Origin: Pedobacter polysacchareus
GTDB lineage: Bacteria > Bacteroidota > Bacteroidia > Sphingobacteriales > Sphingobacteriaceae
Direction: 5' to 3'
DNA length: 64,000 nucleotides
Assembly: GCF_019802255.1 (NCBI RefSeq)
Contig: NZ_JAHYSS010000007.1
Location: 248,001-312,000, forward strand
Positions within the stretch are counted from its first letter, which is position 1; each line of letters begins with the position of its first letter. Of this stretch, positions 1 to 64,000 are shown in pieces. Under the pieces are notes generated by a model. That model did not search any database and was not told the origin of the DNA. It was given only the letters and a program-made list of their open reading frames with translations. The position numbers and the translations under genes are program-made.

Positions 1-1146
1 AACTTCTCTCAACCGATCTCGGACAACGTAGAAGAGGCTGTCTCTGGGGTAAAAGGTTCTATTGTGGTAAAGATGTTTGGCAATGATTTCGAGTTTATAG
101 AGAAAGAAGAAGAGAAGATTGAAAACATTCTGAAAACTGTAGAAGGGATTGAAGATTTAGGGATCCTGAGAAACCTTGGACAGCCGGAACTGCAGATCAA
201 CCTGGATCAGAATAAAATGGCTTTATATGGGGTGAGTACTGCAGCTGCCAATGCGGTGATTGAGATGGCGATTGGTGGAAAAGCGGCTACACAGATTTAT
301 GAGGGAGAGCGGAAGTTTGACCTGATTATCCGTTATCCGGAAGACTTCAGAAAAGACGAAAGCGACATTGCAAAACTGCGTATCCCTACCATTTCCGGTG
401 CAAAAGTACCATTAGGGGAAATTGCCAGCATCAAGAAAATCACTGGTCCGAGTATGATTTACCGCGACAAGCACCAGCGGTATGGTGCCATTAAGTTTTC
501 CATTCGCGGCAGGGATATGGGCAGTGTGATTGCGGAGGCTCAGGCCAAGGTAAATGAGAAAATTAAGCTTCCAAAGGAGTATAAACTGGAATGGGCAGGT
601 GATTTTGAGAACCAGCAAAGGGCAACCAGCAGGTTATCACAAGCCGTTCCCATCAGTCTGTTGCTGATCTTTTTAATTCTATTTGTATTGCTAGGTAATA
701 TCAAAGACTCTTTATTGGTCTTGAATAATGTGCCTTTTGCCATGGTTGGTGGGATATTGGCTATCCTGGCTACCGGTATCAATTTTAACATTTCGGCGGG
801 GATCGGTTTTATCGCCCTGTTTGGGATCTGTGTGCAGAATGGGGTGATCCTGATTACCAAGTTCAAGCACAATATCATAGAGCTGAGGCACCGTCCGGAT
901 TGGACCTTTGCGGATGCGATAAAAGACGGGGTATCGAGCAGGATACGTCCGGTACTGATGACGGCAATGATGGCAGCTATCGGCCTGATGCCCGCAGCAA
1001 TGTCTACTGGAATTGGTGCTGAAGCTTCAAAACCACTGGCAATCGTAGTCATCGGAGGTTTAATTACCGATACCCTGTTTAACCTTTTTGTATACCCAAT
1101 AGTATTCTATTGGGCATACCAGAAAAAGGTCAATCAAATGAATTAA
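1..1146 (+). CDS. Heavy-metal efflux RND pump (CusA/CzcA family), 5' truncated by the window edge
   Basis: The reading frame is already open at base 1, so only the last ~381 codons of a protein normally near 1,030-1,050 residues are present. The family forms the inner-membrane trimer of a tripartite pump exporting Cu/Ag or Co/Zn/Cd with a periplasmic adaptor and an outer-membrane channel. The visible part starts in the periplasmic porter domain (FSQPISDNVEEA, typical of HME-RND pumps), continues through the second porter half, and then five or six membrane segments. These carry the family signatures FGICVQNGVILI, RPVLMTAMMAAIGLMPA and GAEASKPLAIVVIGG. The metal cannot be told from this fragment. 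Adaptor and channel genes, if linked, lie to the left. It ends 3 bp from the stop of the convergent fucosidase gene, with no obvious terminator between. Confidence 0.93.
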   Translation, partial: NFSQPISDNVEEAVSGVKGSIVVKMFGNDFEFIEKEEEKIENILKTVEGIEDLGILRNLGQPELQINLDQNKMALYGVSTAAANAVIEMAIGGKAATQIYEGERKFDLIIRYPEDFRKDESDIAKLRIPTISGAKVPLGEIASIKKITGPSMIYRDKHQRYGAIKFSIRGRDMGSVIAEAQAKVNEKIKLPKEYKLEWAGDFENQQRATSRLSQAVPISLLLIFLILFVLLGNIKDSLLVLNNVPFAMVGGILAILATGINFNISAGIGFIALFGICVQNGVILITKFKHNIIELRHRPDWTFADAIKDGVSSRIRPVLMTAMMAAIGLMPAAMSTGIGAEASKPLAIVVIGGLITDTLFNLFVYPIVFYWAYQKKVNQMN

Positions 1147-1149
1147 TGT

Positions 1150-2589
1150 CTATAAGTCCGCTGCGTTATATGCTGCTATCTCTGATAGCACCGGACAGGC
1201 ATTTGCTTCCAGGATATGGACACGGATTTTAGTGGTTTTTATTCTTGGAAAAGAAAGGATTCGCTTATGGCCAATCGTGGTTTGCTGATCTAATTTTTTA
1301 TAAGTATCGCCATCCAAATACTCGACAGAAAATGATTTGACACGTTGTCCGAGGGCGATATATTCCTGTAAAACCAGGCGGTTGAGTTCCGTTGCTTTAC
1401 CAAAATCAATGGTAATCGCAGCGGTCTTCAGCTGATCAGCTGTAGCCCAGTAAGTAGCCGGGTTTCCATCAGTCAGGTTTGCAGCAGTAAATTGTGCGCC
1501 TTTTCTGGTATTGCTTACCGTAACTTTCTTTCCTCTCGCCAGGTTTGTCTTATAGCTGGCATCAATGGTTCTTTTGAATTCCATCAAGCGGGTGGAATCA
1601 TTGGGATGAATCAGTCCTTCCCGGTTTACCGGAACGTTCAGCAACAGATTGCCATTACGTCCGATGGAGGTTTCATAAATAGAGACCAGTTCTTTTAAAG
1701 TTTTCACTTTATCATCTGTATTCGCGCTATAGAACCATCCTGGTCTGATGGAAACATCTACTTCCGCAGGAATCCAGTATTTTCCATTTTCATTTCCGGT
1801 GTTCAATACGCTTGCTGCAGGTGCTGCTGCCCCTACCCCAAAGCCATCGGTATTTAAGGTAGACCAGTTGGTAGTTCCGGCAACTCCTCTTTCATTTCCC
1901 ATCCAGCGGGCATCAGGACCAATGTCGCTAAAGATCACCGCTTGTGGATTATTGGCTCTGACAATGCTGTTGAACAGCTTAAAGTCGTAGTCCTGATTTT
2001 TCTCTTTTTCTCCTTTTGCACCGTCAAACCATTGCTCAAATACAGGCCCATACTGCGTATGTACTTCTTTCAGCGTATTGGCAAACACTTGATTGTACTC
2101 TGGCGTGCCATATTTAGGATGGTTACGGTCCCATGGGGATAGGTATACGCCGAATTTCAAGCCATATTCTTTACAGGCTGCAGAAAGTTCTTTCAGCACA
2201 TCGCCTTTGCCATTTTTCCAGGCACTCTCTCTTACGGTATGAGTACTGTATTTACTTGGAAACAGGCAAAAACCATCGTGGTGTTTTGCGGTGATAATAA
2301 TGGCTTTCATCCCTGCAGCTTTCGCGGTACGCGCCCATTGACGGGCATCCAGTTTGGTTGGGTTGAAGACTTTAGGATCTTCATCGCCATGCCCCCACTC
2401 CTTATCGGTAAAGGTATTTGGCCCGAAATGGATGAACATATAGTATTCCATATCCTGCCATGCCAGCTGGTTTTTATTTGGGACTGCTCCATAAGGAGCA
2501 GGTGCCTTTTGCGCAAAAGTACCACCGGTACACAGCAAAAAAGAACATAAGAAAAAAAATGACGACTTCTTCATACGGTTAAAATTCAT
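1150..2589 (-). CDS. Alpha-L-fucosidase, GH29, secreted, with C-terminal discoidin-type domain
   Basis: Predicted exo-acting fucosidase removing alpha-L-fucose from glycans, exported to the periplasm or surface. 479 residues. A signal peptide covers residues ~6-27 (hydrophobic FFFLCSFLLC, cleavage after TFA). The GH29 barrel spans ~35-350, with the conserved start WQDMEYYMFIHFGPNTF, the AKHHDGF strand at ~101-107, and the WFDGA motif whose Asp (~189) is the expected nucleophile. Residues ~355-475 look like an F5/8-type (CBM32-like) carbohydrate-binding module (NLTDGNPATYWA, IDFGKATELNRLVL). The start could also be Met6 (2574), which gives a more standard signal peptide. It appears monocistronic and is not part of the SusCD locus 40 kb away. 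The acid/base residue of GH29 is poorly conserved and was not assigned. Confidence 0.93.
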   Translation of the reverse strand: MNFNRMKKSSFFFLCSFLLCTGGTFAQKAPAPYGAVPNKNQLAWQDMEYYMFIHFGPNTFTDKEWGHGDEDPKVFNPTKLDARQWARTAKAAGMKAIIITAKHHDGFCLFPSKYSTHTVRESAWKNGKGDVLKELSAACKEYGLKFGVYLSPWDRNHPKYGTPEYNQVFANTLKEVHTQYGPVFEQWFDGAKGEKEKNQDYDFKLFNSIVRANNPQAVIFSDIGPDARWMGNERGVAGTTNWSTLNTDGFGVGAAAPAASVLNTGNENGKYWIPAEVDVSIRPGWFYSANTDDKVKTLKELVSIYETSIGRNGNLLLNVPVNREGLIHPNDSTRLMEFKRTIDASYKTNLARGKKVTVSNTRKGAQFTAANLTDGNPATYWATADQLKTAAITIDFGKATELNRLVLQEYIALGQRVKSFSVEYLDGDTYKKLDQQTTIGHKRILSFPRIKTTKIRVHILEANACPVLSEIAAYNAADL

Positions 2590-2746
2590 TTATGGTTAGG
2601 TATAGCCTCCTAAATTGCAATATATTAGCGGCTGTAAGTTCTTTTTTTTTGCCATTAAATTAAATGATTTTGGCTTGATTTCCAGTCTCCTCTAAAACAC
2701 TAAGCCTGTTTAGGTGTTATATAAGCTGAAATTAAACCTAGCAAAC

Positions 2747-2998
2747 ATGAAAGACAATAAATCAGGTCCGGATGAGTTTGACATTCATCTGGATATAGAT
2801 GGCGCAGACACTATAATAACCGTAAAACCAGATGAGACCAGTGATGGTGCACGTTATTTCATCTGCTATATTGGTAACGACAGAATCACTCAACTAAGGG
2901 AAGAAATAGATGGCAAATGGGAACAGATATGGGGAATATTGGACCATTATATGGTAGATGCCATTGGGAAAGAAATTAATCATCGTCAAAAATCATGA
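2747..2998 (+). CDS. Small conserved-looking hypothetical protein, first gene of a two-gene operon
   Basis: About 83 residues if started at 2747 (MKDNKSGPDEF). An upstream in-frame ATG at 2714 would add 11 residues but lies where the promoter and leader are expected. The protein is acidic and probably a cytoplasmic beta-rich single domain (HLDIDGADTIITVKP, YFICYIGNDRI). I do not recognise the family. Its TGA overlaps the ATG of the SRPBCC gene (ATGA at 2995-2998), so the two are almost certainly translationally coupled and may act together. No signal peptide or membrane segment is visible. Confidence 0.7.
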   Translation: MKDNKSGPDEFDIHLDIDGADTIITVKPDETSDGARYFICYIGNDRITQLREEIDGKWEQIWGILDHYMVDAIGKEINHRQKS

Positions 2999-3684
2999 GT
3001 ACTCCATTAAAACTAAGATCCGGCAGATTTTCTATTGAAAAGCATCAATATGAGAATATAGGATGGTCGGAACGTATGGTATCGATGTTCCTGAGTGGGG
3101 CATTGATCAGCTGGGGCCTGAGAAAGCCATCAAAAACAAAGTTTCTTTATGGCGCATATATGGCCTACCGTGCTGCAACAGGCCGTTGTCTGTTTTATGA
3201 GCAATTGGGAATTGATGCCAGAAGGCCTCGTGCGGTCAATCTCCGGGGAGAATTTGTGGTTGAAAAGCCAGTAGCAGAGGTGTTCTCTTATTGGCGAAAC
3301 CTGAATAATCTTCCGGGAAGTATTCATCACCTGCTGGATGTAAAAGTAATTGATGAACATTTGTCGACCTGGAAATCCAATGTGATTGGCAATTTATTTT
3401 CCCTAAACTGGGATGCGGAAATAGTGAAGGAAGAGCCAGGCCGCCTGATTGGCTGGCAATCTGCTCCAGGCTCTCTGCTTGGTCATGTAGGAAGGGTAGA
3501 ATTTACGCCATCTGAAGATGGAAAAGATACGCTTTTGAAAGTGGTGCTGTCTTATCGTCCAGTTGGCGGAGGAGTAGGAATCGGTATTTCAAAAATGATC
3601 AATCCTTATCTGGAAGGTTTACTGAAAAAGGAAATGAAAAACTTTAAGCATGCAATTGAGCATAGAACTCCGGTTTATATCTGA
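2995..3684 (+). CDS. SRPBCC (START-like) family protein
   Basis: 229 residues. The C-terminal two thirds (~80-225) have the layout of a polyketide cyclase/dehydrase-like SRPBCC fold: a first strand with VNLRGEFVVEKPVAEVFSYW, the FSLNWDAEIVKEEPGRLIGW strands, and a long closing helix. Such domains bind hydrophobic ligands in a cavity. The N-terminal ~75 residues contain a Gly-rich hydrophobic stretch (MVSMFLSGALISWGLRK, then FLYGAYMAYRA) like the short membrane-associated region found before SRPBCC domains in related proteins. The substrate is unknown. It follows a small hypothetical gene with an ATGA overlap and is followed by a strong terminator at 3713-3757. Confidence 0.82.
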   Translation: MSTPLKLRSGRFSIEKHQYENIGWSERMVSMFLSGALISWGLRKPSKTKFLYGAYMAYRAATGRCLFYEQLGIDARRPRAVNLRGEFVVEKPVAEVFSYWRNLNNLPGSIHHLLDVKVIDEHLSTWKSNVIGNLFSLNWDAEIVKEEPGRLIGWQSAPGSLLGHVGRVEFTPSEDGKDTLLKVVLSYRPVGGGVGIGISKMINPYLEGLLKKEMKNFKHAIEHRTPVYI

Positions 3685-3712
3685 TTTTAAGTACTAAAGG
3701 CAACTGCCACAA

Positions 3713-3757
3713 TAAAAAAGGGCCTGAATCATTTTTAATGATCCAGGCCCTTTTATT
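3713..3757. terminator. Bidirectional hairpin terminator between convergent genes
   Basis: The arms are GGGCCTGAATCATT (from 3720) and AATGATCCAGGCCC (to 3750), with one A/C mismatch and a 3-base loop. There is an A-tract before and a T-tract after, so it can end both the SRPBCC operon (+) and the DUF5362-like gene (-). Confidence 0.85.
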
Positions 3758-3817
3758 TATTTACCGACACTTTTCCTTTATCAGGCTGCGTATTTTCGAG
3801 TTGTGGCTTTGCGAGTT

Positions 3818-4288
3818 TTAGCTGGCTGCACCAATTGCAGTAACCACGCTCAACAGCAAAATGACCGCGTATAGCCCCAACATCACAATGGTTAAGATCC
3901 CCCAGAATTTGAAGAATGATTTCATCTTACTCATGGCTTCAGCTAAACTCTCCTGATCTAGAAATAACACTGCTTTTTTCGCTGAGTTAGCATATTTAAA
4001 CAGCATTAAACTTGGATAAAAATATAGCAGTGCGAAAAGAATATAAATTACAGAAAGTGCACCAGTAGCTACGCCCATCATCGGATTTTTGCCCATTGCG
4101 GTCATCGCTGCAAGGATTGCAGGTAGACTTAAGGCCAATAAAATGATTAAAACGCAAAATATAAAGCCCATAACGGATAGAAATTTCGCCCATTTAGCCG
4201 TTTCATAGATGTAGCTGCGGATATCTTCTGTGACAATAAGTGTTTCTACCTCTGTGTGATCTGGTTTTGTTTCTTCGAATTCTTCCAT
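3818..4288 (-). CDS. DUF5362-like membrane protein
   Basis: 156 residues with four predicted membrane segments: ~38-60, ~72-95 (the short SVIYILFALLYFYP stretch), and two near the C-terminus (~128-152). The N-terminus is acidic and cytoplasmic (EEFEETKPDHTEVE). The arrangement, with an amphipathic helix (SYIYETAKWAKFLSVMGF) before the first membrane segment and a Lys-rich SKMKSFFKFWG loop, fits the DUF5362 family of Bacteroidota. Function is unknown. The family assignment is from memory of its pattern, not a search. It is monocistronic and convergent with the SRPBCC operon. Confidence 0.65.
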   Translation of the reverse strand: MEEFEETKPDHTEVETLIVTEDIRSYIYETAKWAKFLSVMGFIFCVLIILLALSLPAILAAMTAMGKNPMMGVATGALSVIYILFALLYFYPSLMLFKYANSAKKAVLFLDQESLAEAMSKMKSFFKFWGILTIVMLGLYAVILLLSVVTAIGAAS

Positions 4289-4357
4289 ATAGCTGTGATT
4301 TAAACGTTAATTAGTTTTTAGATACCCTAAACATAAAGAATATTTTTAAAAAATTGG

Positions 4358-4365
4358 TAGCTTTG
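4358..4365 (+). promoter_or_regulatory. -7 promoter element of ychF
   Basis: TAGCTTTG matches the Bacteroidota consensus TAnnTTTG exactly and lies 24 bases before the ychF ATG. A clear -33 TTTG is not visible. Confidence 0.5.
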
Positions 4366-4389
4366 CGCCAAAACTAGAAAAAATCATTC

Positions 4390-5484
4390 ATGGCATTACA
4401 ATGTGGTATAGTTGGTTTACCAAATGTTGGAAAATCTACCTTATTTAACTGTTTATCTAACGCAAAAGCTCAAGCGGCTAATTTCCCTTTCTGTACAATT
4501 GAACCTAATATTGGTGTGATCACCGTTCCAGATGAAAGGTTAACAAAATTAGCAGAATTGGTACAGCCAAACCGTATTGTACCTAATACAATTGAGATTG
4601 TTGATATTGCAGGTTTAGTGAAAGGTGCTTCCAAAGGTGAAGGACTAGGCAATCAATTTTTGGGTAACATCAGGGCTACAAGCGCGATTATCCATGTTTT
4701 GCGTTGTTTTGACGACGGAAACGTGATTCACGTTGACGGCTCAGTTGATCCGATTCGCGATAAAGAAATTATAGATACTGAGTTACAGCTTAAAGATCTT
4801 GACACCATCACGAAACGCATTCAGAAAGTAGAGAAAATGGCTAAAACCGATAAGGATGCCAAGAGAACTTTCGATATTTTAAGCGTGATCAAAACACATG
4901 TTGAATCTGGCCAATCGGTACGTTCAGCAGCAGTTGCAGCAGAAGATTTTGAGTTCATTGCCGATATGGGTTTATTGACTCAGAAGCCTGTGATGTATGT
5001 TTGTAATGTTGACGAAAACTCTGTGATCAATGGCAATGCGTACGTAGATCGCGTAAAAGAAGCTGTAAAAGATGAGAAAGCTGAAGTATTGGTGATTTCT
5101 GCGAAGATAGAATCAGAAATTGCAGAACTGGAAAGTTATGAAGAGCGTCAGGAATTTTTGGCGGATCTAGGCTTAACAGAATCTGGAGTAAACAAACTGA
5201 TCGTTGCAGCTTACCGTTTATTAGATCTTTATACTTACTTCACCGCAGGTGTTCAGGAAGTACGTGCATGGACAATTACTAAAGGATTTACCGCGCCTCA
5301 GGCTGCTGGTGTGATCCATACAGACTTTGAAAAAGGTTTTATCCGTGCGGAGGTGATCAAATATAATGACTTTGTCACTTTAGGTTCTGAAGCCGCTTGT
5401 AAAGAAGCTGGTAAATTGGCAGTAGAAGGAAAAACGTATGTTGTGGAAGATGGAGACATCATGCACTTCCGTTTTAACGTATAA
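4390..5484 (+). CDS. ychF: YchF/Ola1-type redox-responsive ATPase
   Basis: A 364-residue Obg-like P-loop NTPase that prefers ATP and binds the ribosome. It is a conserved modulator of translation and stress responses. Visible features: G1 loop GLPNVGKST near residue 8, G3 DIAGLVKGASKGEGLG, and the altered base-recognition motif NVDE in place of NKxD, which explains ATP preference in the family. A coiled-coil insertion at ~125-200 is followed by a C-terminal TGS domain (YTYFTAGVQEVRAWTI, ending EDGDIMHFRFNV). Full length for the family, with start at the first ATG. Monocistronic, closed by the terminator at 5521-5555. Confidence 0.97.
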   Translation: MALQCGIVGLPNVGKSTLFNCLSNAKAQAANFPFCTIEPNIGVITVPDERLTKLAELVQPNRIVPNTIEIVDIAGLVKGASKGEGLGNQFLGNIRATSAIIHVLRCFDDGNVIHVDGSVDPIRDKEIIDTELQLKDLDTITKRIQKVEKMAKTDKDAKRTFDILSVIKTHVESGQSVRSAAVAAEDFEFIADMGLLTQKPVMYVCNVDENSVINGNAYVDRVKEAVKDEKAEVLVISAKIESEIAELESYEERQEFLADLGLTESGVNKLIVAAYRLLDLYTYFTAGVQEVRAWTITKGFTAPQAAGVIHTDFEKGFIRAEVIKYNDFVTLGSEAACKEAGKLAVEGKTYVVEDGDIMHFRFNV

Positions 5485-5520
5485 TTTGTTGGCTTAACTG
5501 TCCTCATTATTCATAAAATA

Positions 5521-5555
5521 AAAACCCGGATGATCCTTAATCATCCGGGTTTTTT
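5521..5555. terminator. Bidirectional terminator between ychF and mgtE
   Basis: A perfect 14-bp stem, AAAACCCGGATGAT and ATCATCCGGGTTTT, with a 5-base loop and T/A tracts on both sides. It serves the convergent ychF and mgtE. Confidence 0.9.
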
Positions 5556-5613
5556 ATGAGCTTAATTCCCGGGAAGTGGTCCGGGAGATTATTATTATTG
5601 GTTCTTTTATACT

Positions 5614-6987
5614 TTAGAGGAGCACTCCGGTCAGGAACATCACCGCTACTGAGAAGTAAATGATCAGTCCGGTTACATCCACCAGCGTCGCTACAAAGGG
5701 CGCGGAAGAGGTTGCAGGGTCGGCACCCAGCTTTTTTAGGATCAGGGGCAGCATAGAGCCTGCCAGCGATCCCCATAAAACGACTCCTACTAAGGAAACG
5801 CCAACAGTAACACCGATCAACATCCAATGCGGACCATACATATCGGTAAAAAAGGTCCATGCAAAAATCCTTAGGAAACCGATACAGCCTAATACCACAC
5901 CCAGCATCAGCCCGGAAATGATTTCCCGTCGCATTACTCTCCACCAATCCGAAACCGTAATTTCACCGAGTGCCATTGCCTGAATGATCAGTGTAGAGGC
6001 TTGAGAACCACTATTTCCACCACTGGAAATGATCAAAGGAACAAACATGGCCAGGATTACTGCTTTAGCGATGTCTGCTTCAAAATGGCCCATTGCACTG
6101 GCAGTTAGCATTTCTCCAAGGAAAAGTACCACCAGCCAACCTATTCTTCGTTTAAATAAACCCAGAATAGGCATATCTAAATAGGGTTCGTCGAGTGCCT
6201 GCGTACCCCCTATTTTATGCATATCTTCTGTATATTCTTCGTTTGCAATCCAAAGAATATCATCTACAGTTACAATTCCTAACAGTACATTATGGTCGTC
6301 TACAACAGGTAAAGCGACGCGATTATTCATCCTAAAGATATTAATCGCTTCTTCCTGATGGTCGTTTGCTTTTAAAGCGATCAGGCGACGATCGGTCAGG
6401 TCTCCAATTTTAGCATCCGGATCTGCCAGGAGAATCTCCCTGATCCTGATGTCGTCTAATAAAGTTCCATCTTTATCGATCACATAAATTACATCGATGG
6501 TTTCGGAGTTTTTCCCATAACGTCGGATGTGCTCCAATACCCTGGTTACTGTCCAGTCTTTCTTTACCGCCACATAGTCCGGCGTCATCAGCCTTCCTAC
6601 ACTGTCTTCTTCATATCCTAAAAGGGAAAGTGCTTCTACCCTATCTTTTGCAGGCAATAGAATGATTAATTTTTTTACAGCTTCACCGCTGAGCTCGGAA
6701 AATAAGGAAGTACGGTCGTCTGGAGGTAAGAGGTTGATTAACTCAGCGAGTTTATTACCGGGAAGTTTTTTAATGATTCTTTCCTGAGTGGGAAAGTCAA
6801 GGATTCTGAAAACGTTAACTGCCCTTTTGATGGACAAGGTATCTATAAATGTGACTGCGTGCTGGGGAAGTTCGTCTATTAAATGTTCCACATCCGAAAT
6901 ATTCAGGTTGTCTAAATATTCCTTTAATTGTGTATTGTCTTCCTGCTCTAAGAGCTTTTCGATCTCTTCAACAATCATTTCTTCCAT
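5614..6987 (-). CDS. mgtE: Magnesium transporter MgtE
   Basis: 457-residue Mg2+-gated channel/transporter of the inner membrane. In order: an N-terminal helical superfamily domain (~1-130, with the repeat-like FPTQERIIKKLPGNKLAELINLL), two CBS domains (~130-255, containing VDVIYVIDKDGTL-like and VALPVVDDHNVLLGIVTVDDI strands), a connecting helix (~255-280), and five membrane helices (~285-457). The pore-region signatures ILAMFVPLIISSGGNSGSQA and LWGSLAGSMLPLILKKLGADP are present. Family members close when cytosolic Mg2+ is high through Mg2+ bound between the N, CBS and plug-helix parts. It is monocistronic and no Mg2+ riboswitch is visible upstream. Confidence 0.96.
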   Translation of the reverse strand: MEEMIVEEIEKLLEQEDNTQLKEYLDNLNISDVEHLIDELPQHAVTFIDTLSIKRAVNVFRILDFPTQERIIKKLPGNKLAELINLLPPDDRTSLFSELSGEAVKKLIILLPAKDRVEALSLLGYEEDSVGRLMTPDYVAVKKDWTVTRVLEHIRRYGKNSETIDVIYVIDKDGTLLDDIRIREILLADPDAKIGDLTDRRLIALKANDHQEEAINIFRMNNRVALPVVDDHNVLLGIVTVDDILWIANEEYTEDMHKIGGTQALDEPYLDMPILGLFKRRIGWLVVLFLGEMLTASAMGHFEADIAKAVILAMFVPLIISSGGNSGSQASTLIIQAMALGEITVSDWWRVMRREIISGLMLGVVLGCIGFLRIFAWTFFTDMYGPHWMLIGVTVGVSLVGVVLWGSLAGSMLPLILKKLGADPATSSAPFVATLVDVTGLIIYFSVAVMFLTGVLL

Positions 6988-7388
6988 ACGCCCCTTCTTT
7001 ACATGATTTTCATTAATGTATTCTTTTAATGCCTAAGTTATTAGAATGGGAATTTTTGATCCTCATTCCGTGCCTACGGCATTTATCATTTTTGCAAAAG
7101 TGCCTTTTTATTTTCGAAAAATAGCGTTTATAATGGATTATTATTGTCTTTTAGAAGCAGGCCTGATTTTCAAAAGTCCAAAGCCAGCTATCCACTTCAT
7201 TATCAGATTTCAAGAGAACAGATTTGATCCTGAATTTGATTTACTTATTTGAAGATAAACAGCTGATTTTGTAGTAAAAGCTTATTTTTTTTGGTATTAA
7301 CAGGGTTTATGAGTTAAGAAATGAGGAAAAGCTGGAAATTTAAAGAGTATAAAGGAATAACCAATCAAATTGATATATTTGCCAAAAT
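6988..7388. other. Intergenic region, mgtE upstream to tRNA-Arg; no gene recognised
   Basis: AT-rich DNA. A 68-codon open frame on + (7046-7252) has no recognisable start context or composition and is not called. The only clear signal is the tRNA promoter element at 7374-7381. Confidence 0.5.
7374..7381 (+). promoter_or_regulatory. -7 promoter element of tRNA-Arg
   Basis: TATATTTG (consensus TAnnTTTG) ends 7 bases before the first tRNA base, as expected for a tRNA whose transcript starts close to the mature 5' end. Confidence 0.6.
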
Positions 7389-7460
7389 GTTTCCGTAGTT
7401 CAATGGATAGAATTGTTGATTCCGGTTCAACAGATATGGGTTCGAATCCCTTCGGGAACA
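7389..7460 (+). tRNA. tRNA-Arg (anticodon CCG)
   Basis: 72-nt cloverleaf. The acceptor stem GTTTCCG/CGGGAAC has one T-G wobble. The D arm is GTTC/GAAT. Anticodon stem GTTGA/TCAAC closes the loop TTCCGGT with anticodon CCG, reading CGG codons. The TTCGAAT T loop is present and the discriminator base is A. The T stem ATGGG/CCCTT has a T-T mismatch at its second pair. CCA is not encoded. A strong terminator follows immediately. Confidence 0.93.
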
Positions 7461-7463
7461 CAC

Positions 7464-7498
7464 TAAAAGCCTTTAGAGATCTCTTTAAAGGCTTTTTT
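7464..7498 (+). terminator. Terminator after tRNA-Arg
   Basis: The stem AAAAGCCTTTA/TAAAGGCTTTT surrounds a loop containing GAGATCTC and runs into a T tract, four bases after the tRNA end. Confidence 0.85.
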
Positions 7499-7694
7499 CG
7501 TTAAATAGGTTACAGCTTAGAAACTATAAAATAATATCTGCTGTTCCACAAGGAGAAATCCAGTTCTATAAATCTTTCATTTTCTAAAGGGCTGGAATGG
7601 CTGAACACGGATCATCCAGAAGCCCTTATAAAAATTCTTCTGGTTTATATTAGAAGCAGGCGCACCCGCTGAATAGGCTGTTGTGCCTGGGGTG

Positions 7695-8102
7695 TTATTT
7701 GTTCAAACTCAACAACCAGTCGTTTCCATATTTATCCCTTACAGTGCCAAACAACACCCCCCAGAAATTCAATTCCAAAGGATGGCTATTTTGTCCTCCT
7801 TCGGAAAGTTTCTGGTAACATGCCTTGATGTCTTCCTCTTTATCAAAATTAAGAAGAATAGAGAGGGAATTACCTTTAATTAACTGCTCATTATCCATTA
7901 GATCAGTTGCCGTTAAAACCAACCTTTCGCTGATCAAATTGGCTTGCAGGATACAGTCTTTTATTTTCTGAGGAAACTCCTTCGATGATGGAGCATCAGC
8001 AATACTTTGAAAATTAAGTATTCCACCAAAACAACCTTGATAAAAGGTCATTGCTTCACGGCAATTGCCGTTAAAAGTGAAGTAAGGGCTTATGGTTATC
8101 AT
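7695..8102 (-). CDS. VOC family (PhnB/3-demethylubiquinone-methyltransferase-like) protein
   Basis: 135 residues with the two beta-alpha-beta-beta-beta halves of the glyoxalase/bleomycin-resistance fold. The start ISPYFTFNGNCREAMTFYQGCFGG and the end FGTVRDKYGNDWLLSL are typical of the PhnB-like branch. These are small dimeric cytoplasmic proteins whose substrates are mostly unknown, and despite the name they are not shown to make ubiquinone. No membrane segment is present. It is divergent from a GlxA-type regulator (8287) across a 184-bp gap, so that regulator may control it; this is inference from position only. Confidence 0.88.
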   Translation of the reverse strand: MITISPYFTFNGNCREAMTFYQGCFGGILNFQSIADAPSSKEFPQKIKDCILQANLISERLVLTATDLMDNEQLIKGNSLSILLNFDKEEDIKACYQKLSEGGQNSHPLELNFWGVLFGTVRDKYGNDWLLSLNK

Positions 8103-8229
8103 GATTATTTAATATAGAAATCGCCAACAGGTTTAGTAATAAATGATGCTCAAATTTAACAAGCAGATTCACCAAACATCTTGTGCAAAAACGACAATTA
8201 AGGGGGTTGTATGCGACAATAAAACCTGA

Positions 8230-8237
8230 TATATTTG
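8230..8237 (+). promoter_or_regulatory. Promoter of the GlxA-family regulator gene
   Basis: The -7 element TATATTTG fits TAnnTTTG. A GTTG sequence ends at 8209, 20 bases upstream, in place of the -33 TTTG. The leader would be about 45 nt. Confidence 0.5.
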
Positions 8238-8286
8238 ATATAGAAACCAAAGTATTGAGGAGAAGACTTAGCAACGAAAAAAATCA

Positions 8287-9267
8287 ATGAAACACATTTC
8301 AATCTTAGTTCCCGAAACCGCAGTGATTGAATCCATTGCTGACCCCGGTTATTTGTTCAGAATGGTCAATGAATTTCTGGAATCTTCGGGAAAGCCAGCT
8401 TTATTCAAAGTGCAGCTGGTTGGTTTATCAAAAGAAGTCAGGCTGAACAACAGTTTATTTTCTGTACATCCTGATCAGGTGATATCTGAGGTAAAGCAAA
8501 CAGATTTGATTTTCATTCCTGCATTGAGTGGTTCATTAAAGACCGCTTTAAGTTTAAACAAAGATTTCTTGCCATGGATTGTGGAGCACTATCATAAAGG
8601 AGCAGAAGTTGCATCTTTATGCATCGGGGCATTTTTATTAGCCGCTACGGGATTGCTGAAAGGAAAACAATGTTCTACCCATTGGCTTCATGCGAATGAG
8701 TTCAGGGAAATGTTTCCAGAGGTCACCTTGGTAGATGGCAGCATTATTACTGAAGAACAAAGGCTTTATTCCAGCGGTGGGGCCAATTCTTACTGGAATC
8801 TACTTTTGTATCTCGTAGAGAAATATACGGACAGGGATACGGCCATCCTCGCCTCTAAGTTTTTCGCGATAGACATTGACAGGGAAAGTCAGTCTGCATT
8901 CATGATGTTCCAGGGCCAGAAAGATCACGAAGACCCAGAAATAAGGAAGGTGCAGGAATTTATAGAAAGTAATTATCAGGATAAAATCACAGTAGACCAG
9001 CTCGCTGAGATGTCCGCTCTGGGAAGAAGAAGTTTCGAACGAAGATTTAGCAAAGCAACAAATAATACCGTAGTCACTTATATCCAAAGAGTGAAAATTG
9101 AAGCTGCAAAGAGAAGTTTTGAAAGCAGCAGAAAAAACATCACAGAGGTGATGTATGACGTTGGTTATACAGATACTAAAGCCTTTCGAGATGTGTTTAA
9201 GAAAATCACAGGTTTAACACCTATAGAATACAGAAACAAATACAACAAACAAGTTGCTATTTCTTAA
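8287..9267 (+). CDS. GlxA/FtrA-type transcriptional regulator (DJ-1/PfpI domain plus AraC HTH)
   Basis: 326 residues. Residues ~1-185 form a DJ-1/PfpI-like amidotransferase fold with the nucleophile-elbow sequence SLCIGAFLLAATGLLKGKQCSTHW (elbow Cys in SLCIGA, then THW), used here for sensing rather than catalysis. Residues ~215-320 are an AraC/XylS DNA-binding domain with two helix-turn-helix units (QLAEMSALGRRSFERRFSKA, then ITEVMYDVGYTDTKAFRDVF) and the closing GLTPIEYRNKY. It probably regulates its own promoter and/or the divergent VOC gene. The effector is unknown. A terminator lies at 9271-9305. Confidence 0.92.
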   Translation: MKHISILVPETAVIESIADPGYLFRMVNEFLESSGKPALFKVQLVGLSKEVRLNNSLFSVHPDQVISEVKQTDLIFIPALSGSLKTALSLNKDFLPWIVEHYHKGAEVASLCIGAFLLAATGLLKGKQCSTHWLHANEFREMFPEVTLVDGSIITEEQRLYSSGGANSYWNLLLYLVEKYTDRDTAILASKFFAIDIDRESQSAFMMFQGQKDHEDPEIRKVQEFIESNYQDKITVDQLAEMSALGRRSFERRFSKATNNTVVTYIQRVKIEAAKRSFESSRKNITEVMYDVGYTDTKAFRDVFKKITGLTPIEYRNKYNKQVAIS

Positions 9268-9270
9268 ATA

Positions 9271-9305
9271 AAAAAAACGGGCTAAAAGCATTAGCCCGTC
9301 TTTGA
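9271..9305. terminator. Bidirectional terminator
   Basis: The 9-bp perfect stem ACGGGCTAA/TTAGCCCGT (9277-9285 and 9291-9299), loop AAGCA, is preceded by an A tract. It lies between the convergent regulator and META genes. Confidence 0.8.
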
Positions 9306-9343
9306 TATGCTGTATTTAAGCCCTAAGCAGGCTAATTCTTATA

Positions 9344-10408
9344 TTATTTAGTGACACCAAACATCAGTACTAAACGGTCATTCTGATACAGGTTTAGTGT
9401 TTGATCTGCCACATCAAATTTAAAGTTTTTACCCCCTAAAATGTTCAGGAATTTACGTTCTAGTTGATTCAAATCCTTATCCATACAAGCACGACGCGTA
9501 CTTGCTGCCGGACCGAAAGCAATGGTGGTACTTCCTGCGTTATAAGTACCGAAATAATTATTACAGCCAGAATTACCGCTAAAACGACGCTCTGCTAGAT
9601 TGAAAGAGATGGTAACCGGTGAATTCTCCTGTGTTACCCCTTCCATCTGAATCAATTTCCATCGGTTTTTACCAATATAACTCCAGATATCGTTGTTATT
9701 GTTTGCTTCGGTTCTAAATTCAAAAGCTTTCACTTTCCCTTTATAAAAAGTCAGTGTGTTGCCGCTGGTCTCGAGTCTGAACGTCTGATCACTTAAAGCC
9801 TGTGTAAATTCAGATTCCAGCTTGTTCACCTTTTCATCTGAGCAAGCCATCATAGTAGAAGCCACTTTTCCTATAGTCAGACTTTTACTTTTTGGGACAT
9901 AATTGAAGCTTCCGAAAATGCTGTTACAACCGCCAGAACCATTAAATTTATTTCCTTTTTCATCCAGACTAATAAAAACGCGATTGCTATTTACCGCCTG
10001 ACCATTCATTCTGCTGAGGGTCCACTTCTGGTTTGCAGCAGCTAATAATGGATCTTTAGTGTCAACTGGTTTGACCTTGATCTTTTCCTTTTTGATCACC
10101 TTTTTCAATTTGTAGGTATAAGCGGACGCATCAGCGGGAACATTTTTCCTTTTTGTCCTAATCACTGAAAGGGTATAACGATAACCTTCCTGGTGCTTAA
10201 ACCCTTGAATTTCGCTATAGAAAAGCTCCCAGTTTTTACTGTTTTTGTATTTTACCTGTAAACAATTCATAGGTGCAACCCCTGTACAAGAGGCACGGTC
10301 TTCCTTCACCATCAACGTAATGACATCCGCGGCCATTGCGCTAAACACACTGCCAAAAACAATCAGCAGTGATAGAATTCCTTTTTTTGTAATGATACTT
10401 TTTAACAT
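9344..10408 (-). CDS. DUF4377 plus double META/HslJ-domain exported protein
   Basis: 354 residues. The signal peptide ends near residue 26 (FGSVFSAMA). Residues ~30-110 match the DUF4377 pattern (SCTGVAPMNCLQVKYK, GFKHQEGYRYTLSV). Two META domains follow at ~125-235 and ~240-352, each with the hallmark GxGGCN/SGCNNYFG-type motif (GSGGCNSIFGSFNY, SGNSGCNNYFGTYN) and a paired Cys near ASTMMACSD/ASTRRACMD. META domains occur in E. coli HslJ, a heat-inducible protein linked to novobiocin resistance, but their role is not settled. The likely location is the periplasm or outer membrane. Monocistronic. Confidence 0.88.
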   Translation of the reverse strand: MLKSIITKKGILSLLIVFGSVFSAMAADVITLMVKEDRASCTGVAPMNCLQVKYKNSKNWELFYSEIQGFKHQEGYRYTLSVIRTKRKNVPADASAYTYKLKKVIKKEKIKVKPVDTKDPLLAAANQKWTLSRMNGQAVNSNRVFISLDEKGNKFNGSGGCNSIFGSFNYVPKSKSLTIGKVASTMMACSDEKVNKLESEFTQALSDQTFRLETSGNTLTFYKGKVKAFEFRTEANNNNDIWSYIGKNRWKLIQMEGVTQENSPVTISFNLAERRFSGNSGCNNYFGTYNAGSTTIAFGPAASTRRACMDKDLNQLERKFLNILGGKNFKFDVADQTLNLYQNDRLVLMFGVTK

Positions 10409-10519
10409 TTTGCGTGTATTTAAAATGATATTTAACCTTTGTCCATTTCCACAGACATCCGGGTAACTACAATTCTCACACCAAAATTAAATAGTCGATT
10501 CCATACAGGAAACAATGAG

Positions 10520-11683
10520 TTAGTGTCCTAAAATACTTTTCATACTGGCTTCAGTATATCCTGCGCTCGCAGTCATCCCTTTGCCACCGATGCAGGTGCG
10601 AATGTGAATACAATCTTCGATATTATATTCCAAAATACGCGCTGTTGGATGCTGAGGGTAATAACCGGCCCAGGTAGTTCCCATATCACGAAGGTTGAAG
10701 TTCACAATGCGCTCCCCTTCTTTCAACATCAGTTCGTTAATGTGTTGTTTCACATTAAAACCAAGGTCATCAAAATGAGCAACATCAGCATATTCATGAG
10801 AATCACCGATGATAAAACTACCATCTACTGCCTTTTTAAAGAGTAAATGAATCCCCCATTCTTTCAATTCCTTATAATGATCAGGAGTTGTCAGCTGTTT
10901 AAACGAAGGACAGTACTCTTCAAAGCTTTCATACCTTCTGATGGTCAGTCCTGTTAAAATATTTCCTTCCAAAGCAACTTCTGGCATAGGCACTGTACGC
11001 ATCATCTGAAGTTTACTGATCACCTGTCCACTGGAAGCAAATAATTCCGGAAACAGTAATTTGAACTCATAACCATTACAAAGAACCGCTTTATCGGCCT
11101 GATAAGTACGATTACCAGACACCCGTACCTCGACACCATTTCCAGTAGGTGTACAATCTATCACTGGCGAATTACACAGCAAAGTATAACCTTCAAATTT
11201 CGCCTGCATAAATTCCTGCAGACGGTAAATCATCAACGCTGGTTCTACACTCAGTTCCTGCTTAAAAAATAGCGCTTCTTTCGCATAAGTATCCCTGATT
11301 GCCGGATATTTAGCCAAGACCTCTGCCTTTCCTAACAATTCCTGCTGATAACCTAGGGTATCATAATGCGCTTTCAATTCATGGATCAGGTTTTGCTCTT
11401 CGTCATCAGAAGCAATATAAACGCTTCCATTATTGCGGACAGAAATATCAAACTGCTGCTGTATTTCCTGATAGATTTCCAATCCGCGGACGCCATAATC
11501 AAACCAAACACCTGACATTCCAGATGGTACTACCTGTCCGAAGTTACGTACCGTTGAACCTACCGGATAGTTATCTTTTTCCAGCTGCAGAACCTTTTTC
11601 CCTAGTTTTAGTGCATGATAAGCGTGAAAAGTCCCTAAAATCCCTCCTCCAATTACAATCAGGTCATAATGCTTTGTATTCAT
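10520..11683 (-). CDS. FAD-dependent oxidoreductase, TIGR03364-type (aminophosphonate-associated)
   Basis: A 387-residue DAO-family flavoprotein with the N-terminal Rossmann motif IGGGILG at ~11-17 and a dinucleotide-binding Glu at EKD. The C-terminal part IHIRTCIGGKGMTASAGY contacts FAD. The overall pattern fits the TIGR03364 clade, which is known for genomic association with phosphonatase-like HAD hydrolases (TIGR03351) and is thought to oxidatively deaminate an aminophosphonate related to 2-aminoethylphosphonate. Here it is the last gene of a leftward operon behind a DUF5690 transporter (28-bp gap) and a decayed HAD hydrolase, so the pathway is probably no longer complete at this locus. 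The substrate is inference from family and context. Confidence 0.87.
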   Translation of the reverse strand: MNTKHYDLIVIGGGILGTFHAYHALKLGKKVLQLEKDNYPVGSTVRNFGQVVPSGMSGVWFDYGVRGLEIYQEIQQQFDISVRNNGSVYIASDDEEQNLIHELKAHYDTLGYQQELLGKAEVLAKYPAIRDTYAKEALFFKQELSVEPALMIYRLQEFMQAKFEGYTLLCNSPVIDCTPTGNGVEVRVSGNRTYQADKAVLCNGYEFKLLFPELFASSGQVISKLQMMRTVPMPEVALEGNILTGLTIRRYESFEEYCPSFKQLTTPDHYKELKEWGIHLLFKKAVDGSFIIGDSHEYADVAHFDDLGFNVKQHINELMLKEGERIVNFNLRDMGTTWAGYYPQHPTARILEYNIEDCIHIRTCIGGKGMTASAGYTEASMKSILGH

Positions 11684-11711
11684 TTCAAATATTTTTATGT
11701 GGTCAAAAAAT

Positions 11712-13049
11712 TTATTTTGTACCTCTCTCTACATCTAATACCAATGCAGGGAGAGTAATATTACTTTCTTTTTTTTTATTCTTTACGCTTTTCTGGTGAA
11801 AATAAAGCAAGGAAACCATACTACAGGTTACGCCTACTACTGCTGCTACAACAGTACTTTGTCGGAAGAAATGGCCCCAGCTAATTTGGGCATCTCCAAA
11901 TTCTTTGAAGAGTAAAATACTCACACTTCCCAGGTATCCGATCGCATCCGAAACATACATGACAAAGCCAATATTACTTTTATAATTAAAAGTGGCAATC
12001 ATGCGTTCAAAAAACATGGCATTATAAGGAATGTAGGCCATATAAAGTCCCATTCCTACCATACACATCCAGACCACCGGACTGATATAATGTGCATCAA
12101 AAAGCAAGGTTGCAATTCCGGTAAGCGCACAGCCCCCGATGATCATCCAGTGAATCACTACAAAAGCTTTCAGGTTGTTCCGCACCAGGATCAACAAGCC
12201 TATCATGGATAATACGATTAAGGCAATAAAACCATCTATTTTCGCATAGATATGGTTATCAGTTACGCCCAGGTCATGCCAGATCTCCACTTCAAAATTA
12301 TCACGAAGGTCTCGTATGACGGTTAACATCACATAAATGATGACGGTTAAAACCACTCCTGGCAGGAAATTAAGCAGAAATTTCTTCCGCTGACGACCAT
12401 TCATTGGCAAACGTTTGGTTCTTAAACGCTGGTCTTCTTCTGTTGGTGGCGGAACCAATTCCAATAATCCCACAAAGAGAAGCAGAGGAATAACAAATAA
12501 TAATCCGGTGCAGAAAGGCATCCAATATTCATTAACCGGAAGCAAATCCATAACTGTTCTTGCCACCGTTTTGATAAAACCAGAAGCAAATATTAAACTT
12601 ACCGACATTACTGCCCCCATGAATTCCGTATTCCTTCTTCCCTCGAGATAGCTAAAAACCAGGCCCCAGATCATCCCTAATGGGAAACCATTGATAAAAA
12701 GAAAAGCAATATTCCATGGGGCAGGGATGATTGCGAAACCCAGCAATGCGACCCAGGAGATTCCGATCAGCTTTACAATACTGCGTCCTCTATTTTTCCC
12801 AGTAGATTCCGAGATAAAACGAATCCCATAAAATTTACTAAAAGTATACCCCATTACCTGGGCAATCACTAGCCAGACTTTATAATCAACTCCAAAATAT
12901 TCGTGTCCATCAAAAGTTCCCGCAGTAAAAGCCTTTCTAAAAGCATACATGCTGGTGTAACAGCCGAAAGCCGCTAAACCCGCCATTATAGAGATATAAA
13001 GGTATGGCCAACCAGCAACCTTATCCCGACAGTGTTTTAGGAGGTTCAT
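11712..13049 (-). CDS. DUF5690 family transporter (MFS-like, 12 membrane segments)
   Basis: 445 residues with about twelve predicted membrane helices, beginning YLYISIMAGLAAFGCYTSMYAFRKAF, which resembles organophosphate:phosphate antiporter starts (YxMYxFRKxF). The central loop after helix 6 is charged (PPPTEEDQRLRTKRL). The DUF5690 label fits from memory. In this operon it lies between a phosphonatase-like remnant and a TIGR03364 oxidase, so uptake of an organophosphonate is the most likely job, by inference only. It starts 6 bp after the remnant's stop codon, so the original operon spacing has been kept. Confidence 0.85.
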   Translation of the reverse strand: MNLLKHCRDKVAGWPYLYISIMAGLAAFGCYTSMYAFRKAFTAGTFDGHEYFGVDYKVWLVIAQVMGYTFSKFYGIRFISESTGKNRGRSIVKLIGISWVALLGFAIIPAPWNIAFLFINGFPLGMIWGLVFSYLEGRRNTEFMGAVMSVSLIFASGFIKTVARTVMDLLPVNEYWMPFCTGLLFVIPLLLFVGLLELVPPPTEEDQRLRTKRLPMNGRQRKKFLLNFLPGVVLTVIIYVMLTVIRDLRDNFEVEIWHDLGVTDNHIYAKIDGFIALIVLSMIGLLILVRNNLKAFVVIHWMIIGGCALTGIATLLFDAHYISPVVWMCMVGMGLYMAYIPYNAMFFERMIATFNYKSNIGFVMYVSDAIGYLGSVSILLFKEFGDAQISWGHFFRQSTVVAAVVGVTCSMVSLLYFHQKSVKNKKKESNITLPALVLDVERGTK

Positions 13050-13055
13050 ACGGCT

Positions 13056-13223
13056 TTATTGGTTGATCATTAATAATTCGGAAATATCATCGATCAGCTG
13101 TGTAGGATGATATCCCATTTGCAGATCACCCCTAACTTTCGCCTGCTGAAAGGCCAAGCCCGGGTCATTATTATCTTTTATAGTGGTTCCCGTCCTATCG
13201 ACTACTATTAATTTCACTGACAT
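13056..13223 (-). pseudogene. Remnant of a phosphonatase-like HAD hydrolase (TIGR03351-type), internal deletion
   Basis: A 55-codon frame still opens with ATG and closes with TAA just before the DUF5690 gene. Residues 1-19 (MSVKLIVVDRTGTTIKDNN) match the N-terminus of phosphonatase-like hydrolases, normally VFDMAGTT or similar, including the first catalytic Asp (residue 9). The last ~20 residues (YHPTQLIDDISELL) resemble the family C-terminus, where the Rossmann core ends before a terminal helix. About 170 residues between, including the cap domain and later catalytic motifs, are absent. The conserved Ala of the first motif is Thr here. It cannot be an active HAD enzyme. Its place as first gene before DUF5690 and TIGR03364 is where an intact hydrolase is expected. 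Confidence 0.72.
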
Positions 13224-13246
13224 CATTGAACATTTATATGTTCTGC

Positions 13247-13284
13247 AATACTAAACTTTGTGTATTAATACTAAACAAAGTTTA
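13247..13284. promoter_or_regulatory. Candidate operator: direct and inverted repeats upstream of the aminophosphonate operon
   Basis: AATACTAAAC occurs at 13247-13256 and again at 13267-13276, exactly 20 bp apart. A perfect 9-bp inverted repeat, TAAACTTTG (13252-13260) and CAAAGTTTA (13276-13284), brackets a TATTAATA core. On the minus strand it includes TTTG and TAGTATTG sequences resembling -33/-7 elements, ~25 bp before the remnant start codon. It could equally control tspO on the other side. Confidence 0.5.
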
Positions 13285-13436
13285 AGTTAAGGAATTGTTA
13301 GATTTCAATTACCTTCGCCTACGGAAGTTGAATCCATTAGATTTGCGCTTATTACTTTGAAAAATCTATGATTTTTAGGAGTCTGAAGCCTGGATCATGG
13401 TCCCTACTCCTATCTTTAACATTCAATTCATAAAAG

Positions 13437-13913
13437 ATGAAATTCAATCCTGTTGCCTTTGTGGTTAATCTGGCGATTCCTTTAGCAGTTGGTGCTCTTG
13501 GAAGCATTCTTACCCTGACTTCTGTAAAAACATGGTATCCGACTTTAGCTAAGCCTTCTTTCAATCCAACGGATGCTATTTTTCCGCCAGTATGGACTTG
13601 TATTTTCATTCTGATGGGAGTTTCCGCTTATTTAGTATGGCAAAAAAGAGCGCAGATTGTCCATTTCCCTCGTATGGTAGCGGTCTATGCCATTCAACTG
13701 GTGCTGAATATCATGTGGTCATTCCTGTTTTTTTACGCGAAATCATTAGGTGCTGCCTTATTTGAAATTGTTTTCTTATTGATGGTCATTGTCATCAATG
13801 CTTCGATGTTTTATAAAATTGACAAGACTGCAGGTTTGTTATTCATCCCTTATTTCTTATGGGTGTGCTTCGCAACCGTATTGACTTACAGCATCTTCTC
13901 GCTGAACGGTTAA
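13437..13913 (+). CDS. tspO: TspO/MBR (translocator protein) family
   Basis: A 158-residue membrane protein with five helices, the normal TspO size. Signature residues are visible: WYPTLAKPSFNPTDAIFPPVWT (the WxxxxKPxxxP..PVW ligand-site loop) and the fourth-helix region VLNIMWSFLFFYAKSLG. TspO proteins bind porphyrins and related ligands and can degrade protoporphyrin IX in light. The physiological role here is open. Start chosen at the ATG at 13437, with an imperfect -7-like TTACTTTG ~85 bp upstream. It stands alone, divergent from the aminophosphonate operon. Confidence 0.93.
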   Translation: MKFNPVAFVVNLAIPLAVGALGSILTLTSVKTWYPTLAKPSFNPTDAIFPPVWTCIFILMGVSAYLVWQKRAQIVHFPRMVAVYAIQLVLNIMWSFLFFYAKSLGAALFEIVFLLMVIVINASMFYKIDKTAGLLFIPYFLWVCFATVLTYSIFSLNG

Positions 13914-13991
13914 TTTAACAGCGGATCTGTAAAAAACATATTCGCTTTTACTACATTTGAAAAATTAATAACATCAATGATTTTTAGCGCA

Positions 13992-14522
13992 ATGAAAAGA
14001 TTATCCTTAGTGCTTTTGCTAGTTATGGCTTGTACAGCTGTCTTCGCACAACATGCAGATATCAATAATTTTATCGTAAAAGAGAGCTTATTGAAAAACA
14101 GCAAACTGGCCATTATTGCGGCGGATTCGCTAGATAATCCAATAGAGAAAATCAATGGTGTTTACACTTTTACAGTGAGTGGCTTTACACAGCCTATTAC
14201 TTTCAATGACGGAATTGCAGTATTGCCACTACAATTAGAAAGATCGGCATTTGTTTACCTGAAACACCAGAATGATCAGGGTACGCACAGTAAATTACTG
14301 TATGTATATAAAAAAGATGGCACCTTGAACCCTTATACGATTAGCAGTTTATGGTTGGTCTTATTCCCTTTAATCCTGGTATTCCTGGCTTTTGCCTTTA
14401 GAAAATTCATTATTATAGCGGTGATCCTGCTGTTGGTTTTCTTTTACTTCAACCACAGTAATGGCTTGAGTGCCTCCACCTTCTTTGAGACTATTTTTGA
14501 CGGCTTAAAGAAAATGTTTTAA
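13992..14522 (+). CDS. Exported hypothetical protein with C-terminal membrane segments
   Basis: 176 residues if started at 13992 (MKRLSLVLLL), which gives a clean signal peptide ending at VFAQ. An ATG at 13977 would add five residues. Residues ~25-110 form a small soluble, probably beta-rich periplasmic domain with the pattern VYTFTVSGFTQPITFNDGIA. Residues ~118-155 hold two closely spaced hydrophobic helices separated by FRKF, and the end is amphipathic. I do not recognise a family. It is followed by a 10-bp inverted repeat before the convergent tamL. Confidence 0.72.
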   Translation: MKRLSLVLLLVMACTAVFAQHADINNFIVKESLLKNSKLAIIAADSLDNPIEKINGVYTFTVSGFTQPITFNDGIAVLPLQLERSAFVYLKHQNDQGTHSKLLYVYKKDGTLNPYTISSLWLVLFPLILVFLAFAFRKFIIIAVILLLVFFYFNHSNGLSASTFFETIFDGLKKMF

Positions 14523-14535
14523 CCTATAAATAGCA

Positions 14536-14578
14536 GCTGATCAGGAGAACCTCAATTCATAGGTATGGCCTGATCAGC
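14536..14578. terminator. Inverted repeat between convergent genes, possible terminator
   Basis: Perfect 10-bp arms GCTGATCAGG and CCTGATCAGC with a 23-base loop, but no T tract on either side. The role as a terminator is therefore only likely. Confidence 0.45.
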
Positions 14579-14591
14579 ATCAAAACGACAT

Positions 14592-17018
14592 TTAGAAAGG
14601 CATTCCGATTCCGAAATTATATTGTACAAAACGGTACCGGTCTGGCGTATTGAGTGCATCATAATCTGTTCTGAATTTCTTAGCACCACCAAGGAATTTA
14701 GAGATCACCCATTGATCTGATCCGGTAAACTGTGGATCTTTAAGTTTGAGTCCTACATCAAAACGGAATACAAAATACTGTACATCATAACGGAATCCCA
14801 TACCTGTACCAATTGCAATCTGTTTAGCCAGGTTTTTGATTCTGAAAACGGTTTCATCGCCAACATTGGTTACTTTAACTGAATCTGTTGCCCTTGCGGA
14901 GAGGTTCCATACATTTCCCATATCCAAAAATACTGCTCCTTTTAATTTACCGCCAAAAAACTTATTGACCAGCTTAAAACGATATTCCAGATTTGCCTCC
15001 ATATGCATATCACCAAGTTGATCCAAGCCATAAAGTGTCCTGCGGTCTTCTTCTTTTGGAATTGCTATTCCGCGATTATAAGCCCCAGGGCCTAAAGTTC
15101 TGGCTTGCCATGCCCTTACTCCTGAAGATCCACCTGCAAAAAACTGTTTCTCAAATGGCATATCGACTGAATTTCCATAAGCATAGCCAACCCCCAGGTT
15201 TAACCTCGCTACAAATTGTTTATCAATCCCCAATCCTTTATACCACCTCAGATCGATTTCAGGACGTATATACTGGTTAAATTGAACCCCTAATAGCTTA
15301 CCATACACCTCTTCACGAGGATCTATCTTTACACCAGCCAATTTTGAAAAAGCATAGAGCATATTTCCTGCAACATCTATATTCCCACGGAAATAAATAA
15401 AATCATTACCGGTCAATAGTTTATCCGCATTCAATGAATAAGCATATTTGATGCCCAAAGTAATACTCTTTCTTGTCAGTAATTTGATCGTATACGCATT
15501 GTTTTGAACTAGATCCTTAATATTTTGGGTCGTATCCGCCGGATCAAAAAGCAGGCTACCAAATCTATACTCAAAATTGATTGGCGTAACTGAATGCAGC
15601 TTGGATTTTGTTTCTATAAACTCATAAGTCAGGGAGTTTAAAAATACCCTTCTTGTAAAGAAATCCTTTTGCAAAGCAAATACATAACTGGTAGAAAAAA
15701 TCGTGTGTGGCATCCCACCTTTTCCGGTAACGTATTTAGAGAAGTAAGGCATCATCAGCCGCGGAACGGTTAAGCTGGCACTTACGGAAAAATCCCGCTG
15801 GTAAATGTCACTAAAAATAGAGCCCCCCTGTCCTACTCTCGATTGCAAACCTCCCTTAATCTGAAATTCGAAACGTTCTGTCCCTCTAAAAAAGTTATTA
15901 TTGGTGTAGGTATTACTCAAGTTAAATCCAACTGTCCCTCCATTAAAGGGTACTTCTCCTTCCACCCGGTTACTCATGATCTTTTGAGGAATCAATTGTA
16001 TGAATGGATTTACCTTTAAAGTACTGTCTTTCGCTTTCTGATAATCAATTTTCACATTCTTAAACACATTCAGTTCATACAATCTATCGAAGGTGATATT
16101 TTCGTTCCTGATGTCGTACTGTTCTCCTTCACGCAGGAAATTATAGCGTACAATTGGATTTCTTCGGAATTTCTTAGAAAGATCGGTATACCTTATACCT
16201 TTAAAAATTCGTTTGTTCAAGGTAACAGAATCGGGATAACCATCTGAATTTGGTGCAACAACTATGTTGGTTTCACCTATGTTATATTTTGAATGCTGTG
16301 CTTTGTCCAATGGATTATCAATTAGTAAAGTCACTTTTGCCTTACTGGCATTCAGATTTGAATCCACTAAAAACCTCACATAAGGCTTGGCGAAATCAAA
16401 ATAACCATTCTCTTTCATCAATTGATAAATCTTATCTCTCTCAAATGAGAGCGAATCATCATCAAATCGCATGCCTTGTTTAATATGGGTAAACAAATCT
16501 CTTTGTGAAAGGTACAGTTGCTTTACTGCGCTATCTGGAATTTGGTAGGTAAATTCTGAGATTTTAAAATCCGGGCCGGTATTGGCCACAAAAGTTACTT
16601 CTGCTTTCTGATCTTTCACCTTAATATCAGACTTCACTTTAGCATTAAAATATCCCTTACTCATCAGGTATTTCTCAATTTGACTGCGGGAAATATCCAC
16701 AATTGCACTGTCTAGAATTGGCGGCGGACTTCCCAGAGGCTTGATGTTACTGGTCTTATAACGACCATCCTTAGTATTGAACATATTATAGAGCAACACA
16801 TTGATTCCTAACTTGGAAGTCGGACGAATGTCTTTTTGAATGTAGTTATAAGCCTCCTCTTCAAAAGCTTTACCGATGCTGTCTATTTTTACTTTCTTAA
16901 CAATGGATTGGTAGGGTTCGATGTACTTTGTTGAAGAACATCCTGCCACAAAAACAATAATAAGTAGTAATATTGCAAGAAACTGGACATTCTTTTTATA
17001 ATTATAGTATGCTTTCAA
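14592..17018 (-). CDS. tamL: TamL-type BamA/TamA family outer-membrane lipoprotein
   Basis: 808 residues. The N-terminal lipoprotein signal is hydrophobic LAILLLIIVFVAG followed by Cys27 (VAGC). Several POTRA-like units lie at ~30-390 (repeated patterns such as SRSQIEKYLMSKGYFNAKVKSD and NENITFDRLYELNVFKNV), then a 16-strand surface-antigen barrel (~400-808). The barrel carries a FAGGSSGVRAW motif matching the lid/insertion loop of Omp85 proteins and ends with a C-terminal Phe (YNFGIGMPF). Bacteroidota TamL carries a lipid anchor in place of the TamA N-terminus and works with TamB in outer-membrane protein or lipid traffic. No tamB is adjacent. Its start overlaps the divergent methyltransferase gene by 10 bp. 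Confidence 0.9.
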   Translation of the reverse strand: MKAYYNYKKNVQFLAILLLIIVFVAGCSSTKYIEPYQSIVKKVKIDSIGKAFEEEAYNYIQKDIRPTSKLGINVLLYNMFNTKDGRYKTSNIKPLGSPPPILDSAIVDISRSQIEKYLMSKGYFNAKVKSDIKVKDQKAEVTFVANTGPDFKISEFTYQIPDSAVKQLYLSQRDLFTHIKQGMRFDDDSLSFERDKIYQLMKENGYFDFAKPYVRFLVDSNLNASKAKVTLLIDNPLDKAQHSKYNIGETNIVVAPNSDGYPDSVTLNKRIFKGIRYTDLSKKFRRNPIVRYNFLREGEQYDIRNENITFDRLYELNVFKNVKIDYQKAKDSTLKVNPFIQLIPQKIMSNRVEGEVPFNGGTVGFNLSNTYTNNNFFRGTERFEFQIKGGLQSRVGQGGSIFSDIYQRDFSVSASLTVPRLMMPYFSKYVTGKGGMPHTIFSTSYVFALQKDFFTRRVFLNSLTYEFIETKSKLHSVTPINFEYRFGSLLFDPADTTQNIKDLVQNNAYTIKLLTRKSITLGIKYAYSLNADKLLTGNDFIYFRGNIDVAGNMLYAFSKLAGVKIDPREEVYGKLLGVQFNQYIRPEIDLRWYKGLGIDKQFVARLNLGVGYAYGNSVDMPFEKQFFAGGSSGVRAWQARTLGPGAYNRGIAIPKEEDRRTLYGLDQLGDMHMEANLEYRFKLVNKFFGGKLKGAVFLDMGNVWNLSARATDSVKVTNVGDETVFRIKNLAKQIAIGTGMGFRYDVQYFVFRFDVGLKLKDPQFTGSDQWVISKFLGGAKKFRTDYDALNTPDRYRFVQYNFGIGMPF

Positions 17019-17758
17019 AATCTCAAATAGGTTTTATAAAATCGTTACATCAAAAAAAGTACCGTAAAGAAAATGGGATATTTATTATTGAAGGTATAAA
17101 ATCTATTGCAGAATTTATTCATTCTTCTTACCAGGTTCACAGCATCTATTATCTGGCTCAATATCAGTCTCTACTCCCTGAATTACCTGCAAATATAAAG
17201 TTATTTGAAGTAAACAGTACGGAACTGGATAAGATAAGTACTTTACAAACCCCACAGGGTATCCTGGCACTGGTTCAGCTACCTAAAAACCCGGTACTGG
17301 ATACAAAACAGCTCAAAAATAACTTTTCATTAGTATTGGATGGTATACAAGATCCGGGAAATCTAGGCACCATCATCCGCAGTGCAGATTGGTTTGGCTT
17401 TAAGCACATCATTTGTTCTCCAAATACAGTAGAAGTTTATAATCCGAAAACAGTACAGGCTACAATGGGCTCCTTAAGCAGGATGGAAATCTATTATCAA
17501 GAGCTTGCTCCTTTGCTTTCCTCCCCGCCAGTTCCGGTATTCGGAGCAGTATTGAACGGTAAAAGTATCTATAATGTAGACTGGGGGACCGAAGGGTTGG
17601 TGATTTTAGGAAATGAAGGCCAAGGGATTTCTCCGGAAATTATGGAATTAATCACCATACCTGTAACGATTCCGAGGATTGGCGGAGCAGAATCTTTAAA
17701 CGTAGCAGTTTGTGCAGCAATACTATGCGCAGATATCAGTAGAAATTTTCAAAAATAA
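17009..17758 (+). CDS. TrmH/SpoU family RNA 2'-O-methyltransferase
   Basis: 249 residues from Met at 17009 (MLSKSQIGFIKSLHQKKYRKE), a start that matches family N-termini. The in-frame ATG 36 bp upstream would push the gene deeper into divergent tamL. Residues ~5-85 form the RNA-binding substrate domain and ~100-249 the SPOUT knot. Its three motifs are visible: NLGTIIRSADWFG (motif 1), VILGNEGQGI (motif 2) and IPRIGGAESLNVAVCAAI (motif 3), the last two forming the AdoMet site. It most likely methylates 23S rRNA (RlmB-like) or tRNA; the exact target cannot be told. It is immediately upstream of tRNA-Cys. Confidence 0.93.
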   Translation: MLSKSQIGFIKSLHQKKYRKENGIFIIEGIKSIAEFIHSSYQVHSIYYLAQYQSLLPELPANIKLFEVNSTELDKISTLQTPQGILALVQLPKNPVLDTKQLKNNFSLVLDGIQDPGNLGTIIRSADWFGFKHIICSPNTVEVYNPKTVQATMGSLSRMEIYYQELAPLLSSPPVPVFGAVLNGKSIYNVDWGTEGLVILGNEGQGISPEIMELITIPVTIPRIGGAESLNVAVCAAILCADISRNFQK

Positions 17759-17781
17759 ATTGCATACTTAGATTTAATTGC

Positions 17782-17789
17782 TACTTTTG
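17782..17789 (+). promoter_or_regulatory. Promoter of tRNA-Cys
   Basis: The -7 element TACTTTTG (TAnnTTTG) lies 19 bases before the mature tRNA 5' end, with an ATTG 19 bases further upstream near the -33 position. Confidence 0.6.
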
Positions 17790-17808
17790 CATTCTAATTT
17801 TTTAGAAA

Positions 17809-17879
17809 GGTCGAGTGGCCGAGTGGCTAGGCAGAGGTCTGCAAAACCTCCTACAGCGGTTCGAATCCGCTCTCGACCT
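17809..17879 (+). tRNA. tRNA-Cys (anticodon GCA)
   Basis: 71-nt cloverleaf. Acceptor GGTCGAG/CTCGACC is fully paired. The D arm is GCC/GGC. Anticodon stem GAGGT/ACCTC encloses loop CTGCAAA with anticodon GCA. The T arm is AGCGG/CCGCT around TTCGAAT. The U73 discriminator is the identity base for Cys. CCA is not encoded. A small basic protein gene starts 37 bases later with no terminator between, so the two are probably on one transcript. Confidence 0.96.
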
Positions 17880-17916
17880 CAGATTTACAATAAATAAAAA
17901 AATAAAGGGTTACACC

Positions 17917-18093
17917 ATGGCAGTTACTAGATTAAAAAGAAAAGACAGAAGAAATAAGACTTTCGCTAAATTAGATGTGAAAAACTTAAAATTAGCAACT
18001 AACATTGAGTTAGGTAGCCGTTCTAAACAGTCTACTACAGATCAATTGGCTAAAAACAATGCTGTTTTAGACAAACTTACTGCAAGAGCATAA
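17917..18093 (+). CDS. Small very basic protein, conserved-type, co-transcribed with tRNA-Cys
   Basis: 58 residues (MAVTRLKRKDRRNKTFAKLD...). The start at 17917 is chosen because the longer upstream frame runs through the tRNA. The N-terminal third is Arg/Lys-rich, with seven basic residues in the first 15, which suggests RNA or ribosome binding. I recall similar MAVTRLKRKDRRNKT-type proteins as conserved small proteins of Bacteroidota, but I cannot name a verified family or function. Whether it is a ribosome-associated protein is open. It is followed by a strong terminator. Confidence 0.78.
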   Translation: MAVTRLKRKDRRNKTFAKLDVKNLKLATNIELGSRSKQSTTDQLAKNNAVLDKLTARA

Positions 18094-18114
18094 GTTTCTG
18101 TTAAAAGAAATAAG

Positions 18115-18148
18115 AAAGACTTTAGGAGATTCCTAAGGTCTTTTTTTT
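18115..18148 (+). terminator. Terminator of the tRNA-Cys/small basic protein transcript
   Basis: The stem AAAGACTTTAGGA/TCCTAAGGTCTTT (one T-G pair), loop GAT, is followed by eight Ts. Confidence 0.9.
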
Positions 18149-18161
18149 GTTTCTACCGTTT

Positions 18162-18200
18162 TACATTTCCTAGTACTACATTTCCCAGTACTACATTTCT
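18162..18200. repeat. Short tandem repeat, 15-bp unit, ~2.6 copies
   Basis: The unit TACATTTCCTAGTAC is followed by TACATTTCCCAGTAC and the partial TACATTTCT. It is non-coding and lies between the small basic protein terminator and a nested palindrome. Confidence 0.8.
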
Positions 18201-18224
18201 ATTCTACTCTCCCCTGCGCTCCAT

Positions 18225-18310
18225 AAAATCAGCAAATCTATTCTAAGGCTGGAAAATTTGCCCGGAAGAGGGCAAACCTTCCTAGGCCTTCTCACAGACT
18301 CGCTGATTTT
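18225..18310. repeat. Nested palindromic element, possible structured RNA
   Basis: Three sets of arms nest in order: AAAATCAGC (18225-18233) with GCTGATTTT (18302-18310), AAGG (18245-18248) with CCTT (18277-18280), and TTTGCCC (18257-18263) with GGGCAAA (18270-18276) around loop GGAAGA. No gene is present in this 367-bp gap. The element is downstream of pyrD and of the small basic protein gene. Confidence 0.5.
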
Positions 18311-18363
18311 CTTTCGCTGCCCTATTGTAATGCTTCTGCTATATTTCCTTAAATAATAGGTAT

Positions 18364-18408
18364 AAAAAAACAGCAATGAAATCAATCATTACTGTTTCTA
18401 TTTTTTAT
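18364..18408 (-). terminator. Terminator of pyrD (bidirectional tracts)
   Basis: The stem AACAGCAATGA/TCATTACTGTT (one C-A mismatch) is flanked by an A7 run to the left and T-rich sequence to the right. It lies ~55 bp past the pyrD stop. Confidence 0.7.
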
Positions 18409-18460
18409 ATTTAAGATAGGAGCTAAGCTACAATCTTACATTTAAGACCGGAACCTCTGT

Positions 18461-19489
18461 TTAAACAAGTTCCTTGCAAATCTTTTTCACGATACCAGGG
18501 CCCTCATAAATAAAGCCGGTATAAAGCTGTACAAGTGATGCGCCAGCCTCTAATTTATCTTTAGCATCCTGAGCGGAGTGAATCCCCCCTACGCCTATGA
18601 TAGGGAATGCTTTATTTGATTTCTTAGAGATGTATCTAATCACCTCTGTTGAACGTGCAGTCAAAGGCTTTCCACTCAAACCACCAGCTTCTTGTGTTAA
18701 TTCAGCAGGACTATTCAATCCGCTCTTATCAATGGTGGTATTGGTAGCGATGACACCGGCAATGCCAGTTCCTAAAACGATTTCTACAATATCATCCAAT
18801 TGCTCATTGGTTAGGTCTGGAGCAATTTTCAGTAAGATTGGCCGGCTGGTTTGATGCGTTAGATTTCTTTGCTGTAAAGTATTCAATAGGTTCATCAGCG
18901 GTGCTTTCTCCTGCAACTCTCTTAAACCTGGCGTATTTGGAGAACTTACATTCACCACGAAATAGTCGACTACGTCAAATAAACGGTCGAAACATTTGAT
19001 GTAATCGCTTACTGCATCTTCATTGGGAGTGTTTTTATTTTTACCGATGTTCCCGCCGATCACAATGCTCTTATCTTTTAGCTTTAATAATCTCAATCGC
19101 TCTGCGAGGGTATCCACGCCTTTATTATTGAAGCCCATGCGATTGATGATCGCTGAATCTTCCTGTAAACGAAACATACGCGGTGCATCGTTTCCTGGCT
19201 GTGGTAAAGGCGTTACTGTACCCACTTCTATGAAACCGAAACCCAGGTTACTCAAAGCTTCTACATATTCTCCGTTTTTATCAAAACCCGCAGCTAATCC
19301 AACGGGATTCCTAAACTTAATACCGAATACTTCGCGTTCCAGTCCTTTGATATTCACATCAAAGCTGCTGCGTAAAATTGTTTTTCCCATTGGGAAATGA
19401 TCATTGAACCATTTTAATTGTTTCACCACAAAATGGTGTACTTTTTCAGGATCAAACTGGAAGAATAAAGGCTTTATTAGACGGTACAT
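18461..19489 (-). CDS. pyrD: Dihydroorotate dehydrogenase (quinone), class 2
   Basis: Oxidises dihydroorotate to orotate in pyrimidine synthesis, passing electrons to membrane quinone. 342 residues from the ATG at 19489 ([20 protein letters not shown]), the normal class 2 N-terminus with a membrane-associating helix pair. The frame stays open 49 codons upstream with a hydrophobic segment, but that extension is not typical of bacterial PyrD and is left out. Visible motifs: [14 protein letters not shown] (FMN phosphate side), the [18 protein letters not shown] loop, [10 protein letters not shown] carrying the catalytic Ser of class 2, KIAPDL, and [12 protein letters not shown] near FMN. No other pyr genes are adjacent. 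Confidence 0.95.
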
Positions 19490-19768
19490 GTAACGAATAT
19501 AGAAACGTTTTGAGATAAGACAAAGGATTTGAGATGATGGTACCCTGAGGTACAACATCTTCCCTCCCAAAAACGCAAAAATACATAGTAATGTTAACAA
19601 TGCAGTAACAATAGCTATAAAATTCGTTGTCCGCAAAACCGTCTATTTTCTACCGGCACTTCGAAAAATGCGTAAATCCCCTCAGAACACGTATTTAGCC
19701 CCTGCTATCTCCTAAAAATAAATTATAAATCCGTCAAATTTAATGCAAGTGTAGAGCAAACAAAATCG

Positions 19769-19776
19769 TATTTTTG
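19769..19776 (+). promoter_or_regulatory. -7 promoter element of the ABC-F gene
   Basis: TATTTTTG ends 7 bases before the start codon, which implies an extremely short or absent 5' leader. Confidence 0.5.
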
Positions 19777-19783
19777 CAGGCAA

Positions 19784-21703
19784 ATGATTTCAATAAACGA
19801 CTTAACATTCCTGATAGGCTCCAGAGCTTTATACGACGAGGCAAACTGGCACATTAAACCAGGAGAAAGAATTGGATTAATCGGAGCCAATGGAACCGGT
19901 AAATCTACCCTTCTAAAAATAATAGTGGGCGAATATGGCCCTTCTTCAGGCAGCATTTCCATGTCGAAAGACCTGAAAATAGGCTACCTGAACCAGGATT
20001 TACTTTCTTACGATTCACATCATAGTATTTTACACGTAGCAATGGAGGCCTTTGAGCGCCAAAATCAGCTGCATGATGAAATTGAAGAACTCTTAAAAAA
20101 GATAGAAACAGATTACTCTGAAGAAGTATTGAACAAACTGAGCGATAAGCAACAGGAGTTTGAAGCTTTAGATGGGTATAGCATAGAATATAGAGCAAAT
20201 GAAATCCTTGCAGGTCTTGGTTTCAGCACTGAAGATCAGCACAGGCCATTAAACACCTTCTCCGGAGGATGGAGAATGAGGGTGATGCTGGCAAAAATTC
20301 TTTTGCAGACTCCAGACATTCTTTTGCTGGATGAGCCTACCAACCACATGGATTTACCTTCCATCAAGTGGCTGGAAACTTACTTATTGAGTTTTGAGGG
20401 TGCTATTGTGATTGTTTCTCACGATAGGTATTTCTTAGATAAAGTAGTGAACCGTATCGTAGAATCCCGCAAAGGAAAACTGACTCCTTATGCTGGTAAC
20501 TATACCTTCTATCTGGAAGAAAAATCACTGCGTGGAGAGATCCAAAAGGGAGAATTTAAAAATCAACAGGCAAAAATCAAGCAGGAAGAGCGTTTGATCG
20601 AGCGTTTCCGTGCCAAAGCTTCTAAAGCGAAAATGGCACAATCAAGGATGAAAGCCCTGGATAAAATGGAACGTGTAGAGGATGTTGATGACGACAACCC
20701 AACAGTAAACTTTCAGTTCAAGTTCTCTAAACCTTCTGGACGACACGTGATTCGCGTAGAAGAAGCTTACAAAAGCTATCCAAATATCGATATCTTAAAT
20801 AATGCAGATGGTTTGATTGAAAAAGGTGATAAAATCGCTTTAATCGGTGCCAACGGTAAAGGTAAATCGACACTACTACGTATCATTGCAGGTGCAGAAG
20901 GATTTGATGGTAAATGTGAAGTTGGTCATAATGTAACCACTACTTTCTTTGCACAGCACCAGCTGGAATCTTTACACCTGGACAATACGATTCTTGAAGA
21001 ATTGCAGGCTTTCGCACCTAAGCATACTGATACAGAATTGCGTGGAATTTTAGGTTGTTTCCTTTTCACTGGTGATGATGTTTTCAAGAAAATCCGTGTA
21101 TTATCTGGAGGAGAGAAATCAAGGGTAGCATTGGCTAAATCTTTAACCACCGACTCTAACTTCCTGATTCTGGATGAGCCTACGAATCACCTGGACATTC
21201 AATCAGTGAATATCCTGATTCAAGCGTTAACACAATATGAAGGTACTTTTATTGCCGTATCTCACGATAGGTATTTCTTAGATAATGTAGCCAACAAAAT
21301 CTGGTTTATCGAAGATCAGGACATTAAAGAATATCCAGGTACGTACGCAGAATACGAAGAATGGAATTCAAAAAGAATCCCTTCTCCAGCAACCAGCATT
21401 CCGGTTAGACCTGATAAAGAGGTGAAACCTAAAGCAGCTGCAGTGGTAGAAAAATCGGCTCCAAGTGCACAGCAGCAACTAAAAAAGCTGAATGAGCAAT
21501 TGAAAAAGATTGAAGCAGAAATCGCTGAATTTGAGAAAAGTGTGAAAGCAATTGAAGCACAAATCGCTGATGAAGCTGTATATTCGAATATAGGAAAACT
21601 AGCTGAAGCCAATAAGAGTTATACTGAAGCCAAACATCAGCTAGACAATGCCCAGAATAAATGGGAAGAACTGGCTTCCGATATTATGGAATTAGAAGGA
21701 TAA
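19784..21703 (+). CDS. ABC-F family ribosome-associated ATPase
   Basis: 639 residues, with two ATP-binding cassettes and no membrane segments, so a soluble translation factor rather than a transporter. First cassette: Walker A GANGTGKST (~37), signature FSGGWRMR, Walker B LLLDEPTNHMD. A Lys/Glu-rich helical P-site tRNA-interaction linker lies at ~240-310. Second cassette: GANGKGKST (~350), LSGGEKSR, LILDEPTNHLD. A C-terminal coiled coil (~555-635) is rich in Glu/Lys/Ala. The length and C-terminal coiled coil fit the Uup/YdiF-like branches. Such proteins rescue or tune ribosomes; nothing shows antibiotic resistance. Its TAA shares one base with the ATG of the T9SS plug gene, so the two are coupled. 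Confidence 0.93.
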   Translation: MISINDLTFLIGSRALYDEANWHIKPGERIGLIGANGTGKSTLLKIIVGEYGPSSGSISMSKDLKIGYLNQDLLSYDSHHSILHVAMEAFERQNQLHDEIEELLKKIETDYSEEVLNKLSDKQQEFEALDGYSIEYRANEILAGLGFSTEDQHRPLNTFSGGWRMRVMLAKILLQTPDILLLDEPTNHMDLPSIKWLETYLLSFEGAIVIVSHDRYFLDKVVNRIVESRKGKLTPYAGNYTFYLEEKSLRGEIQKGEFKNQQAKIKQEERLIERFRAKASKAKMAQSRMKALDKMERVEDVDDDNPTVNFQFKFSKPSGRHVIRVEEAYKSYPNIDILNNADGLIEKGDKIALIGANGKGKSTLLRIIAGAEGFDGKCEVGHNVTTTFFAQHQLESLHLDNTILEELQAFAPKHTDTELRGILGCFLFTGDDVFKKIRVLSGGEKSRVALAKSLTTDSNFLILDEPTNHLDIQSVNILIQALTQYEGTFIAVSHDRYFLDNVANKIWFIEDQDIKEYPGTYAEYEEWNSKRIPSPATSIPVRPDKEVKPKAAAVVEKSAPSAQQQLKKLNEQLKKIEAEIAEFEKSVKAIEAQIADEAVYSNIGKLAEANKSYTEAKHQLDNAQNKWEELASDIMELEG

Positions 21704-22971
21704 TGATAAAACTAAGCGGATTTTTTTTCGTGCTGTTATTTAGTATGCAAATTGCTCTGGCTCAAAACCAGCAATTTGTATACGATAACAAAGTATATTT
21801 ACCGGAAATCCGGACAATACAATGTTATAACACACAAAAAGAACAGTCGCTTCCTGTGATTGCTTTAAACTCCAATGAGCTTTTATACTTTTCTTTCGAC
21901 AACCTAAACGGTGGCAGTAAAATCTACTCTTATACCGTGGAACATTGTACTTCCGATTGGAAACCTTCCCGACTTTCTCCGCTAGATTACCTGGATGGCA
22001 TGTCGGAAGACCGCATTACGGAATATAAGTATTCTTTTGGAACGCTGCAGCAATACACCAATTATGCCCTCACCTTACCTAATTACCAGATTAAACCAAA
22101 GATTTCCGGCAATTACTTATTGAAAGTATATGAAGATGGTAATCCTCAGAAACCTGTAGTTTCTCAAAGGTTTTATGTGGTAGATAACCAGGTCGCTATT
22201 GGTATAAATATTACAGCGAGTCCGCAGGTAGACTTGCGTAGGACACATCAGAAGGTCGACTTCACGATTTCCCACAAGAACCCTATTCAGAATCCATCTT
22301 TAGATTTAAAAGCAGTGGTAATGCAAAATGGCATCCCACAAACTGCTTCCTGGAACAAGACACCCACATTTGTCAGACCAGGATCCCTGGTATATAATGA
22401 TGTAAACTATAATGATTTTCCAGGAGGAAATGAGTTTAGAAAATTTGATATGCGGAGTTTCCGTTATAAAGCGGAAAATGTGAAGGAAATCATTAGAGAT
22501 ACCACCAACAAAGTGATTCTTTTTACTGATCAAAACGGGAATGTAGCTAAGTTTACCAATCAATTTGATGAAAATGGCAGTTTTTTCATCAGAAACCAGG
22601 ATGGCCGTGACGCCAATATCGAAAGTGATTATGCCCGTGTTTATTTCAGCTTAAACTCCCCAGTTCCTAGTACGCCTGGCGATGCTTATGTAGTTGGCCG
22701 ATTTAACAATTACACCTTAAATGAAGCCAGTAAGCTCCTTTACGATGCTTCCACTAAGCGTTTCCATACCAGCATTCCTTTGAAACAAGGACTGTATGAC
22801 TATAAATACGTTTGGCTGGATAAACAAACAGGCAAAACTGACCTGACCGTTTTTGAAGGCTCTTTCTTTGAAACGGAAAACACTTATCAGGTGTATGTGT
22901 ATTACCGCAAACCAGGATCCCGCTGGGAAGAACTGATTGGCTTTGTCAATGTAAACACGACTAAACGATAG
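21703..22971 (+). CDS. DUF5103 / type IX secretion system plug-domain protein
   Basis: 422 residues from the ATG at 21703. An upstream in-frame ATG at 21661 lies inside the ABC-F gene. The signal peptide ends near residue 20 (MQIALAQ). The body matches DUF5103, later named the T9SS Plug family: PEIRTIQCYNTQKEQSLPVIALNSNE at the start, YTVEHCTSDWKPSRLSPLDYLDG, and a closing DYKYVWLDKQTG and YQVYVYYRKPGSRWEELIGF. In T9SS the Plug protein occludes the SprA translocon on the periplasmic side until PorV or cargo opens it. Whether this paralogue acts there is not shown by the sequence. Its stop overlaps that of the convergent amylase by 11 bp. Confidence 0.85.
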   Translation: MIKLSGFFFVLLFSMQIALAQNQQFVYDNKVYLPEIRTIQCYNTQKEQSLPVIALNSNELLYFSFDNLNGGSKIYSYTVEHCTSDWKPSRLSPLDYLDGMSEDRITEYKYSFGTLQQYTNYALTLPNYQIKPKISGNYLLKVYEDGNPQKPVVSQRFYVVDNQVAIGINITASPQVDLRRTHQKVDFTISHKNPIQNPSLDLKAVVMQNGIPQTASWNKTPTFVRPGSLVYNDVNYNDFPGGNEFRKFDMRSFRYKAENVKEIIRDTTNKVILFTDQNGNVAKFTNQFDENGSFFIRNQDGRDANIESDYARVYFSLNSPVPSTPGDAYVVGRFNNYTLNEASKLLYDASTKRFHTSIPLKQGLYDYKYVWLDKQTGKTDLTVFEGSFFETENTYQVYVYYRKPGSRWEELIGFVNVNTTKR

Positions 22972-24445
22972 TCCATACCGAAACGCTTTCCGCATTACAG
23001 AAAAACTCTGCCCATCCATTCTGATCAATAGTGATGGATTCTTTTCTATTACCTAGGGCATCAATCATTGTCTTTCCGATATTTTCCGGCCCCATTTCCA
23101 TTTCTTTGAATCCTTCTGCACCATTGCTCATGATGACTGCAATACCTGAATTTTGCTTTTCGGCGACACCGGCCCTGGTCCAGCCAATACAATTCGGAAA
23201 ATCCAAATAATCACGCTGTACCCCATAAGAATGGTCTTTTCTGATCCTCAGCATTTCTGGCAACTCTGCTAAAGGAACCAGATTTACCTCTACCAGATCC
23301 TCTTCTTTATCCTTGTCCTCATACTTTGCACCGTATAAATCGGCATAGAAAACGCATGGAACCCCTCCTTCCCTTAATAAAATCAGGGCATAGGCCAAAG
23401 GGCGAAACCAAAAATCTATATAGGATTCCAAAGCTTGTAACGGTTGAGAATCATGGTTATCCACGAAAGTAACGGCATACAAAGGTTGCGACTCCACTAA
23501 AGCCCCCGCAAATATTTTAGACAGATCATATTGTTCTTTTTCTTCTCCAGCCAGGAAAAGTTGATGATGAAGTAAAGAATCAAACAAATGCATACGCCCT
23601 TTTGTGATTTCCAGATATTGCTCCAGTTCTGCTACATTGTCGATATTCCAATTTTCTGCGACAATAAAAAAGGAAGTCTCAAAAGTTTCATTCATGTGGT
23701 CCAGCCAGTCGATCAGGAAATCTGTGGCGATATGCTTTACTGCATCCAAACGAAAGCCCCTCATGCCACAAGTGTTTACATACCATTCGCCCCATCGTTT
23801 CAGCTCTTCCCGTACCGCTGGATTCCGGAACTCGATGTCATTGTACATCAGGTAATCGTAATTGCCCAATTCTTTAGAAGGGACATCTTCCCAACCTTCA
23901 CCATAAATATTCTGGATGGAATAAATTCCCATTTCTTTTAAATCTTCTGCCCAATCTATACCGCTGAAGCAATCTTTATCCCATATAAACTGAGAATACT
24001 GGCCATCTCTGCCTTTAAAAGTAAACTTTGTCCAGGCTTCAATCTCGAAAGGTTCAGAGGTAAATTCTTCTCTATCTTCTGGATTCACAGTCCTGACCAT
24101 CATTTTTTGCAGCTCATCCCCGCCTGCTTTATGGTTAAAAACGACGTCAGCAATTACATTTACGCCATTTTTTTGAAGTAACTGAATCGCATTTTTATAA
24201 TCCTCCTTTGTACCATATTTCGTAGCTACCGTATTCTTTTGATCGAATTCGCCAAGATCGTAAAGGTCGTAAGGATCGTATCCCACTGAAGATGCGCCTG
24301 AATTGGCTTTATAAGCCGGTGGAAGCCAGACGCCGGTAATCCCCATTTGCGCGAGTTTTTCTGCTTCCTTTCCTGCTTTAATCCATAACTTCTCGGCTTC
24401 ATTGTAATACCAGTGGAAGTACTGCAAAAGGGTTTGATTCTCCAT
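22961..24445 (-). CDS. Cytoplasmic alpha-amylase, GH13 subfamily 5-like
   Basis: 494 residues with no signal peptide, so it acts on intracellular alpha-1,4-glucans (glycogen or maltodextrins). All four GH13 regions are visible: DVVFNH (Asp100), GFRLDAVKH (nucleophile Asp234), FIVAENW (acid/base Glu264) and FVDNHDSQ (Asp332). Domain B lies between strand 3 and helix 3, and a C-terminal beta domain follows ~400. The N-terminal MENQTLLQYFHWY and WLPPAYK patterns are typical of the GH13_5 liquefying-amylase group found in Bacillus and Bacteroidota. Monocistronic; its 3' end overlaps the plug-protein stop codon by 11 bp, with no terminator visible. Confidence 0.95.
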   Translation of the reverse strand: MENQTLLQYFHWYYNEAEKLWIKAGKEAEKLAQMGITGVWLPPAYKANSGASSVGYDPYDLYDLGEFDQKNTVATKYGTKEDYKNAIQLLQKNGVNVIADVVFNHKAGGDELQKMMVRTVNPEDREEFTSEPFEIEAWTKFTFKGRDGQYSQFIWDKDCFSGIDWAEDLKEMGIYSIQNIYGEGWEDVPSKELGNYDYLMYNDIEFRNPAVREELKRWGEWYVNTCGMRGFRLDAVKHIATDFLIDWLDHMNETFETSFFIVAENWNIDNVAELEQYLEITKGRMHLFDSLLHHQLFLAGEEKEQYDLSKIFAGALVESQPLYAVTFVDNHDSQPLQALESYIDFWFRPLAYALILLREGGVPCVFYADLYGAKYEDKDKEEDLVEVNLVPLAELPEMLRIRKDHSYGVQRDYLDFPNCIGWTRAGVAEKQNSGIAVIMSNGAEGFKEMEMGPENIGKTMIDALGNRKESITIDQNGWAEFFCNAESVSVWTIV

Positions 24446-24528
24446 ATTTTAAGATAACATCAACTCAATATATTTGTTTAAAAAAATAGGCTGCTCCTGA
24501 AATTAGTTCATGTATGTTCATTTTTACT

Positions 24529-24536
24529 TACTTTTG
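24529..24536 (+). promoter_or_regulatory. -7 promoter element of the thioesterase gene
   Basis: TACTTTTG fits TAnnTTTG and ends 8 bases before the ATG, implying a leader of only a few bases. Confidence 0.5.
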
Positions 24537-24544
24537 CAGAGATT

Positions 24545-25066
24545 ATGAGTACAAAGATAAAAAGCCCGAAAGAGTCATTTACCATTATGAATGAGTTGGT
24601 ACTGCCGAATGATACCAATACATTAAACAATTTAATGGGAGGCAGATTGCTCCACTGGATGGACATCGCCGCGGCTATTTCTGCGCAAAAACACTGCAAT
24701 AGGATCGTGGTTACTGCCTCAGTAGACAATGTATCTTTTAAACAACCCATCAAACTGGGTGATGTAATTACCATTGAAGCAAAAGTAACACGTGCGTTCC
24801 ATACCTCAGTAGAGGTGAGATTGGATGTCTGGGCAGAAAATATTCCTTCCGGAGCACGTGTCAAATCAAATGAAGCATATTATACGTTTGTGGCCATCGA
24901 TCAGAGTGGCAGGACGATCCCTGTTCCTGAAATATTACCAGAAACAGAAGATGAAATTGAATTATTTGCCGGTGCATTAAGAAGAAGACAGCTTCGTTTA
25001 ATCTTGAGCGGTAAAATGAAAGCAAACGACGCTAAAGAGCTTAGAGCTTTGTTTTTCGAAGAATAA
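24545..25066 (+). CDS. Acyl-CoA thioesterase, hotdog fold (YciA/BFIT-like)
   Basis: A 173-residue single hotdog domain, predicted to hydrolyse acyl-CoA to free acid and CoA in the cytoplasm. The characteristic GGRLLHWMDIAAAISAQKHC helix with its Asp (~38) is present, as is ASVDNVSFKQPIKLGDVITIEAKV on the next strands. The C-terminal ~40 residues are an acidic then basic helix (LFAGALRRRQLRLILSGKMK). Chain-length preference is not readable. It is followed 41 bp later by an antiporter gene on the same strand, possibly the same transcript. Confidence 0.9.
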   Translation: MSTKIKSPKESFTIMNELVLPNDTNTLNNLMGGRLLHWMDIAAAISAQKHCNRIVVTASVDNVSFKQPIKLGDVITIEAKVTRAFHTSVEVRLDVWAENIPSGARVKSNEAYYTFVAIDQSGRTIPVPEILPETEDEIELFAGALRRRQLRLILSGKMKANDAKELRALFFEE

Positions 25067-25107
25067 AATAAGATATCAATAAACTAGATAGGAACTAAAG
25101 GGAAAAT

Positions 25108-26304
25108 ATGACGACATACACCACATTAATTATTTTAAGCGGACTTGTCATATTTTCCTATTTATTTGACCTTGTTGCCAGTAAGACCAAACTTCCCTCC
25201 GTTTTACTGCTGCTATTATTGGGCATTGGTTTACGTGTCCTGGTAGATAAGCTCCATTTACACACCTTCGATTTCCTGACCATCCTGCCTACTTTAGGCA
25301 CGGTAGGTTTGATTTTGATAGTTTTTGAAGGTTCCCTTGAACTTAAATATGAAAAGGAAAAAAATAAGCTGATCAAAGGGGCATTTTTTTCCGCTTTTTT
25401 TGTTTTGCTGGCCACTGTATCCGTGATCACCTTTATCATCTATCAGATCACCGGAAAAGAACTGTATGTTTGTTTCACAAATGCGATCCCCTTCAGTGTG
25501 ATCAGTTCGGCTATTGCCATTCCCTCCGCAGCTGCATTAAGTAAGAAAAGCAAGGAATTCATCATTTATGAATCTTCGTTTTCAGATATTTTAAGCATTA
25601 TTCTTTTCAATTTTGCCATTACGAACCCACACATTTCGCTGTCTTCTTTTGCAGGATTGGGATTGAATACACTGTTGATTATTGTCTTATCAGCGATTTC
25701 CTGCATTACTTTGCTGTACTTAATGGGAAGAATTTCGCACCACATCAAGTTCTTTCTGATCATTTCTATTCTGATCCTCGTATATGCCATCGGACAGTCT
25801 TATCATTTATCTTCACTAGTACTCATTCTGGCTTTCGGTTTGTTCTTAAACAACGCAGATACCATTAAACATGCCTATTTCAGAAGCATTTTTATTTATA
25901 AGAACTTATCAAATGACTTAACGCAGCTTTACCAGCTTTCTGCTGAAAGCGCCTTCATCATCCGTACATTTTTCTTTGTGATTTTTGGCTTTACAATGAA
26001 TATCTACGCCTTGGATGACGCACCGGTAATTGCCAATGGATTGATTATTTTAGCGACCATTTTTATCATTCGCTTCGCTTATCTGAAGATTTTCAGAAGA
26101 GAAAACAGTGGCTCGGAAAGCTTTATTGCACCAAGAGGGTTAATCAGTATCCTACTGTACTTTAACCTGCCTCCAGCATTAAAAATACCAGAGGTAGGCA
26201 CGGCTTTTCTGTTCCTTGTGGTACTTGGATCCAGCCTCATTATGAGTATCGGCTTACTAGCCGCAAAGAAAGTCATCCATCCTGTAGAAGATAAAGTTCA
26301 TTAA
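25108..26304 (+). CDS. Monovalent cation:proton antiporter (CPA family)
   Basis: 398 residues with about twelve membrane helices over the whole length and no soluble regulatory domain. The helix PTLGTVGLILIVFEGSLEL, the unwound-helix motif SSAIAIPSAAALSKKSKEF, and the SFSDILSIILFNFAIT helix carrying an Asp match the sodium/proton exchanger fold. The conserved Asp in FSD is the likely ion-site residue. Na+ versus K+ selectivity cannot be assigned. Its stop codon overlaps that of the convergent EVE gene. Confidence 0.88.
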   Translation: MTTYTTLIILSGLVIFSYLFDLVASKTKLPSVLLLLLLGIGLRVLVDKLHLHTFDFLTILPTLGTVGLILIVFEGSLELKYEKEKNKLIKGAFFSAFFVLLATVSVITFIIYQITGKELYVCFTNAIPFSVISSAIAIPSAAALSKKSKEFIIYESSFSDILSIILFNFAITNPHISLSSFAGLGLNTLLIIVLSAISCITLLYLMGRISHHIKFFLIISILILVYAIGQSYHLSSLVLILAFGLFLNNADTIKHAYFRSIFIYKNLSNDLTQLYQLSAESAFIIRTFFFVIFGFTMNIYALDDAPVIANGLIILATIFIIRFAYLKIFRRENSGSESFIAPRGLISILLYFNLPPALKIPEVGTAFLFLVVLGSSLIMSIGLLAAKKVIHPVEDKVH

Positions 26305-26708
26305 ACAGAACCCATTTCCAGGATCTTATCAAACTCTTCCGCTTTCAATGGCATCACTGATAAACGTCCTTGTCTAACTAATGATATGTCTTGTAAGCTT
26401 TCTTCTGCTTTGATTTGCTCTAAAGATACTGGTGTTTTTAAGGCCTCCACTGGCGCTAAATCTACTACCACCCATTTAACATCATCCGTAGTAGGGTCCT
26501 GATAAAATTCTTTTACCACTTTGGCAATTCCGACTACATTTTTACCTTCGTTACTGTGGTAAAACAGGACTAAATCACCCTCTTTCATCGCTTTCAGGTT
26601 GTTGCGCGCCTGGTAATTTCTTACGCCATCCCAGAAGGTGCGTCCATCTTTATTAAACTGATCCCAACTGTATTTAAACGGTTCACTCTTTACTAGCCAA
26701 TGATTCAT
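26301..26708 (-). CDS. EVE domain protein
   Basis: 135 residues from the ATG at 26708 (MNHWLVKSEPFKYSWDQF), the standard EVE start. The frame extends 14 codons upstream but without family similarity. The domain is a PUA-like beta barrel. Conserved points seen are W-LVKSEP, DGVRNYQARNNLKAM, GDLVLFYHS, VGIAKVVKE and YQDP. EVE domains bind modified bases in DNA or RNA. A lone EVE protein like this one is common in bacteria and its target is unknown. No restriction genes are nearby. Confidence 0.92.
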   Translation of the reverse strand: MNHWLVKSEPFKYSWDQFNKDGRTFWDGVRNYQARNNLKAMKEGDLVLFYHSNEGKNVVGIAKVVKEFYQDPTTDDVKWVVVDLAPVEALKTPVSLEQIKAEESLQDISLVRQGRLSVMPLKAEEFDKILEMGSV

Positions 26709-27038
26709 TTTATCTGTGTTTAAATGCGATTTAAGGCAGTTTAAGTTCATCTTTCGAACAAGCCTTTTGTCTATTTCTAATATTTCCCTCCAAAACTAAC
26801 AAATCAGAACGGATTAAGAAATACATAAATAAGGAAGAACGGTTTAAATGCTGTGTAAATAACAACCAGCTGTTGAACTGTCCAATGCCGCAGCCTAATA
26901 AATAGGCCAAGCATCAACAGAAATAAAAAATTATCTCGTCATCTAAACAAATACGTGCTCTATTCAAACTCGAGATTAAGAAAGAATATGTTTAGGTAAA
27001 AAACTTTCGTAGTTGCTGAATTTCAATATATTTATAGC
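26709..27038. other. Intergenic region, no gene recognised
   Basis: AT-rich, with an imperfect direct repeat AGAACGG-TTAA around 26817-26847. No reading frame with plausible start or composition, and no convincing hairpin or RNA signature. Confidence 0.5.
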
Positions 27039-27392
27039 ATGAAAAAAATGCTCTTAATCTCCTTTGCAGTATTAGGTCTTGTTGCCTGTACTAAAAAAAA
27101 GCCCTTTGAATCTGTAAAATCAGGGATGAACACCGCCAAAGTAACTGAACTGGTTGGTGAGCCCTCGCAGAAAATGCCGATGATGATTGCGGAATGGTGG
27201 GTGTACCCTGATGATAATAAAATGATTATTATGGTAAACGATACCGTATCAAAAGTGGTGATCGATTTAAAGTCAGTACAAGACAGCATGCAATCTGTAA
27301 CCGGAGACTTAAAAACCCTGGAACATCAGCTGAATAACCAGATGGACAGCATGCAGATTCAGTTGGAAAATCAGCTGGATAGCTTAAAATAA
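27039..27392 (+). CDS. Small lipoprotein, BamE/SmpA-like domain plus coiled-coil tail
   Basis: 117 residues. The signal peptide ends in the lipobox VAC (Cys17) followed by TKKK, so a lipid-anchored envelope protein. Residues ~23-75 follow the BamE/SmpA-type pattern: FESVKSGMNTAKVTELVGEPSQ, then the Trp-Trp strand AEWWVYPDDNKMIIMVND. Residues ~78-117 are a predicted coiled coil with a near-repeat (HQLNNQMDSMQ, then IQLENQLDSLK). BamE stabilises the BAM complex, but this resemblance is to the fold only and a BAM role is not shown. A hairpin follows its stop. Confidence 0.75.
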   Translation: MKKMLLISFAVLGLVACTKKKPFESVKSGMNTAKVTELVGEPSQKMPMMIAEWWVYPDDNKMIIMVNDTVSKVVIDLKSVQDSMQSVTGDLKTLEHQLNNQMDSMQIQLENQLDSLK

Positions 27393-27398
27393 CGCAGA

Positions 27399-27434
27399 AG
27401 CTACTGCTTAAATCTTTCGAGGCCAGCAGTAGCT
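27399..27434. terminator. Hairpin between convergent genes
   Basis: A perfect 10-bp stem AGCTACTGCT/AGCAGTAGCT with a 16-base loop, spanning the gap between the lipoprotein stop and the DUF6141-like gene stop. The T tracts are weak. Confidence 0.5.
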
Positions 27435-27954
27435 AATCTTTGTATACTTTTTCCTTACAAACCTGATTTAATACCTGCCTTAACTCCTCCGGTTTATGCG
27501 TACCAATCAAGAGCTTCTGATCATTGTTAAATTCCAACTGTAAACCTTTGTTTCCGGAAACATTCAATGCACGCCCATTTCCCATCAGTCCGTATCTGAT
27601 TCCCCAGCCGCCATATTCCATAATTGGACTATACTTTCTGAGATAAGCTTTATTGATGCTTTCCCAAGGATAAAACCTGAATGACAAATGAAAAGGATAA
27701 AACCGAACATGAATTCCCTTATCACTAATTTGAGTCTCTAAGCGAAGGATAAAGAAGAAAATAGTGATCAATAAGGAAACCGTAACTGAGATTACTAATG
27801 CGGTATTACTCATCGGATGATCTCCAAACTGTTTCATGATAATGAGCTGTCTGAAAGCTCCCGTTAAAAAGAGCCCATTTATAATCAGAAAGATCAACCA
27901 AAGCCACCACTGCCTGAACCTTTGTTTCTCGGAAAAAATAATATCCTCCCCCAT
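27433..27954 (-). CDS. DUF6141-like membrane protein
   Basis: 173 residues. Two membrane helices at ~15-37 and ~50-72 form a hairpin, followed by a soluble C-terminal PH-like beta domain (~75-165) with IRYGLMGNGRALNVSGNKGLQLEF and LLIGTHKPEEL. This layout (helical hairpin plus a strand-rich domain with the YGGWGIRYG motif) fits what I recall for DUF6141. Function is unknown. It is divergent from the Crp/Fnr-type gene. Confidence 0.7.
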   Translation of the reverse strand: MGEDIIFSEKQRFRQWWLWLIFLIINGLFLTGAFRQLIIMKQFGDHPMSNTALVISVTVSLLITIFFFILRLETQISDKGIHVRFYPFHLSFRFYPWESINKAYLRKYSPIMEYGGWGIRYGLMGNGRALNVSGNKGLQLEFNNDQKLLIGTHKPEELRQVLNQVCKEKVYKD

Positions 27955-28101
27955 TATTTCATCTGTTATTTTGTAGGAATTAAATCTCTAAAGATTGCTT
28001 TAATTACTTTTAAGCTACAAAACAACCTTCTAATCACCAATTTAGCGATAATCATTTACAATAAGCACAAAAAAAAACAAAAGCACGACCATTTCAAATT
28101 C

Positions 28102-28109
28102 TATATTTG
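28102..28109 (+). promoter_or_regulatory. -7 promoter element of the Crp/Fnr-type gene
   Basis: TATATTTG (TAnnTTTG) lies 48 bases before the ATG. No clear -33 element. Confidence 0.45.
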
Positions 28110-28156
28110 TACAAACGATTATAAAAACACTTTTCGGTAAACTACATCCACCACAA

Positions 28157-28723
28157 ATGGAAACCATCAAGCAGATCATCACCAATATTACGCCCATTAC
28201 CGAGCCCTCATTAGAGAAGTTAGCCCGCCTTTTTGTGGAAATAAAATATCCTAAAGGGCATTTATTGTTCCGTCAGCATGAAGTGGACCGTACAGTATAT
28301 TTTATAAAATCGGGCATGGCCAGAGCGTATTATCGTACTGAAGAATCCGATGTCACGTTTTGGTTCGGCAAGGAAGGAAGCTCTGTTTTTTCTTACAATA
28401 GTTACATCAATCAAACGCCTGGCTATGAAAGTATTGCATTATTAGAAGATACCACGCTCTACCGCATAGACCACCACCAGTTGGAAACACTATATACCAC
28501 CGATATTGCCATTGCCAACTGGGGAAGAAAACTCATAGAAAAAGAGATCATTCTGGTTGAAGAGCGTCTGATTTCCAGGTTACTGCTCAATGCCAGCGAA
28601 CGTTATAAAAACCTGATGGACCATTATCCGGAACTTTTACAGCGTGTACAGCTGAATTATATCGCCTCCTATTTAGGCATTACGCCAGTTTCTTTGAGTA
28701 GAATCAGAGCGGAAATCAGGTAG
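28157..28723 (+). CDS. Crp/Fnr-family transcriptional regulator
   Basis: 188 residues. The cyclic-nucleotide-binding-like beta barrel spans ~10-125 (FVEIKYPKGHLLFRQHEVDRTVYFIKSG). The helix-turn-helix lies near 165-185 (YIASYLGITPVSLSRIR). No Fe-S cysteine cluster is seen, so not a true FNR oxygen sensor. The phosphate-binding RxS pattern for cAMP is not evident. It lies 121 bp upstream of a same-strand SMR exporter gene, which may be its target, an arrangement inferred from position only. Confidence 0.9.
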   Translation: METIKQIITNITPITEPSLEKLARLFVEIKYPKGHLLFRQHEVDRTVYFIKSGMARAYYRTEESDVTFWFGKEGSSVFSYNSYINQTPGYESIALLEDTTLYRIDHHQLETLYTTDIAIANWGRKLIEKEIILVEERLISRLLLNASERYKNLMDHYPELLQRVQLNYIASYLGITPVSLSRIRAEIR

Positions 28724-28844
28724 TTATTGAATCTCCTTGATTTCTTATCATTTGTTTAGTCGGTTTTTATGCTCAAATGCGGAAATTTGCCTTCACATTT
28801 ACCGAAGCCTGAAATTACAGTAGCCGGCAATAAACAACAATAAA

Positions 28845-29174
28845 ATGAACTGGATATTTTTAATTCTTGGCGGTCTTTTTGAAATCGCCTTCGCTTCCTG
28901 CTTAGGAAAAATGAAAGAAACTACTGGAAACGCGACCCTGATGTGGGGTGCAGGTTTCTTAGTCTGCTTAACCATCAGTATGGGCTTATTGCTTAAAGCA
29001 ACTCAGACGCTTCCTATTGGAACAGCATATGCGGTGTGGACAGGTATTGGAGCCGTAGGAACAGTATTAGTTGGGATTTTTGTGTTCCATGAACCAGCTA
29101 CTTTCTGGCGAATTGTGTTCATCACCACGCTGATTTGTTCTATTATCGGATTAAAAGCAGTTTCTTCTCACTAA
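28845..29174 (+). CDS. SMR family exporter, SugE/Gdx type
   Basis: A 109-residue, four-helix small multidrug resistance protein with the essential membrane Glu13 (GGLFE). The helix LPIGTAYAVWTGIGAVGTVL is the strongest signature of the SugE/Gdx branch. Characterised Gdx proteins work as antiparallel dimers exporting guanidinium against protons, and some also export quaternary ammonium. I saw no guanidine (ykkC-type) riboswitch upstream, so the substrate is uncertain. It is closed by a symmetric terminator at 29196-29223. Confidence 0.9.
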   Translation: MNWIFLILGGLFEIAFASCLGKMKETTGNATLMWGAGFLVCLTISMGLLLKATQTLPIGTAYAVWTGIGAVGTVLVGIFVFHEPATFWRIVFITTLICSIIGLKAVSSH

Positions 29175-29195
29175 GCAACTAAAAAAGATAATTAT

Positions 29196-29223
29196 AAAAA
29201 AGGAGGCTCTGGCCTCCTTTTTT
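29196..29223. terminator. Bidirectional terminator between the SMR gene and holA
   Basis: The stem GGAGGC/GCCTCC with a 4-base loop TCTG, extended by A6 on the left and T6 on the right. Confidence 0.88.
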
Positions 29224-29282
29224 CATATCTATAAAATTCTTAATCTCTGTTTAATAGGCTGATTAAAGCATTTGCGTCGCCA

Positions 29283-30320
29283 CTAATGCAGCATTTTAAA
29301 CAGTAATTCTTTCAATAATTCCCCATCCGTAATGTTCCCAGTACTATCTACGCCTTTACTTTTAAGATCGTATTCTCTCAGCAGGCTGATGATATCGAAG
29401 GTTTTATTCAGGTTATAACTGCGTGATGCCGTTTCGTAATCCTTGATAAAGTAAGGATTTACCCCCAGTTCTTTTGCTGCTTCTGCTTTATTTGGCAGGT
29501 AATGATACTTGAGAATTTTTGAAAAATAGGCATTCAGGTTGGCCATCACCATCACCATTGGATTCGCTTTAGGATTGTCGGCAAAATAATTAATGATCTG
29601 GTTGCACTTCAGTACATTCCTTATGGCCAATGCCTTTTGCAGCTCAAATACATTATATTCTTTACTGATCCCTATATTTCGTTGAATCAGGTCGGTATCT
29701 ATCGTCACTTCTTTTCCAATATTGAGCAGCAGTTTTTCCACTTCATTGGCAATCTTTGAAAGATCAGCACCTAAATACTCTGCCATCAGTGCGGAAGCCT
29801 GAGGAGCAATCTTATAGCCTTTCTCTTTCACAAAATCCTCGATCCAAGCCGCCAATTTATAATCGCGCACTAGATCCGATTGAAAAATCACCCCATTTTT
29901 GTCAATGGACTTATAGATTTTCTTTCGTTTATCAAAATTGGCGTATTTGTATCCCAGCACCAGAATAGTACTTGGAAGCGGTTTCTCAAAATAGCTTTGT
30001 ACAAACTCTGCTTCCTTGCTGCTTCCCTCCGCTTCCTTGGCCCATTTAAGGTCCTGCGCTTCCTTCACAACTATCAATTGATAGTCTGACATCATTGGGT
30101 AGCGTTTCGCCGCATTCATGATGGTAGCCATGTCTGTATCCTTCCCATATAAAACGGTCTGGTTGAATCCTTTTTCCATATCGGTCAACACATTTTCTTC
30201 CATATAATGGATAATCTGGTCGATATAATAAGGCTCTTCACCGTGTAGCAGGTAAACAGGCTTAAACTTTCTGGCTTTAATGTCTTTGATTATATTGGCA
30301 ACACTCATATATTTATCCAA
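29283..30320 (-). CDS. holA: DNA polymerase III delta subunit
   Basis: A 345-residue clamp-loader subunit that opens the beta sliding clamp. The N-terminal AAA+-like fold starts with FKPVYLLHGEEPYYIDQI, and the Walker A region is not a functional ATP site, as usual for delta. IVKEAQDLKW, the domain linker, and a C-terminal helical collar (LQKALAIRNVLKCNQIINYFADNPKANPMV) are seen. The start could also be Met5 (30308). It shares a short divergent region with a HsdR_N-domain gene, an arrangement I recall as common in Bacteroidota. Confidence 0.92.
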   Translation of the reverse strand: MDKYMSVANIIKDIKARKFKPVYLLHGEEPYYIDQIIHYMEENVLTDMEKGFNQTVLYGKDTDMATIMNAAKRYPMMSDYQLIVVKEAQDLKWAKEAEGSSKEAEFVQSYFEKPLPSTILVLGYKYANFDKRKKIYKSIDKNGVIFQSDLVRDYKLAAWIEDFVKEKGYKIAPQASALMAEYLGADLSKIANEVEKLLLNIGKEVTIDTDLIQRNIGISKEYNVFELQKALAIRNVLKCNQIINYFADNPKANPMVMVMANLNAYFSKILKYHYLPNKAEAAKELGVNPYFIKDYETASRSYNLNKTFDIISLLREYDLKSKGVDSTGNITDGELLKELLFKMLH

Positions 30321-30351
30321 ATGTAACGGCTAAAAACTAATTATTAAAGGT

Positions 30352-30359
30352 TATTTTTG
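30352..30359 (+). promoter_or_regulatory. -7 promoter element of the HsdR_N gene, leaderless spacing
   Basis: TATTTTTG fits TAnnTTTG and ends only 5 bases before the ATG, so transcription should start at or next to the start codon. Confidence 0.55.
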
Positions 30360-30364
30360 CACAA

Positions 30365-30826
30365 ATGGCATTTAACCCTACAGCGCTGAACCTTCCACAG
30401 TATCCTTTTAAAATTACAATGAAGGATAACAAGCACTTTATTTTCGACGAAGTACGTAAGAAACACCTGGTTCTGACTCCAGAAGAATGGGTGAGGCAGC
30501 ATTTCATTCAGTATCTTATCTTAATCAAAAAATTCCCCAGAACACTGATCCAGATCGAAGGGGGGCTAAACCTCAACCAACTCAGGAAAAGAAGTGACAT
30601 TGTTATTTTTAACACTTCCGGTGAGCGAATTATGGTGATTGAATGTAAAGCTCCTGCAATACACATTACCCAGGCAGTTTTTGACCAGGCCTCCCGATAC
30701 AATTCTGTTCATAAAGCCAAATGGCTGGTCGTGACCAATGGCTTAAAACATTGCTATGCAGTGATCGATCATCTGGCAGAAAGCTTCCGGTTTATTGAGG
30801 AATTACCCGAATATCAACAGCTATAG
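30365..30826 (+). CDS. Solitary HsdR N-terminal-like (PD-(D/E)XK) protein
   Basis: 153 residues. It matches the stand-alone type I restriction HsdR N-terminal-domain family: KHLVLTPEEWVRQHFIQYL at the front, then the nuclease core with RSDIVIF (Asp) and the IECKAP motif (E-x-K), followed by QASRYNSVHKAKWLVVTNG. The core residues for metal-dependent cleavage are therefore present. No hsdM or hsdS gene is nearby, so it is not a classical restriction system. Its constant position beside holA in relatives suggests a housekeeping DNA-repair or replication role, which is inference. Confidence 0.88.
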   Translation: MAFNPTALNLPQYPFKITMKDNKHFIFDEVRKKHLVLTPEEWVRQHFIQYLILIKKFPRTLIQIEGGLNLNQLRKRSDIVIFNTSGERIMVIECKAPAIHITQAVFDQASRYNSVHKAKWLVVTNGLKHCYAVIDHLAESFRFIEELPEYQQL

Positions 30827-30897
30827 GAAGAAAACATACTGATCATTCAAAAAACAAGCTAATCCTGAAAAAAACAGGGAGTAAATGATATTAGTAT

Positions 30898-30905
30898 TAC
30901 CTTTG
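30898..30905 (+). promoter_or_regulatory. -7 promoter element of the DUF6965-like gene, leaderless spacing
   Basis: TACCTTTG fits TAnnTTTG and ends 4 bases before the ATG. Confidence 0.55.
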
Positions 30906-30909
30906 CGTC

Positions 30910-31131
30910 ATGACTGTTTCCGACTTAGAAGACTATTTTTCTGGTATTAATTTACCGCAAACCCTGGAACTCTATCCAGGAACTATATTGACTGACGTCC
31001 CTCACTGTGTAGACACCCATCTCAATGTGTTAAAAATCTATGGTAATGTTAGGCCATACGAATGTTTCTACGACCGGTTGATCAAAATCAAAGAAATGGT
31101 AGAACAGGAACAAGAAAACTCAGAAGAATAA
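30910..31131 (+). CDS. DUF6965-like small protein
   Basis: 73 residues, soluble and acidic. The pattern LEDYFSGINLPQTLELYPGT, followed by DVPHCVDTHLNVLKIYGN and a C-terminal helix (FYDRLIKIKEMVE), fits the DUF6965 family as I remember it. No function is known. The gene starts almost directly at a promoter element and ends before a very long hairpin shared with valS. Confidence 0.72.
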   Translation: MTVSDLEDYFSGINLPQTLELYPGTILTDVPHCVDTHLNVLKIYGNVRPYECFYDRLIKIKEMVEQEQENSEE

Positions 31132-31165
31132 AAATCAAGAACAAAAAATGGCAAAAACATCAACA

Positions 31166-31218
31166 TGATATAAATGAAAAAGACAACCTGATGAGGGTTG
31201 TCTTTTTCATTTATATCA
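31166..31218. terminator. Very long perfect bidirectional terminator hairpin
   Basis: Perfect 23-bp arms at 31166-31188 and 31196-31218 with a 7-base loop TGATGAG. The arm contains GAAAAAGACAACC and its complement ends in TTTTTCATTTATATCA, so both strands have an internal A/T tract. It separates the convergent DUF6965-like gene and valS. Confidence 0.88.
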
Positions 31219-31234
31219 AAGGCAGCATTAATGA

Positions 31235-33904
31235 TTACCCTAAAGATTCAATTTGTCCTAAAATAGTATTGATTTTAGATTCTGCATCTGCTTTTTTATT
31301 GCGTTCATTCTGAATGATCTCAGGTTTTGCATTTTGAACAAAACGTTCGTTGCTCAACTTCGCATCTACTGACTTCATGAAGCCTTGAAGATAAGTCAAT
31401 TCAGCATTTAAACGTTCTTTTTCTGCTTCTACATCAATCGTTTCATTCAGTTGAATAAAGAATTCATCTTTTCCAACCATGAAACTCACAGCACCAGCGA
31501 TTTTATCGGTTACAAAAGTTATTTCATCAACATTTACAACCTTAGAAATCACGTTGAACCACTTTTCATAATCCAATCCAGAGTTCACCTTAATACTTAA
31601 AGGCAAAGCATCTTTTGGAGAAATCTGCTTCGTGTTACGTACATTTCTGATCTCTGCAATCAATCCTTTTACGATCTCTACATCCTTCAATAATGGCGCA
31701 TCAATTGAACCTACAACAGGATATGAAGCTACAATACAGCAATCCATCTCTCCTCTTGCACTGAACAACTCATCATGCCACAGCTCTTCCGTAAGGAAAG
31801 GCATATATGGATGTAAAAGTGTCAGAATCTTCTCAAAGAAACCGATGGTGAACTTTAACGTTTCTGCATCAATTGGATGCTGATAAGCAGGTTTCACCAT
31901 TTCCAGGTACCATGCACAGAAATCATCCCATACTAGTTTATAAGAAGTCATTAATGCTTCTGATAAACGGTACTGTTTAAAGTTATCTTCAATTTCTACT
32001 AAAGCTTCATTGAAACGGTTTTCAAACCATGAAATCGCCTGTTGGTTTGGATTTGGCAGCGTATAATCTACTTCCCATCCCTTTACCAAACGGAACGCAT
32101 TCCAGATCTTATTGGCAAAATTCCTTCCTTGCTCGCAATAGCTCTCATCAAACATCAAATCATTTCCTGCAGGAGAGCATAGCAGCATTCCTACACGAAC
32201 TCCATCAGCACCATATTTTTCAATCAGGCCGATTGGATCAGGAGAATTCCCTAATGATTTAGACATTTTACGTCCTTGTTTATCTCTAACAATACCTGTT
32301 AAATAAACATTAGTGAATGGCTTCTGACCACGGAATTCATGTCCGGCCATGATCATTCTTGCGACCCAGAAGAATAAAATCTCAGGAGCAGTCACCAAAT
32401 CGTTGGTCGGATAATAATAACTAATCTCTTTATTGTCTGGGTTTTTAAAGCCATCAAACACAGAAATAGGCCATAACCAGGCAGAGAACCAGGTATCCAT
32501 TACATCAGGATCTTGGTTTACAAATGGAGCCAGCTGGTTTTTGAAACCATTTGCTTCTTCTTCCGTAAACGCACCATCAATATCTTTTAGCTTTAAAAGC
32601 TCTGTTAAAGCTTCTTCTTTAGTTTTTGCAACTACCCAGTTACCCTGGTTGTCGTACCAGGCCGGGATTTGTTGTCCCCACCACAACTGGCGACTGATAT
32701 TCCAGTCACGGATGTTTTCCATCCAATGGCGGTAAGTATTCTGGAATTTTTCTGGAATCAGCTTCACATCCCCATTCAATACATCTTCCAATGCTGGCTT
32801 CGCCATTTCGTCCATTTTACAGAACCACTGCATAGAAAGTTTAGGCTCAATAGCCGCATCTGTACGCTCAGAGAAACCTACTTGTGACTTGTAGTCTTCG
32901 ACCTTGTCCAGGTGTCCAGCCTCATCCAATAATTTGGCAATCTTTTTTCTGGCGATGAAACGATCTTCGCCAACAAGAATCTGTGCCAGCTCATTTAGCG
33001 TACCATCTTCATTTAAGATGTCAATTACCGGTAATTTATGTCTCAATCCTAACTCATAATCGTTCAGATCATGCGCCGGAGTAACTTTTAAACAACCTGT
33101 TCCAAAGTCCATCGTTACATAATCATCCTCAATTACAGGAATCTCACGATTGATTAAAGGAACAAATACTTTCTTCCCTTTCAGGTGCGCATAACGCTCA
33201 TCATTTGGATTCACACAGATTGCTGCATCCGCCATGATGGTTTCCGGACGTGTAGTCGCAATGGTCAGGAACTCCTGATCATTACTTCCCGCAACTGTAT
33301 ACCTGATATAATATAATTTTTGATTTACCTCTTTACGGATCACTTCCTCATCAGAAACAGAAGTCTTTCCTGCCGGATCCCAGTTCACCATCCTTACCCC
33401 ACGGTAAATTCTTCCCTTTTTGTATAAATGGATAAAACAATCGATTACCGCAGCAGACATGTCGTCTTCCATGGTAAAACGGGTACGCTCCCAATCGCAG
33501 CTGGCACCTAGTTTCTTCAATTGCTCCAGAATAATACCTCCGTATTTTTCCTTCCACTCCCAGGCATATTTCAGGAATTCTTCCCTTGTCAGGTCTTTCT
33601 TGTCAATACCACGCTCTTTTAACATCGCCACGACTTTCGCCTCTGTCGCAATAGAAGCATGGTCAGTACCAGGTACCCAACACGCATTCTTACCCTGCAT
33701 CCTCGCCTTACGAATCAATACATCCTGAATCGTATTGTTCAACATGTGTCCCATGTGCAATACGCCCGTGACGTTTGGTGGTGGAATTACTATTGTATAT
33801 GGCTCGCGTTCATCCGGTTCAGAATGGAAAAAGTTCTTTGACATCCAGTAGCTGTACCATTTATCTTCGGTCGCTGCTGGGTCGTATTTTGTGGAAATGC
33901 TCAT
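31235..33904 (-). CDS. valS: Valyl-tRNA synthetase
   Basis: 889 residues from the ATG at 33904 (MSISTKYDPAATEDKWYSYW), the usual start. A frame extension of 10 codons is not used. It charges tRNA-Val in the cytoplasm. Class I signatures: PPPNVTGVLHMGH (HIGH motif) near residue 42 and KMSKSLGNSPDP (KMSKS) at ~525. The CP1 editing domain lies at ~190-330 with TTRPETIMADAA and an FGTGCLKVTPAHDLND stretch. The C-terminal coiled-coil arm (~820-889) starts with FIQLNETIDVEAEKERLNAEL. The promoter element is at 33932-33939 on the same strand. Confidence 0.97.
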   Translation of the reverse strand: MSISTKYDPAATEDKWYSYWMSKNFFHSEPDEREPYTIVIPPPNVTGVLHMGHMLNNTIQDVLIRKARMQGKNACWVPGTDHASIATEAKVVAMLKERGIDKKDLTREEFLKYAWEWKEKYGGIILEQLKKLGASCDWERTRFTMEDDMSAAVIDCFIHLYKKGRIYRGVRMVNWDPAGKTSVSDEEVIRKEVNQKLYYIRYTVAGSNDQEFLTIATTRPETIMADAAICVNPNDERYAHLKGKKVFVPLINREIPVIEDDYVTMDFGTGCLKVTPAHDLNDYELGLRHKLPVIDILNEDGTLNELAQILVGEDRFIARKKIAKLLDEAGHLDKVEDYKSQVGFSERTDAAIEPKLSMQWFCKMDEMAKPALEDVLNGDVKLIPEKFQNTYRHWMENIRDWNISRQLWWGQQIPAWYDNQGNWVVAKTKEEALTELLKLKDIDGAFTEEEANGFKNQLAPFVNQDPDVMDTWFSAWLWPISVFDGFKNPDNKEISYYYPTNDLVTAPEILFFWVARMIMAGHEFRGQKPFTNVYLTGIVRDKQGRKMSKSLGNSPDPIGLIEKYGADGVRVGMLLCSPAGNDLMFDESYCEQGRNFANKIWNAFRLVKGWEVDYTLPNPNQQAISWFENRFNEALVEIEDNFKQYRLSEALMTSYKLVWDDFCAWYLEMVKPAYQHPIDAETLKFTIGFFEKILTLLHPYMPFLTEELWHDELFSARGEMDCCIVASYPVVGSIDAPLLKDVEIVKGLIAEIRNVRNTKQISPKDALPLSIKVNSGLDYEKWFNVISKVVNVDEITFVTDKIAGAVSFMVGKDEFFIQLNETIDVEAEKERLNAELTYLQGFMKSVDAKLSNERFVQNAKPEIIQNERNKKADAESKINTILGQIESLG

Positions 33905-33931
33905 TATTACGAAAAAGTATCTGTTGAAATG

Positions 33932-33939
33932 CAAAAATA
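33932..33939 (-). promoter_or_regulatory. -7 promoter element of valS
   Basis: Read on the minus strand this is TATTTTTG (TAnnTTTG), ending 27 bases before the valS ATG. No T-box or other tRNA-sensing leader is evident. Confidence 0.5.
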
Positions 33940-33959
33940 GCTTTTTAATTCATAAAGAG

Positions 33960-34255
33960 AAAAATTCGGGTTACTACTCGCGGACTCAAATCTTTTGCTG
34001 AAGGACAAAAGATTTACAGGTCAGCTCTTAGCAATCCCTCATTTTTAATTAAGCGGCCACTCAAAGCGTTACAAGAAACGCAAAGCTTATTGATTAAGTA
34101 GCCTTTTTAACCTTAAAAGGCAACATTTGAACAACACGCAGCCTGCATTCCAGTCCTCCAGAAACCTTAATTAAAAAAAGCGGGTTGTGCTTTGAGGGCC
34201 TGTAAAATCTTTCTTTCAAAAGATTTTGAGACCGAAAAGTACAACCCGCTTTTTT
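33960..34255. repeat. Inverted pair of ~90-bp structured repeats with a 114-bp spacer
   Basis: Copy A (33960-34052, +) and copy B (34167-34255, -) align as reverse complements. Shared order: a CGGGTT block, a CTC then AAATCTTTT/AAAAGATTT hairpin, ACAGG-C, a decayed pyrimidine-rich arm, and TTTTTAATTAA. Copy B folds almost fully: outer stem 34174-34193 with 34236-34255, inner hairpin AAAATCTTT (34204-34212) with AAAGATTTT (34219-34227). Copy A is more degraded. The spacer has two further hairpins, GCGTT/AACGC (34066-34081) and GCCTTTT/AAAAGGC (34101-34121). No gene is present. On the minus strand copy B also acts as the terminator of the DPP-IV gene. Confidence 0.65.
34174..34255 (-). terminator. 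Terminator of the DPP-IV gene (copy B of the structured repeat)
   Basis: The outer arm AAAAAAGCGGGTTGT and its complement ACAACCCGCTTTTTT, with a further CTTT/AAAG after one G-T pair, encloses an inner 9-bp hairpin. On the minus strand a T run follows the stem. Confidence 0.75.
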
Positions 34256-34278
34256 AACAGTATTAATTTACTAACTGC

Positions 34279-36435
34279 TTATTTTTTAAGATGCTGCATA
34301 AAGTAATCTGTTACTTTCTGATAAAGGTGAACACGGTCCTTGCCAATCACATTGTGCTCATGACCAGGATAGATCATATAATCCAGCTGAATATTTTTAT
34401 CCACCGCATGTTTAATAAAATCAACGGTATGCTGTTGTACAACTACAGGATCCTGTACACCGTGAATCAATAACAATTTACCCTTCAGGCTGCCTACGTG
34501 GTCAGATAGATTGGTTTCCGCATAACCTTCAGGATTCTCTTTAGGTGTATCCATATAACGTTCGGTGTACATGATTTCGTAGAAATTCCAGTTAATAACC
34601 GGACCACCAGCAACCGCAGCTTTGAATAAACCTGGTTCTTTTAGCATCACATTTACAGTACTAAAACCGCCAAAGCTCCAGCCAAATAAGCCCATATTAT
34701 TAGAATCAACATAAGATAATGACTTCAGATAACCTACAGCTTTCTTCATATCTTCCAACTGAACGGCACCAGCATGTCTGAACATCGACTGCTCAAAAGC
34801 TTTTCCTCTGTTGTCACTGCCACGAGTATCCATAGTCAACACTACAAAACCTTGCTGTGCCATATATCTGAACCAGTAATCACCAGCACCAGCGTTCCAG
34901 CTATTGGTAATCAATTGCGCGTGCGGACCTCCATACCAGTAAACAATCACCGGATATTTTTTTGTACTGTCAAAGTTTAACGGTTTGTATAGGCTGCAAT
35001 ATAGGTCATCACCTGTATCACTTTTAATCGTAAAGATCGATGAGTTTTCAGTGGCATACTGAGCAAGCGGGTTCGCTGCTTTCAACAATACCTTAGTTTT
35101 TGCAGTAGCTACTTCTACCAGTTGAATCACTTTCGGCACCTCAGGACTACTGTAATTATCAATCACTGTATTTCCTGTGCTGCTGATTTGCGTGTTATGG
35201 ACTGCTAAACCTTGTGTAATCCGCTTAGATTTTGCCGATTTTAAATCCAATAAATATAGATTTCTTGTAATTGGAGATTCTGCAGTAGATACATAAAACA
35301 GCTGATCGCCTTTAGGGTTAAAGCCTTTCACCTCTGTCACTTCCCAATTGCCTTTTGTCAATTGCTTCAGAACTTTTCCTTTTAGATCATATAAATACAA
35401 ATGATTCCACCCATCACGGTTACTTTGCCAAATAAATTTAGAAGGATCTGTTTTAAGGAATAACATAGGCACTAATGGCTCTACATATTTTTCATCTTTC
35501 TCTTCGAAGATGGTTTTAATGAAATCACCTGTTACTGCATCATATTGATTAAGTTTCATGTGGTTTTGCTCAGGGTTCAACACTGCGATAAATACTGATT
35601 TATCATCAGGGCTCCAGGCGATATTGGTCAGGTATTGTTCTACCGGTTCGCCAGTTTTTAGGTATACCAATGCTTTTGTAGCTGGATTATATATACCTAC
35701 CGTTACATGGTGACTTTTGTCGCCTGCCATCGGGTATTTAATATTGACATTTTTTGCCGGACGGGTTGTCCAGTCTGAGATTGGATAATCTGTAACCATA
35801 CTCTGGTCCATTCTGTAGAAAGCCAGCAGTTTACCACTGTTACTCCAGAAAATCCCTTTTGAAATTCCAAATTCTTCCCTATGAACAGAAGAAGCATACA
35901 CGATATCTGCAGTTCCGTCTGTTGTTACTTGCTCAGCAGTAGTTCCATTAGCAACAAAAAGATTGAATTTATCCAGGTAAGCCACATAGCCGGCCTTACT
36001 TTCTTCGACATTTGTTTTACCAGCAAGTTCTGCGCTTAACAATGTTTTAAAAGTGTTATTAGCAGGATTAAAGGCCAGTTTAGCACCTTTAACATACATA
36101 ATCCAATCCGCCCCTTGATTAAATTGAATCACTGGCATCGCGGTTAGCGTATCCTGCTGAACTGCGCGAAGCTTTTGATTGAGCTGTCCGAGTGAAAGAA
36201 GCGCTTGCTCTTCTTTTGCTTTAAAGTTTCCCGACATCCATACCGGGCCATTGGCCTGACGTTTAGCATATACATAGTTCTCTGTTCCGTAGATGAACTG
36301 CAGCTGTGATAAATTTTCAGGTGCAAGAGTGGTACGGGCATTACTCATTGCATCCTGCATGGTCAGCATTTTATTCTGGGCAACCCCATAAAATGAAAGG
36401 GCCACCAACTGACATAGTAAGATAAATTTCTTCAT
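34279..36435 (-). CDS. Dipeptidyl-peptidase IV-type serine peptidase, S9
   Basis: 718 residues, exported (signal peptide to ~19, SFYGVAQ). An eight-bladed beta-propeller (~60-470) is followed by an alpha/beta hydrolase domain (~470-718). The catalytic triad is visible: Ser587 in GWSFGGF, Asp662 in HGVQDP, His694 in GHEHN. Enzymes of this kind remove X-Pro or X-Ala dipeptides from peptide N-termini in the periplasm. It lies 76 bp after the phosphoesterase gene and could be the last gene of the SusCD transcript, but a peptidase is not an obvious partner for a glycan system and it may have its own promoter. Confidence 0.93.
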   Translation of the reverse strand: MKKFILLCQLVALSFYGVAQNKMLTMQDAMSNARTTLAPENLSQLQFIYGTENYVYAKRQANGPVWMSGNFKAKEEQALLSLGQLNQKLRAVQQDTLTAMPVIQFNQGADWIMYVKGAKLAFNPANNTFKTLLSAELAGKTNVEESKAGYVAYLDKFNLFVANGTTAEQVTTDGTADIVYASSVHREEFGISKGIFWSNSGKLLAFYRMDQSMVTDYPISDWTTRPAKNVNIKYPMAGDKSHHVTVGIYNPATKALVYLKTGEPVEQYLTNIAWSPDDKSVFIAVLNPEQNHMKLNQYDAVTGDFIKTIFEEKDEKYVEPLVPMLFLKTDPSKFIWQSNRDGWNHLYLYDLKGKVLKQLTKGNWEVTEVKGFNPKGDQLFYVSTAESPITRNLYLLDLKSAKSKRITQGLAVHNTQISSTGNTVIDNYSSPEVPKVIQLVEVATAKTKVLLKAANPLAQYATENSSIFTIKSDTGDDLYCSLYKPLNFDSTKKYPVIVYWYGGPHAQLITNSWNAGAGDYWFRYMAQQGFVVLTMDTRGSDNRGKAFEQSMFRHAGAVQLEDMKKAVGYLKSLSYVDSNNMGLFGWSFGGFSTVNVMLKEPGLFKAAVAGGPVINWNFYEIMYTERYMDTPKENPEGYAETNLSDHVGSLKGKLLLIHGVQDPVVVQQHTVDFIKHAVDKNIQLDYMIYPGHEHNVIGKDRVHLYQKVTDYFMQHLKK

Positions 36436-36511
36436 TGTTTTCTAATTGATGGCCCAAATGTAACAATTAACCAGGTATCCCTGGTAAACTGCAACAACAT
36501 TGCAACGTAAG

Positions 36512-38965
36512 CTATTTTATTTCGAAACCATACACATTACCTGCAAAATCTGCCAGAAAAAGCTGTTTTCCATTGAGTGTAGGATCGGCAAATACTGGTG
36601 CCCCCAGGTTTAATTTTTGTAATACTTCTCCTGAGTTCTCATTGATCACATATAAGTGACCATCAGAAGCGGCAAACAACAAATCTTTTCCATATTTAAC
36701 TACGGTACTTTCTACAGTGGCGGCTCCAGGGCCAGTATAAGGTGCTGAATAAACCAAAGCATCACCGGTAGGCCTATTCCATACTTCTTTTAATGTTTTC
36801 AAATTGTAAGCAACAACACCATTTGTAGAAGTTGGCATAATCAAATGCTGATCTGTGATTAAAGGAGTTGCCATTACTTTAAAGTCGTAGGTCCCCTCAA
36901 TCTTATCTATGTTTTTTCCTGTTAAAGGATCCAGGATAAATATGGCATTCAAGCCTGTAATGTATACTTTACCTCCTTTATACATTCCTGTGCTACTTCT
37001 AAAACGAAGACCTTCATCACTTCTTTTCCAAAGCAATTTCCCCGTTTTACGGTCATGGCCAAATAAGCTTTGCCAGTTACTTCCAGTGATCAAAACCTCT
37101 CCGGCCATTGTCATTTTTTCGGGTGTTCCTTCCCCGCCATTCCAATCTTTATTGATCCAGATTGTTTTTCCGGTAGCCACTTCTAAAGCCTGCAAATAAG
37201 CCCCTGAACCAGTATAGTAAATACCTTTGTCGGCAATACCACCAGATATATAACCAGGAAGAGTTTTCATTCCCAAGTCCTTTTTCCAGATCAATCCTCC
37301 ATTATCAGGTTTTAAGGCATAGGTAAATCCTTCCATATCTGTTCCTAAAATTATCCCTTTTTCATAGGCAAGCGCATGTTTTATAGAATTACGCGTTTTA
37401 TAATGCCATAGGATTTTGCCTGTTACCGGATCTAAAGCGGTGATGCCACATTGCAGGTTATTTGCATCATCAATAGTGGCGACAAATAATTTACCTTCGG
37501 CAAGCAAAGGACTGCCTTTCCATATATTCCCTTTGATATTGTTTACCCATTTCAAGGCTAAAGCAGTCGCTTTTCCCTGACCAAATTCTGTATTTCCTGT
37601 TAGAGCAGCAGACTGTAATCCTGAGTTTGCAGACATCGCGGTACTTGCATTTACCGGTAAAATAAAAGCTTGTTTTTCGATATGCACCCTGCCGCCATCG
37701 TAAGTCACTTCGGTTTGAATCGTATAAGACTTCCCTTTAATCATTTTTGCAGCAGGCACCTTTCCATACCAGCTCCAATCTGTGTTTGCAGTTAAAGCTG
37801 CGACTGCAATCTGATTTCCTTTTTCATCATAGATAATACTTTTGGCAGATTTCACCGCATTTTCAGTATCGTAAATGTTCGCAGAAATCATCAAATTACC
37901 ATCTTTCACCAATACCATATCTGAACCATTAGGGCTGTTTACCACCAAATGATCCTGTAAATAAGTGTAATGAGGCTTGATTTCTTTTACTCCATTCTTA
38001 TCAATCTCTATGGATAAAAACTGTCCCGCGGAGTTGTCTATTCCTCCCATACTTGGCGCGGCAGAAGACACATATTGAATCCCGGTTTGATCACTTTTCC
38101 TCACAAAATTATTGTGCCAGTGACCGTAAACCCAGGCTTTCAAATTGTTTTCATTCAGGTTGATAGAGTCATTTTTCCCTTTCAATACAAACTGATCATT
38201 ATAGGTCAACAAATCATGGTTAAAAATGATCACCGGTTTATTTTTATCAGTGGCAGCAAGGTCGTTTTTCATCCAGCTGATCACCTCATCAACCGTATAA
38301 GAAGGCTGCACGTCGCCGGAGCGCATTGGCGTCACAATAAAATGTGCCGGACCAGCATCGAAGGAATAATAAACCGGACCAAAAAGACTTTCAAAAAGTT
38401 CTTCGCCGTAGGCACCTTTTACCAGGTCATGGTTTCCAATACAGTAAAAGATCTGTTTTCCCAAAGCTTCTGGAGTTACCTGGTTTGCATGAAAATTAAG
38501 GCCTTTTTCATAACATATATCTCCCGTATGCACGATAAAGCTAACATCCTGATTTTTCGAGAAGTTTTTCAGATTGGTAATCCAGTCGTTGTATTTGTCG
38601 GTTTCTGTATCGGTAATTTGCAGCATCTTCACCGAAGAACCTGCACTGGTAGGGTCTGGAAGCAGACCGAAGTTATAAGCTGCTACCTTTTCTTCTATTT
38701 TAAGGTAATGTTTTGCGCTCAGTTTATACCCGGCAGGAACGGTGACAAATATAAACCGGTTTTTTGCATGTCCTGGTAAAGAAAAATTGCCGTTCATATC
38801 TGTTTTTAAGACATTTTGTCCATCCGATACGGAAACACCTTTCATACCTTTTTCGCCTGCATCCCAGGTTTTATTCTTATTCTCATCCAGGAAAACCTTC
38901 CCTTTATATTGTGCTCCCGAGGCATTGGCCAGGAGTGCAAAAGCTACTGTAAAAATTAATCTCAT
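36512..38965 (-). CDS. Calcineurin-like phosphoesterase fused to a PQQ-like beta-propeller
   Basis: 817 residues, exported (signal peptide to ~18). Residues ~20-100 form a metallophosphoesterase N-terminal beta domain (VFLDENKNKTWDAGEKGMKG). The catalytic domain (~110-340) has GDICY (Asp149), GNHD (Asn178/His179), FNHD (His250) and GHWH (His282/His284). The first metal motif, normally D-x-H, is ITDTE (Asp119-Thr-Glu121). A middle beta domain (~340-440) precedes a PQQ/BamB-like WD propeller (~470-817) with repeated GKILWHYKT and GKTIWINKD-type blades. The substrate is a phosphoester, unknown. Sitting after SusD, it probably dephosphorylates the imported or surface-bound ligand. The order of SusD then phosphatase suggests a phosphorylated glycan or phosphodiester target; that is inference. 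Confidence 0.88.
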   Translation of the reverse strand: MRLIFTVAFALLANASGAQYKGKVFLDENKNKTWDAGEKGMKGVSVSDGQNVLKTDMNGNFSLPGHAKNRFIFVTVPAGYKLSAKHYLKIEEKVAAYNFGLLPDPTSAGSSVKMLQITDTETDKYNDWITNLKNFSKNQDVSFIVHTGDICYEKGLNFHANQVTPEALGKQIFYCIGNHDLVKGAYGEELFESLFGPVYYSFDAGPAHFIVTPMRSGDVQPSYTVDEVISWMKNDLAATDKNKPVIIFNHDLLTYNDQFVLKGKNDSINLNENNLKAWVYGHWHNNFVRKSDQTGIQYVSSAAPSMGGIDNSAGQFLSIEIDKNGVKEIKPHYTYLQDHLVVNSPNGSDMVLVKDGNLMISANIYDTENAVKSAKSIIYDEKGNQIAVAALTANTDWSWYGKVPAAKMIKGKSYTIQTEVTYDGGRVHIEKQAFILPVNASTAMSANSGLQSAALTGNTEFGQGKATALALKWVNNIKGNIWKGSPLLAEGKLFVATIDDANNLQCGITALDPVTGKILWHYKTRNSIKHALAYEKGIILGTDMEGFTYALKPDNGGLIWKKDLGMKTLPGYISGGIADKGIYYTGSGAYLQALEVATGKTIWINKDWNGGEGTPEKMTMAGEVLITGSNWQSLFGHDRKTGKLLWKRSDEGLRFRSSTGMYKGGKVYITGLNAIFILDPLTGKNIDKIEGTYDFKVMATPLITDQHLIMPTSTNGVVAYNLKTLKEVWNRPTGDALVYSAPYTGPGAATVESTVVKYGKDLLFAASDGHLYVINENSGEVLQKLNLGAPVFADPTLNGKQLFLADFAGNVYGFEIK

Positions 38966-39124
38966 TAGGGTTTCATTTAGTGTTTATGGTAATTGTGTGT
39001 GGTTCATTAATTAATCAATTGATCATATCTTATATGACCCGGTCAATTGCTGGTTTATCTAGACCTCATACATATATCATGATATCAATATATTATTATA
39101 TCTATATTCACTTGATACCACATT

Positions 39125-39160
39125 AAAAAAGCAGCAGGTATTTAAACCTGCTGCTGTATA
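39125..39160 (-). terminator. Hairpin terminator after susD
   Basis: A perfect 10-bp stem AGCAGCAGGT/ACCTGCTGCT with loop ATTTAA. On the minus strand it is followed by six Ts. It suggests that the phosphoesterase gene is read by partial read-through or from its own promoter in the AT-rich 39000-39120 region. Confidence 0.8.
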
Positions 39161-39203
39161 GGGGCATTAAATAACAGGTCTAAAACACCTTTTTCTACTT
39201 AAT

Positions 39204-41006
39204 TTACCAGCCAAAAACTTGTTTGAGCTGAGGGTTAGCGACCACTTCTCCTACTGGGATTGGTCGGTAATAATATTTCGGGCTAATAAAATTCCTTGGT
39301 TGATCTCTGTCTCTGGTAAAGGCAATAAAGCCATAATTACCATTGCTCAGGTAGAAATTCTGATCTTTTCCAGCTTTATCTTTCAGGTAAAATTTAGACA
39401 ATTTTGCTCTTTCTTCCGCAGGAATACTAGCAATCGAAGATTCATCATCAGGATTAGGCAGAATGGCAATATCAGGTTTCCCGTCGCCGGTAACATCCAT
39501 GGCACCCAATGCAGGAACATACATTCCCTGCTGACTGTCCTGAAATAAATTACCCGATTTCCAACGCATTAAATCACTAAAACGGAAGCCTTCACAAGCA
39601 GTCTCTACCCTTCTTTCCCGACGTATTTCCAGCAATACCGCGCTGCTTACATTTGGATACATTGCAGCCAGAACAGGATCTACAGCTACCCCCATATTCA
39701 AAGGGGGCATTTGTACACGGCTGCGCAATCGGTTAATAGTCTGATCAAGATCTCCCTGACTGATACTTCCTAATTCCGCTTTTGCTTCTGCATTGATCAG
39801 CAATATCTCCGCATACCTAAAAACTGGCAATCCAGTATAATTTGCCTGCCATCCTTGTCTGAGTGCCGGATCACGAGGGTAAAACTTGATTTGATTGTAT
39901 CCACCTAAGGTTGCTTTGATCACATAAGGCTCATTAAGTGTATTGAATCCTCTGAATGCAGGGTTAATAATCGTTTCCGCCATCCTCGGATCACGGTCCT
40001 TAAATACTTCCGTATAAACCTTGGTATGATACCCCGGACTGGAAGTAAAAGGAGTTCCATCTGTTTTCAAATAGGTATCTGCAAGACTTCTGCTCAGCGA
40101 CCAGGTATAATCAAGAACGGTATGGGTATTATTTCCTACCCCCAATTCTCTGTTATAATCTGCCCACATGATCATTTCTTTGTTGCCGGATAGTGTAGGG
40201 CTTGAAAATAGGGACCTATAATCTGCCGCACCATTTCCAGTACTCACCAATTCAAAACCACCTTCTTTCATGATTTTGTCGGAAGCCGATACTGCAATAT
40301 TTAAAAAACGCTGATAATCGCTGGTCAATCCAAGTTCATCATGATACTTTCTGAATGTTCCTTCATGTAAAGCAAAACGAGACAATAAAGCCAGTGCCGT
40401 CCATTTTGTGACCCTGGTTTTCGTATCTTTTCCTTTTGCATCAATTTTGATATTCGTTGCTGCATAATTCAGATCGTTCAATACAGAATCCACCACCAAT
40501 GCTCTTGGGTCTTGTCCTTTGTACAATTCAGGATCATTTTCAGACAAAACATGGCCATACCAAGGTACATTACTATACTTTTTTATTTTATCGAAGTAAA
40601 ACATTGCGCGAAAAAAGCGTGCAATCCCCACATAATGTTTGATCAATACTGGATCACCTTTAGCCTGACCAATATGATCCAGCATAAAATTAACTCTTCT
40701 TAAATCTTCCCAATCGTCTTTTCCCCAACCGCCCACATTGGCGGCAGATAATCCTCCTCGGACTAATAAATCGACCTCTCCATTGGCATTATAATTTGAG
40801 ATATTGTCTGAATTAATATCAGAATAACTTGGTTCAATCTGTTGGTAAAAACCATTGCTATAAGTTTCTAAATCTGCTGGTGATTGAAAGAATACACCTT
40901 CAGTAATTTCGGTTTGCGGGTTTCTCTGCAGGAAATCTTTCTTGCAGGCCGTCATCCCTATCGTCGTCAATCCTAATGCAAGGATATAAGTTGTTTTTAG
41001 TTTCAT
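39204..41006 (-). CDS. SusD/RagB-type surface nutrient-binding lipoprotein
   Basis: 600 residues. The lipoprotein signal ends at Cys21 (GMTACKKDFLQ), and the Lys-rich sequence after Cys fits a surface-export signal. SusD body: the N-terminal RNPQTEITEGVFFQSPADLETYSNGFY block, TPR-like helices (ARFFRAMFYFDKIKKYSNVPWYG, TKWTALALLSRFALHEGTFRKYH), and the C-terminal RRERRVETACEGFRFSDLMRWKSG with the closing YYYRPIPVGEV. It forms a lid over the SusC barrel and selects ligand. It lies 11 bp downstream of susC, so co-transcribed. The ligand cannot be read from sequence. Confidence 0.96.
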   Translation of the reverse strand: MKLKTTYILALGLTTIGMTACKKDFLQRNPQTEITEGVFFQSPADLETYSNGFYQQIEPSYSDINSDNISNYNANGEVDLLVRGGLSAANVGGWGKDDWEDLRRVNFMLDHIGQAKGDPVLIKHYVGIARFFRAMFYFDKIKKYSNVPWYGHVLSENDPELYKGQDPRALVVDSVLNDLNYAATNIKIDAKGKDTKTRVTKWTALALLSRFALHEGTFRKYHDELGLTSDYQRFLNIAVSASDKIMKEGGFELVSTGNGAADYRSLFSSPTLSGNKEMIMWADYNRELGVGNNTHTVLDYTWSLSRSLADTYLKTDGTPFTSSPGYHTKVYTEVFKDRDPRMAETIINPAFRGFNTLNEPYVIKATLGGYNQIKFYPRDPALRQGWQANYTGLPVFRYAEILLINAEAKAELGSISQGDLDQTINRLRSRVQMPPLNMGVAVDPVLAAMYPNVSSAVLLEIRRERRVETACEGFRFSDLMRWKSGNLFQDSQQGMYVPALGAMDVTGDGKPDIAILPNPDDESSIASIPAEERAKLSKFYLKDKAGKDQNFYLSNGNYGFIAFTRDRDQPRNFISPKYYYRPIPVGEVVANPQLKQVFGW

Positions 41007-41017
41007 GAGGTCTTGCG

Positions 41018-44000
41018 TTAAAAATTAAGGTTTAAACCAAGGGAGTATGTTTTTTGGAAAGGATAGATTTTTCCGTCCAATCCTTCAGGGTCTAACCTGG
41101 CTTTGATGTGTGAAACATCAAATAGGTTTTCTGCACTGAAGTACACCCTAAGCTTGTCCATCTTCATTTTTGTCGTTAAAGATTTAGGAAGCGTATAACC
41201 AAGCGTTAGATTTTTCAACCTCAGGTAAGAAGCATCCTGCAGGTATCTTGTTTGTGGATTTCCCAATTCTGACTCATCTTCCGCGATATAAGCTTTTACG
41301 CGCGGGAAATAGGCATTTGGAGTTTCCGGAGTCCAGTGATCCAGGTTGTGTGCCTGCACATTGGTCCATGGCTGCGCGTACACACCCCAGAAATAATGGT
41401 TACTTGCATTAGGATACCAGTCTCTTTTACCGACACCCTGGAAGAACATCCGGATATCAAAACCTTTCCATCCTGCACCCAGATCTATTCCATATTGGTA
41501 TCTGGCCGTGGTATTTCCAATAATTTTTTGATCTCCATGGTTCGCAAGTGTATTGTCACCTTTGTCGATTTTACCATCACCATTCAGGTCTTTAAACTTT
41601 AAATCACCTACATCAAACAGGTATCCGGTATCATCAGCACCTACTGCACTTTGGTTGGCATGGTTCGCAATTTCTTCTTTAGATTGGAAAAACCCTTCTG
41701 TTTCCAGTCCCCAGATTTCTCCGAGTTCTTTACCTACATAGTATCTTTCGTTACCAAATTCATCTCTACCAATCTGTCCGCTAGGGTTGTCAAACTTGGT
41801 AATAAAACTACGGCTATCGCCGACATTAAAGCCAATGTTATAGTACAGCTGGCTGTTGTTGACCATAAAACCATCTTTCCATCCGATTCTCAATTCCCAT
41901 CCTTTAGTTTTCAAATCAGCCGCATTTACTTTGGGTTCTACGGTTCCAAAAGGACCAGGCAAGACCTTACCTTTGGTTAGCATTCCTTTGGTATACCTGG
42001 TATAACGATCAAAATTCAGGTCTAATCTGTTTTTAAGCAAGCTCACATCCACACCAAAGTTCAGGGTAGAAATCCTTTCCCAGGTTAAACTATTGGCTAC
42101 TGCCCCTGGAGGATTTACGGTAGTCGGTTTACTTCCGTCCAGAATCTGCCCGATAGGACCTGGTTTCATAGTTGGGATGTAATAATAAGCGCTCACATCC
42201 TGATTACCCAATGCACCGTATGAAGCGCGGAATTTCAGCAAGTCGATTTTTAGCTTTTCCGCCACCGGTTTAAAGAATTTTTCATTGCTGGCTACCCATG
42301 CCACAGAGGCAGAAGGGAAAAAGCCCCATCGATCATCAGCAGGAAAACGGGAAGTACCGTCATAACGGCCATTTAATTCCACAATATACTTGTTGTCGAA
42401 AATATAGTTGAAGCGATAGAACCAACCTCTAACCGCCCAATCTTCAATACTTTCTTCTGCTTCAAATGCCCCGGTTGCCAGGTTAATGGAAGGCAAGGTG
42501 GCACTGATTAAACCTTTTCGAGATACCGAACTGTAGTTCCAGTTTCTGGTTTCCTGATTAAAACCAGCAAGAACCTGCAGGTAATGTTTTTCATTAAAAG
42601 TTTTATGGAAATCGGTATAGATATTGTAAATATTGTGTCTGATGTGCCTATCTACATTCCTTGCCGATCCTGCTGGATCGCCGCTATAACTAATCGCCGA
42701 ATTTGGTCCTGTTTTATAAGGAATAGGGAGGTCATAGGATCTTCCAGCACTATCTATTTTTCTAACTGTTGCATCTGCTTTTAACTCCCAGATGTCTTTC
42801 AGCAGGGAAGCTTTTGCGGTAAAAGTGGTCTGAAAGCTATTTCCTCTGGTTACTCTGCGACCGCCACTTTGCATTTTCCCCAATAAAGCGGCTCCGGTAG
42901 AAGTCCAGCTGCCGTCCGGATTGGTAGGCACATCCAGCGAACTTTGTCTGTTTACATTGTGAAAGAATCCCTCCCCATTATAGGAAGGCTCATCATAGGT
43001 ACTGGTCATAAAGGAAGTATTATTTCCTATGGTCAGCCATTTCGATAAATTGTAATCTGCTTTAGCGCGAAGGTTGTAACGATCGTAAGTATCGTTTCCA
43101 TACTTAAACATCCCTTCGTTTCTAAAATATTCTGTCGACATATAATAGCTTAGTTTATCATCTTTTTTCGAGATGTTCACATTGGCATTATAAGTCGGCG
43201 CAGATTGATGATAAACTTCGTCCATCCAGTTTGTACTGCCATAATACATCCAGGCATTTTTATCTGTTGGGGAAACAATAACTGATGGTAAAGAAGGATC
43301 TGCAGCAAGTTTCCTGGCATACTCCCTATCGCTTTCCGGGAATAAGTTATACAAAGGATAAGCGGCATCATGTTTATACTCCATTACGGTCAACGGATCA
43401 GTCACCACTTCCGGTACTTTGCCTAGTTGTCTGATGGCATAATACGTATTAGCGCTAATCTTCAAATCGGTACTCTGTGCTGATTTAGTCGTAATTAAGA
43501 TCACGCCGAAAGCACCTCTTGCACCATAGATCGCTGCCGATGCCGCATCTTTCAATACCGTTACATTCTCAATGTCTGCAGGATTTAAAGCCATCAGTTC
43601 CTCATTCGTAAAAGGTACGTTATCCACTAAAATATAGGGAGAACCACCATTTAGGGAAGTAAAACCACGGATGTTAAATTTAGGCGCTTTGTTCACCTGT
43701 CCGCTGGAAATGGTGATGTTCAGATTGGGAATTAATCCCTGCAAACCTGCACCAACACTGGTAATCGGCCTATTGGCGATTTCCTTACCCGAAACTCCGT
43801 CTACCGCACCACTCAGATTTACTTTTTTCTGTGTACCATAACCAACTACAACTACCTCATTCAGGAATTTCTGGTCGTCTTGTAAAATCACATTGATCTG
43901 TTTACGCGTCCCAATCACGATTTTTTGCTCGGTCAGACCAACATAGCTGAACACCAATACATCTGCCGGTGAACCTGCTTCAATCTGGTAGTTACCATTT

Positions 44001-44497
44001 ACATCAGTGGTCGCCGTTTTTGGCGTTCCCATGATGCGAACTGAAACTCCTGGAATAGGCAACCCCTTTTCGTCGGTCACCATCCCCTTGATCAAAATTG
44101 CTTCATTTACCCAGGATAAAACTGGCAAGGCATCCTGATCACGTCTTCTAAAGATCACGACATTATTTTCGGACTCCCGATAAGAAAAAGGAGTGCCATG
44201 TAACAGCTCCAGCAATACCTCATTTAAGGGCTTACCGGATACATCCATCATGATTCCTTTCACTTTTCTCAGCTCATTATTATTGTAAGAAAAATCCAGA
44301 TTGCTGCTTTTGCTGATTTTTTCTATTGCTTTTTCTAAGGATTCGCCTTTTAGGTGAACACTCACCTTAACATTTTTTAGCCGCTGACTAAATACCGTTT
44401 CCGCAAATAAGGTTCCGGCGGTAGTCAGCAATGTGGCAAACACTATTAATCCTACTCTCATCATCTTAAGAATTAGTGTAGTAATGTTTTTTTTCAT
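41018..44497 (-). CDS. SusC/RagA-type TonB-dependent receptor with STN signalling domain
   Basis: 1,159 residues. The signal peptide ends near residue 32 (GTLFAETVFSQ). STN domain ~45-110 (SLEKAIEKISKSSNLDFSYNN), carboxypeptidase-regulatory-like domain ~133-212 (GMVTDEKGLPIPGVSVRI), plug ~215-335 with VVVVGYGTQKKVNLSGAV and the ILVDNVPFTNEEL block, and a 22-strand barrel to the C-terminal Phe (YSLGLNLNF). The STN domain marks it as a transducing receptor that signals ligand binding to FecR and the sigma factor encoded upstream. It imports the SusD-bound ligand using TonB energy. Confidence 0.96.
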   Translation of the reverse strand: MKKNITTLILKMMRVGLIVFATLLTTAGTLFAETVFSQRLKNVKVSVHLKGESLEKAIEKISKSSNLDFSYNNNELRKVKGIMMDVSGKPLNEVLLELLHGTPFSYRESENNVVIFRRRDQDALPVLSWVNEAILIKGMVTDEKGLPIPGVSVRIMGTPKTATTDVNGNYQIEAGSPADVLVFSYVGLTEQKIVIGTRKQINVILQDDQKFLNEVVVVGYGTQKKVNLSGAVDGVSGKEIANRPITSVGAGLQGLIPNLNITISSGQVNKAPKFNIRGFTSLNGGSPYILVDNVPFTNEELMALNPADIENVTVLKDAASAAIYGARGAFGVILITTKSAQSTDLKISANTYYAIRQLGKVPEVVTDPLTVMEYKHDAAYPLYNLFPESDREYARKLAADPSLPSVIVSPTDKNAWMYYGSTNWMDEVYHQSAPTYNANVNISKKDDKLSYYMSTEYFRNEGMFKYGNDTYDRYNLRAKADYNLSKWLTIGNNTSFMTSTYDEPSYNGEGFFHNVNRQSSLDVPTNPDGSWTSTGAALLGKMQSGGRRVTRGNSFQTTFTAKASLLKDIWELKADATVRKIDSAGRSYDLPIPYKTGPNSAISYSGDPAGSARNVDRHIRHNIYNIYTDFHKTFNEKHYLQVLAGFNQETRNWNYSSVSRKGLISATLPSINLATGAFEAEESIEDWAVRGWFYRFNYIFDNKYIVELNGRYDGTSRFPADDRWGFFPSASVAWVASNEKFFKPVAEKLKIDLLKFRASYGALGNQDVSAYYYIPTMKPGPIGQILDGSKPTTVNPPGAVANSLTWERISTLNFGVDVSLLKNRLDLNFDRYTRYTKGMLTKGKVLPGPFGTVEPKVNAADLKTKGWELRIGWKDGFMVNNSQLYYNIGFNVGDSRSFITKFDNPSGQIGRDEFGNERYYVGKELGEIWGLETEGFFQSKEEIANHANQSAVGADDTGYLFDVGDLKFKDLNGDGKIDKGDNTLANHGDQKIIGNTTARYQYGIDLGAGWKGFDIRMFFQGVGKRDWYPNASNHYFWGVYAQPWTNVQAHNLDHWTPETPNAYFPRVKAYIAEDESELGNPQTRYLQDASYLRLKNLTLGYTLPKSLTTKMKMDKLRVYFSAENLFDVSHIKARLDPEGLDGKIYPFQKTYSLGLNLNF

Positions 44498-44583
44498 ATT
44501 TTTATTCGTTTTAAAATTTCATTGAAACATAGCACGGCCATCTGGAGAATTTTTCGAAGAGTTACCCAAATGCTGTACTTTCT

Positions 44584-44613
44584 GATCAGTATCTGCTCTA
44601 ACAGATACTGATC
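44584..44613. promoter_or_regulatory. Perfect hairpin between fecR and susC
   Basis: A 12-bp perfect stem GATCAGTATCTG/CAGATACTGATC with loop CTCTAA, 26 bp past the fecR stop and ~86 bp before the susC start. The T tract lies on the + strand side, so for the susC transcript it is more likely a processing or stability hairpin than a terminator. On the other strand it would end antisense transcription. Confidence 0.55.
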
Positions 44614-44638
44614 TTCTTTTTTTAATACTATTGACCGA

Positions 44639-45550
44639 TTAGTTACATCCACTACCTGTTATAAGCACCTCCTTTTCTTTATTAATTTGGTAAGTAATTC
44701 CTTGTATTTCCTTGATGAGGTCTAATACCTCGGTTAAGCTTTGATGGGTGTTAAAGCGAATGCTGTTCTGACAATTTTTGAATTTCTGCTGATCATATTT
44801 GATCTTTACCTGATAAGTGTTTTCTATGGCAAGCACGAGGTCTTCAAAATAAGCGGCATTCAGGATCACATTGCCATCATGCCATGCCATGCGCTCAGTT
44901 GCTTTTACTTTTAATACTTTCGGTTTCCGGTGATCTGTGTTGTAAACCACCTCTTCATTTTTGATTAGCACACTGGTTTGATCGTGTTCATCTGTTACAG
45001 CCACCTTCCCGGTGACTACGGCCACACTTCTTGTAGACAATGCCTGATAAGATTTTACCACGAATGAGGTTCCCAGCACATTGGTCTTAATTCCTGAAGC
45101 TTCTACTACAAAAGGAACCTTTTCATCATGAACGATGTTAAAAAACCCCTCTCCATCTACCAGATAGACCAATCTTTTCTTTCCGAATTTTTTAGGGTAT
45201 TTAAAAGTACTGGCAGAATTTAACCATACCGTAGAGCCATCTGGCAAGACCAATTGTCGGGTCTCTCCTTTTGGAACGGTTACCGTGATGTAATTGTTAT
45301 TATTGGAATAGAAAAATAGCAAGCCTGCTGAAAGCATTAGGAAACTAATTGCTGCAGCCATACTCAGCATTGCTTTCTTTCTTTTCAGCCTGACGCTATG
45401 CTGCTGTTGCTGCTGGATTTGTTTGGTAGCCTGTAAACGTCCCAGGATTTCCTGACGTATGGCCTCTTTATCATTTTCACCCTTAAATACACCGGAAGGA
45501 TCATTGATTCCGAATTCTTTATACAGGTCGTTTTTGTCTTTTTCGTTCAT
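44639..45550 (-). CDS. FecR-type anti-sigma factor
   Basis: 303 residues. A cytoplasmic N-terminus (~1-58) that would hold the sigma factor, a single membrane helix at ~61-80 (LSMAAAISFLMLSAGLLFFY), and a periplasmic FecR domain ~88-200 (VTVPKGETRQLVLPDGSTVWLNSAS, GEGFFNIVHDEKVPFVVEA, NVLGTSFVVKSY). A C-terminal STN-like domain lies ~225-303 (ENTYQVKIKYDQQKFKNCQ) that contacts the receptor signalling domain. It is somewhat short for Bacteroidota FecR. The sequence around its start codon is repeated after the sigma gene (see the repeat entry). Confidence 0.94.
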   Translation of the reverse strand: MNEKDKNDLYKEFGINDPSGVFKGENDKEAIRQEILGRLQATKQIQQQQQHSVRLKRKKAMLSMAAAISFLMLSAGLLFFYSNNNNYITVTVPKGETRQLVLPDGSTVWLNSASTFKYPKKFGKKRLVYLVDGEGFFNIVHDEKVPFVVEASGIKTNVLGTSFVVKSYQALSTRSVAVVTGKVAVTDEHDQTSVLIKNEEVVYNTDHRKPKVLKVKATERMAWHDGNVILNAAYFEDLVLAIENTYQVKIKYDQQKFKNCQNSIRFNTHQSLTEVLDLIKEIQGITYQINKEKEVLITGSGCN

Positions 45551-45592
45551 ATACTAAATACATAACGAACGAGGTAGAAAGAGGTACTAGGA
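45531..45592 (-). repeat. Junction repeat, copy at the fecR start
   Basis: This segment covers the first ~6 codons of fecR and ~42 bp upstream. It aligns with 47291-47343 just after the sigma gene. The identical core TATACTAAATACATAAC is at 45550-45566, followed by matching CTAGT-type and TTTTCG/GTC-TT blocks on either side with small gaps. Confidence 0.7.
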
Positions 45593-45611
45593 GAAAATTA
45601 TTTTTTTTGAA

Positions 45612-45658
45612 AATAGGCAGCAGCTCTATTCTATCCTATCCTACAGCTGCTGCCTATT
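45612..45658 (-). terminator. Hairpin after the GH30 gene
   Basis: A perfect 14-bp stem AATAGGCAGCAGCT/AGCTGCTGCCTATT with a 19-base loop, 2 bp past the GH30 stop. On the minus strand only ATTTTC follows the stem, so termination is probably partial. It would lower read-through from GH30 into fecR. Confidence 0.6.
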
Positions 45659-45660
45659 GT

Positions 45661-47172
45661 TTAATTTTTTTGACCGGTAAAAGTGGTCACACTCTGAGCA
45701 GGAACACTGATCGTAAAACTGCCATCTGCAGCTGCACTTAAAGTACTTCCTTGCTGCCAATGTGCCGTATTACCTCCTGAAGTCTGGAAACTCAACAATG
45801 TTCCAGCAGAAAAACCTTGTAAGCGTAAGGTGGTGCTGATCGCATCCGTACCAGGATTGATCACTACTAAACTGAATTTCCCTGTATTCGGATCTTTATA
45901 AGCAGAAACCTTTAACACAGAATTGTTTGCTACAGTACTGCCAAACCTGTAGTAACCGGCGTGGATATATCTGGAAAACTGCCCCATTACATCGTAGGTT
46001 TTTGGAAAATCCAGGGAACCATCACTGTTTGTACAGATCAGGGATTCATTGTTACGGATTGCCAGCATGCCCAGCCAATACACAAAAGCGTTGACATTAC
46101 ATTCTGCTAAGAACTTATGCATGCTGGTTGCCAGCTTTAGTCCACCAACAATGGTATTGTCATAGCTTCCGCTATCGTCAGAAGTTTCTGTCATCCATAC
46201 CGGTTTATTTGCAGTAGCGTAATTCCAGGTCACCGGACTCTGATTTAAGCCCCGCTTTCCACCGATTAATTCTCCAACCTCTACATAACCATGTCCGGCA
46301 AGAATATCTACATTACTCCTGTCCATTCCCGAAAGAAAAGTATTCGCAGTCCCCCAGGCCGCATTTTCAGAAGAAAGGATTTTGGTGGTACTCAAACCTG
46401 CCTGATTTAGTGCCGGTCTTAAGTTATTGGTCACAAATTGTCCAAGATGTGCCGAATTCCAATAAGAAGCATCCCAGTCTGAGAACACATTTTCAGGTTC
46501 ATTGGAAGGAGAAATTGCATAGAAATTAACACCTTCATTTTGGTAAGATTTCGCAAATCCAGCCAGGTACTTTGCAAAATCGCTGGAACTGGTACTGAAG
46601 TTCAATCCATTAAACCACTTTGCACTTTCTACGTTCGGATTTGTTTTCATAGACAAAGGAGGTGTCCAGGTACTGGCAAAAGTAATGGGCACCTGATAAC
46701 GTTCTTTAATCTTTTTCAAAATCCATAACTGTCCTAAATGTTCCTTTTGAACTGCGGTAAGCGAAGTATAGCTCGTGCTGTTGACATCTACGTCTATATC
46801 TACCCCCGCAGGCTTGATGGTTACTACTCCCGTTTGCTTGTTAAAAGGGTAGGTATGCAGGACTTTTCCCCGCACCATGTTTAGCTGCAAACCTGAATTC
46901 CCCCATAAATAAGACATAATACTATCTCTTTTTGGAGATTCAAAAAATGGCACGATACGTCCGCCAAAAGCGCCAAACCCATCAATACGCTGATAAGTTT
47001 GCTCCCAGTTGATGGTGACCTCTGCTGCACCAGCCGCCGCTACAGCCAGCTGATTCGCTTTTAATTTTTCGGAACCTGGAACCAGGTCTTCCATTGTTTT
47101 CTTTTTACAGCTTCCGGCCAGGACGAGCGTTAACATGGCCAAAAAAGTTAATCGTAGGTTGTTGCACCTCAT
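45661..47172 (-). CDS. GH30-family glycoside hydrolase, lipoprotein
   Basis: 503 residues. The lipoprotein signal ends at Cys22 (LAGSC) followed by KKK, compatible with surface display. The (beta/alpha)8 GH30 barrel (~50-415) has RIDGFGAFGGR at the start, acid/base Glu225 in SPSNEPE, and nucleophile Glu329 in WMTETSDD. A C-terminal all-beta domain (~415-503) closes the fold. GH30 includes glucosylceramidases, beta-1,6-glucanases, beta-1,6-galactanases and xylanases; the subfamily is not assigned. It lies between the sigma and fecR genes, where sigma and anti-sigma genes are normally adjacent. Confidence 0.92.
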   Translation of the reverse strand: MRCNNLRLTFLAMLTLVLAGSCKKKTMEDLVPGSEKLKANQLAVAAAGAAEVTINWEQTYQRIDGFGAFGGRIVPFFESPKRDSIMSYLWGNSGLQLNMVRGKVLHTYPFNKQTGVVTIKPAGVDIDVDVNSTSYTSLTAVQKEHLGQLWILKKIKERYQVPITFASTWTPPLSMKTNPNVESAKWFNGLNFSTSSSDFAKYLAGFAKSYQNEGVNFYAISPSNEPENVFSDWDASYWNSAHLGQFVTNNLRPALNQAGLSTTKILSSENAAWGTANTFLSGMDRSNVDILAGHGYVEVGELIGGKRGLNQSPVTWNYATANKPVWMTETSDDSGSYDNTIVGGLKLATSMHKFLAECNVNAFVYWLGMLAIRNNESLICTNSDGSLDFPKTYDVMGQFSRYIHAGYYRFGSTVANNSVLKVSAYKDPNTGKFSLVVINPGTDAISTTLRLQGFSAGTLLSFQTSGGNTAHWQQGSTLSAAADGSFTISVPAQSVTTFTGQKN

Positions 47173-47290
47173 AATTCATTTAATTTGAGTTCACGTTGTA
47201 CAAGTCATTATTGACCTGCATTTTCATTAAATAATTTAGGACATCAATTGGGGAAGCATCCGAAAATACCACTCCTTAAAAGCGCTTTTT

Positions 47291-47343
47291 TTGTTGTCTT
47301 TTCGTATACTAAATACATAACTAACTTAAACAAAAGGACTAGG
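47291..47343 (-). repeat. Junction repeat, copy after the sigma gene
   Basis: Aligns with 45531-45592 over ~50-60 bp including the 17-base identity TATACTAAATACATAAC (47305-47321). It begins ~27 bp after the sigma stop and ends ~119 bp before the GH30 start. In the copy here the fecR ATG is lost (GTATACGAAAAGAC against GTATATGAACGAAAAAGAC). Confidence 0.7.
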
Positions 47344-47369
47344 GTAAATAAATACTTTTTTATCCAATT

Positions 47370-47912
47370 TTAATACAATTGGCATTTTATGCGAAGTCTT
47401 TTCAGTGCGCTGGTAATTTGATTTTTTACCGTTTGAGAAGAAATAGATAATTTTCCGGCTATCTCATTCACAGAAAGTTCTTCTTCTCTGCTCATTTGAA
47501 AAACTTTACGCATACCAACGGGCAAGTTCTGGATTTCCAGACTCAACTGGCCGGCCATCTCCTTTGTGGTGTATTGTTCAAAAAGAGAATTTTCTGTTTC
47601 TTCGGTAATCTTTAAATATTCCACATCATGTTTGATGCGTAAGGTTTGCCGGCGATGGAGATCGCTCAGCTTATTTTTTAAGATGGTATAGATAAATCCA
47701 ATAAAAGTGGTCGTAATTTTTAAAGTATGGCGCTTTACCCAGATCACCATAAACAAATCATGAACCACATCTTTTGCCTCCTCTCTATTGTTCAGTTTCT
47801 TGCAGGCAATCGCGTACACCACATCCCAATAGCGTGAATAAATTTCATTAAACGCGTCATCATTGTCTTCTCTCAATAAGGCCAGCAAAGCCAGGTCTGT
47901 AAGCTGTTTCAA
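47370..47912 (-). CDS. ECF-type RNA polymerase sigma-70 factor of the SusCD locus
   Basis: 180 residues. Region 2 at ~20-85 (FNEIYSRYWDVVYAIACKKLNN, EAKDVVHDLFMVIW) binds core polymerase and the -10 region. Region 4 at ~125-178 (LPVGMRKVFQMSREEELSVNEIAGKLSISSQTVKNQ) holds the helix-turn-helix. The size and pattern match Bacteroidota FecI-like sigma factors paired with FecR and transducing SusC. It heads the leftward locus. A -7-like element lies at 47968-47975. Confidence 0.95.
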   Translation of the reverse strand: MKQLTDLALLALLREDNDDAFNEIYSRYWDVVYAIACKKLNNREEAKDVVHDLFMVIWVKRHTLKITTTFIGFIYTILKNKLSDLHRRQTLRIKHDVEYLKITEETENSLFEQYTTKEMAGQLSLEIQNLPVGMRKVFQMSREEELSVNEIAGKLSISSQTVKNQITSALKRLRIKCQLY

Positions 47913-47967
47913 TAAATGGAGGTCTTAGGTGGTGTTATATTTGGTGATCCAATATATAAATTAATTA

Positions 47968-47975
47968 CAAAAGTA
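47968..47975 (-). promoter_or_regulatory. -7 promoter element of the ECF sigma gene
   Basis: On the minus strand this reads TACTTTTG (TAnnTTTG), 55 bases before the sigma ATG, so the sigma gene itself looks served by the housekeeping promoter type. Confidence 0.5.
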
Positions 47976-48085
47976 AAGGAATAGAAAAGTAGAGTTCCCC
48001 CCTTTATCGTTAAGTTTTTATTAAGTTCTTGTACATAAAAACAGCTGATCACTTAATTTATCAATTCTTAGCGCTTTTTATCACC

Positions 48086-48137
48086 TTCTTAAGGTTTAAA
48101 ACTTCCATAAAATCAGCAATTTTCTTAGGTTTAAAAC
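48086..48137 (+). repeat. Direct repeat just upstream of the EamA gene
   Basis: TTCTTAAGGTTTAAAAC (48086-48102) and TTCTTAGGTTTAAAAC (48122-48137) differ by one base insertion and are 36 bp apart. The second copy ends 3 bp before the EamA ATG. This is a candidate regulator site or a small duplication. Confidence 0.5.
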
Positions 48138-48140
48138 GAA

Positions 48141-49034
48141 ATGACAAAAGGGACTATAAAGACAATCGGTATTGGAGTATTATTCTCCATGCTTTGGGCA
48201 TCTGCCTCTGTGGCTACAAAGTTTGGTGTACGCTCTGCCCCCCCGCTGATCCTTGCCAATGTTCGCTTTTTCCTGGCAGGAATTGTTTTACTCGGCTATT
48301 GCTACGGCATCAGTAAGGATAAAATCTATCGCCTGCCTAATGCTATTGAATGGAAACAGCTGGCCATTTTTGGCTTCCTCAATACCGCGGTGTATTTAGG
48401 CCTGTACGTTTACGCCATGAAGTTTACTGCTGCCGGGATTGGCAGTTTAGCCGTATCTACTAATCCCTTACTGATTGTTTTATTTTCTTCCTGGCTGATC
48501 GGCAGAAGACCTTCAGGAGCAGAAATATTAAGTATTGTACTCGGGATGACCGGGATCGCTTTTGCTACCTACCCTTTATTAGGTAATCAAAGTACGAGTT
48601 TGATGGGCATCGGACTGCTCATGCTGAGTATGGTGGTCGTTTCTTTCGCAAGTGTCTATTATGCAAGGGTGACCTGGACCTTACCAAATCTGTTGATCAA
48701 TGGATGGCAAGTTACCCTTGGCGGACTATTCTTGCTCCCTGTAACCGCTATATTTGGTGATTTTCAATCCTTTCAACCCGATGCTACCTTTTGGTATGCT
48801 GTATTGTGGCTGAGTCTTGCCGTTTCTGTAATCGGATTGATCTGCTGGTTTTTCCTGCTGAAACTGGATACAGTAAAAGCCTCTTTATGGCTATTCCTAT
48901 GTCCTTTATTTGGTTTCTTTTATGCCTGGTGGCTGATGAATGAACCGATCACCTGGTATACCGTCTGCGGGACATTCCTAGTCGTACTAGGCCTATATAT
49001 CGGTCAGCGTCAGCGCATTAAAAAACAAGGATAA
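48141..49034 (+). CDS. EamA/DMT-family transporter
   Basis: 297 residues with ten predicted membrane helices in two five-helix EamA halves (~5-140 and ~150-292). Typical features are SMLWASASVATKFGVRSAPP in the first half and the repeat-equivalent SVIGLICWFFLLKLDTVKASLWLFLCPLFGFFYAW in the second. Members export amino acids, metabolites or other small solutes. The substrate is unknown. Divergent from the ECF sigma gene and not evidently part of its locus. Confidence 0.92.
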   Translation: MTKGTIKTIGIGVLFSMLWASASVATKFGVRSAPPLILANVRFFLAGIVLLGYCYGISKDKIYRLPNAIEWKQLAIFGFLNTAVYLGLYVYAMKFTAAGIGSLAVSTNPLLIVLFSSWLIGRRPSGAEILSIVLGMTGIAFATYPLLGNQSTSLMGIGLLMLSMVVVSFASVYYARVTWTLPNLLINGWQVTLGGLFLLPVTAIFGDFQSFQPDATFWYAVLWLSLAVSVIGLICWFFLLKLDTVKASLWLFLCPLFGFFYAWWLMNEPITWYTVCGTFLVVLGLYIGQRQRIKKQG

Positions 49035-49077
49035 TTTCACAGCTTGCCGAAGCTTATATCATAATTTTCATAACACC

Positions 49078-49093
49078 ACACAATAAATTGTGT
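49078..49093. promoter_or_regulatory. Palindrome upstream of the small ORF
   Basis: ACACAAT-AA-ATTGTGT, 7-bp arms, 34 bp before a 28-codon frame and 240 bp before the M13 peptidase gene. It could be an operator. Confidence 0.35.
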
Positions 49094-49127
49094 TAAAATA
49101 TGTTAAATAGATATAAAAACCCAAGTT

Positions 49128-49214
49128 ATGAAAGCGATTAAGATAGTTCTATTTACAGGGGTCATTTTTAGAAAACTCGGCTTAACCAAGCTATATTACT
49201 GGTTCAATAAGTAA
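49128..49214 (+). CDS. Possible 28-residue peptide gene
   Basis: The frame encodes MKAIKIVLFTGVIFRKLGLT plus KLYYWFNK. A hydrophobic N-terminal half is followed by a basic/aromatic tail, like small membrane-associated peptides. It is preceded by AAGTT and not by a clear ribosome site, which is usual in this phylum. I do not recognise it. It could be real or chance; the amphipathic composition and the otherwise empty gap favour taking it seriously. Confidence 0.3.
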   Translation: MKAIKIVLFTGVIFRKLGLTKLYYWFNK

Positions 49215-49333
49215 TATTTTTAATAGATATATTATTTGTTTCCAGGGATTTGCTACATTGATCCTCCGTTAGCATAGCCTACATTTCCGTTTGGATCAAA
49301 AGGGCTGCGTCTATCTACTATTAACTAACTATT

Positions 49334-51367
49334 ATGACTACTAAACTGAAAAGCTATTTTGCTGCTTTGGGGATCGTGGCTGCAAGCTACACTGCAAACG
49401 CGCAATCGCAGATGAAATTTATTGATCCTGCAAATATGGATCTTACCCTGAAACCAGGTGATGATTTCTACCAGTATGCCAGTGGCAACTGGATCAAAAA
49501 CAACCCTGTTCCCGCTAAAGAAACACGATGGGGAAGCTTCAATGCCCTTCGCGACTTTAACATCAACGCTGTAAAAGGCTTGGTAGAAGGCGCTGCAGCC
49601 GACAAATCAGCCCCTGCTGGCTCTGTAAAAAGACGTGTAGGTGATTTTTATGCGGCGGCAATGGACAGTGTAACCATCGAAAAATTAGGCTATACACCGA
49701 TAAAAGCTGACCTGGAAAAAATCAAGCAAATCAAAGATCTGCAAGGAATTTTAGATCATGCTGCTTACCTCAGAACTACCGGACTGGCTGCACCAATGTT
49801 CAGTTTTTATGTTGGCCAGGACAGAAAAAATGTAAACAAGTACATGGCACAGCTGGGCCAGGGAGGAACTACCTTACCTGACCGTGATTATTACCTGAAA
49901 GACGATAGCAGAAGTGTAAAAATCAGAGAAGCTTATGATAAGTATATGACTACCCTGTTTACTTTAACTGGAAATAGCCCTGCTGAAGCTAAGAAAAAAG
50001 CCGCTACCGTGATGGCCATTGAAAAACAATTGGCAGAAGCACAAATGGCAAGAGTGGAAATGCGTGATCCACATAAAACCTATAATAAATTTACAGTAAC
50101 AGACTTTAGCAAAACTACCCCTCAATTGAACTGGGTAACGATGCTTCCTAAATTTAAAGTAACCGGTCAGGATACAATCCTGGTCTCTTCGCCGAAATTC
50201 TTTGTCAGCCTGGACGGAATGTTAAAAACGGTTCCTGTAGCCGACTGGAAAACTTACCTGGAATGGAATGTCTTGAAATCATCCGCTTCTAACCTGAGCA
50301 GCCCATTTGTAAATGCTTCCTTTGCCTTTACACAAGCACAAACTGGTCAGAAAGTACAAACCCCAAGATGGCAGCGCATGTCGCAGCTGACTGATGGTAC
50401 CATTGGCGAATTACTTGGACAATTATACGTGGCGCAATATTTTAAGCCAGATGCTAAAGTCCGCATGACAGAATTAATTGCGAACCTTAGAAAAGCTTTT
50501 GAGATCAGAATCAATAACCTGGACTGGATGAGTGATGTGACCAAAGGAAAAGCATTGGAAAAATTAAACGCCTTTGTTCCTAAAATCGGTTACCCAGATA
50601 AATGGAAAGATTATGAAGGCTTAACAATCACCCGTACTACTTACCTTCAAAACTTACGTAACGCAGGTGCATGGGGATATAATGAAATGGTAACTCAACT
50701 GGGCAAACCGGTAGACCGTACCCGTTTCGGTATGACTCCTCCTACTGTGAATGCTTATTATAGTCCTACCATGAATGAAATTGTGTTCCCTGCCGGAATT
50801 CTACAATTCCCATTCTTCGATCCTAATGCTGATGATGCCGTAAACTATGGTGGTATCGGTGCAGTGATTGGTCATGAGATGTCTCATGGATTTGATGATT
50901 CCGGAAGTCAATATGACAAAGACGGAAACTTACGCAACTGGTGGACACCGGAAGACAAAGTTAAATTTGAAGCAAAAACTAAGGCTCTTGGCGAACAGTT
51001 TGATGCCTATACCGTTTTAGATACCATTCATGTAATTGGTAAACTGACTATGGGAGAAAACATCGGTGACCTTGGTGGTTTAAACGCAGCATACACTGCA
51101 TTTAAAATGACCAAACAAGGGCAGTCGGAAGATAAAATTGATGGATTTACTCCTGATCAACGCTTCTTCTTATCCTGGGCTCAGGTATGGAGAGGCAATA
51201 TCCTGGACGAAACTGCAGCACAGCTGATCAAAACAGATCCACACTCTCCAGGTCCATACAGAACCATCGGTGCACCAGTAAATATGGATGCCTGGTACAA
51301 AGCTTTTGATGTTAAACCTGGTGATAAATTATACAAAAAACCAGAAGACAGAATTAAGATGTGGTAA
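49334..51367 (+). CDS. M13 family zinc metallopeptidase (neprilysin/PepO type)
   Basis: 677 residues, exported (signal peptide to ~23, ASYTANAQ). Peptidase_M13_N spans ~40-420 and the catalytic M13 domain ~470-677. The zinc site is HEMSH (His514, Glu515, His518) with the third ligand Glu575 in ENIGD, the Ala of the usual ENIAD being Gly here. The substrate-binding NAYYSPTMNEIVFPAGIL block and the C-terminal WYKAFDVKPGDKLYKKPEDR are complete, and it ends in the CxxW-like final Trp without Cys. It cleaves oligopeptides on the amino side of hydrophobic residues in the periplasm. Monocistronic with a strong terminator. Confidence 0.95.
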   Translation: MTTKLKSYFAALGIVAASYTANAQSQMKFIDPANMDLTLKPGDDFYQYASGNWIKNNPVPAKETRWGSFNALRDFNINAVKGLVEGAAADKSAPAGSVKRRVGDFYAAAMDSVTIEKLGYTPIKADLEKIKQIKDLQGILDHAAYLRTTGLAAPMFSFYVGQDRKNVNKYMAQLGQGGTTLPDRDYYLKDDSRSVKIREAYDKYMTTLFTLTGNSPAEAKKKAATVMAIEKQLAEAQMARVEMRDPHKTYNKFTVTDFSKTTPQLNWVTMLPKFKVTGQDTILVSSPKFFVSLDGMLKTVPVADWKTYLEWNVLKSSASNLSSPFVNASFAFTQAQTGQKVQTPRWQRMSQLTDGTIGELLGQLYVAQYFKPDAKVRMTELIANLRKAFEIRINNLDWMSDVTKGKALEKLNAFVPKIGYPDKWKDYEGLTITRTTYLQNLRNAGAWGYNEMVTQLGKPVDRTRFGMTPPTVNAYYSPTMNEIVFPAGILQFPFFDPNADDAVNYGGIGAVIGHEMSHGFDDSGSQYDKDGNLRNWWTPEDKVKFEAKTKALGEQFDAYTVLDTIHVIGKLTMGENIGDLGGLNAAYTAFKMTKQGQSEDKIDGFTPDQRFFLSWAQVWRGNILDETAAQLIKTDPHSPGPYRTIGAPVNMDAWYKAFDVKPGDKLYKKPEDRIKMW

Positions 51368-51387
51368 TCCAAATCTGCCTTTAAGCT

Positions 51388-51427
51388 AAAGCGCGGCCTT
51401 CTTATTTAGGAAGGCCGCGCTTTTTTC
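51388..51427 (+). terminator. Strong terminator after the M13 peptidase gene
   Basis: A perfect 14-bp GC-rich stem AAAGCGCGGCCTTC/GAAGGCCGCGCTTT with an 8-base loop and T6 after it. Confidence 0.92.
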
Positions 51428-51471
51428 TTATCTTGCGGTTCATCTATTAAGCTTAGGGCTCACCTCTAAAA

Positions 51472-52134
51472 ATGAACATCATAACTTTAACTGCCGACGG
51501 CTCCAATACCTTATTTAATGAAACGATTGGCGAACATTACCACTCCAAACATGGTGCTTTACAAGAAAGTAAACATGTGTTTATTGATGCCGGATTAAAA
51601 CACGTAGCTGTCAATCAACAGGAAATCTCCATCCTGGAAATTGGATTTGGTACCGGACTAAATTTTTTGCTGACACTGGAATATGCGGCAGCCAACAATT
51701 TGGAACTTAAATATACCGGATTGGAGGCTTTTCCCTTGGAATTGGAAGCCTTAAAATCCACCGGTTACCAGCACTATGTTCCTGAAAACATCTGGAATAG
51801 TCTAGAAAACAATTACTTAAACGCACTAAAAACACCAGTAATCCTATGGCCAGGCCAGGAGCTCAGCATCCCGCACATTACACTGGATCAATTTCAAAGC
51901 CCTGCTGCATTTGACCTGGTTTACTACGATGCCTTTTCCGTACAGCATCAGCCGGAAATGTGGTCCGATGAAATCATTGCACATACCTGCAGCTTCCTGA
52001 AATCAGGCGGAACATTTGTCACTTATGCCATCACAGGGAAATTAAAACGTGCCCTAAAAAGTAATGGCTTTACCATTGAAAAACTACCTGGAGCACCTGG
52101 AAAAAGAGAAATGCTGAGGGGAACCAAGCTGTAG
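51472..52134 (+). CDS. mnmD: MnmD-like tRNA wobble-uridine methyltransferase
   Basis: A 220-residue class I AdoMet methyltransferase. Motif I is ILEIGFGTGLNFLLTLEY (~53-70) and motif IV FDLVYYDAFSVQHQPEMW is typical of the MnmC/MnmD methyltransferase half. It would convert 5-aminomethyl(-2-thio)uridine at tRNA position 34 to the methylaminomethyl form. It is a stand-alone MnmD without the FAD oxidase half of MnmC, as in many Bacteroidota and Gram-positive bacteria. Start at the first ATG, ending with the family-typical GAPGKREMLRG. Confidence 0.93.
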   Translation: MNIITLTADGSNTLFNETIGEHYHSKHGALQESKHVFIDAGLKHVAVNQQEISILEIGFGTGLNFLLTLEYAAANNLELKYTGLEAFPLELEALKSTGYQHYVPENIWNSLENNYLNALKTPVILWPGQELSIPHITLDQFQSPAAFDLVYYDAFSVQHQPEMWSDEIIAHTCSFLKSGGTFVTYAITGKLKRALKSNGFTIEKLPGAPGKREMLRGTKL

Positions 52135-52311
52135 TCCCCTGCTTTAATCAAATCCTTCCTCTTTTAAACTGATTTTCCTGCAATTAATGTCATTTTCAAG
52201 GACTCAATTTTTGATGGTACAACAATTAGCGCTGCTTTGTTGTTAAATAGATACGCCCTTTAAAATTATTAAAGACGTTCAAGAAATAATTAGAACAACA
52301 GATAGCTGGCA

Positions 52312-53262
52312 ATGGAAAAAAGAAAATTAGGCAACTCCGATTTATTTGTATACCCGATCACTTTTGGCGGGAATGTTTTTGGCTGGACCATAGACGAGGC
52401 GAAATCCTTTGAAATATTAGATGGCTTCACCGGAGCCGGTTTCAACTTCATCGATACTGCAGATGTGTATTCCCGATGGAAGCCGGGCAACTCTGGAGGC
52501 GAATCTGAAACGATTATCGGTAACTGGATGCAGCAAAGAAAAAACCGGAATGAGGTCATCATTGCAACTAAAGTGGGCGGAGATATGGGGCATGGGAAAT
52601 CTCTTTCTAAAAAAACCATTCTGGAAGGCGTAGATGCTTCCCTGAAAAGACTTAAAACAGATTATATAGACCTTTATCAAAGTCATTATGACGATCCAAA
52701 TACGCCCATCGCTGAAACATTAGAAGCTTACGACGAGCTGATCAAAGTAGGAAAAATCCGTTGGATTGGCGCCTCTAACTATACTGGAGCACGTCTAAAA
52801 GAAGCACTGGAAACTGCTCAAAAATTGAGTCTACCGAAGTATCAAACCTTCCAGCCAGAGTATAATCTATATTCCCGTGAAGGATATGAAAGGGATCTAG
52901 AGCAGGTAGCCATAGACCACCAGCTCGCAGTGATCAATTATTATGCTTTAGCCAGTGGTTTCTTAACCGGAAAATATCGTACAGCAACCGACTTAAATAA
53001 AAGTCAGCGGGGTGCCGGCATTCAAAAATACCTGAACGACCGAGGTTTTAAAATACTGAAAGCACTAGATGAAGTATCCGAACAATACAATGCCACACCG
53101 GCAAGCGTGTCCTTAGCTTGGCTGATTGCCCGCCCTTCTATAACAGCTCCAATTGCTAGTGTGACGAGCCTTTCACAGTTGGAAGACCTCAAAAAAGCAG
53201 CAATGCTGAAATTGAATATGGAAGATATTGCCATCTTAGACGAGGCAAGTAATTGGCAATAA
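52312..53262 (+). CDS. Aldo/keto reductase
   Basis: A 316-residue NADPH-dependent (beta/alpha)8 reductase. Catalytic positions seen: Asp and Tyr in DTADVYSRW (~49-55), Lys in VIIATKVGG, His in YQSHYDD. The NADP-binding C-terminal part holds PASVSLAWLIARPSITAPIASVTS. It matches the AKR group near YajO/Tas-like proteins. The substrate is unknown. Monocistronic, with a hairpin at 53300-53334 after it. Confidence 0.92.
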   Translation: MEKRKLGNSDLFVYPITFGGNVFGWTIDEAKSFEILDGFTGAGFNFIDTADVYSRWKPGNSGGESETIIGNWMQQRKNRNEVIIATKVGGDMGHGKSLSKKTILEGVDASLKRLKTDYIDLYQSHYDDPNTPIAETLEAYDELIKVGKIRWIGASNYTGARLKEALETAQKLSLPKYQTFQPEYNLYSREGYERDLEQVAIDHQLAVINYYALASGFLTGKYRTATDLNKSQRGAGIQKYLNDRGFKILKALDEVSEQYNATPASVSLAWLIARPSITAPIASVTSLSQLEDLKKAAMLKLNMEDIAILDEASNWQ

Positions 53263-53299
53263 TCTTCCGGTACTTGTAAAAATGATAAGACATGTTTAT

Positions 53300-53334
53300 A
53301 AATGCCTTGCTGAATAAAATTTGGCAGGGCATTT
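53300..53334 (+). terminator. Terminator after the aldo/keto reductase gene
   Basis: The stem AAATGCCTTGC/GCAGGGCATTT with one T-G pair and a 13-base loop, then GTCTTT. Confidence 0.6.
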
Positions 53335-53384
53335 GTCTTTATGTGTAAATTATTAAATTACGCCTGTCTAACACCTCATCAGAT

Positions 53385-54500
53385 ATGAAGAACAGTTCCA
53401 GTCAACCATTCAATACAAAATTAGCGATAGTGCTGTTCTCAATTATTTCTCTAGGATACCTGGCCATACTAGGCCGAACAATCCTTGCTCCGCTACTCAC
53501 TTCATTTTTACTGGCTATTTTACTATTGCCACTGGCCAACTTTCTGGAACAGAAATGCAGACTAAAAAGAAGTATGGCCTCCATCATTTCTGTAGTCCTG
53601 ATGATCGCCGTGATTTGCAGTATTTTGTTTTTCCTGGCCAACCAGCTGACAGACCTCTGGCAAGACTGGCCTTTACTGAAACAACAGGGAGAGACCTCTT
53701 TCCATGAACTACAGCATTGGATCTCTTCCAGTTTTGGCGTGAATGCCCAAAAACAGATTGAATACGTGAAAGAAGGAGCCTCAAAAGTATTGTCTACCAG
53801 TGCCGTATTTGTGGGCGCTACCCTGCTTACGCTTTCCACTTCTTTATTATTTCTCTTTTTCCTATTGCTATTTACCTTCTTCTTATTAAACTACAGAAGG
53901 GTATTGTTCAGCTTTTTAACCTCAGTATTTGAAGAACAGCATACGGAAAAAGTAAGTGAAATCGTAAGACAAATACAATACATCATCAAGAAATACATCA
54001 CCGGACTCTTCCTGCAGATGTTCATCGTAACCAGTTTAATGATGCTGGTACTTTGGATATTAGGCGTGAAATATGCTGTTTTATTAGGCTTAATCACCGG
54101 AATATTTAACATCATCCCTTATATCGGGATCTTTAGCGCGCTGGTGATCAGTGTGCTGATCACTTTTGCCACTGCAGGTGCCGCCAAGGTATTACTGGTC
54201 ATCATTGCCTTTATCGCTGTTCATGCCATAGATGGAAACGTGTTAATGCCATTAGTAGTAGGTTCTAAAGTAAAGATCAATGCACTTTTTGCCTTTATCG
54301 GAATTGTGGTTGGGGAAATGGTATGGGGCATCTCCGGGATGTTTTTATGTATCCCTTATCTGGCCATGCTCAAGATCATTTTCGACCGTATTGATACGCT
54401 AAAACCATGGGGAATTCTGCTTGGTGGAGAACATAAGCCGAATAAGAAAAGAAAGGTTTACCGCCTCAGTAAAAACATCAAATTAGAAGAACAAGAATAG
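53385..54500 (+). CDS. AI-2E family permease
   Basis: 371 residues with about eight membrane helices and the central FLLLFTFFLLNYRR segment. The C-terminal family signature AVLLGLITGIFNIIPYIGIFSALVIS, GNVLMPLVVGSKVKINALF and IVVGEMVWGISGMFLCIPYLA is complete. Named for E. coli TqsA, but most members are uncharacterised and some are sodium-driven antiporters, so AI-2 export is not implied. The cytoplasmic tail is Lys-rich. The next small membrane gene starts 22 bp later. Confidence 0.9.
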   Translation: MKNSSSQPFNTKLAIVLFSIISLGYLAILGRTILAPLLTSFLLAILLLPLANFLEQKCRLKRSMASIISVVLMIAVICSILFFLANQLTDLWQDWPLLKQQGETSFHELQHWISSSFGVNAQKQIEYVKEGASKVLSTSAVFVGATLLTLSTSLLFLFFLLLFTFFLLNYRRVLFSFLTSVFEEQHTEKVSEIVRQIQYIIKKYITGLFLQMFIVTSLMMLVLWILGVKYAVLLGLITGIFNIIPYIGIFSALVISVLITFATAGAAKVLLVIIAFIAVHAIDGNVLMPLVVGSKVKINALFAFIGIVVGEMVWGISGMFLCIPYLAMLKIIFDRIDTLKPWGILLGGEHKPNKKRKVYRLSKNIKLEEQE

Positions 54501-54522
54501 TCATAACGTAGGACAGTTAACC

Positions 54523-54819
54523 ATGAGAGAGAGCCGTTCACCGCATATTTTAAATACCTCTGCCAACCTTTTAGGGCTTTGTTTTATCGTACTCACATCG
54601 ATTAAGGTCTCCAAAATGCAGGATGTAACTTTGATTGATGAGACTACCGCACTGGCCATTGTACTATTTATGGCCAGCTGTATGCTCTCCTTCATTTCCA
54701 TGGGAAAATCCTTTGGCGATAGCCGTCGACTGGAAAAAGCGGCAGACATTATCTTCTTATCGGGTCTTGTCGTTCTTTTTTTAACCACAATGATGATTAC
54801 CTTTAACGTCATTAAATAA
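54523..54819 (+). CDS. Small membrane hypothetical protein
   Basis: 98 residues with three predicted membrane helices: ~12-28 (ANLLGLCFIVLTSI), ~42-62 and ~75-95. The loop between the second and third is basic (GKSFGDSRRLEKA). I do not recognise a family. It lies between the AI-2E family gene (22-bp gap) and mazG (11-bp gap) on the same strand, so the three are likely one transcript, without a functional link that can be inferred. Confidence 0.68.
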   Translation: MRESRSPHILNTSANLLGLCFIVLTSIKVSKMQDVTLIDETTALAIVLFMASCMLSFISMGKSFGDSRRLEKAADIIFLSGLVVLFLTTMMITFNVIK

Positions 54820-54830
54820 AACACAACACA

Positions 54831-55637
54831 ATGCCCAATCATATCGCCCCAATAACGGCTGCCGATCCGGCAACCGCATTCCAAAGGTTGTTAACCGTAT
54901 TAGATACCCTCCGTACCGACTGTCCATGGGATAAAAAACAAACGATGGAAACCCTTCGTCACCTCACTATTGAAGAGACTTACGAATTATCGGATGCCAT
55001 CCTGGAAGGCGACCTCGATGAAGTAAAAAAAGAACTTGGTGATGTGATGATGCACCTGGTATTTTATGCCAGAATCGCGTCCGAAACTAATGATTTTACA
55101 ATTGTTGATGTACTAAACAGCGTTTGTGATAAACTGATCAATCGCCACCCGCACATTTATGGTGATGTAGAAGTGAAAGATGAACATGATGTAAAACGCA
55201 ATTGGGAGCAGATTAAACTTAAAGAAGGTAACAAATCTGTGTTGGCAGGTGTTCCTGCAGGTTTACCTTCCCTGGTTAAAGCCAGTCGCATTCAGGAAAA
55301 AGCCAGAGGTGTAGGTTTCGACTGGGATGATAAAACTCAGGTATGGGAAAAAGTCGAAGAAGAACTTCAGGAGTTTAAAGACGAATACAATACTAAAGAC
55401 AATGAGGCCATAGATGTAGAAAAAGCAGAAGAAGAGTTTGGAGATCTGTTATTCTCATTGATCAATTATGCGCGTTTCATTAATATCAATCCAGAAAATG
55501 CATTGGAAAAAACCAATAAGAAGTTCATCAAAAGGTTCCAGTACCTGGAAAGTAAAGCCAAAGAAAATGGTAAAGCTTTGCAAGATATGACCCTTGCCGA
55601 AATGGATGTTTATTGGAATGAAGCCAAAAAAGTTTAA
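54831..55637 (+). CDS. mazG: Nucleoside triphosphate pyrophosphohydrolase MazG
   Basis: A 268-residue tandem-MazG protein. The first all-alpha domain (~10-125) has the strong metal motif EETYELSDAILEGDLDEVKKELGDVMMHLV and the signature CPWDKKQT. The second (~145-265) carries EEELQEFKDE and a further EEFGDLLFSLINYARF motif. It converts (d)NTPs to monophosphates, cleaning damaged nucleotides or lowering (p)ppGpp-linked signals. A complete bacterial-type enzyme. Terminator follows. Confidence 0.95.
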   Translation: MPNHIAPITAADPATAFQRLLTVLDTLRTDCPWDKKQTMETLRHLTIEETYELSDAILEGDLDEVKKELGDVMMHLVFYARIASETNDFTIVDVLNSVCDKLINRHPHIYGDVEVKDEHDVKRNWEQIKLKEGNKSVLAGVPAGLPSLVKASRIQEKARGVGFDWDDKTQVWEKVEEELQEFKDEYNTKDNEAIDVEKAEEEFGDLLFSLINYARFININPENALEKTNKKFIKRFQYLESKAKENGKALQDMTLAEMDVYWNEAKKV

Positions 55638-55638
55638 A

Positions 55639-55678
55639 CAATAAAGCCCTTAATTCAAATGAACTAAGGGCTTTATTG
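55639..55678. terminator. Bidirectional terminator between mazG and the helicase-like gene
   Basis: A perfect 14-bp stem CAATAAAGCCCTTA/TAAGGGCTTTATTG with a 12-base loop. Confidence 0.85.
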
Positions 55679-55710
55679 TTGACAGCCGATGCGCTGATCA
55701 GCTACGGATT

Positions 55711-57042
55711 TTAGCCGTGTTTCTTTTTCATGGTCATCTTTGCCTTCTGGCCGATACCATAATTATAATCCTTAGTATTGCTTTCTTTCTTGTCATGGAA
55801 AGCGCCGCCACCAGTAGGGGCAACATTCTTCTCTTTAACAATCCTGCTTTTATCAAGACCACCGGTTTTGGCAACTTTATCAATCACCAATCCTTCTGGT
55901 AAATCCATCACTGTTAACTTCTTACCGATAGACTGCTCAATCTTCTTCACTTCCACCAGCTCCATATCTGTCGCAAATGTAATTGCAACTACCTCTTCAT
56001 CACCATTTTTCAGAATTCTGCTGAGGAAAGTTTCTTTTTGCTCAGGAACTTCGAAATGGAAGAGGAAAGGAATTCCAGAAAGATCCAGATTAGCCGTTCC
56101 TTCATTGGCAACGATTAAGATCCTGGCTTCAGGAATTTCTTTAAAATCCTCGATATGATCAAATCCATTCTCATCATCAAAGAACAAAGGATTCAATACA
56201 GATACATCACCCGGCCTTGCAGAATGCAGGCTTTTACCCAGTTTCTGAGCCGTTAAACGTGTGTTTACAAAAACAACCACCTTATCAAATACCTCATCAT
56301 CTCTCAATAACATATTGAGTAAATTCACTTTGGTCTTATGATTAGGAACAGGATATAAAATCAGTTCATGAGTGCTTGCCTGATTTTCGCCTAGATCTTC
56401 CACCTCTAAAGTAGTTGGGAAATGCAGGAACTGATCAATCATATAATTCAGTTTTTCATGAACAACGGTAGTAAAGACTAAATGCTGGCATTTACCTGCA
56501 CTTCTTGCCAATTCACAAACCGGAAGCTGCATCCCTTGTTTCACTATGACTTCCGCATCGTCTACGATAAACATCTGCAATTTACTCAGGTTTAAACCTA
56601 GTTTCAGATAAATAGCACGTGCTCTGGTTGGCAAAGCCACCACAATATCCACCCCATCTACCAGATCCAGTACATCCTGCTCTGTCCCTCCGTTTCCGTA
56701 TAAACCCATAATACGGAGGTTTTTATTTTTATTTAATTTCTCAAATTCCTCAATCACCTCTAATACCTTTTCCTTTGAAGGAACAAGGATCAGCACTTTT
56801 GGCGCTTCATCTGTGCTGTATTTCAGGCGCATTAGAACCCCAAGCACATAGTTCGTCGTTTTTCCTGAACCTTCAGGACCAACAGCGATGATATCCTGTC
56901 CGCCAAGAATTCTTGACATTGTTTTTGCCTGAATCTCTTTCGCAGATATATATCCGGCATCAGTCATTGCCGTTACCAGTTGCTTGCTTAGTTTTAATTT
57001 CTCTAATGACACAGTTTCTCTATTAATATTATTATTCCGCAA
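55711..57042 (-). CDS. DEAD-box-helicase-like protein with altered core motifs
   Basis: 443 residues with the two RecA-like halves of an SF2 helicase (~30-215 and ~225-380). Motif I GPEGSGKT (55-62) is intact. Motif II is VDDAE (DDAE, 161-164) where DEAD is normal. Motif III reads FTTV for SAT. In the second half, motif V is VANEGTANLDLSG and the Arg-rich motif VI (HRxGRxGR) is replaced by FLSRILKNGDE. A basic, low-complexity tail (ATGGGAF-like, KAKMTMKKKHG) ends it. ATP binding is plausible; hydrolysis-driven unwinding is doubtful. It may be a diverged RNA-binding paralogue. The start at 57042 gives a typical Q-motif-like region (ISAKEIQAKTMSRILGG). Confidence 0.85.
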   Translation of the reverse strand: MRNNNINRETVSLEKLKLSKQLVTAMTDAGYISAKEIQAKTMSRILGGQDIIAVGPEGSGKTTNYVLGVLMRLKYSTDEAPKVLILVPSKEKVLEVIEEFEKLNKNKNLRIMGLYGNGGTEQDVLDLVDGVDIVVALPTRARAIYLKLGLNLSKLQMFIVDDAEVIVKQGMQLPVCELARSAGKCQHLVFTTVVHEKLNYMIDQFLHFPTTLEVEDLGENQASTHELILYPVPNHKTKVNLLNMLLRDDEVFDKVVVFVNTRLTAQKLGKSLHSARPGDVSVLNPLFFDDENGFDHIEDFKEIPEARILIVANEGTANLDLSGIPFLFHFEVPEQKETFLSRILKNGDEEVVAITFATDMELVEVKKIEQSIGKKLTVMDLPEGLVIDKVAKTGGLDKSRIVKEKNVAPTGGGAFHDKKESNTKDYNYGIGQKAKMTMKKKHG

Positions 57043-57133
57043 ATTTACGTAATATTTAATTGAGGACTGTAGCCTTTTATAATTCGGGAAACATTATAGT
57101 AGAAATCTCGGATTATTCTCTTTAATTTGAAGC

Positions 57134-57601
57134 ATGAAAAACATATCCAATACCCTGAAAAGGCTCTTTTTTGTAACTGCCTTACTACTTAGCAGTACTA
57201 TGATTTCCTTCGGACAGGACAGTAATTCCTATAAAACCAGTCTAAAAGAGATGATGGATGCTTCTGGCTCCGCTGCAACTTACAAAGTTGCCATTGTACA
57301 GACTATAAAAATGCTGAAATCACAAAAAAACGATGTTCCTGAATCCGTCTGGCAAGATTTTGAAGCTACTTTCCTTAAATCAGCTCAGGATGAGTTATTT
57401 GACCTGTTACTGCCAATCTATCAAAAAAACCTGACTGAAGCCGACCTAAAAGCAATCACAGCATTTTACCATACTCCTTCCGGCAAAAAACTTGCTGAAA
57501 AAACACCTTTTATCATGCAGGATTCTATGCAGGCTGGCCAGCAATGGGGAATGAAATTAGGAGAAGAATTCACCAAGAAATTACAGGAAAAAGGATATTA
57601 G
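57134..57601 (+). CDS. DUF2059 exported protein
   Basis: 155 residues. The signal peptide ends near residue 27 (STMISFGQ). The body is helical with the DUF2059 signature: LLPIYQKNLTEADLKAITAFYHTPSGKKLAEKTPFI. The family is widespread in Gram-negative bacteria with no settled role; the location is periplasmic. It converges with the ABC exporter genes across a 107-bp gap holding two hairpins. Confidence 0.9.
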   Translation: MKNISNTLKRLFFVTALLLSSTMISFGQDSNSYKTSLKEMMDASGSAATYKVAIVQTIKMLKSQKNDVPESVWQDFEATFLKSAQDELFDLLLPIYQKNLTEADLKAITAFYHTPSGKKLAEKTPFIMQDSMQAGQQWGMKLGEEFTKKLQEKGY

Positions 57602-57635
57602 GAAAAGGCTCAACTGCACAGCAAATACAGTCATT

Positions 57636-57653
57636 GTTACCACAACCGGTAAC
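57636..57653. repeat. Small inverted repeat GTTACC/GGTAAC
   Basis: 6-bp arms with loop ACAACC, just before the larger terminator hairpin. Function unclear. Confidence 0.35.
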
Positions 57654-57660
57654 CCTATCC

Positions 57661-57700
57661 TACTGAAGTCGGACAATACTGCCCGACTTCAGTATCTTTT
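57661..57700. terminator. Terminator between the DUF2059 gene and the ABC exporter operon
   Basis: A perfect 12-bp stem TACTGAAGTCGG/CCGACTTCAGTA with a 10-base loop, followed on + by TCTTTTC. Confidence 0.75.
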
Positions 57701-57708
57701 CTAAGCTT

Positions 57709-59475
57709 TTAACTCTTCCGTTTACCCTTCAACAAAAGATCCATCGCATGGTCAAGTGTACCAGCGCGCGTCACTTCTCCAGAGTTCACAAAGAAGATCT
57801 CATCTGCATTTTCGATGGTATTTAAACGGTGTGCGATGATCACCAGGGTCGTTTCTTTAGGTAGTTTTTTTAGGATAGCGCTGAGTAACTGCTCCGTAAT
57901 TGTATCAATATTAGCAGTCGCCTCATCCAGGATCAACAATTCTGGGTTTCTTAAAACCGCTCTCATAAAGGCAATCAGCTGCTTTTGTCCCAGGCTAATG
58001 TTATCAGAACCAGAAGTCACTGCCGTATCCAGTCCATCTTCAAAAATGGCCAATAAAGCATCCAGATTCGCTTCCCTGATCGCCTCTTCCAGCTGTTCAT
58101 TGCTGTAATTTTTATATCGGTCATTGCCATATAAAATATTATCCCTCACCGTCCCTGTAAACAAAAAAGGTTCCTGCAAAATGAAGCCAATTTTAGCGGC
58201 CCGCTCTTCATGGGAATAAGAACGAATGTCTTTACCGTTCAATAAAACTGTTCCTTCCGTGGCATCGTATAAACGCGCAATCAAGGATGCGGTAGTTGTT
58301 TTCCCGCCACCTGTAGGGCCAATCAGGGCGTAAGTTTTTCCTTTCTCCAGACTAAAGCTGATGTCGTGCAAAATCTCTTTGCCGCTGGTATAAGAGAAAT
58401 GAACATTTCTGAATTCCAGCAAAGCATTAGCAGTTTCTGAGCTTTCTTTGAGCTCTTTGAGCTGCTGCAAATCATTTTTCATGGATAAGATTTGAGAAAT
58501 CCGATCCCATCCTGCCATGGCAACCTGGAAATTTGCCCATAACGCGGCCAACTGTCTCAATGGATTATAGAAATTGGTAGCATAAGAAAAATAACTGACC
58601 AAGAGTCCGATCGTAAACTGTCCTTCAGAGATCAGGTAAATTCCAAACAGCAGCACAATCAACTGTGCCATGCTCGAAAACAATCCATAAACAGGCATTA
58701 AAATATTATTGGCCAGCCCTGCCCCTATGGCTGTTTTATAATTGTGGCGATTTGCCTCATCAAATCTTTTCCGGAAATAATCTCTTCTGTTGAAGGCAAT
58801 GATCACTTTAAAATTATTCAGACTTTCCTGAATTTCGGCACTCAGACCACCAACACTTTTCAGATTGGAAGCATTTCTTCTTTTCACCCATGGGGATACC
58901 AGCGCGGTAAAAATCAGGATTAGCAATGCTGGAACCAGGGCCGCAGCACCCAGCTCAAAATTGATCATCAATAAGAAAATACCGGCACCAGTCATCGTCA
59001 CGATACTGCCAATAAACTGCATCAGCGACTGAGAAAAGAACTGATTGATCTTATCCGTATCATTGTTCACCCTGGAAATCAGATCTCCAGCCTTATTCTC
59101 ATTAAAAAAGGCTACAGGAAGCTCCTGAAGCTTATTAAAAACCGCATTCCTCAAGGTGTACAGCATACGCTGCCCCACCCCGCCCATTAGTTTTGTCTGA
59201 AAATATCCCGTACAGAAAGCCAGTAGATACATACCAAATATGATTCCTGAAAAGACAAGAACACCATGATAATCTTTAGTGCGGATATAGGCATCAATGG
59301 TATGTCCGATTAATAGTGGCCCCAATAAAAGTAAACCAGAGTTCAAAAGGATAATCCCTGAGGCAATCCACAGGTTTTTCTTCTCCTCAGAAATCAATTG
59401 AATCAGTTTTTTTAAGGCCTGAAAAGTAGACTGTTTTTCTTCCTGGCCACTATTCTGGTTAAGGCTGTAATTCAT
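57709..59475 (-). CDS. ABC exporter half-transporter, subunit with the catalytic Walker B
   Basis: 588 residues from Met at 59475 (MNYSLNQNSGQ); the frame extends 13 codons further up inside the partner gene (to 59514). Coordinates inside the protein below use the longer count. Six membrane helices (~50-330) are followed by a nucleotide-binding domain (~365-600) with Walker A GPTGGGKTT, Walker B LLILDEATANID (Glu531 present) and His562 in IIAHRL. The ABC signature is ISLGQKQ, with Leu in place of the first Gly (LSGGQ). Together with the partner gene this is the pattern of a heterodimeric exporter with one degenerate ATP site. Substrate not known; drugs, peptides or lipids are all possible. 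Confidence 0.93.
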   Translation of the reverse strand: MNYSLNQNSGQEEKQSTFQALKKLIQLISEEKKNLWIASGIILLNSGLLLLGPLLIGHTIDAYIRTKDYHGVLVFSGIIFGMYLLAFCTGYFQTKLMGGVGQRMLYTLRNAVFNKLQELPVAFFNENKAGDLISRVNNDTDKINQFFSQSLMQFIGSIVTMTGAGIFLLMINFELGAAALVPALLILIFTALVSPWVKRRNASNLKSVGGLSAEIQESLNNFKVIIAFNRRDYFRKRFDEANRHNYKTAIGAGLANNILMPVYGLFSSMAQLIVLLFGIYLISEGQFTIGLLVSYFSYATNFYNPLRQLAALWANFQVAMAGWDRISQILSMKNDLQQLKELKESSETANALLEFRNVHFSYTSGKEILHDISFSLEKGKTYALIGPTGGGKTTTASLIARLYDATEGTVLLNGKDIRSYSHEERAAKIGFILQEPFLFTGTVRDNILYGNDRYKNYSNEQLEEAIREANLDALLAIFEDGLDTAVTSGSDNISLGQKQLIAFMRAVLRNPELLILDEATANIDTITEQLLSAILKKLPKETTLVIIAHRLNTIENADEIFFVNSGEVTRAGTLDHAMDLLLKGKRKS

Positions 59476-61195
59476 AATTGCTGGTACTCTGTTGTGAGTT
59501 AAAAATTTGAACATACTCCGGACTGGTTTTCATCAGATCCTCATGTTTACCCTGTGCCACGATTTCACCTTGCATCAGCACAATTACCTTATCATAATGT
59601 GCGACTGCGGCAATTTTTTGTGTGACCGACAATAAAGTAATGCCCGGATAATTCTGCTGCACGTTTTCCAATATTCTCTTTTCGGTATGGTGATCCACGC
59701 GGGAAGTAAAATCGTCTAACAATAAAACCTTAGGATTAACGGCCAGTGCCCTTGCCAGCATGATGCGTTGTTTTTGTCCGCCAGACAGGTTAGATCCCCG
59801 CTCAGAAACAATCGTATTCAATTGATCTGGTAAAGAGGTAATAAAGTCATGCAATTCTGCGGTGGCGATTGCTTTTTCTAAAGACTGATCTGTTACTGTA
59901 TCACTAAAGGCAATATTTTCACGGATACTCATATTAAATATAATGCTATCCTGGAATACGAAACCGACCTGCCGATGAAAAGCTTCCGGGTTATAATCTT
60001 TAATGTCATGGCCATCAAATAAGACTTCGCCGCTATCTGGCAAAATTAATCCGGTCAGGATATAAAGCAGTTGTGACTTTCCTGCAGCAGTAGGCCCGAT
60101 AATTGCCGTTTTAGAACCTGCTTCCAAGGAAAAGGAGATGTTTTTTAAAGCTGGCTTCTGACCATAAGACACCGATACCTCTTTTAAGGTAATTGCCCCG
60201 GCCAATAGTTCCGTAATTTTCCCTTCTGCCGGGCTTTCCTTTAAATTCAATACCCCTTCAATACGTTTATAAGAAGTGGTGGCCTGGGCAATGACGTTAC
60301 TCATGAAACCGATCACTAAAATCGGAAAAATCAGTAAGCTCAGGTAACTGTTAAAAGCGGCAAATTCTCCTAATGACATGGTCCCCTGGATCACAAAATG
60401 ACCACCCAATGCCAAAATCGTTAGGCCGGCCATATTGGCGACAAATATAATCAGCGGAATTAAACCGGCGAATAGCTTCAAAATGGCCAATCCAAGGTCT
60501 CTGGCTTGCGCATTGGCGGATAAAAACTTACTATATTCCAATTGCTGAGAATTGATCACACGAATCAATGCGGCGCCCAAAATACTTTCGTTGATCACCT
60601 TATTTAGCCAATCGATCACCTCTCTACTCTTTTTAAATAAAGGTTTAACCTTACTCAATACCAGATAAAAAGCGGTTCCAATAATGGGGACAATAGCGAT
60701 TACCGCTAATGCCAATCGCCAGTTTAAACCCAGCAGCAAGATACTGGCGCCTACAATCAGAAAGATGGAGGAAGCAATGGAAACAATCGCCTGTGCTACA
60801 AAAGACTTGATTGCATCTACATCTGCGGTCAGGTTAGTCAATAATTTTGAGGGATTTGCCTTTTCTATGTAAGCATGACTTTGGCGGGAAATCTGATCGG
60901 AAAGCTGCCTTCTCAGGTCTCTTGCCACCTTTTCCGAAGCGTAAGTCTGCACCACACTTTGTAAATAGGTAAAAATAAAGATCAACACAATTGCTCCTGA
61001 AAACTCGATCAGTACCGGCTTGATCAGAAAAGTACCAGCCGTATACGCATCAATCCCATTTGCAATCAGTTTTGGCAGCAACAAGTTCACCCCATTACTC
61101 AGCAAAGCGAGGAAGATCAATAGGTAGATCATTCCACGATAGGGCTTCAACAGACTAAAAACGCTAGATTTTTTCTCTTTTACTGTTGCTTTCAT
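59459..61195 (-). CDS. ABC exporter half-transporter, degenerate-site subunit
   Basis: 578 residues. Six membrane helices (~18-310), then a nucleotide-binding domain (~335-570) with Walker A GPTAAGKSQ and intact signature LSGGQKQR. The Walker B ends DD (Asp495 instead of the catalytic Glu) and the switch His is Gln526 (SVTQKI). These changes mark the half that builds the non-hydrolysing site in heterodimers such as TM287/288, LmrCD and BmrCD. The downstream partner overlaps its 3' end by 17 bp, showing tight coupling. Promoter element at 61236-61243. Confidence 0.94.
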   Translation of the reverse strand: MKATVKEKKSSVFSLLKPYRGMIYLLIFLALLSNGVNLLLPKLIANGIDAYTAGTFLIKPVLIEFSGAIVLIFIFTYLQSVVQTYASEKVARDLRRQLSDQISRQSHAYIEKANPSKLLTNLTADVDAIKSFVAQAIVSIASSIFLIVGASILLLGLNWRLALAVIAIVPIIGTAFYLVLSKVKPLFKKSREVIDWLNKVINESILGAALIRVINSQQLEYSKFLSANAQARDLGLAILKLFAGLIPLIIFVANMAGLTILALGGHFVIQGTMSLGEFAAFNSYLSLLIFPILVIGFMSNVIAQATTSYKRIEGVLNLKESPAEGKITELLAGAITLKEVSVSYGQKPALKNISFSLEAGSKTAIIGPTAAGKSQLLYILTGLILPDSGEVLFDGHDIKDYNPEAFHRQVGFVFQDSIIFNMSIRENIAFSDTVTDQSLEKAIATAELHDFITSLPDQLNTIVSERGSNLSGGQKQRIMLARALAVNPKVLLLDDFTSRVDHHTEKRILENVQQNYPGITLLSVTQKIAAVAHYDKVIVLMQGEIVAQGKHEDLMKTSPEYVQIFNSQQSTSNYELQP

Positions 61196-61235
61196 ATTTC
61201 AATTTCCTCTATTTATAAGGCATAAAAGGACCTTA

Positions 61236-61243
61236 CAAAACTA
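61236..61243 (-). promoter_or_regulatory. -7 promoter element of the ABC exporter operon
   Basis: TAGTTTTG on the minus strand (TAnnTTTG), 40 bases before the ATG at 61195. A TTTG lies 15 bases further upstream, closer than the usual ~19. Confidence 0.45.
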
Positions 61244-61281
61244 TATTTTTGCGGCACACAAAGTACCAAACATTCATTATA

Positions 61282-62502
61282 TTATTTAAATCGAATTGCT
61301 TTTAGCGGAGATATTTTGCTGACCAACAAAGAAGGAATTATCAGAACTACAAAACAGATCACTACGATTCCAATATTTAAAACCAGTACATCTAAAAAAT
61401 GAAGTTCTACAGGCACGTAAGATAAATAATAAGAACCCTGATCCAATTTAAACACATGAGTATATTTCTGAATAAACCCCAGTCCTAAGCCAAGGATATT
61501 CCCTAAAAACAAGCCTATCCCAACAAGATATACCGCATTGTAAAGGAAAATTTTGATCACACTATAATCTGTCATTCCAAAAGCTTTCAGCATACCGATC
61601 ATATTGGTACGTTCGAGAATCATGATCAGCAGTGCAGTAATCATATTGATCACCCCTACAATCATCATCAGAATGAGCAAAACCCTGGTATTTACATCTA
61701 ATAAAGACAGCCAGGTAAAGATGGCCGGAAAAAATTCAGCTACAGATTCCGACCTGAGGTTGACCTCCAGATTCTCATAAATACCAGTGGATACTTCCTT
61801 TAATTTAGAAAAATCTTTAATTCTGATCTCCAGTCCGCCAATCTCGTTAGGGCTCCAGTTGTTCAATCGGCGAATCACATTGAGATCCCCCAACACAAAT
61901 CCTTTATCGATTTCCTCTACCCCAACAGCATAGATTCCTACAATCTTAAACTTCCGGTTTCTTGGCGGATCCTGTACAAAGTACATGATAAAGTCATCAC
62001 CGGCTTTAAGTTTCAGCCGGTTTGCCGTAAACTGAGAGATCATAATCTCTTTCATCGCCTGTGCACTATCCGCAAAATTAATCACCTTTCCGCTTACCAA
62101 ATGACTTTTGATATAATTCCAGTTGAAAGTTTTATCGACGCCTTTAAAATTGATTCCTTCCACCTCATCATTTACAGAGATGATGGCCGGTTTTGTCGCA
62201 TAAGCCTGATAAAAGGCCACATTTGGATTTGCCTTTAAATGCTGGAGGGTTTCCACTCCCGGAACAAAGGGCGTCTGCTCAAAGGAATTGTTCAGGTCGA
62301 ACTTGAAAATGCGCACATCACCGATGTAGCCCCTTACCTTCTCCTGAATTTCCGTTTTAAAACCTTTAATGATGGCTACAGAAAGCATCATGACCGCCAA
62401 ACTGAGCATTACGCCTGCAATTGCAATGCGAACGATCAGCTTCGAAAAAGTACGCTCAGATTTGATGGCTATACGCCTTGCTATGAAATATTCTATGTTC
62501 AA
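61282..62502 (-). CDS. LolC/E-like FtsX-domain ABC permease
   Basis: 406 residues. The first membrane helix follows the amphipathic start FIARRIAIKSERTFSKLIVRIA, typical of LolC/LolE. A periplasmic MacB-like domain spans ~45-265, and three C-terminal FtsX-type helices (~275-305, 318-345, 370-395) end with the motif LLVSKISPLKAIRFK. LolCDE-type systems move lipoproteins from the inner membrane to LolA. No LolD ATPase gene is adjacent here, so this subunit must use one from elsewhere. Separate from the ABC exporter operon (86-bp gap, own promoter below). Confidence 0.9.
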   Translation of the reverse strand: MNIEYFIARRIAIKSERTFSKLIVRIAIAGVMLSLAVMMLSVAIIKGFKTEIQEKVRGYIGDVRIFKFDLNNSFEQTPFVPGVETLQHLKANPNVAFYQAYATKPAIISVNDEVEGINFKGVDKTFNWNYIKSHLVSGKVINFADSAQAMKEIMISQFTANRLKLKAGDDFIMYFVQDPPRNRKFKIVGIYAVGVEEIDKGFVLGDLNVIRRLNNWSPNEIGGLEIRIKDFSKLKEVSTGIYENLEVNLRSESVAEFFPAIFTWLSLLDVNTRVLLILMMIVGVINMITALLIMILERTNMIGMLKAFGMTDYSVIKIFLYNAVYLVGIGLFLGNILGLGLGFIQKYTHVFKLDQGSYYLSYVPVELHFLDVLVLNIGIVVICFVVLIIPSLLVSKISPLKAIRFK

Positions 62503-62930
62503 ACTTTTTGCTATAAATAGTGACTTAGCAAAAATACGCCGACGGCATTTTTACAGCGATAAAGTTGCAAATATTATGTGAATTTCTCGACTTAAAATAT
62601 CTTCAGCTGCGGGGATATGTTTTTAGCCCTACAAAGCGACAGACTTATTGATCGCCCAATGGAGATAACAGAGCTAAAGAAACAAGTGCTGCAGGATAAA
62701 ACCACAAGATATCTTGATATAAATAGCTCAATACACCTAATCAAAAGTACTTTAAAGCGCATAATTAGACATCAAGATATCTATACTTCAAGATATGTAA
62801 ACATAAAAACATCTTTAATTCTCTACTTATATGCTACCTAGGCAGCTTTAGATTTCATCCTCTTCTCAACCTATTCCAATTTTCCTATCTTTATCCTTCT
62901 ATAACAAATGATCACCAAATAATTTCCTGA
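62503..62930. other. Intergenic region with palindrome cluster; no gene called
   Basis: A -7 element of the LolC/E-like gene (TATTTTTG on minus) lies at 62529-62536. CAAGATATCTTG (62705-62716) is a perfect 12-bp palindrome. ATCAAGATATCT (62771-62782) is its near-complement neighbour, and TCAAGATAT occurs again at 62788-62796. A 74-codon + frame (62617-62841) crosses these and looks non-coding. Confidence 0.5.
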
Positions 62931-64000
62931 ATGAAAAGATCCCGTTCCTTTTTACTTTTACTTACAGGTCTTAGCCTGCATTTATCCGCCTGTGCAGCGG
63001 GCCATAGTACTCCTCCTACTGCTGTTAAAGCAACAGAAAAGAAAGCTTTGGAAAAACCGCGGAATAAAACCAAGGTTCAAGATCATGAGATTCGCACCGG
63101 AGCAGAGCAAACAGAACAGTACCTGCCTTACCTGAAAGGTAAACGTGTAGGCATGGTGGTTAACCCCACCTCTATTATTGGCAAAGAAACCAGTGTAGAC
63201 AGTCTACTGAAGCTAGGTGTAAACATTGTAAAAATATTCGGACCGGAACACGGTTTTAGAGGGAATGCCAGTGCCGGCATCCATGTAAATGACGCTATAG
63301 ATACCAAAACTGGCATTCCAGCAGTTTCTTTATATGGAAAACACCTCACGCCTACTAAAGAAGAACTGGCAGATGTAGACGTTATGGTTTTTGACATTCA
63401 GGATGTAGGCGTTCGTTTTTATACTTACATAAATACCCTGCAGCACGTGATGGAAGCCTGTGCCGCACAAAATAAAGAAGTACTGATCCTGGATCGTCCA
63501 AATCCCAATGGCTTTTACATTGATGGCCCTATCCTTGATCCGAAACTGGCCTCAGGAATTGGCTTACAACCCATTCCAATTGTTCACGGACTAACCGTTG
63601 GCGAATATGCGCAGATGCTGAACGGAGAAGGCTGGTTAAAGAACAAGCTGAAATGTAAAATCAAAATTATTAAGGTGGCCAATTACAACCATGACCTCCC
63701 TTATGAACTGCCGGTAAAACCATCACCAAACCTAAATACGGCACAGTCTATTCTGCTATACCCTACCACTTGCCTATTTGAAGGCACCTATTTGAATCAT
63801 GGCCGCGGCACTTTATTTCCTTTTACCATCCTTGGCGCTCCAGCATTAAAAGGTAAATACAGCTTTAGTTTTACCCCAAAAAGCATCAAAGGGATGGCCG
63901 AAACACCATTACATGTCAATAAAGTATGCTATGGACTGGACCTCAGAAACTATGACACGGAAAAAATACGCCAGGATAAAGCCTTAAACTTAAATTGGCT
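62931..64000 (+). CDS. namZ: Exo-beta-N-acetylmuramidase NamZ (DUF1343/GH171), 3' end outside the window
   Basis: The first 356 codons are visible and the frame is open to the window edge. Lipoprotein signal with Cys21 (LHLSAC), then a basic linker (~28-55). The DUF1343 body starts near 65: KRVGMVVNPTSIIGK, IFGPEHGFRG (Glu106, probable catalytic Glu), DVMVFDIQDVGVRFYTYI, LDRPNPNG, and LYPTTCLFEGTYLNHGRGT. Known NamZ enzymes cleave non-reducing terminal MurNAc from peptidoglycan fragments, so this one most likely recycles cell-wall sugars in the periplasm. The start at 62931 gives the only good lipoprotein signal. Upstream holds the palindrome cluster. Confidence 0.93.
   Translation, partial: MKRSRSFLLLLTGLSLHLSACAAGHSTPPTAVKATEKKALEKPRNKTKVQDHEIRTGAEQTEQYLPYLKGKRVGMVVNPTSIIGKETSVDSLLKLGVNIVKIFGPEHGFRGNASAGIHVNDAIDTKTGIPAVSLYGKHLTPTKEELADVDVMVFDIQDVGVRFYTYINTLQHVMEACAAQNKEVLILDRPNPNGFYIDGPILDPKLASGIGLQPIPIVHGLTVGEYAQMLNGEGWLKNKLKCKIKIIKVANYNHDLPYELPVKPSPNLNTAQSILLYPTTCLFEGTYLNHGRGTLFPFTILGAPALKGKYSFSFTPKSIKGMAETPLHVNKVCYGLDLRNYDTEKIRQDKALNLNW

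Follow-up and report, generated by a model that had tools for sequence, protein, structure and literature searches.

The DNA analysed here (the window) is a stretch of 64,000 nucleotides from a Pedobacter genome of 5.83 Mb (G000:C17:248001-312000). On its minus strand lies an operon that consists of a short open reading frame (ORF; 13056..13226), a gene for a DUF5690 protein (11712..13049) and a gene for a TIGR03364 FAD-dependent oxidase (10520..11683). The short ORF has 56 codons when read from its outer ATG and 55 when read from an inner ATG at 13223. A candidate 19-bp promoter/operator box, ACACAAAGTTTAGTATTGC (13245..13263, minus strand), precedes the inner start codon by 21 nt and is common to an unlinked phosphonatase-like gene, the paralogue described below. 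Upstream of the box, the sequence contains a tandem TAAC-type repeat, CTAACAATTCCTTAACTT (13284..13301, minus strand), that is Pho-box-like by eye only; similar TAAC-type stretches occur upstream of the operon and of the paralogue in relatives.

A first-pass annotation, made from the sequence alone, had read the 55-codon frame as a phosphonatase-like HAD hydrolase gene with an in-frame internal deletion, and had traced both of its ends to TIGR03351. No significant family match of the ORF itself was found: the 56-residue ORF gave no Pfam or NCBIfam match at E<=1 and is thereby under the curated cut-off of TIGR03351, and a structure-sequence search of the peptide returned two designed proteins and nothing else. 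Since the direct match is not significant, the homology of the ORF rests on synteny, which overrides the missing match and bears out the deletion reading. In six relatives (G081, G160, G153, G122, G064 and G159), an intact HAD gene of ~225 residues lies at the same locus, between a divergent tspO gene and the DUF5690 gene, in the order HAD-DUF5690-TIGR03364 oxidase. These alleles score 188.7-205.0 bits on TIGR03351, below the 218.9-bit cut-off; searched as a protein, the G081 HAD scored 205.6 bits with TIGR03351 as its best family. In tblastn searches of small databases built from fetched loci, identity to the intact genes was 46-68% over the N-terminal 28-33 residues of the remnant (E 9e-5 to 2e-9) and 50-75% over its C-terminal 16-21 residues (E 0.07 to 7e-5). 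The window allele aligns with the intact alleles over the promoter, the start, ~30 N-terminal codons and the last ~17 codons. The 6-bp spacing to the DUF5690 gene was also reported correctly, as a 6-nt spacer (13050..13055, minus strand) separates the stop codon of the ORF from the DUF5690 ATG, compared to 7 nt in the intact G081 allele.

In protein and DNA alignments, the large internal deletion has its junction (MGY | HPT) at approximately 13108..13120 on the minus strand. The 56-codon remnant of G114 has the same junction and comes from an independent assembly, so the deletion is not an assembly artefact. The 49-codon remnant of G128 has the same right edge, and G000, G114 and G128 form one supported clade. 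Because the right edge is common to all three, the large deletion is most simply placed before their split. The remnant of G142 also has 49 codons, but its edges differ from those in G000, pointing to an independent deletion; this remnant matches TIGR03351 at E 5.2e-8. At the level of sequence, these results establish that one large in-frame deletion and further smaller ones have reduced a TIGR03351-type HAD gene to this ORF. It is a remnant of such a gene and not a member of the family.

Downstream of the ORF, the DUF5690 gene (PF18943, E 9.6e-171) and the oxidase gene (340.1 bits, cut-off 285.1) are both intact in G000, as the first-pass annotation had stated, and the oxidase is by family of the PbfD type that acts on aminophosphonates. 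The DUF5690 protein is predicted to be an MFS-fold transporter: its structural model (pLDDT 86, pTM 0.84) has its best PDB matches to the glucose-6-phosphate transporter G6PT1/SLC37A4 (E 2.6e-7, TM 0.63-0.69), a predicted resemblance that would suit a role in taking up a phosphorus compound. Its nearest matches among named records are from Pedobacter sp. PLR (93%) and P. gandavensis (91%). In a comparison of G000 with G114, the oxidase has a dN of 0.011 and a dS of 0.254 (dN/dS 0.043), and the oxidase, tspO and both parts of DUF5690, which is frameshifted in G114, are all constrained (dN/dS 0.03-0.08). This constraint suggests that the operon is probably still used in G000. Relaxed selection on the oxidase and transporter, which had been raised as a prospect, was not seen in this comparison (dN/dS 0.04-0.08), though DUF5690 is broken in 5 of 59 loci, in G009 (L019), G080 (L148), G114 (L058), G128 (L055) and G149 (L150), each time by a frameshift or deletion that changes the frame. 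In G128, the first 69 DUF5690 codons are read out of frame into an oxidase fragment.

The first-pass annotation had further proposed that the step cleaving the C-P bond was either lost or moved elsewhere, and that a full-length paralogue might be present in the rest of the genome. Such a gene, L001, was found at G000:C13:373742-374404. Its TIGR03351 score is above the cut-off of 218.9 bits both in the genome search (220.1 bits) and as a protein (220.6 bits), and TIGR03351 is its best model. L001 contains the sequence FDMAGTT, matching the DxAGT motif that we take to be the nucleophile motif. It also has lysines at and beside the GLLK site of PhnX, in an uncertain stretch of the alignment; PhnX Lys53 is presumably the Schiff-base lysine of the cap domain. 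In G142, G081 and other genomes, the L001-type gene is the first of an operon that also encodes an alcohol dehydrogenase and an MFS-like transporter. The G142 dehydrogenase is TIGR03366-like (308.3 bits, cut-off 328.1) and its neighbour matches MFS_1. For the dehydrogenase found alongside this gene type in sister species, no close match exists in G000, the best being 28% identical.

L001 shares its promoter box with the operon. The box pattern, AMACAAAGTTTAGTWTTGC, was drawn from both the operon site and the L001 site, and its 0-mismatch sites in G000 lie only upstream of these two, a count that is descriptive because the pattern came from the same sites. With up to one mismatch there are five sites in G000, two of which lie inside genes and were taken as chance; the reversed pattern has two matches at up to two mismatches. 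In eight relatives, a near-identical pattern gave 15 sites at up to one mismatch compared to 0 for the reversed control. The operon of every one of the eight is among these sites, as are the paralogues of G114 and G142; the one-mismatch search detected no box at the G081 paralogue. By sequence comparison, then, the same rare promoter box precedes a full-length TIGR03351 gene elsewhere in the G000 genome.

A one-mismatch intergenic box in G000 precedes a TonB-receptor (SusC-like) gene on contig C13 (L156 9005-12142), with a neighbouring gene at 7486-9018. In G114, both a SusC-like gene and an adjoining gene that looks phosphatase-like by eye carry the box (L166, L169), and in G142 the boxed SusC-like gene (L168) adjoins ORFs resembling pstB and phoU by eye. 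The boxed SusC-like locus may be the arm of the regulon that serves uptake. Candidates for regulating the box are similar XRE-cupin-like helix-turn-helix genes (L017 3580-4155, L018 156-734, L098 841-1419, L101 2306-2887 and L121 2363-2932), which adjoin the operon in some species and the paralogue in others; for those of L017 and L098 the best model is PuuR, below its cut-off.

These observations bear on the fate of the C-P cleavage step. An operon without any hydrolase of its own could have lost this step and make a dead-end aldehyde, or could use a PhnY/PhnA route. We regard this as improbable: the genome holds a TIGR03351 gene that is full-length and carries the same promoter box, the oxidase and transporter are under purifying selection, and the best match to the PhnA model in G000 scored 33.2 bits against a cut-off of 407.55. 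Of the two fates proposed earlier, a move elsewhere is therefore favoured by L001, which is over the cut-off and has the same box, and outright loss is not. The step was probably lost from the operon and not from the genome. The unlinked L001 enzyme, whose activity is predicted, would hydrolyse the phosphonoacetaldehyde made by the operon oxidase, and once it did so the operon copy of the HAD gene would have become redundant.

To place the remnant in its genus, 145 genomes were searched, of which 58 have a window-type DUF5690 gene, at 59 loci. DUF5690 matches below 57% identity and secondary fragments were left out, except for an 84% fragment in G128 that was kept, as were L001 matches below 48% identity outside the operon, a third type present in G013, G019, G023, G024, G068, G092 and G154. 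Among the 58 genomes, 24 have the operon HAD only, 29 have only an L001-type gene elsewhere, two have both and three have neither. An L001-type gene elsewhere is hence present in 29/32 genomes without the operon HAD compared to 2/26 with it (Fisher p 7e-11, ignoring the tree). Of the genomes with neither gene, DUF5690 is broken in G080 and G128, and G154 carries another HAD, 37% identical. The operon-HAD state changes ~10 times, giving 7 independent pairs on well supported branches. Sign tests on the tree gave median p values of 0.219, 0.0625, 0.125 and 0.031 in four versions, with or without G080 and G128 and with or without the third type of G154. The tree-corrected link between loss of the HAD and the second gene is borderline and suggestive only.

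The HAD gene itself was lost in more than one way. Among the 33 loci whose operon has no HAD, a HAD start can still be recognised at 24 but not at the other nine (G014, G023, two in G025, G066, G071, G080, G096 and G146). On the DUF5690 tree, the remnant label has to change 6 times, and well supported branches force at least 5 of these changes; by this reconstruction the gene was gutted several times across the genus. In at least three lineages (G014, G023, G071 and perhaps G146) it was removed cleanly, so that DUF5690 directly follows the promoter; a leader is hence not required. A four-gene order of PF01663-type phosphodiesterase, HAD, DUF5690 and oxidase is present at L132 (G133), L135 (G166) and L048 (G108), and in many relatives the HAD alone is missing from it.

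We next consider what the remnants, or stubs, have retained. The HAD frame is open in 24/24, from the homologous start to a stop that lies between a 4-nt overlap and 7 nt before the DUF5690 ATG. The 24 remnants do not represent 24 independent events. The +1 frame is open likewise in 0/24 and the +2 frame in 6/24, all six within a group of seven whose stub spans 55 nt. Shuffles of random sequence gave P 0.002-0.22 each for the frame test, and such shuffles do not model neutral decay from an open frame. Where the ATG was lost (G031 and G118), another in-frame ATG is present, and the G149 stub starts with TTG. The amino acid sequence behaves differently: G000 and G114 differ by 13 nonsynonymous and 2 synonymous changes in the remnant (dN 0.105, dS 0.058, dN/dS 1.8), and over 8 pairs the pooled pN/pS is 1.02 (79.5 nonsynonymous, 19.5 synonymous changes), with a nonsynonymous share of 0.80, the value expected under neutrality. 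The flanking DUF5690 has a pN/pS of 0.03-0.115 in the 6 computable of the 7 other pairs. At the level of codons and alignments, the stubs thus keep the HAD start position, the frame and a stop at the DUF5690 start, and their amino acid sequence drifts neutrally.

An ORF kept at the same place in many species could encode a functional small protein, such as a regulator or partner of the transporter. Such a protein would be expected to be under purifying selection, and the substitution patterns above show none; the stubs moreover range from 15 to 55 codons and have dissimilar C-termini. A conserved small protein was rejected on these grounds, and we hold any functional peptide to be very improbable.

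Neutral amino acid evolution would equally be seen if the stub were a leftover without a role, its frame kept by chance and by the short evolutionary time. Consistent with such decay, the stub frame persists in G128 although the operon is broken, and in G114 although DUF5690 is frameshifted; some operons deleted the HAD cleanly, and the changes and independent pairs counted above amount to few truly independent lineages. Decay does not readily explain why only the HAD frame is open in all 24 remnants, or why stubs of such different lengths are all in frame when the untranslated stretch from the box to the first-ORF start (~20 nt) varies by single bases, from 17 to 22 nt. Stop codons are also fewer than expected, with 0 in 99 substitutions compared to 3.8 expected (P 0.020) and, over five clades, one compared to 5.7 expected (P ~0.02). 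That one, in G135, lies two codons early and is still 7 nt from DUF5690. In addition, all five broken DUF5690 genes among the 59 loci have breaks that change the frame. We give plain decay a minor but real chance of being right.

The open frame in 24/24 remnants together with neutral amino acid drift fits selection on a translated leader into DUF5690 and not on the peptide, making the window ORF, on the basis of the ORF call, the syntenic intact alleles, neutral amino acid evolution and the frame test, a candidate leader ORF. The first-pass annotation had offered translation coupling to the transporter as an alternative to a lost or moved step; coupling fits the data best and is compatible with a step that moved elsewhere. 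The start of the first ORF is predicted to be accessible, with a median opening energy of 3.2 kcal/mol in 16 intact loci and 2.9 kcal/mol in 24 remnant loci, compared to 6.9 and 7.5 kcal/mol, respectively, for the less accessible DUF5690 start. In G000 the DUF5690 start is itself predicted to be accessible (2.9 kcal/mol), so coupling need not be strong there. Ribosomes would load at the accessible HAD start just past the promoter and translate the stub; termination next to the DUF5690 ATG would then allow them to reinitiate at that codon, and selection would keep the frame of the stub and its stop position but not the peptide. PMC10666635 reports that coupling in E. coli and Haloferax, neither of them Bacteroidota, collapses by a gap of ~20 nt, and that for two E. 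coli pairs the last 15 nt of the upstream gene are enough. According to PMC6728339, Shine-Dalgarno motifs seem not to be used in Bacteroidetes. We infer that coupling is the most likely reason why the stub frame survives. The combined reading, in which the HAD gene is a remnant, its step moved to the co-boxed paralogue and the stub was kept for coupling into DUF5690, is in our judgement likely to be correct as a whole.

Similar stubs are present outside Pedobacter. Of 153 named loci found, 80 were kept, and among these 13 non-Pedobacter loci, 12 of them from Mucilaginibacter, are without a full HAD. In five (L197, L203, L215, L221 and L243), a HAD-like start is present and the stop falls within a range from a 10-nt overlap with DUF5690 to 2 nt ahead of it, two (L218 and L247) have very short ORFs ahead of DUF5690, two (L193 and L254) have an open frame without an ATG, and no such stub ORF was found ahead of DUF5690 in L201, L213, L222 and L232. 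Judged from these loci, Mucilaginibacter has similar stubs, in a looser pattern than in Pedobacter. In several lineages of both genera, then, the first gene of an operon, which encoded an enzyme, may repeatedly have been turned into a translated, sequence-free leader whose sole selected properties are its frame and stop position, a generalisation for which we see the chances as evenly balanced. If true, this would be a way in which nature repeatedly makes coupling elements out of genes whose enzymatic role has passed to a co-regulated paralogue. The loci would be a natural replicated experiment on the value of translating an upstream gene, in which the protein was lost several times and the frame was kept, and would make the need for termination-reinitiation in Bacteroidota, seemingly without Shine-Dalgarno use, directly testable. 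They also warn that short ORFs without sequence conservation can be under selection, and that an operon without its catalytic gene need not be without the step.

The pathway and the coupling are of known kinds, and the repeated reduction of an enzyme gene to a leader that keeps only its frame is apparently undescribed. A literature search on remnants or in-frame deletions with coupling found no such case, the text of a review on coupling (PMC12548453) contains neither 'remnant' nor 'pseudogene', and the literature searched has no mention of DUF5690 or TIGR03351, though TIGR03364 does occur in it. Among TIGR03351 PhnX-like hydrolases (NCBIfam), the G081 operon HAD and L001 match the model best, and the window ORF, which is without nearly all of the domain, does not match it. 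The closest known pathway is the PbfD2-PhnX aminophosphonate pathway (Zangelmi et al. 2023, PMC10590968). That paper describes an FAD oxidase as in the operon, with PbfD1 annotated as TIGR03364; the PbfD-type oxidase makes phosphonoacetaldehyde from AEP or N-methyl-AEP, and PhnX hydrolyses it. G000 is likewise without a PhnW, as nothing scored over the cut-off of that model. In contrast, the predicted G000 hydrolase is of the TIGR03351 type and unlinked from the oxidase, the putative transporter is a DUF5690 protein, and the activities in Pedobacter are predicted. Compared to termination-reinitiation coupling as outlined in PMC6728339, PMC10666635 and PMC12548453, the stubs are alike in their gap of -4 to +7 nt to the downstream start, in the short upstream stretch that would suffice and in that no Shine-Dalgarno motif is expected in Bacteroidetes. 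They differ from the known coupled pairs in that the upstream ORF of the putative coupling would be a gutted enzyme gene, free of amino acid constraint, that has arisen repeatedly.
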